A stretch of 18,429 nt of DNA from Methanocellales archaeon. Lineage in GTDB: Archaea; Halobacteriota; UBA148; JAUWXC01. Position 1 is the stretch's first letter. Each line of letters starts with the position of its first letter. The stretch covers positions 1 through 18,429 of the forward strand of contig JAUWXC010000001.1 in assembly GCA_030616565.1 (NCBI GenBank). The letters run 5' to 3'. The notes beneath the pieces are model-generated. The model saw only the letters and a list, made by a program, of their open reading frames with translations. It ran no database searches and was not told where the DNA came from. The position numbers and the translations under genes are program-made. This document shows positions 1 through 18,429 of this stretch, one piece after another.

Positions 1-1
1 C

Positions 2-781
2 ATCAGTACGATCACGATAGAAATAAAGAACGGCGGATCCTATGTGGATGTACTTGAAGTGGTGGAAGAAATTCCCAAAGAAATCGCGCAGAACGTAAAC
101 CTGCTTGGATTTGACACGCCTCCCAGTGAAGTCATAGAAGAGGACCCTGTTGTGAAATGGATTATCGAGGGACTTGGACCGTATGAAACCAGGTCAATCT
201 CATACAATACCCCAAAAATCTTGGACGAATACTCTCCCTATGTATACTGGCCGTTGAGGCAGATAAACGTCATCTATGAGGCCCCTCCGCCTGATTTGAT
301 TAAGATTTCAGAAATAAGCGCCCCCACCCTATACCCGGGCCGAACTGAAAAAGTTTCGATCAACCTGATGAATCTGGATAGAACCCCATTTGATATAACT
401 GCAAGACTCGAAACGCCGGCTAACTGGAAGGTAACTCCCGATGACATCGTCACGACCCTGTCCCCCAGAGGCTCCAGCACACTGATGTTCTATATAACCC
501 CGCCTTCCTATATCGAGCCCGGCACCTACACCATCTCAGCTGAAGTCCTCTACGACGGGAGGACGCTTACCAAGGATGCCACGGTCATCGTTCAACCGGC
601 ATGGGCGCCACCTCTGAGGTATATATTATTAGGGTTGATTATCATACTGATTATAGCCATAATAACCGTCACCAAAATGCATCGTGAGAGACGGTGGGAT
701 GGATTTAGAGGCAGCCGCATAAACCTGCTAAACCAGATCAAACAGGAGATAAAAAGTAGCAGGAGGCAGAGAAGGAGATGA
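2..781 (+). CDS. C-terminal part of a membrane-anchored exported protein with a NEW3-like domain
   Basis: The frame is open to the left edge of the window, so this is the C-terminal 259 residues of a longer protein; a GTG at 44 is probably only an internal Val. Roughly residues 110-200 of the fragment look like an NPCBM-associated/NEW3 (CARDB-like) beta-sandwich: a run with PTLYPGRTEKVSINLMN, then ANWKVTP, then YIEPGTYTISAEV. A single hydrophobic helix (about residues 207-224, YILLGLIIILIIAIITV) follows, then a strongly basic tail of about 35 residues ending in RRQRRR. This predicts an outside domain, one membrane pass and a short cytoplasmic tail. The TGA stop lies 1 bp before the ATG of the MinD-like gene, so the two are probably translated from one mRNA and may work together at the membrane. 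The ligand or partner is unknown. Confidence 0.8.
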   Translation: MSTITIEIKNGGSYVDVLEVVEEIPKEIAQNVNLLGFDTPPSEVIEEDPVVKWIIEGLGPYETRSISYNTPKILDEYSPYVYWPLRQINVIYEAPPPDLIKISEISAPTLYPGRTEKVSINLMNLDRTPFDITARLETPANWKVTPDDIVTTLSPRGSSTLMFYITPPSYIEPGTYTISAEVLYDGRTLTKDATVIVQPAWAPPLRYILLGLIIILIIAIITVTKMHRERRWDGFRGSRINLLNQIKQEIKSSRRQRRR

Positions 782-782
782 T

Positions 783-3218
783 ATGAGAGTCATAGGGGTT
801 GTATCTGGCAAAGGAGGAGTCGGAAAGACGACAACTGTGGCGAATTTAGGTGCAGCTCTGGCTTCTGTGTTTGGCAGGAGAGTTCTCGTGATCGATGCCA
901 ACTTCACCACGCCTGACGTTGGATTGCAACTGGGCATGTATCGTTTTCCAAACACACTTGAAGACGTGCTGGATAAAAGGGTGCCAAGCTCTCAGGCAAT
1001 TTATGACCATCCCAGTGGTATGGGACTCATTTCAGCATCTCTGGCAGCAGAGGAGATGGATGCACGTGGCCTAAAACGGGTTTTAAAAGAGTTAAAAGGA
1101 TACGAGATAGTCCTGATTGACTCTGCTCCGGGTGCAGGAGAGGATGCTGCCACCATCATAGATGCCTGTGATGAAATCTTAATCGTGACCAACCCAGAAT
1201 TCCCCGCGATCACGGACAGCCTCAAGATAATGGAACTTGCCAGATCACTGGATATCCCGATCAGGGGCATCGTATTGAACCGAGTAATGAGAGAAGGGTA
1301 TGAGCTTTCAGTTTATGAGGTCGAATCCACCTGTGATGCGCCCGTCATCGCCATCATTCCAGAAGATGCTGAAGTCAGAAAAAGCATATCTGATATGAAT
1401 CCCGTTGTATTGAACTCTCCTGATTCCCCTGCAGCGATTGAATTCACGAGACTGGCTGCCCATCTAATCGGAAGAGAGTACGTTGCGCCTGTTGGAGCAC
1501 TGGACAAGGTGATAGAGTCCACCGCCGGAGTGGCAACTAAAACCACTGGCGTGTTGAGTGAGACTGAGAAGCGGGCTGTTGGCGTATTTAGCATCATCAT
1601 CGGATTGTTTGTCGGATTGGCGAACAGAATGGCAGAATGCATCAAATTCTTGATAGGATGTCCGATTAAATTAATTGGTCTGTTAAGGAGAGTTGCTGGA
1701 TCGTTCATTTGGGTATTGAGTGGAATTAAAGAGGACACCAAGTTATTGGGGCGGTATCTGGCCCAACTGATAAGGCGCCTAATCGAATGCATTCTCTGGT
1801 TATTAAGCGGCGTCGGCGGGTTAATCGTTTTATTTGCAAGTAAAACGGTGAACTCGCTACGAAGAGCAGCTGAATTGTTTGTCGGCTTATTAAGCGGCCT
1901 CGCTGGATCGTTTGTCATGTCGCTGAATAAGGTTAAAGACGACATCAAATCATTTGTGGGTTGGCTGACCCTATTGTTGCAAAGAATCATCGGCCTGCCG
2001 ACAAGAGTTGCGGGACTATTTGTTAATTTTGCGAAAAAGATTGCCGAATTGTTTGCTGTATTTTTGATAGTCATTGTTGCATCATTTGTAGGACTAACAG
2101 GTAAGACATCCGAATACCTCAAATCATTTGCAAGAAATCTGACCCAATTAGCAAGATATCTAGTAGAATATGTTGTCAGATTATGGGATAAGATAAAAAC
2201 AAGCATTAGAGGGTTATCGGGCGAGGTTAAAGAAGGCAGCGTCCAATTAGCAACCGGGGCGAAAGAGTCCACTGTTGAATTAACGAGCAGGACTACCGAA
2301 CTATTAAGTGGAGCGGAAGAGCGAACCGTCGAAGTATTCAGGAGTTTCTTGAAGAATATTAGTGACTCGTTAAGCGAGGCTGCTAGTTCGTTCATAGGGG
2401 CGATGGGGGGAACAAAGGAAAACGTCAAACTGCTTGCAAACTACATAATTCGATTAATCGAATATCTGATAGAATGCGTCATTCAATTTATAAAAAGAGT
2501 CACCAGTTTGTTGATCAAACCCAAAGAAGTTGAAGAAGTCGAATTGCTAGAAATAAGGGAAAGGGAGATGGTAACCGAGATCCCTGTGCCCGTTGAATGG
2601 CCTGCCAGGGCGGAGGAGTATCCAGCGGGAATGTTTGATGCCGTCACGAGGTCGTTTACTGATTTGCTGAGCAAAGTTGAGAAAAATATCAAATTGTTTG
2701 TAGAATACGTAATTCAACTGATAAGATATCTAATAGAGTTACTTATTAGATCGGCTAGCGAGATCAAGGTGGCTCTTATCAAGCTGACAATCAAGGTCAG
2801 TGGATTTTTGAGCATAGCTAAAGAACGCACTGTTGGACTGTTGAATAATATTGCCGAGTTGTCGACCATATCGCTGGCTATGGCCAAGGAATATCTCGAC
2901 CAACTGATGAGGTATCTAATCGAATGCACAGGCAGACTGGCTAAGAGGATTGCTGAGCTATCGACTGAGTTGACGAGCAAAGCCAAAGAAAGCATTGACC
3001 AATCCCTGTGTAAGGTGAGAGAGAGCATTCCTATTCTAGCAACCAAGGTCGTCGAATTCTCGAATAAACTTGCGGAAGCACTGGCTAGACTGACAGACAA
3101 GCTCGAAGAAAACGTCAAACTGTTAGCAGGATACTTGGGTAGGCTGATAACGCATTTGATAGAATTCGTTATCCAATTTGCAAAAAGTATCATCGGTTTG
3201 TTGGTCAAACCCAAATAA
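783..3218 (+). CDS. MinD/ParA-family ATPase fused to a long array of amphipathic helical repeats
   Basis: Residues 1 to about 237 are a complete archaeal MinD-type ATPase. The deviant Walker A motif is KGGVGKTT (K10, K15), the switch motif has D38 in VLVIDAN, and Walker B is VLIDSAPG (D113). MinD proteins dimerise on ATP and bind membranes through a short C-terminal amphipathic helix; archaeal ones are usually about 260 residues. Here a tail of about 570 residues replaces that helix. It is built from degenerate units of the type K-x-E-x-x-K-x-L-x-x-Y-L-x-x-L-I-R-Y-L-I-E, followed by another hydrophobic helix such as CVIQFIKRVTSLL. Clear copies lie near 1721, 2409, 2676 and 3099. An acidic/proline linker (EIPVPVEWPARAEEYP) separates later blocks. 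I infer a multivalent peripheral membrane binder. Translation stops at TAA 3216-3218, but the array continues in the same frame to 4307, so the original gene may have encoded about 1174 residues. Confidence 0.85.
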   Translation: MRVIGVVSGKGGVGKTTTVANLGAALASVFGRRVLVIDANFTTPDVGLQLGMYRFPNTLEDVLDKRVPSSQAIYDHPSGMGLISASLAAEEMDARGLKRVLKELKGYEIVLIDSAPGAGEDAATIIDACDEILIVTNPEFPAITDSLKIMELARSLDIPIRGIVLNRVMREGYELSVYEVESTCDAPVIAIIPEDAEVRKSISDMNPVVLNSPDSPAAIEFTRLAAHLIGREYVAPVGALDKVIESTAGVATKTTGVLSETEKRAVGVFSIIIGLFVGLANRMAECIKFLIGCPIKLIGLLRRVAGSFIWVLSGIKEDTKLLGRYLAQLIRRLIECILWLLSGVGGLIVLFASKTVNSLRRAAELFVGLLSGLAGSFVMSLNKVKDDIKSFVGWLTLLLQRIIGLPTRVAGLFVNFAKKIAELFAVFLIVIVASFVGLTGKTSEYLKSFARNLTQLARYLVEYVVRLWDKIKTSIRGLSGEVKEGSVQLATGAKESTVELTSRTTELLSGAEERTVEVFRSFLKNISDSLSEAASSFIGAMGGTKENVKLLANYIIRLIEYLIECVIQFIKRVTSLLIKPKEVEEVELLEIREREMVTEIPVPVEWPARAEEYPAGMFDAVTRSFTDLLSKVEKNIKLFVEYVIQLIRYLIELLIRSASEIKVALIKLTIKVSGFLSIAKERTVGLLNNIAELSTISLAMAKEYLDQLMRYLIECTGRLAKRIAELSTELTSKAKESIDQSLCKVRESIPILATKVVEFSNKLAEALARLTDKLEENVKLLAGYLGRLITHLIEFVIQFAKSIIGLLVKPK

Positions 3219-3304
3219 GTTGAGTTGCCAGAAATAAGGGAAAGGGAGATGGTAACCGAGATCCCTGTGCCCGTTGAATGGCCTGCCAGGGCGGAGGAGT
3301 ATCC
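2550..3304 (+). repeat. 681-bp tandem repeat with 74-bp identical cores
   Basis: Bases 2550-2623 and 3231-3304 are identical over 74 bp. They are offset by 681 bp, which is 227 codons and so keeps frame. Similarity continues well beyond the core: the segment coding for VTRSFTDLLS recurs almost unchanged at about 2644 and 3325. A third partial copy of the second half of the unit begins near 3806, where the segment around CGAATGCACA at 2921 recurs at 3812, an offset of 891 bp. The pattern fits recent tandem duplication or gene conversion inside the coding region. Confidence 0.9.
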
Positions 3305-4307
3305 TCCAGGGGTGTTTGATACCGTCACGAGGTCGTTTACTGATTTGCTGAGTCAAATTGAGGAAAGTATCAAATCATTTGTGGAATACGTGATTCAATT
3401 AATAAAACGCCTAGTCGAATCGCTTGTTAGATCAACCAGCGAGATTAAGGTGACTCTTATCGGGTTGGCGATCAAAACCAGTGGATTTTTGAGTGGGACT
3501 AAAGAACGCACTGTTGGGCTGTTGAATAACATTGCTGACCTGTCGACCAGATCACTGACCATGGTCAAGGAACATCTCAAGCTATTTGTGAGACGCTTGA
3601 TAAGATTGATTAAACCTGAAGAAGTTGAATTGCCAAGAGAGGTCGCAGTCGAGGCCCCCATACCCGTTGAACCCGAGCTATTTCCTGAATTGGAAGAGCG
3701 TCCGAGCATATTTGACACCGTTGCAAGGCCGTTTACTGGATTGTCATATAAAATTGAGGAAGGCATCAAATCATTTGTGGAATACCTAATTCAACTGATA
3801 AGATATCTAATCGAATGCACAGGCAGACTGGCTGAGAGGATCGCTGAGCTATCGGTTGAGCTGGCGAGCAAAGCCAGAGAAGGTATTGACCAATTCCTGA
3901 GTAAGGTCAGAGAGGGCACTCCTATCCTAGCAGCCAAGGTCGCCGAATTCTTGAATAATACTACGGAAGCACTGGCTAGACTGACGGACAATATCGAAGA
4001 AAATGTCAAACTGTTAGCAGGATACTTGAGCAGGCTGATAACGCATTTGATAGAATGTATTATCAGATTAGTCAAGAGGATTGCCAGCCTATTGAAGAGA
4101 GAGGGTAGGGTGGAATACGTAAAGCTACCCGAAGTGGAGGTAACTGAGGTAGGAGAGGGAGTTGTTGAGTTGGAAATAAAACCCTCTGAACCAGTTACTA
4201 TGGGTGGACGCGTCAGCGATTCGGTTAAGAAGGTCGTCGAATCGTTGGTCAGATTAATGAACAGGGGCAAAGAATGTATTCGCCGAGTTTTGATGAAAAG
4301 AGAGTAA
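3225..4307 (+). CDS. In-frame continuation of the amphipathic repeat array after the TAA stop
   Basis: This frame is the same as that of the MinD-like gene and starts right after its TAA; the first usable start is TTG at 3225. It has no ATPase domain. It opens with the same linker found at 2550 (EIREREMVTEIPVPVEW) and contains further helix units near 3354, 3750, 3990 and 4209, interrupted by a second linker (VAVEAPIPVEPELFPELEE). The C-terminus is basic (RGKECIRRVLMKRE). Reading through the stop would give one continuous protein. Three explanations remain: a nonsense mutation with the downstream part now dead, reinitiation at TTG to make a separate repeat protein, or a sequencing/strain difference. 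The frame stays open for 360 codons with conserved repeats, so loss of coding must be recent if it happened. No Shine-Dalgarno sequence is evident at the TTG. Confidence 0.6.
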   Translation: MPEIREREMVTEIPVPVEWPARAEEYPPGVFDTVTRSFTDLLSQIEESIKSFVEYVIQLIKRLVESLVRSTSEIKVTLIGLAIKTSGFLSGTKERTVGLLNNIADLSTRSLTMVKEHLKLFVRRLIRLIKPEEVELPREVAVEAPIPVEPELFPELEERPSIFDTVARPFTGLSYKIEEGIKSFVEYLIQLIRYLIECTGRLAERIAELSVELASKAREGIDQFLSKVREGTPILAAKVAEFLNNTTEALARLTDNIEENVKLLAGYLSRLITHLIECIIRLVKRIASLLKREGRVEYVKLPEVEVTEVGEGVVELEIKPSEPVTMGGRVSDSVKKVVESLVRLMNRGKECIRRVLMKRE

Positions 4308-4501
4308 AATTTTCAACTGCCATCAATCCTGAACTTCCGGCGATCACGAACAGTCTGAAAATGATAAAAGTGGCAAAGTCGACCGGCACTCACGTCAGAG
4401 GGGAAGAATACATCATCACGCCATGGAGTAAATTGATGGGTTTCTTAAGACATACCAGTAGAAAATGTAGAAAGAAAATAAGGAAGATTTCAGCACGTTG
4501 A
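4274..4501 (+). pseudogene. Remnant of a second MinD-like ATPase domain
   Basis: A short open frame overlaps the end of the repeat array in another frame. Its bases 4316-4402 encode a stretch beginning TAINPELPAITNSLK that aligns without gaps to residues 135 onward of the intact MinD domain (VTNPEFPAITDSLK, bases 1185-1268), with 14 of 27 positions identical. The P-loop and Walker B regions are absent, and the rest of the frame is a basic tail (RKCRKKIRKISAR) I cannot assign. This is best read as the leftover of a duplicated MinD-repeat gene, not a functional gene. It might still be translated as a 75-residue basic peptide from the ATG at 4274, but there is no good ribosome-binding site. Confidence 0.6.
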
Positions 4502-4577
4502 TTTTGGATTTCTTTAAAAAAGAAGTAGTGGGGTTCCTAAGACCTGTGGTTTAATTGTCGTATTTGTACCTTAGATA

Positions 4578-4590
4578 AAATCTATAAACA
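4578..4590 (+). promoter_or_regulatory. Probable TATA box for the THEP1-like gene
   Basis: The sequence AAATCTATAAACA lies about 40-50 bp before the ATG at 4630, in the only intergenic stretch between the decayed MinD fragment and the NTPase gene. Spacing allows a short leader that includes the G-rich ribosome-binding site at 4614-4625. Confidence 0.4.
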
Positions 4591-4629
4591 ACTATTGGAT
4601 ATCAGCATAAAGTGAGGGGGGGCGGAACC

Positions 4630-5133
4630 ATGTACAGAATTGCCATAACTGGTCCACCGAGAATCGGAAAGACCACGATATGCAGGAGAGTCATAGATTC
4701 TCTGGGCTACAAAGTCGGAGGAATGAGTACGTCAGAAATCAGAGACGATGATAGAATCGGATTTCGAATCACGGATTTGATGACCGGCGTAACCGGCACA
4801 CTGGCTCATATCAACGGAACTGGCCCAATGATTGGAAAATATCACGTCAATTTAGCAGACCTAGATGACATCGGCGCAAAGGCTATCGAGCGCTCAATAG
4901 ATGCAGAGCTAATCGTCATCGATGAGATAGGACCGATGGAACTGAAGTCCGAGAGATTTGTTCATGCCGTGGAAATGACGCTGAGCTCAGATAGACCTAT
5001 GTTGGTCACATTGCATCGGCGGTCAAGACATCCGTTGGCTGAACGCATTAGGTCAGGGTTTAAGGTGATGGAGATAACCAGGGAGAATAGGGACAGGATC
5101 GTCTACGAGATTACCGAAAAACTAAAAACGTAA
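4630..5133 (+). CDS. THEP1-type nucleoside-triphosphatase (NTPase_1 family)
   Basis: The 167-residue product matches the archaeal/thermophile THEP1 family (COG1618), a small P-loop enzyme that hydrolyses ATP, GTP and other NTPs to NDP in vitro; its physiological role is not settled. Visible motifs are Walker A GPPRIGKTT near the N-terminus, the family segment VGGMSTSEIRDDDRIGF, Walker B LIVIDEIGPMEL, and a late VTLHRRSRHPLAERIR segment. I chose ATG 4630 because a G-rich Shine-Dalgarno run (GAGGGGGGCGG) sits just upstream and because the protein then begins directly at the first strand of the P-loop fold; a GTG at 4612 would add six residues that overlap this ribosome-binding site. Length is normal for the family. 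It appears to be transcribed alone. Confidence 0.9.
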   Translation: MYRIAITGPPRIGKTTICRRVIDSLGYKVGGMSTSEIRDDDRIGFRITDLMTGVTGTLAHINGTGPMIGKYHVNLADLDDIGAKAIERSIDAELIVIDEIGPMELKSERFVHAVEMTLSSDRPMLVTLHRRSRHPLAERIRSGFKVMEITRENRDRIVYEITEKLKT

Positions 5134-5134
5134 G

Positions 5135-5143
5135 TTTAAATAT
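5135..5143 (+). promoter_or_regulatory. Probable TATA box for vapBC
   Basis: TTTAAATAT directly follows the THEP1 gene, about 34-42 bp before the vapB ATG at 5177. This suggests that vapBC, and possibly trm1 behind it, has its own promoter with a short leader. Confidence 0.45.
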
Positions 5144-5176
5144 CATGTCCCATAATACATCTACGGTGTATGTCTT

Positions 5177-5374
5177 ATGGTTAAAACGACGGTAATTCTC
5201 AGAGACGAAATCCACGAGATTCTGGTTAAGAAATATGGGAGAAGGAAAATATCCGAAACGATCAACAAGATCCTTGAAAAGAACCTGCTCAGGACGAAAA
5301 AAAGCATGTTTGGCGTCGACCCTTGGCTCACCACCGAAGGACTCAGAGATGAGGAGGGGCATGAAGATCTTTGA
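5177..5374 (+). CDS. vapB: VapB-type antitoxin (ribbon-helix-helix-like)
   Basis: This 65-residue protein begins with a short beta strand and a helix-turn-helix pattern typical of ribbon-helix-helix or AbrB-like antitoxins (MVKTTVILRDEIHEILVKK, then RRKISETINKILEK). It ends with an acidic, toxin-binding-like tail (FGVDPWLTTEGLRDEEGHED). Its last 14 bases overlap the start of the PIN-domain gene in another frame, the usual arrangement for translationally coupled antitoxin-toxin pairs. By analogy with the family it should bind the VapC toxin and repress their shared promoter. The ATG start matches the normal length of the family. Confidence 0.8.
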   Translation: MVKTTVILRDEIHEILVKKYGRRKISETINKILEKNLLRTKKSMFGVDPWLTTEGLRDEEGHEDL

Positions 5375-5723
5375 TTCGTTTGCCTGGATAGAGTACTTTG
5401 CCGGCACTGAACGTGGAATGAAAGTAAAAAATATCATCGACGATGCGGAGATAATTTATACGCCTTCTGTCTGTCTCACTGAAATCAAGGCGAAGTATCT
5501 AAGAGAGGGAAAAAACCCGACCAAGAGGGTTAATTTTATGGGAGACAGAAGTGTCATCACACCGATCGACAAGGATATTGCATTAAAAGCTGCAGAGATG
5601 AAGATTGAGCATAAATTGCATACTATCGATGCCTTGATCTACGCAACGGCATCGGTCAAGAGAGGCGAGCTTGTAACTGGAGATGCACATTTTAAGGATT
5701 TGCCAAACACAATGATGATTTGA
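5361..5723 (+). CDS. vapC: VapC-type PIN-domain ribonuclease toxin
   Basis: The 120-residue product is a PIN-domain protein. The acidic metal-binding set is visible: an Asp in KIFDSFAWIEYF, a Glu in CLTEIKAKYL, an Asp in HTIDALIYATA and an Asp in VTGDAHF. VapC toxins are Mg-dependent RNases that often cut tRNA or rRNA. ATG 5361 follows a GAGGAGGGG run; an alternative ATG at 5349 would add MRRG. The stop is only 4 bp before trm1. The catalytic residues look intact, so the toxin is probably active, with VapB as its inhibitor. The target RNA cannot be told from sequence. Confidence 0.85.
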   Translation: MKIFDSFAWIEYFAGTERGMKVKNIIDDAEIIYTPSVCLTEIKAKYLREGKNPTKRVNFMGDRSVITPIDKDIALKAAEMKIEHKLHTIDALIYATASVKRGELVTGDAHFKDLPNTMMI

Positions 5724-5727
5724 GTTC

Positions 5728-6852
5728 ATGCAAACCGAGATAATCCAGGAAGGCAGCACAAAAATCGTGGTCCCTGTATTGGAGAAAAAGGCAAATTATC
5801 CCCCATCCAGCGCACCGGTATTCTACAACCCAAGGATGGAGTTGTGTAGAGACCTTGGCGTTGCGTGTGTTGCAGCGTTTGCAGGCAAGCGTAAACTCTC
5901 TTATGCGGATGTACTCGGCGCAACCGGCATACGTGGCGTAAGAATGACAAATGAGGTGGGGTTGGATGTCACCATCAACGATTGGAGTCAGCGGGCGCAT
6001 GAGTTAATCAAGAAAAACGTAGAGCTAAATCGATCAAGTGCCAAGGCCCTGAGGAAAAATGCGAATATACTGCTTTCCGAATCGCACTTTGACATCGTCG
6101 ACCTGGATCCATTTGGTTCGCCCGCGCCATTTCTGGATGCCGCCTGTCGGTCTGTGGACAAGATGCTCTGCATAACTGCTACGGACACGGCACCGCTATG
6201 CGGCGCACATAAAGCATCTGGGATTAGAAAATATGGTGCTATCCCTTTAAAAACAGAATACCATCCTGAAATGGGCGTACGCGTCCTTCTGGGTGCGATT
6301 GCCAGAAATCTTGCGAGATATGACAAATCGATGTCACCTCTATTATCCTATGCCATGGAGCACCATTTTAGAGTTTATTTAGCTGTGGAAAAGGGCGCCG
6401 CAAAGTCAAATGAAATGATGAAGAAAGTGGGTTTTATATGCCATTGTTTTGGCTGCGGCTTTAGAAAGTGGACGTATGGCTTGGCCGCCCATGTACCAGA
6501 AAAGTGCCCTTCTTGTGCTGAGCGCATATCACTGGCAGGTCCTCTCTGGCTGGGGATATTGCACGATAAAAAATTTTGCAACCTGGTTCTACGTGAACTG
6601 GGGTCTAGAAAAGTGGGCACCCGAGAAAGAGCGACGAAACTCGTGCACCTGTGCGCTGAAGAGCTGGACATTCCCACGTACTACGACCTGCATAAGATCT
6701 GTAAGGAGTTGAAAATCGCGCCACCGCCGATGGATGGCGTCATAGAGATGTTACGCAATGCCGGTTTTAAGTCATCCAGAACCCATTTCTCTGGCACCTC
6801 TTTCAAAACGGATGCGCCATTAAAGGAGATCAAAGAAGCCCTTTGCCGATGA
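5728..6852 (+). CDS. trm1: tRNA (guanine26-N2)-dimethyltransferase Trm1
   Basis: At 374 residues this is a full-length archaeal Trm1, which uses SAM to form N2,N2-dimethylguanosine at position 26 of tRNA. Visible features are the N-terminal QEGSTKIVVP segment with FYNPRMELCRD, the SAM-binding strand-loop ADVLGATGIRGVR, the catalytic-region motif DIVDLDPFGSPAPFLDAA, and a zinc-ribbon-like set in the C-terminal part (CHCFGCGFRKW and CPSC). The final domain (HFSGTSFKTDAP) is also family-typical. The gene starts 4 bp after vapC with no clear ribosome-binding site, so it may be translated by coupling to the toxin gene. Its 3' end overlaps the convergent rlmE gene by 23 bp. Confidence 0.96.
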   Translation: MQTEIIQEGSTKIVVPVLEKKANYPPSSAPVFYNPRMELCRDLGVACVAAFAGKRKLSYADVLGATGIRGVRMTNEVGLDVTINDWSQRAHELIKKNVELNRSSAKALRKNANILLSESHFDIVDLDPFGSPAPFLDAACRSVDKMLCITATDTAPLCGAHKASGIRKYGAIPLKTEYHPEMGVRVLLGAIARNLARYDKSMSPLLSYAMEHHFRVYLAVEKGAAKSNEMMKKVGFICHCFGCGFRKWTYGLAAHVPEKCPSCAERISLAGPLWLGILHDKKFCNLVLRELGSRKVGTRERATKLVHLCAEELDIPTYYDLHKICKELKIAPPPMDGVIEMLRNAGFKSSRTHFSGTSFKTDAPLKEIKEALCR

Positions 6853-7411
6853 TGTAGATTTCTGCGCTCTCCTTTCTGGACGCTTGAGGGCCGTACACCT
6901 TGACAAAACTGAAATGTTTCTTCACCGCAGCAAGAAAGTCAGAGAACATATCGCCCTGAAACACCTTCACCACGAAATTCCCACCCGGTTTTAATATCTT
7001 CGTGGCGATGTCTAACGCAGACCTGCACAAATCGATTGATCTTGCATGGTCCAAGCTCCAGTTGCCCGAAAGATTGGGGGATGCATCGCAAATGACCACG
7101 TCGGCGCCTTCTGTCTTTTCGATCATGCCCTTGATGGATTCGATGGTAGAGGGGTCGGTTATGTCTCCCCTAAACGTCTCCACACCACCCAAAGGTGCGA
7201 TGTTCTGGATGTCGACGCCCAAAACGAAGCCACCTGAGATTTCTTTCGCAACTTGAAGCCAACCCCCTGGAGCGGCGCCGAGGTCAACGACCGTATCCCC
7301 TTTTTTAATCACGTTATGCTTTTGGTTAATCTGCAAAAGCTTGTATGACGCCCTAGAGCGGTAACCCGCTTCCTTGGCTTTTCTGTAAAAATGGTCCTTG
7401 TGGCGTGGCAT
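6830..7411 (-). CDS. rlmE: FtsJ/RlmE-type rRNA 2'-O-methyltransferase
   Basis: The 193-residue product belongs to the FtsJ family, which methylates the 2'-OH of a uridine in the A-loop of 23S rRNA (U2552 in E. coli). The SAM motif VVDLGAAPGGW is clear, and the K-D-K-E catalytic tetrad can be placed at K24 (RASYKLLQ), the Asp of VICDASPN, the Lys of NFVVKVFQG and the Glu of ESAEIYIIG. Length matches the bacterial and archaeal short form, without the C-terminal TRAM domain found in some archaeal homologues. It converges on trm1 with a 23-bp overlap and is divergent from htpX across an 87-bp spacer, an arrangement that resembles heat-shock linkage of ftsJ with protease genes in bacteria. Confidence 0.95.
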   Translation of the reverse strand: MPRHKDHFYRKAKEAGYRSRASYKLLQINQKHNVIKKGDTVVDLGAAPGGWLQVAKEISGGFVLGVDIQNIAPLGGVETFRGDITDPSTIESIKGMIEKTEGADVVICDASPNLSGNWSLDHARSIDLCRSALDIATKILKPGGNFVVKVFQGDMFSDFLAAVKKHFSFVKVYGPQASRKESAEIYIIGKGLL

Positions 7412-7438
7412 AATCTCTGTGGGTTAATGTGGTTGAAG

Positions 7439-7465
7439 TATCTTTAAAGTTTTTCGTGACGAAAA
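7439..7465 (+). promoter_or_regulatory. htpX promoter with a 15-bp palindromic operator candidate
   Basis: ATCTTTAAAG (7440-7449 approximately) is a good TATA box for htpX. It is immediately followed by a perfect palindrome TTTTCGT-G-ACGAAAA at 7451-7465, which would lie between the TATA box and the expected transcription start. A repressor bound there would block initiation. A stress regulator of the Phr/HSR1 kind is a natural candidate, although the sequence is not identical to the operators I know. Confidence 0.45.
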
Positions 7466-7498
7466 CGTTAAGAGAGGGATGTGCAATTAGGATAACGT

Positions 7499-8350
7499 AT
7501 GAAAGGGTACCGGGATTGGGGGCTTTCAGCCAGGATGTTCCTGACGATGTTTCTGTTGGGTGTAGTGTATCTCGCCTTTATTACCATACTTTCATATGCG
7601 GGATATGGCATTGTACCCATTCTCATCTTCGTTGGATTCATGCTCGGCATACAGTTTTACTTCTCGGACAAATTAGTGCTGTGGAGTATAGGCGCCAAGA
7701 CCGTAGATGCAACAGAAGCGCCGAGATTGCACGAGGCGGTTGAACGCCTTTGTATAACGGCAAATCTGCCCAAGCCGAAAATAGCAATCGTAAATAGCCC
7801 GATTCCAAACGCATTCGCAACAGGTCGAAATAAGAAGAATGCTGTGGTAGCGGTAACGAGTTCGTTGATGGACAAACTCAGTCAACCAGAGTTGGAGGCG
7901 GTGTTGGCGCATGAGCTGAGTCATATCAGACATAGAGACATGTTCGTGATGACTCTTGCCGGTTTCTTCTCCACGATCGCGTTCTTCCTGATGAGATACC
8001 TGATTTTCTTCGGAGATAGAAGGAGGGGCAATATCATGCTTATCTGGGCAGCTTCCGTGGCGGTTTGGTTGGTCAGTTTCATATTGATCAGGACGCTATC
8101 GAGATACAGGGAATTTTCGGCCGACAGGGGTGCAGCGCTTACTACAGGCAACCCATCAAACCTCGCTTCCGCCCTGCTAAAGATCAGCGGAGCAATGAAA
8201 CGAGCGCCGCCGCAAGAGCTCAGGAAGGCAGAAGGCATGAACGCATTTTTCATCATTCCGGCCCTCTCGAAGGGTTCGCTCATGAACCTGTTTTCCACGC
8301 ATCCTCCGATCGAAAAACGAATAGAACGACTTGAAAAGTTGGAGCTTTGA
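7499..8350 (+). CDS. htpX: HtpX-like M48 membrane zinc metalloprotease
   Basis: The 283-residue product is a membrane-bound M48B protease involved in quality control of membrane proteins. Two N-terminal membrane segments (about residues 12-56) precede the cytosolic catalytic domain. The zinc-binding HELSH motif is at residues 138-142 and the third ligand Glu is at about residue 205 in REFSADRGAA. Two more hydrophobic segments (about 148-168 and 178-198) lie between these, the usual HtpX layout. The conserved SPIPNAFATGR segment and the C-terminal FSTHPPIEKRIERL are present. ATG 7499 gives normal length. It is probably co-transcribed with the small gene that starts 4 bp later. Confidence 0.95.
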   Translation: MKGYRDWGLSARMFLTMFLLGVVYLAFITILSYAGYGIVPILIFVGFMLGIQFYFSDKLVLWSIGAKTVDATEAPRLHEAVERLCITANLPKPKIAIVNSPIPNAFATGRNKKNAVVAVTSSLMDKLSQPELEAVLAHELSHIRHRDMFVMTLAGFFSTIAFFLMRYLIFFGDRRRGNIMLIWAASVAVWLVSFILIRTLSRYREFSADRGAALTTGNPSNLASALLKISGAMKRAPPQELRKAEGMNAFFIIPALSKGSLMNLFSTHPPIEKRIERLEKLEL

Positions 8351-8354
8351 GTGT

Positions 8355-8579
8355 ATGGTATCACTGGACATGAAAAAAAGAGGCAAGTGCATCGCACGCT
8401 TGTCTCAGGAGCAGGCGCAGAGGTTTCCAGAGGATTTTCCCACGAAAGTCAGCGAGCAGGGCATCCCGTTCCAGACGCAGACCGTTAACACGGAACGTGG
8501 CTTCGAGGTCATGATATATACATATCCGGAGTACGAAGACAGGTTAAAGAAGCTACTGGATGAGTTCTTGGTCGATTAA
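8355..8579 (+). CDS. Small conserved-looking protein of unknown function, coupled to htpX
   Basis: This encodes 74 residues: basic at the start (MKKRGKC), then QEQAQRFPEDFPTKVSEQGIPF, and acidic at the end (YPEYEDRLKKLLDEFLVD). No membrane segment and no motif I recognise. ATG 8355 has a GGAG at 8341-8344 inside the end of htpX, 10 nt upstream, which supports this start; a second in-frame ATG at 8370 is possible. The 4-bp gap from htpX makes a two-gene operon very likely. It could be a substrate adaptor or regulator of the protease, but this rests on position alone. Confidence 0.7.
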   Translation: MVSLDMKKRGKCIARLSQEQAQRFPEDFPTKVSEQGIPFQTQTVNTERGFEVMIYTYPEYEDRLKKLLDEFLVD

Positions 8580-8633
8580 TGATGGCTTGATGGTTGGAAG
8601 ATTGTTTGGTAAGGGTCAAAAGTGTAACGAATC

Positions 8634-8643
8634 ATTTATAAAG
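8634..8643 (+). promoter_or_regulatory. TATA box for the 3-TM protein gene
   Basis: ATTTATAAAG is centred about 28 bp before the ATG at 8667. That spacing would place the transcription start at or within a few bases of the ATG, so the mRNA is probably leaderless. This supports ATG 8667 over the upstream GTG at 8643. Confidence 0.5.
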
Positions 8644-8666
8644 TGAAACTTCCTTTTTTAAATTAT

Positions 8667-9014
8667 ATGGAGCCGATAGTCGTTGTGATCAATTTAATCG
8701 AGATTTTCATTCTGCTCATCATCGGCACAACGTGTGCCTGGAAAACTCTCAGGATTTTAAGGGACGAAGAGAGGGCTAAAGCCATATCTGCATCTTTCTT
8801 CTTGCGAGCACCCAACATCTCAAAAGCAACGACCATACTCATGCTTGCTGTATTCCTGCTTGCCATCCGTCAGATCGTCGACTTATATTGGAATGTATTT
8901 GAGGTAGAGATAGAAATGGTAGCGGATGGTATGATGTTGGTCTTTGTGGTGCTTTTAAGTTACTCCATATACAAGATGTGGAAGGCCCTCGAGATTAAGA
9001 AGCCAGAAACTTAA
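8667..9014 (+). CDS. Three-helix membrane protein, function unknown
   Basis: The 115-residue product has three hydrophobic helices, at about residues 5-25 (VVVINLIEIFILLIIGTT), 54-71 (ATTILMLAVFLLAI) and 85-103 (GMMLVFVVLLSYSIY). A basic cytoplasmic loop (WKTLRILRDEERAK) lies between the first two, and the tail is charged. No catalytic motif is seen. Small three-helix proteins of this shape occur in archaea as stand-alone sensor-like membrane domains, but I cannot assign it. The GTG at 8643 would add eight residues but lies over the TATA box. The gene stands alone and its end faces the minus-strand tRNA genes. Confidence 0.75.
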   Translation: MEPIVVVINLIEIFILLIIGTTCAWKTLRILRDEERAKAISASFFLRAPNISKATTILMLAVFLLAIRQIVDLYWNVFEVEIEMVADGMMLVFVVLLSYSIYKMWKALEIKKPET

Positions 9015-9031
9015 AAACGTTGTTAGACAAG

Positions 9032-9073
9032 ATGCTCCGGCCGGTCGAAAACCAAACGTTTTCTTAGCCGACC
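9032..9073 (-). other. Hairpin carrying a copy of the tRNA-Glu 3' end
   Basis: The 13-mer ATGCTCCGGCCGG occurs at 9032-9044 and again at 9090-9102, where it is the acceptor end of tRNA-Glu. Beside the first copy, GGTCG (9043-9047) can pair with CGACC (9069-9073) around an AAAAC/GTTTT inner stem. On the minus strand this lies directly downstream of tRNA-Glu. It may be a processing or termination hairpin, or a scar of an event at the tRNA 3' end. Confidence 0.35.
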
Positions 9074-9090
9074 GTTGCATTCCTTCGTCA

Positions 9091-9260
9091 TGCTCCGGCC
9101 GGGATTTGAACCCGGGTCTTCGGCTTTCTTCGCCCTTTTTGGTCAAGCTTCGGTCTGCTTCGCAGACAGAAGGTGTTTCTGCAAAAGCAGAAACCCGCTT
9201 TTTCCCAAAAAGGTTGTGCTCGAAAGGCCGGAATGATTGGCCGGACTACACTACCGGAGC
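9091..9260 (-). tRNA. tRNA-Glu (UUC anticodon) with a 95-nt intron
   Basis: On the minus strand the ends pair as GCTCCGG (9254-9260) with CCGGAGC (9092-9098), with discriminator A at 9091. The T arm is CCGGG-TTCAAAT-CCCGG. The anticodon loop reads CTTTCG/A, giving anticodon TTC, interrupted at the canonical position after base 37. Exon 1 is about 9221-9260 (40 nt) and exon 2 about 9091-9125 (35 nt), leaving a mature tRNA of 75 nt before CCA addition. CCA is not encoded. The anticodon stem has one C-A mismatch at its outer pair. tRNA-Met lies 2 nt upstream, so the two are surely one transcript. Confidence 0.93.
9126..9220 (-). other. Intron of tRNA-Glu
   Basis: The intron is about 95 nt and rich in internal stems: CCTTTTTGG with CCAAAAAGG as the outer helix, then GTTTCTGC-TTTT-GCAGAAAC and GTCTGC-GAA-GCAGAC as two hairpins. 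This makes a three-way junction. Archaeal tRNA introns are removed by the splicing endonuclease at a bulge-helix-bulge; exact ends may shift by 1-2 nt. No open frame is present. Confidence 0.8.
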
Positions 9261-9262
9261 AA

Positions 9263-9477
9263 TGGGCCCGATGCGATTTGAACGCATGACCACTCGGTAT
9301 CACCACAACCCTCAAAAGGGTTGATCGTTCGTGCACCACTTCGGATGCACTTTTCTGCTTTTTTTGTATTTATGATCATAGTCCTACCGAGCGAAGCGAG
9401 CGTAGGACATTTTGATCAACCTTTTGTAAAAGGTTGGTTATGAGCCGAGCGCTCTATCCAGACTAAGCTACGGGCCC
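9263..9477 (-). tRNA. tRNA-Met (CAU anticodon) with a 140-nt intron
   Basis: On the minus strand GGGCCCG (9471-9477) pairs with CGGGCCC (9264-9270), with discriminator A at 9263. The D arm GCTT...GAGC and the T arm ATGCG-TTCAAAT-CGCAT are canonical. The anticodon stem CTCGG/CCGAG closes the loop CTCATA/A, interrupted by an intron after position 37. Exon 1 is about 9439-9477 and exon 2 about 9263-9298, for a 75-nt mature tRNA. The CAT anticodon could also belong to an Ile tRNA modified at C34. The G1-C72 end excludes the usual archaeal initiator pattern less strongly than I would like, but elongator Met is the best call because elongator tRNA-Met often has an intron in archaea. Confidence 0.85.
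9299..9438 (-). other. Intron of tRNA-Met
   Basis: About 140 nt, long for an archaeal tRNA intron. It folds into a series of hairpins: CAACCTTTT-AC-AAAAGGTTG, GTCCTAC...GTAGGAC around a GC-rich CGCTCGCTTCGCTCG segment, GTGCATCC-GAAG-TGGTGCAC, and CAACCCTTTTGAGGGTTG near the 3' end. No coding frame fits inside. Confidence 0.8.
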
Positions 9478-9503
9478 TGTGACATTAGATATACTATTTG
9501 GTT

Positions 9504-9513
9504 ACTTAAATCT
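9504..9513 (-). promoter_or_regulatory. TATA box for the tRNA-Met/tRNA-Glu transcript
   Basis: Minus-strand GATTTAAGTA lies about 27-36 bp upstream of the tRNA-Met 5' end, the expected spacing for a short tRNA leader. Confidence 0.45.
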
Positions 9514-9534
9514 AATCAACGACATGCGCAGAAC

Positions 9535-9547
9535 CAATAAATAAAGG
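9535..9547 (+). promoter_or_regulatory. TATA box for the DUF371 gene
   Basis: CAATAAATAAAGG lies about 24-36 bp before ATG 9571, consistent with a leaderless or nearly leaderless transcript. No Shine-Dalgarno sequence precedes the ATG, in agreement with this. Confidence 0.45.
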
Positions 9548-9570
9548 CGACACCATACAAATAGATAACC

Positions 9571-10005
9571 ATGGTCACAGAGGTCATTCATGCGTTTGGG
9601 CACGAGAACATCACAGCCAAGCACAAAACCACGTTTGAGATCACCAAGGATCCTGAGATTGCGGAGAGGGCGGACTGCATCATCGCCGTGTCGGCTGATA
9701 AGGGAGCAAGTGATCTCTCCCGACGATTTAAAAAAGTAGCAAGCCATCCAGATGCTCTAATCATAGTTGACCTCTGGGCGAGTGGGGTGCATGAACGAAT
9801 AATCGGACGCGGACATCCTGACCTGAGGTTTGAGCACCTCGCCGATCTGGTTGGACGGATGAGTTCATATACGTGCGTCAGAACGCTGATGATTCGCGCT
9901 GATAAGGCGGCGTCTCACCTCGATCGAGAATTTGTAAAAAGGATTCAACATAGAGATGCTCTGATAAAGATCAAGCTAACCGCGAGGTCTGGGGCGAGCA
10001 GGTAG
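9571..10005 (+). CDS. DUF371 (COG2090) conserved archaeal protein
   Basis: The 144-residue product matches the archaeal DUF371 family. Recognisable blocks are the N-terminal AFGHENITAKHKTTFEITKD, the central RADCIIAVSADKGASDLS, the GRGHPDL segment, and the C-terminal RTLMIRADKAASHLDREFV, in which the ADKA.SDL/ADKAASHLD element occurs twice, suggesting an internal duplication of the fold. The function of the family is unknown; it is soluble and widespread in Euryarchaeota. The last 30 bp overlap the convergent membrane-protein gene. Confidence 0.88.
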   Translation: MVTEVIHAFGHENITAKHKTTFEITKDPEIAERADCIIAVSADKGASDLSRRFKKVASHPDALIIVDLWASGVHERIIGRGHPDLRFEHLADLVGRMSSYTCVRTLMIRADKAASHLDREFVKRIQHRDALIKIKLTARSGASR

Positions 10006-10332
10006 CCCATGCATCATGAACTCTATGATGATGGCGCTCGCAACCATACAAACCGCCAGCGAAGAAACCATTACCTCCCATCCAGGTAATTTACCTTCTA
10101 TGCAGTACTTGATGCTGCCCACGATTGCTGTGACGATGAACGCTGATGAAACTGCAATAATCCCTCCACCGGTCAATGACCGAAGTTGAGATGCGCCTTT
10201 TGCATCAAAGAACACAGAGCCGATTATGAAGGAGAGGGCGCCTATCATCAATATTAGTGCAGGATGAATTGGAAGCCCAGATTCGAATAAATACAGCACC
10301 CCAAACGCGATTCCAAGCATTACCAGCGCCAT
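9976..10332 (-). CDS. Small multi-helix membrane protein, function unknown
   Basis: From ATG 10332 the product is 118 residues with four hydrophobic segments: MLGIAFGVLYLF, ALILMIGALSFIIGSVFF, GGGIIAVSSAFIVTAIVG and VMVSSLAVCMVASAIIIEF. The tail is Pro/Arg-rich (PARPRPRG). I do not recognise the family. The frame is open for 18 further codons upstream to a TAG, with no ATG, GTG or TTG, yet that extension (VEALAISIA) would complete the first membrane helix. A strong GGGGGG ribosome-binding site at 10393-10398 sits 6 nt before an in-frame ATT (10384-10386). The true start may therefore be ATT, or the first helix may be short. Confidence 0.65.
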   Translation of the reverse strand: MALVMLGIAFGVLYLFESGLPIHPALILMIGALSFIIGSVFFDAKGASQLRSLTGGGIIAVSSAFIVTAIVGSIKYCIEGKLPGWEVMVSSLAVCMVASAIIIEFMMHGLPARPRPRG

Positions 10333-10420
10333 AGCGATGGAAATTGCCAGCGCTTCAACAAAATAGTTGGACCTGATTTCCCTAATCTATTTCCCCCCTT
10401 TATCGCAATATAATCCTCAT

Positions 10421-10432
10421 AGTTTATAAGTT
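10421..10432 (-). promoter_or_regulatory. TATA box for the minus-strand membrane-protein gene
   Basis: Minus-strand CTTATAAACTAT lies about 25-30 bp before the G-rich ribosome-binding site at 10393-10398, so the mRNA would begin just ahead of that site. The same stretch, read the other way, precedes the plus-strand gene at 10487, which makes this a compact divergent promoter region. Confidence 0.35.
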
Positions 10433-10486
10433 AACTCAATGGATAAATCTATATCTGTTAAACATAAGTTGCCCATGGGGTGTAAA

Positions 10487-10825
10487 ATGGCAGAAAAGAA
10501 CAGAGCAGAGCAGAGATTTAGAGACATGGTCAGCCATTTTGCCAGGCATCATCCATTAGAATGCCCCTACAAAGTAGTATGCATAGCCCCCGCTGAAGCA
10601 TGCCCAAAAGACCCGGAGAGAATTCCCAAAACCATCTCAGCATTTCGCACGCCCATCTGCTTTATCAGAAGACCAAGGAGATGGTATGAAGAAGAATGGA
10701 TAGATATCAGGACCACATCCTGGGTAGAGGTTTTATCCCTCCAGAAACCATTGCTGTTCGTGCTATTCATGATAGTCACAGTCGTGTTCTTCTTCCTCGT
10801 TACCGTCCTGACGGTCATAACCTAG
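10487..10825 (+). CDS. Tail-anchored cysteine-containing protein, function unknown
   Basis: The 112-residue product has a basic soluble N-terminal part (MAEKNRAEQRFRDMVSHFAR), a central segment with four Cys (ECPYKVVC, EACPKD and TPICF), a WYEEEWIDIRTTSW stretch, and a single C-terminal membrane helix (PLLFVLFMIVTVVFFFLVTV). That makes it a tail-anchored protein facing the cytoplasm. The Cys spacing could hold a metal or form disulphides, but this is not a known motif. ATG 10487 has a GGGGTG ribosome-binding site at 10477-10482; earlier ATGs at 10439 and 10475 lack one and would sit near or over the putative promoter. No relative comes to mind. Confidence 0.65.
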   Translation: MAEKNRAEQRFRDMVSHFARHHPLECPYKVVCIAPAEACPKDPERIPKTISAFRTPICFIRRPRRWYEEEWIDIRTTSWVEVLSLQKPLLFVLFMIVTVVFFFLVTVLTVIT

Positions 10826-10876
10826 TTCTTTCCGATAGATAAGATGACGTATTTTCCATCGCCACAAGGCTTTCCT

Positions 10877-11536
10877 TTACGTGGTTTCCATGCTCTGAAC
10901 TATGGCGACTCCGGTGCTCGTTCCAATTCTGGTGGCTCCAGCCTTGATAAGAGCGATTGCATCCTTCCATGTGCGAATGCCACCAGACGCCTTGACGCCT
11001 TCACCGAACGCTCTTCGCATCAATTTGACATCGTGGACTGTGGCTCCACCATAAAAACCAGTGGAAGTCTTCACGAAATGCGCGCCAGCCTCCTTAACGA
11101 GTTGACAGGCCTTTGTCTTTTCTTCATCCGTCAAAAGTCCGGTTTCGATGATGACTTTGACGACCTTGTCATCGGCGGCATCGACTACCGCTTTTATGTC
11201 CCGTTTTACCGCATCATAATCGCTGGATTTAAAGGCCCCTATGTTCATCACCATGTCTATCTCCTGCACACCATCACGAATGGCACTGCTCGCTTCAAAC
11301 GCCTTAACCTCAGAAGCGTTTGCTCCAAAAGGAAACCCCACGACCGTACATACCTTGATGTCGGTACCATAGAGGTACTTCGCCGCTAATTGAATATATG
11401 TCGGGAAGACGCATACTGCGTAAAAACCATAGGTTTTCGCCTCGTCACAGAGCTTCCTGATGTCTTCAACTGTTGTATCCGACCTTAGCAGGGTATGGTC
11501 GATCATCTTTGCCAGCTGTTCCCGAGTTGTCTTCAT
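10877..11536 (-). CDS. deoC: Deoxyribose-phosphate aldolase DeoC
   Basis: The 219-residue product is a full-length class I DeoC, which cleaves 2-deoxyribose 5-phosphate to glyceraldehyde 3-phosphate and acetaldehyde. Visible motifs are [19 protein letters not shown], the Asp of [10 protein letters not shown], the Schiff-base Lys in HFVKTSTGF and the second Lys in [11 protein letters not shown] prefer the ATG at 11536 because it overlaps the stop of the upstream aldolase gene (ATGA), with GGTGATG as ribosome-binding site; ATG 11554 would add six residues. It is the last gene of a three-gene operon with the alcohol dehydrogenase and the class II aldolase. Confidence 0.95.
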
Positions 11537-12084
11537 CTCATCACCATTGAGCAAAGATATTTTACCTTACAGCTGTGCTCGATCATCGAAGTTACGATGT
11601 ACGCTTCCTCAAGGGTCTCTCCGATGGCAAATGTGCCGTGCCCCTTTACTATAACGCCCTTGTGATCCTGCAGCGCACGGGATACCTTCTCTGCAAGCTG
11701 TTTTGTACCCGTCTCGCCCTCGACTACAGGTATCTCGTGGAGGAGGTAAAGGCCCTCGCAGTCCATGGGCTTTATGCTCTTCCCTCTCACCATCAATGAC
11801 TCCACCACTGCATACGTTGAGTGTGCATGGATTACGGCAAGGGCAGATGTGCCCCTGTATATCTCCCTGTGAACTATCGCTTCTATCGAGGCTTTCAGGT
11901 CAAAACTTTTTGGCGTTTCCAGATCGATCTTGATAACGTCGCCATCAGATATCTCATCCAGCATCGCACCGCGCTTGGTTATAATCATCTTGTTGCCAAT
12001 CCTGACGCTGATGTTGCCGAACTGGGAGCTCACCAAGCCGCTCTCTACGAGCTTCTTTCCGAACCTTGCCATCTCCTTTAACAT
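11533..12084 (-). CDS. Class II aldolase (fuculose-1-phosphate aldolase / adducin family)
   Basis: The 183-residue product is a zinc aldolase of the FucA/AraD type. Family marks are [27 protein letters not shown] (phosphate-binding and substrate loops), [11 protein letters not shown], the zinc ligands in [10 protein letters not shown], and the later GHGTFAIG His. These enzymes split ketose 1-phosphates into dihydroxyacetone phosphate and an aldehyde. In methanogens a relative makes lactaldehyde used for coenzyme F420, and other relatives cleave 5-deoxy- or 5-methylthioribulose 1-phosphate in nucleoside salvage. Exact substrate is not visible. Its stop overlaps deoC and its start is 7 bp after the dehydrogenase gene, so the three are one operon. 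Confidence 0.88.
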
Positions 12085-12091
12085 TTCTAGC

Positions 12092-13117
12092 TCATCTCTG
12101 TGGCTCGATAATTACCTTAAGAGACGTCTTCGCATCTGCCACAAGCTTAAAACCCTTCGCTGTGTCTTTCAAGCTTAGTCTATGCGTTATCATATCCTTG
12201 ACATTGACCTTTCTAGAACGGATCAGTTCTATCGCCTTTTGAATGTCTTTAGGGCTGGCGCCATAGGAGGTCATTAAGGTTATCTCATTGCGCCAAAGCT
12301 CGTTCATCGGAACAGGAAGATTGACACCAGGCTCGGGTACTGCAAAAAATAAAACAGTGCCGCCTCTGTCAACGGATTGCAACGCTTGCACAGCAGCTGG
12401 AAATGCTCCGGTGCAAACTATCACAAGATCTGCCAGCCTGTCTTCATTCACTTTGCACACTTCAGCTGGCACGTCTTCCTTGGCATGTACGATCGCATCT
12501 GCCCCGAATTTCTTCGCTGCTTTAAGGCGATATTCGGTGATATCCGTTGCAATGATTCTCTCTGCTCCAAGTGCTTTAGCCAGTTGTATATGCAGCAATC
12601 CGGAAATACCGCTGCCTATGACCAATACGCTCCGGCCGGGTTGCATATGTGCCAGTCTCTGTCCTCGTGCGACGCAGGCCAACGGCTCGATAAAGGTCCC
12701 CTCTTCGAACGATATTTCTTCTGGAAGCAAAAACATGCCTCTATCAACATTTATCTGCGGCACCCGGATGAACTCTGCAAAACCACCAGGATCGTAATTC
12801 GTTTTGTGCAGGGTTTCACAAGCGGTATGATGGCCGTTAAGACAATAACGACAGGTATTGCAGGGAACATGGTGAGAGACGAAAACCCCATCACCTTTTT
12901 TGTATTTTTTTACATCCTTTCCGATCGCAACGATCTCCCCAGTAATCTCGTGACCGAGCACCAGAGGTGCTTTTTTAATACGGTACCATTCCATGACGTC
13001 ACTGCCGCAGATGCCGCTGGCAATCACTTTTACCAGTAGCTCACTAGCGCCAATTTGCGGGATTGGCATCTCCTCTAAACGCACGTCCTTGTTGTTATAG
13101 TACATTGCGACGCGCAT
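12092..13117 (-). CDS. Zinc-dependent medium-chain alcohol/polyol dehydrogenase
   Basis: The 341-residue product is an intact MDR-family dehydrogenase of the threonine/sorbitol dehydrogenase type. Catalytic zinc ligands are C37 (SGICGSDV), H56-E57 (LGHE) and E144 (FIEPLAC). The structural zinc site is C86, C89, C92 and C100. The Rossmann loop is VIGSGISGLLHIQLA, followed by Asp in IIATDIT, which favours NAD(H) over NADP(H). It begins the operon with the two aldolases. A plausible role is reduction of the aldehydes these release (lactaldehyde, glycolaldehyde or acetaldehyde) or oxidation of a sugar alcohol feeding them. The substrate cannot be read from sequence. Confidence 0.9.
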   Translation of the reverse strand: MRVAMYYNNKDVRLEEMPIPQIGASELLVKVIASGICGSDVMEWYRIKKAPLVLGHEITGEIVAIGKDVKKYKKGDGVFVSHHVPCNTCRYCLNGHHTACETLHKTNYDPGGFAEFIRVPQINVDRGMFLLPEEISFEEGTFIEPLACVARGQRLAHMQPGRSVLVIGSGISGLLHIQLAKALGAERIIATDITEYRLKAAKKFGADAIVHAKEDVPAEVCKVNEDRLADLVIVCTGAFPAAVQALQSVDRGGTVLFFAVPEPGVNLPVPMNELWRNEITLMTSYGASPKDIQKAIELIRSRKVNVKDMITHRLSLKDTAKGFKLVADAKTSLKVIIEPQR

Positions 13118-13170
13118 AAACGATTTTAATGGTTTCTGGGTTAAAGGATTTTTCGGCGCTTGGCGAAATG

Positions 13171-13262
13171 GTGTATAACGTCCCGAGCGTATCTGAAGTC
13201 CAGTGAAGCTGGATTTGGGTGAAGGTACGAAGCACCGAAGCCTTTTATCCGCTGTTATACAC
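13171..13262. other. 92-nt imperfect hairpin between two operons
   Basis: Perfect 9-bp arms GTGTATAAC (13171-13179) and GTTATACAC (13254-13262) enclose further pairing: after a 6-nt bulge, AGCG (13186-13189) pairs with CGCT (13250-13253). Inside lie TCCAG-TGAAG-CTGGA (13199-13213) and GGTG...CACC (13218-13236). No gene occupies 13118-13296. It could be a structured RNA, a miniature mobile element or, less likely, an attC-like recombination site. Confidence 0.5.
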
Positions 13263-13296
13263 AGCGAATGAAGTGAGCGCAGTCGGCTGAGAATGC

Positions 13297-13497
13297 TTAT
13301 TTTCCAAGTGCTTTATATGCTGGTTTTATTGCCGCCAGTACAGCCAAAAGGATAAAAGCCCACCAGTATGGCAAAATCCGTACTGAAAAATAGGCTCCTA
13401 TTGGCAGCCCAACGCAAAACACACTAAGTTTTATTAGCTGCACATCTACCCAACCTAAATTTTTTACTTTTGAATCTGCCCAAGTTACAAAACTCAT
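13297..13497 (-). CDS. Small two-helix membrane protein downstream of the LsrF-like gene
   Basis: The 66-residue product starts MSFVTWADSKVKNLGW and has two membrane helices, at about 20-40 (LIKLSVFCVGLPIGAYF) and 44-58 (YWWAFILLAVLAAI), with a short basic tail. ATG 13497 is chosen because a strong GGAGG lies 10 nt upstream inside GTAAAGGAGGTGT, almost the same leader as the LsrF-like gene. The longer frame from 13557 lacks such a site. It follows the LsrF-like gene by 62 bp on the same strand. Small proteins of this shape occur in methanogens, with no known function. Confidence 0.75.
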   Translation of the reverse strand: MSFVTWADSKVKNLGWVDVQLIKLSVFCVGLPIGAYFSVRILPYWWAFILLAVLAAIKPAYKALGK

Positions 13498-13559
13498 ATT
13501 TTTTACACCTCCTTTACACTTATTTAAATCGACCCTATCCGGTCGTTCCGTGCGCATTA

Positions 13560-14360
13560 CTACTGTTTGCCCTTTTTAATGCTGTCGAACAAGTCATGCG
13601 CTTCTTTCGGAGTGGCATTTTCATGGATGATGGCACGAATAGCTCTGATCATCGCCACCGGGTAATCACTTTGCCACACGTTTCTTCCCAAATTTACGCC
13701 TATGGCGCCTTTCTGGATGCCGTCATGAACAAACTCGAAGGTCTCAAGCTCAGAGTCCACTTTGGGACCACCCGCCATAACGACTGGTACAGGACAACCA
13801 CGAACGACCTTTTCAAAACCTTCTTTGCAATAGTACGTTTTTACCACCCGTGCGCCCAACTCGGCAGCAATCCTGCAACATAAAGCAAGATATCGTGCCT
13901 CGCGCTTCTCCAACTCCGCTCCGACGGCCGTGACTGCCATTACTGGAATGCCATACTCTTCGCACTCGTTGACAAGGTTCGATAGGTTTAACAACGACTC
14001 GTGCTCGTGTTCGCTGCCCACAAAGATGGAGAGGGATACCGCGCTGGCGTTGAGTCGTATGGCCTCTCTCACAGAGGTGGTAATCCCTTCGTGAGATAGT
14101 TCCTCTTTCCTAGCCATGCTCGTGCCGCCGGAGACCCTGAGAATGATCGGTTTGGTTTTGGTAGGGTCCACACATGAGCGCAGTATTCCCCTCGTGAGCA
14201 TGATCGCATCTGCGTAAGGGAGAAGGGGGTCAACGGTTTTGCCTGGCTCTTCTAATTTGCGTGTGGGTCCTTGAAAATACCCGTGATCTATGGGCAAAAA
14301 GAGAGCTTTACCATCGGATTGAATCAACTGCGAAAGCCTGTTTTTCATCCCCCAATCCAT
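13560..14360 (-). CDS. lsrF: LsrF-like class I aldolase / thiolase (DhnA superfamily)
   Basis: The 266-residue product is strikingly close to bacterial LsrF, which transfers an acetyl group from phosphorylated AI-2 breakdown product to CoA. Shared stretches include DWGMKNRLSQ, the PIDHGYFQGPTRKLE loop, TRGILRS, GSEHEHES, the RVVKTYYCKEGFEKVVRGC segment with the Schiff-base Lys, VPVVMAGGPK, and GVNLGRNVWQSDYPVAM. It lacks the roughly 25-residue N-terminal extension of the E. coli protein. The superfamily also includes archaeal fructose-bisphosphate aldolases and ADH synthase, so an aldolase reaction on a sugar phosphate is equally possible; no other lsr genes are present. ATG 14360 is preceded by GGAGG. 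Neighbours are a small Cys protein upstream (23-bp gap) and a membrane protein downstream. Confidence 0.9.
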   Translation of the reverse strand: MDWGMKNRLSQLIQSDGKALFLPIDHGYFQGPTRKLEEPGKTVDPLLPYADAIMLTRGILRSCVDPTKTKPIILRVSGGTSMARKEELSHEGITTSVREAIRLNASAVSLSIFVGSEHEHESLLNLSNLVNECEEYGIPVMAVTAVGAELEKREARYLALCCRIAAELGARVVKTYYCKEGFEKVVRGCPVPVVMAGGPKVDSELETFEFVHDGIQKGAIGVNLGRNVWQSDYPVAMIRAIRAIIHENATPKEAHDLFDSIKKGKQ

Positions 14361-14383
14361 ATTTCACGCCTCCTTTACATTTT

Positions 14384-14596
14384 TTATTTTTCAGGTCTGA
14401 CGATTAAATAACCTTTTTCCATCAGCCAATGATGAAACCGCCATGTGGTAAATTTACAATGATTTTTACAAGTTTGCCTTATTTTTTGATATTCTTCAGA
14501 ATCTCGTTTTTGAGCGTTCAAATCTAACTGTACTGGACATTTCACATCGTTACAAAACTCTCTCTGTTTGTAATCCACATACCCAGCGATTGACAT
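14384..14596 (-). CDS. Small four-cysteine protein, likely metal-binding
   Basis: This 70-residue protein has Cys in two pairs: FCNDVKC and TCKNHC (C-x4-C and C-x3-C), followed by TTWRFHHWLMEKGYLIVRP. The four Cys could bind zinc or an iron-sulphur cluster. The aromatic/His stretch looks conserved in style, and I believe similar short proteins occur beside aldolases in methanogens, but I cannot name a family. It is the first gene of an operon with the LsrF-like enzyme, 23 bp before it. A TATA box about 26 bp before the ATG and the absence of a Shine-Dalgarno sequence suggest leaderless translation from ATG 14596. Confidence 0.75.
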   Translation of the reverse strand: MSIAGYVDYKQREFCNDVKCPVQLDLNAQKRDSEEYQKIRQTCKNHCKFTTWRFHHWLMEKGYLIVRPEK

Positions 14597-14621
14597 GATA
14601 ATGATAACATTCTCGATTCCG

Positions 14622-14632
14622 ATATTTAAAGA
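14622..14632 (-). promoter_or_regulatory. TATA box for the small-Cys/LsrF-like operon
   Basis: Minus-strand CTTTAAATATC is centred about 30 bp upstream of ATG 14596, which would put the transcription start within a few bases of the start codon. Confidence 0.5.
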
Positions 14633-14671
14633 TAGCTTTACTAGTTTTCCAATACGACTTTTCTAAGGAAA

Positions 14672-14812
14672 TGCGGGGGGCCGGATTTGAACCGACGAAC
14701 TCCTGCGAGAGTAGATCTTGAGTCTACCGCCTTTAGCCAACCTTTTTCCGTTAACGCTTTTGCGAGCGTTTAGCGAGGAAAAGGGTTATTGGCCTGACTT
14801 GGCGACCCCCGC
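14672..14812 (-). tRNA. tRNA-Leu (CAA anticodon) with an apparent D-loop intron
   Basis: Minus-strand GCGGGGG (14806-14812) pairs with CCCCCGC (14673-14679), with discriminator A at 14672. The anticodon arm GTAGA-CTCAAGA-TCTAC is uninterrupted and gives CAA. The long variable arm (CTC-GCAG-GAG) is typical of Leu. The T arm GTCGG-TTCAAAT-CCGGC is normal. The gene is 141 nt, about 55 nt too long, and all the excess lies between GTCAGGC and AAGGCG in the D loop. Removing it leaves about 86 nt, correct for tRNA-Leu. A TATA box (GATAAATAC, about 14843-14851) lies upstream. Confidence 0.92.
14737..14791 (-). other. Non-canonical intron in the D loop of tRNA-Leu (ends approximate)
   Basis: The insertion is about 55 nt. 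Its ends pair as AACCCTTTTCC with GGAAAAAGGTT (one mismatch), and inside AACGCT pairs with AGCGTT. This gives a long stem suited to a bulge-helix-bulge at the D loop. The exact splice points can shift by up to about 4 nt because CCAA/CTAAA repeats flank them. A permuted or inserted element rather than a spliced intron cannot be excluded. Confidence 0.7.
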
Positions 14813-14865
14813 CAACCTGATAAATTGCCCTTTGTTTTAGATGTATTTATCGGTCAACGCTTCAC

Positions 14866-14984
14866 TGTACGCATTCACAAAGTGAATGCTTAAGCCCGAA
14901 GGGCGTATGCCGTGGTTACGGCTTAAACGGAGTGTACGCGGAGCTTAAATGCGCTGAAGCGCATGTACGCTCACATGTACGCTC
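14866..14984. repeat. Cluster of short hairpins and TGTACGC repeats
   Basis: TGTACGC occurs four times (14866, 14933, 14964 and 14976). Hairpins fill the space: GCATTCAC-AAA-GTGAATGC (14871-14889), GCCC-GAA-GGGC (14894-14904), GCCGT-GGTT-ACGGC (14909-14922), ATGCGC-TGAA-GCGCAT (14949-14964). CATGTACGCTC is tandemly repeated with a 12-bp period at 14962 and 14974. The cluster separates yjbQ from tRNA-Leu and overlaps the last 40 bp of yjbQ. Confidence 0.6.
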
Positions 14985-15349
14985 CTCTTCCTTGGACCGT
15001 CCAACTCCACGAGAAAAATGCTCTGCCAGGTTCCCAGCGCAAGATTGCCATTTTCGATTGGTATGGTTACGCTAGGTCCCAAGAGGATGGCCCTGAGATG
15101 TGAGTGTGCATTATGATCGATTTGGTCGTGTTGATAGCCCGCTCCCTTGGGAACGGCTTTGTCCAACGCGGATAGTATGTCTTCTCTCAGTCTTGCCTCA
15201 TTTTCGTTAACGATGATGCCCGTCGTCGTGTGAGGCGTGTAGATAACGCAGAGACCATCCTTTGCCCCGGCATCTCTCACGATCTCTTTTACCCTTTGCG
15301 TAATATCAATTAGTTCGGTTTCCTGAGACGTCTTAACCTCTATGTTCAT
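14945..15349 (-). CDS. YjbQ/UPF0047 family protein (possible thiamine phosphate synthase-like activity)
   Basis: The 134-residue product is a YjbQ-family protein. Conserved blocks are IYTPHTTTGIIVNENEA, the metal-site-like DHNAHSHLRAILLGPS, and LGTWQSIFLVELDGPRKR. Some members show weak thiamine phosphate synthase activity; the true role is unsettled. I prefer ATG 15349 (MNIEVKTSQETELIDITQRV), which matches the usual N-terminus, over ATG 15385, which overlaps the upstream zinc-ribbon gene. The last 12 residues are SVHVSVHALQRI: a 12-bp tandem repeat doubles the SVH unit and the stop comes from the hairpin cluster, so the natural C-terminus appears to have been replaced by repeat-derived sequence. 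Confidence 0.92.
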   Translation of the reverse strand: MNIEVKTSQETELIDITQRVKEIVRDAGAKDGLCVIYTPHTTTGIIVNENEARLREDILSALDKAVPKGAGYQHDQIDHNAHSHLRAILLGPSVTIPIENGNLALGTWQSIFLVELDGPRKRSVHVSVHALQRI

Positions 15350-15362
15350 GCCCATTCCAACG

Positions 15363-15506
15363 TCAGTAATGTTTGTATTCTCCATACTCGCACTTAGGAC
15401 AGTATCTATACGGATTGCCCGTATCTGGGTCCACTTTTTTGGGGTCGACTCTCAGTTTTGCGCCACAGTTTGGGCATAGTTCTTCGCTCTTCCACTCGTC
15501 GGCATC
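15363..15506 (-). CDS. Tiny zinc-ribbon protein, probably frameshifted at its N-terminus
   Basis: From ATG 15506 the frame gives 47 residues with a clear zinc ribbon: LCPNCGAKLRVDPKK, a DPDTGNPYRY hairpin, then CPKCEYGEYKHY. No ribosome-binding site precedes this ATG. In another frame, an ATG at 15526-15528 with GAGGGT 6 nt upstream begins MTEERLIDADEWKSEE and would run into ELCPNC if one A in the GAAGAAAC run near 15480 were absent. The intact protein was therefore probably 54 residues. This may be a sequencing error, a true frameshift or a late start. It lies 13 bp upstream of yjbQ in the same direction. The role is unknown. Confidence 0.6.
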   Translation of the reverse strand, partial: DADEWKSEELCPNCGAKLRVDPKKVDPDTGNPYRYCPKCEYGEYKHY

Positions 15507-15540
15507 TATCAGTCTTTCTTCTGTCATAATACCCTCACAG

Positions 15541-15612
15541 AGCCGTCGGAGGGATTCGAACCCTCGACTTGTCGCTTACGAGGCGACCGCTCTACCACTA
15601 AGCCACGACGGC
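15541..15612 (-). tRNA. tRNA-Thr (CGU anticodon)
   Basis: Minus-strand GCCGTCG (15606-15612) pairs with CGACGGC (15542-15548), and the discriminator is U (15541), typical of archaeal tRNA-Thr. The anticodon arm GTCGC-CTCGTAA-GCGAC gives CGT. The T arm is GAGGG-TTCGAAT-CCCTC. There is no intron and no encoded CCA. It lies between trm5 and the zinc-ribbon gene. Confidence 0.95.
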
Positions 15613-15643
15613 ATAAAATATCAGTCCCGTGTAGACTTAAGAG

Positions 15644-16612
15644 TTATGATGTAACCTGGCAATCGACGCAGATAATGTATTTGTGCGGTGCATATGAATG
15701 CACCTTCCTGGTGTTGAGAACCTTGATGCCCACACCAGAACGCACGGCAACCTCCTGGATGATGTGAATTGCCTCCTCAAAATCGTCCTCATGCCTGATG
15801 TCATAGTAATGTATCATCCCCCCGGACCTTAGCATCCCAATCGCCTCTTTCAGGAACTCACTTGCCTTATGTGGAAGATTCATGATGACCCTGTCGGCGC
15901 GCCCTTTTAGGTCAACAGCCACTTCGCGAACGTCCCCTTGAATTATCTCGATGTTGGTCATGGAGTTCTGCTCCACGTTCTTGCGTAGAAACAGGATCGC
16001 ATCTGGATTCTTGTCGATCGCTATTACGTGTTTCGCGCACTTGGCAATTAAAATCGAGAAGGGTCCTACACCAGCAAACATGTCAATGACTGTCTCATCC
16101 GGCTTGACCTGCGCAGATACACGCGCTCTCTCTGTGGAGAGATGGGGGTTAAAATAGGTGCGCTGAAGGTCAACAACATACCTGCAGCCGTGCTCTTTGT
16201 AGACCGTTTCAGTTTTTGGCTCACCTGCAACTACCTTGAAGTCGCGAACCCTAAATTCGCCGGTTGTGGGAGAAGTGGGACATAAAATTGTCTTCACATT
16301 CTTATGTGTCATAAGAACCGCTTTTGCGACGTTCACATCCTCCTCGGCGATGATAGCGATATCACCGATGACCTCATATGAAGGGGCGAATCCCAAGATG
16401 TCTTCGATTGTCTCGTGTTTTTTCGCCTTTTCGAACTCCCTGGTCATAATTTCCATGTCTGACGGGGTGTTTTTCTTGTTTAATACCGGAACGTACAAAA
16501 ACCGGTCATCCGACCGAATCTTGAGGGATTTGTTCAAGATGCCGAGTTCGGCCAACCTCTTGCGAGCTGGTTCGCCTTTTGCCCTTGGAACCTTTACACA
16601 CAGGGATTTCAC
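15644..16612 (-). CDS. trm5: tRNA (guanine37-N1)-methyltransferase Trm5
   Basis: The 322-residue product is an archaeal Trm5, which methylates N1 of G37 next to the anticodon and prevents frameshifting. An N-terminal D1-like region (MKSLCVKVPRAKGEPARKRL) is followed by the recognition domain, the strand VYKEHGCRYVVDLQRTYFNPHLSTERARV, SAM motif VIDMFAGVGPFSI, the IAIDKNPDA motif II, and the catalytic motif IMNLPHKASEFL. The C-terminus VHSYAPHKYIICVDCQV is also family-typical. ATG 16612 gives normal length. It is transcribed alone or with tRNA-Thr behind it. Confidence 0.95.
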   Translation of the reverse strand: MKSLCVKVPRAKGEPARKRLAELGILNKSLKIRSDDRFLYVPVLNKKNTPSDMEIMTREFEKAKKHETIEDILGFAPSYEVIGDIAIIAEEDVNVAKAVLMTHKNVKTILCPTSPTTGEFRVRDFKVVAGEPKTETVYKEHGCRYVVDLQRTYFNPHLSTERARVSAQVKPDETVIDMFAGVGPFSILIAKCAKHVIAIDKNPDAILFLRKNVEQNSMTNIEIIQGDVREVAVDLKGRADRVIMNLPHKASEFLKEAIGMLRSGGMIHYYDIRHEDDFEEAIHIIQEVAVRSGVGIKVLNTRKVHSYAPHKYIICVDCQVTS

Positions 16613-16660
16613 AATAAAGCCTCAAGAAAAGATGATCCCACATATAATTAACTGCTCGCC

Positions 16661-17110
16661 TTAGAGATGGAGCGGTATGCCTTGTGCTGTCTCCTGTCCC
16701 TCTGGTGTCTTGGAAACATACCTGTATTCTCGCTGCGCTCTACTACCCCGCCGCTCCAAGATACCGGCTCTATACATCCTACCTAGGTAGGTGGAAACAG
16801 TGCTTAACGGTATGCGCCCAGAAACACGCTCGTAGTGCGCCTTGGCTTCTTTCGAGGTGAACCAGACGTCTGGATATTCATATCTCAATAATAGTTTCAG
16901 CCGCTCCTTAACCGTCAGCGTTTCATCGCTTAGTCGTGCTATGTCCTGCGCAAAGTCTTGGGAGGTGAGACGCGATGAAGTTTCAGCGGGTGTAGGCTGG
17001 AAATCCAGAGCTTCAATCATCTGAAGGACTCTTTCCTTAGCGAGAGCGCCCTCGAACGACACGATAGTTTTCGTGTCATCGTCGTAGACGATCTCTACAT
17101 TTATCTTCAT
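16661..17110 (-). CDS. Winged-helix DNA-binding protein, probable transcription regulator
   Basis: From ATG 17110 the product is 149 residues. Residues 1-35 (MKINVEIVYDDDTKTIVSFEG) form a small beta-rich N-terminal domain. After a linker, residues of about 70-140 look like a winged helix: TVKERLKLLLRYEYPDVWF, then TSKEAKAHYERVSGRIPLSTVSTYLGRMYRAGILERRG as helix-turn-helix, then an REYRY wing. I chose ATG 17110 because GGGAGTGA lies 6 nt upstream; ATG 17161 would add 17 residues. It faces a long intergenic region with two matching palindromes, the nearer one over a probable promoter of this gene, so autoregulation is likely. I cannot name its targets. Confidence 0.75.
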   Translation of the reverse strand: MKINVEIVYDDDTKTIVSFEGALAKERVLQMIEALDFQPTPAETSSRLTSQDFAQDIARLSDETLTVKERLKLLLRYEYPDVWFTSKEAKAHYERVSGRIPLSTVSTYLGRMYRAGILERRGSRAQREYRYVSKTPEGQETAQGIPLHL

Positions 17111-17169
17111 CACGCTCACTCCCGGTTCGGCGTCCCATCCCCTCCAGAATGGTGTGTTCAAGTCTCATC

Positions 17170-17224
17170 ATTCACATTTTATTGTGGTGTGAATGTGAAA
17201 CGCTTTTGTGAACGACATGTGAAC
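17170..17224. promoter_or_regulatory. Operator cluster 1: palindrome plus three direct half-sites
   Basis: ATTCACA (17170-17176) and TGTGAAT (17188-17194) form an inverted repeat with an 11-nt spacer. The same heptamer follows as TGTGAAA (17194), TGTGAAC (17207) and TGTGAAC (17218). The spacer reads AATAAAA on the minus strand, a possible TATA box for the regulator gene, so occupancy would block its promoter. Confidence 0.6.
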
Positions 17225-17348
17225 AATAGTAAACAACCCATATATATACTTTTCAGTAGAAATAATGGTGTAGACCTGTAGATGGTCAATTCAGACGTTA
17301 TACTGTGCTTTTTAGGCGCTTAGAGACGCTATAATGGCTAATTTTGTG

Positions 17349-17373
17349 TTTCACATTACCACAGGCTGTGAAT
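17349..17373. promoter_or_regulatory. Operator 2: second copy of the palindrome
   Basis: TTTCACA (17349-17355) and TGTGAAT (17367-17373) again have an 11-nt spacer, the same geometry as operator 1, and the spacer carries an inverted version of the CCACA element found there. A further half-site TTTCACA is at 17455-17461, just before the TAGTTTAAATAA promoter-like element. Confidence 0.6.
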
Positions 17374-17553
17374 ATTCATAAAGATTTCTCTATGCTCTTC
17401 TCTTCTTTTTCCATAAGAAATGAAGGGGTTGTTTAATTTACCCTTAACACTCTTTTTCACATAGTTTAAATAATAATAAGCCTGCTAAGTCGATATCAGC
17501 ACAAAAATTAAGGTGTTGAGCGTATCTATCCACAGATTTGGTGAATTGGTGAA

Positions 17554-18333
17554 ATGCTTACATTTGTCGGTGTAGGATTATATGACGAGAAGGATATAAC
17601 GCTAAAGGGTCTTGGTGCCGTCAGGGATGCGGATCGTGTTTTTGCCGAGTTTTACACTTCCAAGCTGATGGGGACAACGCTGGACAAAATGGAACGATTG
17701 TATGGAAAAAAGATTCACCTACTAACACGAGAGGATGTCGAACAGAAGCCAGAGAAGATACTTGCCTTGGCAAAAGACGAAGATGTGGTCTTCCTGGCAG
17801 GTGGAGATGTCATGATTTCCACAACCCATGTGGACCTCAGGCTTAGAGCGATGGACAGGGGTATCAGAACGAGAATCGTCCACGGGTTGTCTGTGCAATC
17901 TGCGGTATGTGGATTGACGGGGTTGCAAAACTATAGGTTTGGCAAGTCTGCCTCCATCGCATTTCCGTACAAAGGACGGACGTCAGAGATGCCGTACGAT
18001 ACGATTAAGACCAACAAAGAACATAACCTACATACGTTATTGTTCCTTGATATCGCAGAGAAGTGCATGACGATAAACGAGGCTATAGATATTCTCCTAG
18101 GAATCGAAAAGGATAGAAAAGAGGACGCGGTCAAAGGAATAGGCGTGGGGATTGCGCGCGCCGGCTCAGAAAATCCGCTGGTGAGGGCGGATTATATAGA
18201 AAGGCTACGAAAATATGACTTTGGGGCACCGCTTCATGCCCTGGTGATCCCTGGGCACCTGCATTTCCTAGAGGCGGAGGCGCTTATCAAACTTGCCGGT
18301 GCACCCCCGGAAATAGAGAGTGAAATAATTTAG
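17554..18333 (+). CDS. dphB: Diphthine synthase DphB
   Basis: The 259-residue product is an archaeal diphthine synthase, a SAM-dependent enzyme that methylates the modified histidine of elongation factor 2 on the way to diphthamide. It has the tetrapyrrole-methylase-like fold: MLTFVGVGLYDEKDITLKGL, the EFYTSKLMG segment, FLAGGDVMISTTHVDLRLRA with the SAM loop, VHGLSVQSAVCGLTGLQNYRFGK split around the second half of the site, and a C-terminal HALVIPGHLHFLEAEAL. Length is normal. ATG 17554 has no strong ribosome-binding site. It ends 7 bp before the next gene, so the two may form an operon. Confidence 0.97.
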   Translation: MLTFVGVGLYDEKDITLKGLGAVRDADRVFAEFYTSKLMGTTLDKMERLYGKKIHLLTREDVEQKPEKILALAKDEDVVFLAGGDVMISTTHVDLRLRAMDRGIRTRIVHGLSVQSAVCGLTGLQNYRFGKSASIAFPYKGRTSEMPYDTIKTNKEHNLHTLLFLDIAEKCMTINEAIDILLGIEKDRKEDAVKGIGVGIARAGSENPLVRADYIERLRKYDFGAPLHALVIPGHLHFLEAEALIKLAGAPPEIESEII

Positions 18334-18340
18334 AGGCGAA

Positions 18341-18429
18341 ATGGCCAGAAAATCGATTGGCGTGATATTTGGGGAAACTACTCCGCTGGAGTTCAAATTT
18401 GCCGTTGCAGATAGCAGGGCCACCAAAAG
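18341..18429 (+). CDS. Start of a gene resembling HerA-type ATPases (truncated by window end)
   Basis: Only 29 codons are in the window. The protein begins MARKSIGVIFGETTPLEF, followed by KFAVADSRATK. The IG-x-V-x-GETTP-x-EF-x-F-x-V pattern resembles the N-terminal HAS-barrel of archaeal HerA/FtsK-type ATPases, which act in DNA end resection or related membrane and DNA translocation. A GAGGCG ribosome-binding site at 18333-18338 supports ATG 18341. The call rests on a short stretch only. Confidence 0.5.
   Translation, partial: MARKSIGVIFGETTPLEFKFAVADSRATK

What the first reader, a model, noticed from the sequence alone, without database searches (positions are those of the whole stretch)
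783..4307. MinD-type ATPase with a giant amphipathic-helix repeat tail
The ATPase domain is complete, but in place of the single short membrane-targeting helix typical of MinD there are about 11-12 degenerate helix units (KxEExxKxLxxYLxxLIRYLIE type) over several hundred residues. A MinD with many membrane-binding helices could act as a cooperative membrane scaffold, curvature sensor or organiser of internal membranes. I know of no described MinD of this form. The fusion and repeats are seen; the membrane role is inferred from MinD biology and helix composition.
Basis: partly seen in the sequence, partly recalled or inferred. Interest (0 to 1): 0.75.

Follow-up and report, generated by a model that had tools for sequence, protein, structure and literature searches.

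The report
MinD ATPase with giant lipid-coating-type tail
In a little-known group of small-genome archaea, a protein that normally positions things inside cells using a tiny membrane anchor instead carries a huge tail of helices that look built to coat a membrane, which could be an energy-switched membrane scaffold of an unusual kind.

Summary
Confirmed with one correction. Window 783-3218 encodes an archaeal MinD (811 aa): 236-residue ATPase head plus 575-residue tail. Two same-genus genomes, one a closed chromosome, carry the fusion without a stop (964 and 1615 aa), so it is not an assembly join. The tail is a class-A amphipathic helix repeat: 99-100 degree periodicity, 11-residue autocorrelation, hydrophobic moment 0.42 (apolipoprotein A-I: 0.39 in print), K/R flanking and D/E opposite the apolar face. 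SMC/Rad50-type coils of the same genomes have another period, lower moment and no charge pattern of that strength. Three or four segments near the head could span a membrane. Clear tail matches occur in 3 of 392 phylum genomes, all one genus. A paralogue ends instead in a short MinD-type membrane peptide. In both paralogous loci the upstream gene encodes a single-span NEW3-domain surface protein with similar cytoplasmic ends. Best reading: an ATP-switched MinD whose short anchor became a membrane-coating scaffold that clusters its NEW3 partner. Membrane binding and partner contact are inferred; AlphaFold gave helices but no confident tail fold.

The parts
2..781 (+). NEW3 (NPCBM_assoc) surface protein, 3' part (259 aa; cut by the contig end): NEW3 domain, one C-terminal hydrophobic helix, basic cytoplasmic end
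   Evidence: Pfam PF10633 E 1.5e-7; 87% identical to residues 313-572 of the 572-aa gene in L038; 1-nt gap to MinD also in L037 and L038
783..1490 (+). MinD ATPase head, residues 1-236, deviant Walker A SGKGGVGKTT
   Evidence: TIGR01969 over cut-off; 1hyq E 3.6e-43; dN/dS 0.105 against L038; AlphaFold pLDDT 64-91 in the first 23 ten-residue blocks
1491..3215 (+). Repeat tail, residues 237-811: class-A, 11-residue-period amphipathic helices with a proline-bearing linker
   Evidence: orthologous tails in L037 and L038
1575..2096 (+). Proximal tail part holding four TM-like segments (residues 265-283, 333-351, 363-381, 420-438)
   Evidence: Kyte-Doolittle 19-residue means 1.83, 2.29, 1.65, 2.67
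2520..2624 (+). Acidic, proline-bearing linker between helix blocks (residues 580-614); repeated after the stop
   Evidence: proline-free runs; residues 579-616 non-helical in the model (low confidence); DNA repeat D8
3216..3218 (+). In-frame TAA that ends the 811-aa ORF
3219..4307 (+). In-frame continuation of the tail after the stop, ending like the C-termini of the intact relatives
   Evidence: dN/dS 0.40, 95% CI 0.29-0.56 against L038
4319..4402 (+). Remnant of a tailless MinD paralogue, of the kind found intact in the same gene neighbourhood in L046
   Evidence: 61% over residues 139-166 of the tailless MinD, E 2.7e-4; DNA repeat D13

Best explanation
An archaeal MinD ATPase in which the usual short C-terminal membrane peptide has been replaced by a giant, modular amphipathic-helix tail. 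SHOWN by sequence: MinD head under strong constraint; tail of 575 to 1379 residues rich in 11-residue-period, class-A amphipathic helix, with proline-bearing linkers and 3-4 very hydrophobic segments next to the head; tail length varies by duplication of its modules; pairing with a single-span NEW3 surface protein in both paralogous loci. INFERRED: the tail lies on (and near the head dips into) the cytoplasmic leaflet. ATP-driven head dimerisation joins two tails, so the protein forms a stable, high-avidity patch rather than a quickly exchanging one. The NEW3 protein's cytoplasmic end (L..[IL]KQE[MI] in a mostly basic tail) contacts the MinD head, so the patch collects or positions the NEW3 protein and through it the surface proteins outside.
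For: Head. Tail periodicity 99-100 degrees, 0 of 200 shuffles; lag-11 autocorrelation 0.30-0.35 in all three tails against at most 0.17 in 16 segments from 8 SMC/Rad50-type loci of the same genomes, whose peak is 103-105 degrees (several of these loci are orthologues or parts of one protein). Charge placement: K/R at mean 119-126 degrees, D/E at 149-152 degrees from the apolar centre in four tail sequences; label shuffles reach the difference 0-4 times of 5000 at minimum moment 0.4 and 0-5 times at 0.3; three coil controls 302-3343 times at 0.4 and 165-1271 at 0.3 (first run). Mean moment 0.41-0.42, hydrophobic fraction 0.43-0.50; yardsticks in PMC5889406 Table 1: ApoA-I 0.39, CCT-alpha 0.48, alpha-synuclein 0.30, Plin4 0.257. 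Tail under purifying selection: dN/dS 0.37, CI 0.26-0.53. Tailless paralogue ends ...KEYKVELWGRVRQFFRF. NEW3 gene upstream in both paralogous settings; cytoplasmic ends alike.
Against: AlphaFold gave long helices but pLDDT below 50 for the whole tail, with only 6-7 aligned sequences. Substitutions between window and L038 tails do not clearly keep hydropathy class beyond a codon-model expectation: 80 of 158 against 79.8 (whole tail), 40 of 85 against 40.9 (proximal), 62 of 106 against 53.7 (post-stop); apolar/charged swaps are fewer than expected (8 against 13.5; 4 against 6.2; 3 against 9.7), no test made. Tail dN/dS is 3-4 times that of the head. The best solved-structure match of the tail module is a coiled-coil-like design (9r1o, E 0.0095). 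The window's copy is cut by a stop. The NEW3 contact rests on gene order and a short peptide. I know of no lipid-binding data. The tail was found in one genus only.
Confidence: 0.55

Rival explanations
1. Membrane-spanning tail: the proximal part (residues 265-438) makes real transmembrane helices or hairpins, so the protein is an integral membrane protein and the ATPase is permanently tethered; the distal amphipathic helices are a cytoplasmic leaflet skirt.
For: Four 19-residue segments with Kyte-Doolittle mean at least 1.6 in the window and in L038, three in L037.
Against: Helical moment is high there too (0.436 in residues 237-470). The fourth segment is not in L037's list. Topology was not assessed.
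Confidence: 0.2
2. Lipid-body or polymer-granule coat: the tail works like Plin4 and covers an apolar surface other than the bilayer, and the MinD head spaces or shares out the granules, as ParA-type McdA does for carboxysomes (recalled).
For: 11-residue period, great length and class-A charge pattern as in perilipins and apolipoproteins; weak Pfam match to Apolipoprotein, E 6.6e-4, below its cut-off, and PF01442 among the precomputed domains of the L037 protein.
Against: The tail is more hydrophobic and more amphipathic than Plin4, which I take to favour bilayers; the neighbouring gene encodes a membrane and surface protein; granule genes were not looked for.
Confidence: 0.1
3. Soluble hendecad coiled coil or helical bundle: an 11-residue period without lipid contact, an oligomerising stalk for the MinD head.
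For: 11/3 periodicity also defines right-handed coiled coils (recalled); long predicted helices (low confidence); the tail-module profile's best solved-structure match is 9r1o, sc-apCC-6-DPH-NR (by its name a designed coiled coil), E 0.0095.
Against: Mean hydrophobicity 0.41-0.51 against 0.04-0.28 for SMC/Rad50-type coils; apolar residues spread to about 120 degrees from the centre of the face; TM-like stretches. The 9r1o match is weak.
Confidence: 0.1
4. Loosely constrained repeat expansion with little function: duplications run on and the window copy is already truncated.
For: Stop codon in the window; tail lengths 575, 728 and 1379; tail dN/dS 3-4 times the head's.
Against: dN/dS 0.37-0.40 with upper bounds 0.53-0.56; two long open copies; C-terminal end alike in L037, L038 and the window's post-stop piece.
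Confidence: 0.1

Closest known systems
Archaeal MinD (TIGR01969; MinD-1, 1hyq, from A. fulgidus as recalled)
   Same: ATPase head over the family cut-off
   Different: The paralogue and 10 of the 14 ordinary relatives whose ends I could read finish in a short basic peptide that looks amphipathic (by eye); here 575-1379 residues follow the head
Haloferax volcanii MinD4
   Same: Archaeal MinD with an extended C-terminal tail whose truncation impairs motility (PMC11621097, passages, citing Nussbaum 2020)
   Different: I did not obtain its sequence. The one same-phylum comparator with a long C-tail that I measured (L097) has an acidic, non-amphipathic 308-residue tail, moment 0.13
Engineered E. 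coli MinD with two MTS copies (PMC8155659, passages)
   Same: More membrane helix per MinD; standing waves seen
   Different: Synthetic, one extra copy, works with MinE, which was found in 0 of 5 of these genomes
Perilipin 4 giant amphipathic helix (PMC5889406, abstract and one results section)
   Same: 11-residue period, hundreds of residues, lipid-surface coat
   Different: Plin4 has regular 33-mers and weak amphipathicity (0.257); an ATPase head there is not known to me; here repeats are irregular, broken by prolines and strongly amphipathic
Apolipoprotein A1/A4/E (PF01442)
   Same: Class-A charge layout (recalled for apolipoproteins); E 6.6e-4
   Different: Far below the curated cut-off (19.9 against 90 bits); no evidence of common descent

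Membership tests
Archaeal MinD (TIGR01969) | Family profile score over the curated cut-off | tested here: met
   207.6 against 201.75 bits
Archaeal MinD (TIGR01969) | Deviant Walker A motif KGGxGKT with the signature lysine | tested here: met
   SGKGGVGKTT; K10 and K15 invariant in 7 aligned proteins
Archaeal MinD (TIGR01969) | Single short C-terminal amphipathic membrane-targeting sequence | tested here: inconclusive
   No single short MTS; amphipathic helices follow the head in greatly expanded form. The tailless paralogue has the short form by eye
Archaeal MinD (TIGR01969) | ATP-dependent dimerisation and membrane binding | not testable with these tools
   needs protein
Bacterial MinCDE system | MinE partner | tested here: not met
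   PF03776 in 0 of 5 genomes, two of them under 85% complete; of 14 control genomes it rang in 3, E. coli among them
Apolipoprotein A1/A4/E (PF01442) | Profile score over cut-off | tested here: not met
   19.9 against 90 bits
Class-A, 11-residue amphipathic helix (a structural type, not a descent family) | About 98-100 degree periodicity with lag-11 signal, K/R flanking and D/E opposite the apolar face | tested here: met
Perilipin 4-like giant helix | Uninterrupted 33-residue tandem repeats | tested here: not met
   Hydropathy lag 33 (0.12-0.20) weaker than lag 11 (0.30-0.35); unit spacing irregular; prolines interrupt

The most novel reading that the evidence does not exclude
An ATP-switched membrane coat: a MinD ATPase whose apolipoprotein-like tail, up to 1379 residues, paves the inner leaflet and, through a one-span partner, fixes where surface proteins (in two relatives near multiheme cytochromes) are displayed. 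That would be a cytoskeleton-like membrane scaffold built from a MinD, with tail length tuned by repeat duplication.
Probability: 0.3. Interest if true: 0.82.

Novelty: new variant of a known kind. Interest (0 to 1): 0.62.

Why it matters
MinD proteins are understood as weak, reversible membrane binders, and that weakness lets them form moving patterns (recalled; the effect of a stronger anchor is shown in PMC8155659, passages). A natural MinD whose tail is about 40 to 90 times the length of E. coli MinD's 15-residue anchor should behave as a near-permanent scaffold, a natural test of how anchor strength sets MinD behaviour. It also shows a lipid-surface helix type best known from lipoproteins and lipid-droplet coats, at extreme length, in an archaeon, and points to a transmembrane partner for an archaeal MinD.

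Tried and rejected
Assembly error as the source of the fusion: rejected, since two other genomes, one a closed chromosome, hold it open. Ordinary heptad coiled coil: disfavoured by the same-genome SMC/Rad50-type comparison; one of the three coils (L078) shows a weaker charge trend in the same direction (165 and 302 of 5000). Disordered tail like those of P0003 and P0004 (by eye): rejected by composition and periodicity. Free-standing relatives of the tail: the search with the post-stop piece found 1 protein, the window's own; the search with 841 tail residues of L037 found 2, L037's own and L038's; both scored only the roughly 8000 candidates sharing most words. Other MinDs with similar tails: of 11 comparator loci chosen for long frames, 8 gave a frame with KGGxGKT; 2 of these had a C-tail over 60 aa, neither amphipathic; one (L099) is cut by its contig end. 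Weak tail match in G390 (E 9.6e-4, two stops inside): dropped as chance. NEW3 search: 4 of 11 genomes, three of the genus and a partial 31% match in G009. Substitution-class test: see the Against line. AlphaFold tail models were too weak for a fold search, so none was run. In one search, 12 of 26 loci gave no frame by my start rule; of the 14 left, 10 end in a short basic amphipathic-looking peptide by eye. The name Met33H is in no held paper and not in the taxonomy by the name tried. PMC11588486: two passages seen, nothing on tails.
Full report
WHAT IS THERE. The window is contig 55 of a 782,578-base, 63% complete archaeal genome bin. The ORF at 783-3218 encodes 811 residues; a TAA at 3216-3218 ends it. 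The frame stays open for 362 more codons (3219-4304), which hold further copies of the same tail (75% identical to residues 585-714; two pairs of 300-nt direct repeats at 84 and 85%). Residues 1-236 are an archaeal MinD: TIGR01969 at 207.6 bits against a cut-off of 201.75; best solved relative 1hyq, E 3.6e-43; deviant Walker A intact.

IS THE FUSION REAL. Yes. Two other genomes of the same genus hold it without any stop: CP061209.1 (closed 987-kb chromosome, 964 aa; L038) and JAUWQV010000003.1 (1615 aa; L037). The heads are 95-97% identical (224, 228 and 226 of 236 residues) and under strong constraint (window against L038 dN/dS 0.105, CI 0.04-0.19). The tail evolves faster but is constrained (0.366, CI 0.26-0.53), and so is the part after the window's stop (0.403, CI 0.29-0.56). 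That part also ends like the C-termini of both intact relatives. The stop is therefore probably recent, or an error in the assembly; these tools cannot tell which.

WHAT THE TAIL IS. It is helical in character and strongly amphipathic. The mean 18-residue hydrophobic moment is 0.423, against 0.218 +/- 0.014 in 200 shuffles; the periodicity peak at 100 degrees was reached by none of 200 shuffles; the strongest hydropathy autocorrelation in the window's tail is at 11 residues. Printed moments for known lipid-binding helices are 0.39 (ApoA-I), 0.48 (CCT-alpha), 0.30 (alpha-synuclein) and 0.257 (Plin4, 968 residues) (PMC5889406 Table 1); these tails have 0.41-0.42. SMC/Rad50-type coils from the same genomes peak at 103-105 degrees with little lag-11 signal (at most 0.17), moments of 0.25-0.32 and hydrophobicity of 0.04-0.28 (16 segments from 8 loci, not all independent). 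With all charged residues given equal hydropathy, K/R sit at 119-126 degrees and D/E at 149-152 degrees from the centre of the apolar face in four tail sequences; shuffling the charge labels reaches the difference 0-4 times in 5000 at a minimum moment of 0.4 (0-5 times at 0.3), against 302-3343 (165-1271) in three coil controls, of which one, L078, leans the same way. This is the class-A layout of apolipoproteins (class name recalled). Near the head, four segments in the window and L038 and three in L037 are hydrophobic enough to span a membrane. Proline-bearing linkers separate the helix blocks. AlphaFold predicts long helices (such as 617-730), but with pLDDT below 50 for the whole tail and only 6-7 sequences, so it gives no arrangement. 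The tail-module profile matched 2 solved sequences up to E 1: 9r1o, by its name a designed coiled coil (E 0.0095), and a peptidase (E 0.65). Counting units with a seed gives 6 before the stop, 3 after it, 6 in L038 and 12 in L037.

WHERE IT OCCURS. A search with the window's tail gave clear matches in 3 of 392 genomes of the phylum, all in one genus of four held genomes; the fourth, 94% complete, shows neither tail nor NEW3 gene. A match in a fourth genome (E 9.6e-4, with stops) was dropped. Among 5.8 billion proteins the tail search found only L037's and L038's proteins. Its sensitivity depends on shared five-residue words and on length limits, so remote tails could be missed.

NEIGHBOURS. 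In all three tailed loci the gene just upstream, one base away, encodes a NEW3-domain protein (572-579 aa where complete; likely signal peptide by eye) with one C-terminal hydrophobic helix and a basic cytoplasmic end...LNQIKQEIKSSRRQRRR. G001 also has a paralogous locus: two NEW3 genes, then, 134 bases on, a 251-aa MinD without the tail that ends ...KEYKVELWGRVRQFFRF, like a usual MTS, then a THEP1-type NTPase, Trm1, FtsJ and an HtpX-like peptidase (names by likeness to the window's genes). The two NEW3 proteins there end in GGVSLL.LKQEM and a few more residues; aligned on KQE the shared pattern is L..[IL]KQE[MI]. The same run of four genes lies downstream of the tailed gene in the window, with a PIN-domain gene added and a remnant of the tailless MinD before it (4319-4402; 61%, E 2.7e-4). 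So the tailed pair stands in the window where the tailless pair stands in G001. In L037 and L038 the tailed pair stands near Ig-like surface proteins and multiheme cytochromes with 16 and 13 CXXCH motifs.

HOW IT MOST LIKELY WORKS. The tailless paralogue suggests that a short membrane anchor is the older state. The tail multiplies that kind of element many times over, so I read it as an extreme membrane anchor and coat on the cytoplasmic side, switched or arranged by the ATPase head. A longer or doubled MTS turns E. coli MinD patterns into standing waves (PMC8155659, passages); a tail of this size should bind far more firmly. MinE was found in 0 of 5 genomes and archaellin in 0 of 5, while FtsZ/CetZ-family genes are in 5 of 5 (three of the five are 63-86% complete), so neither MinE-driven oscillation nor archaellum placement fits well. 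The constant NEW3 neighbour with its alike cytoplasmic ends is my candidate partner. The membrane location, the ATP switch and the partner contact are inference.

AGAINST. Hydropathy class is not clearly kept beyond a codon-model expectation in tail substitutions (80 of 158 against 79.8). The tail is confined to one genus as far as seen. The window's own copy is interrupted. The only structure match of the tail of note leans to a coiled-coil design. No experimental evidence is known to me.

KNOWN OR NEW. The head is a known kind; a MinD with an extended functional tail is known (Haloferax MinD4; PMC11621097, passages); giant amphipathic helices are known in perilipin 4. I saw no report of the combination in the listings of five MinD searches of open-licence papers. 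I rate it a new variant of a known kind.

Noticed in passing
G000-G004 (genomes of the window's order): MCR alpha (PF02249) is missing in 5 of 5 genomes, including the closed 987-kb chromosome, although the public records are named Methanosarcinales and Methanocellales; the lineage looks non-methanogenic, with small genomes.
   Followed up: partly
window 4319-4402; L047 4782-5102; L046 4690-5445: The tailless MinD upstream of the THEP1-type NTPase is intact in G001, a 106-aa C-terminal piece in G004 and a short remnant in the window: it seems to have been lost more than once.
   Followed up: partly
L037 9815-13219; L038 7869-9710: Multiheme cytochromes (16 and 13 CXXCH, plus small genes with 2), in L037 with a thioredoxin-like protein bearing PGF-CTERM and a DsbD/CcdA-like gene, near the tailed MinD; the L038 one matches MtrC/MtrF-like domains.
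   Followed up: no
window 1313-2428 (-): A 371-aa open frame antisense to head and tail (477 aa at the like place in L038), probably a by-product of the repeat's codon use.
   Followed up: no
G001:C5:100929-102500: A search match to the second NEW3 gene included one TAG; by coordinates it lies before the start of the open gene L046 2942-4555.
   Followed up: partly
G000:C8, G002:C11: Another MinD-like ATPase heads a TadA/TadC-like (type IV pilus-type) gene run by sequence look; not the same gene.
   Followed up: no
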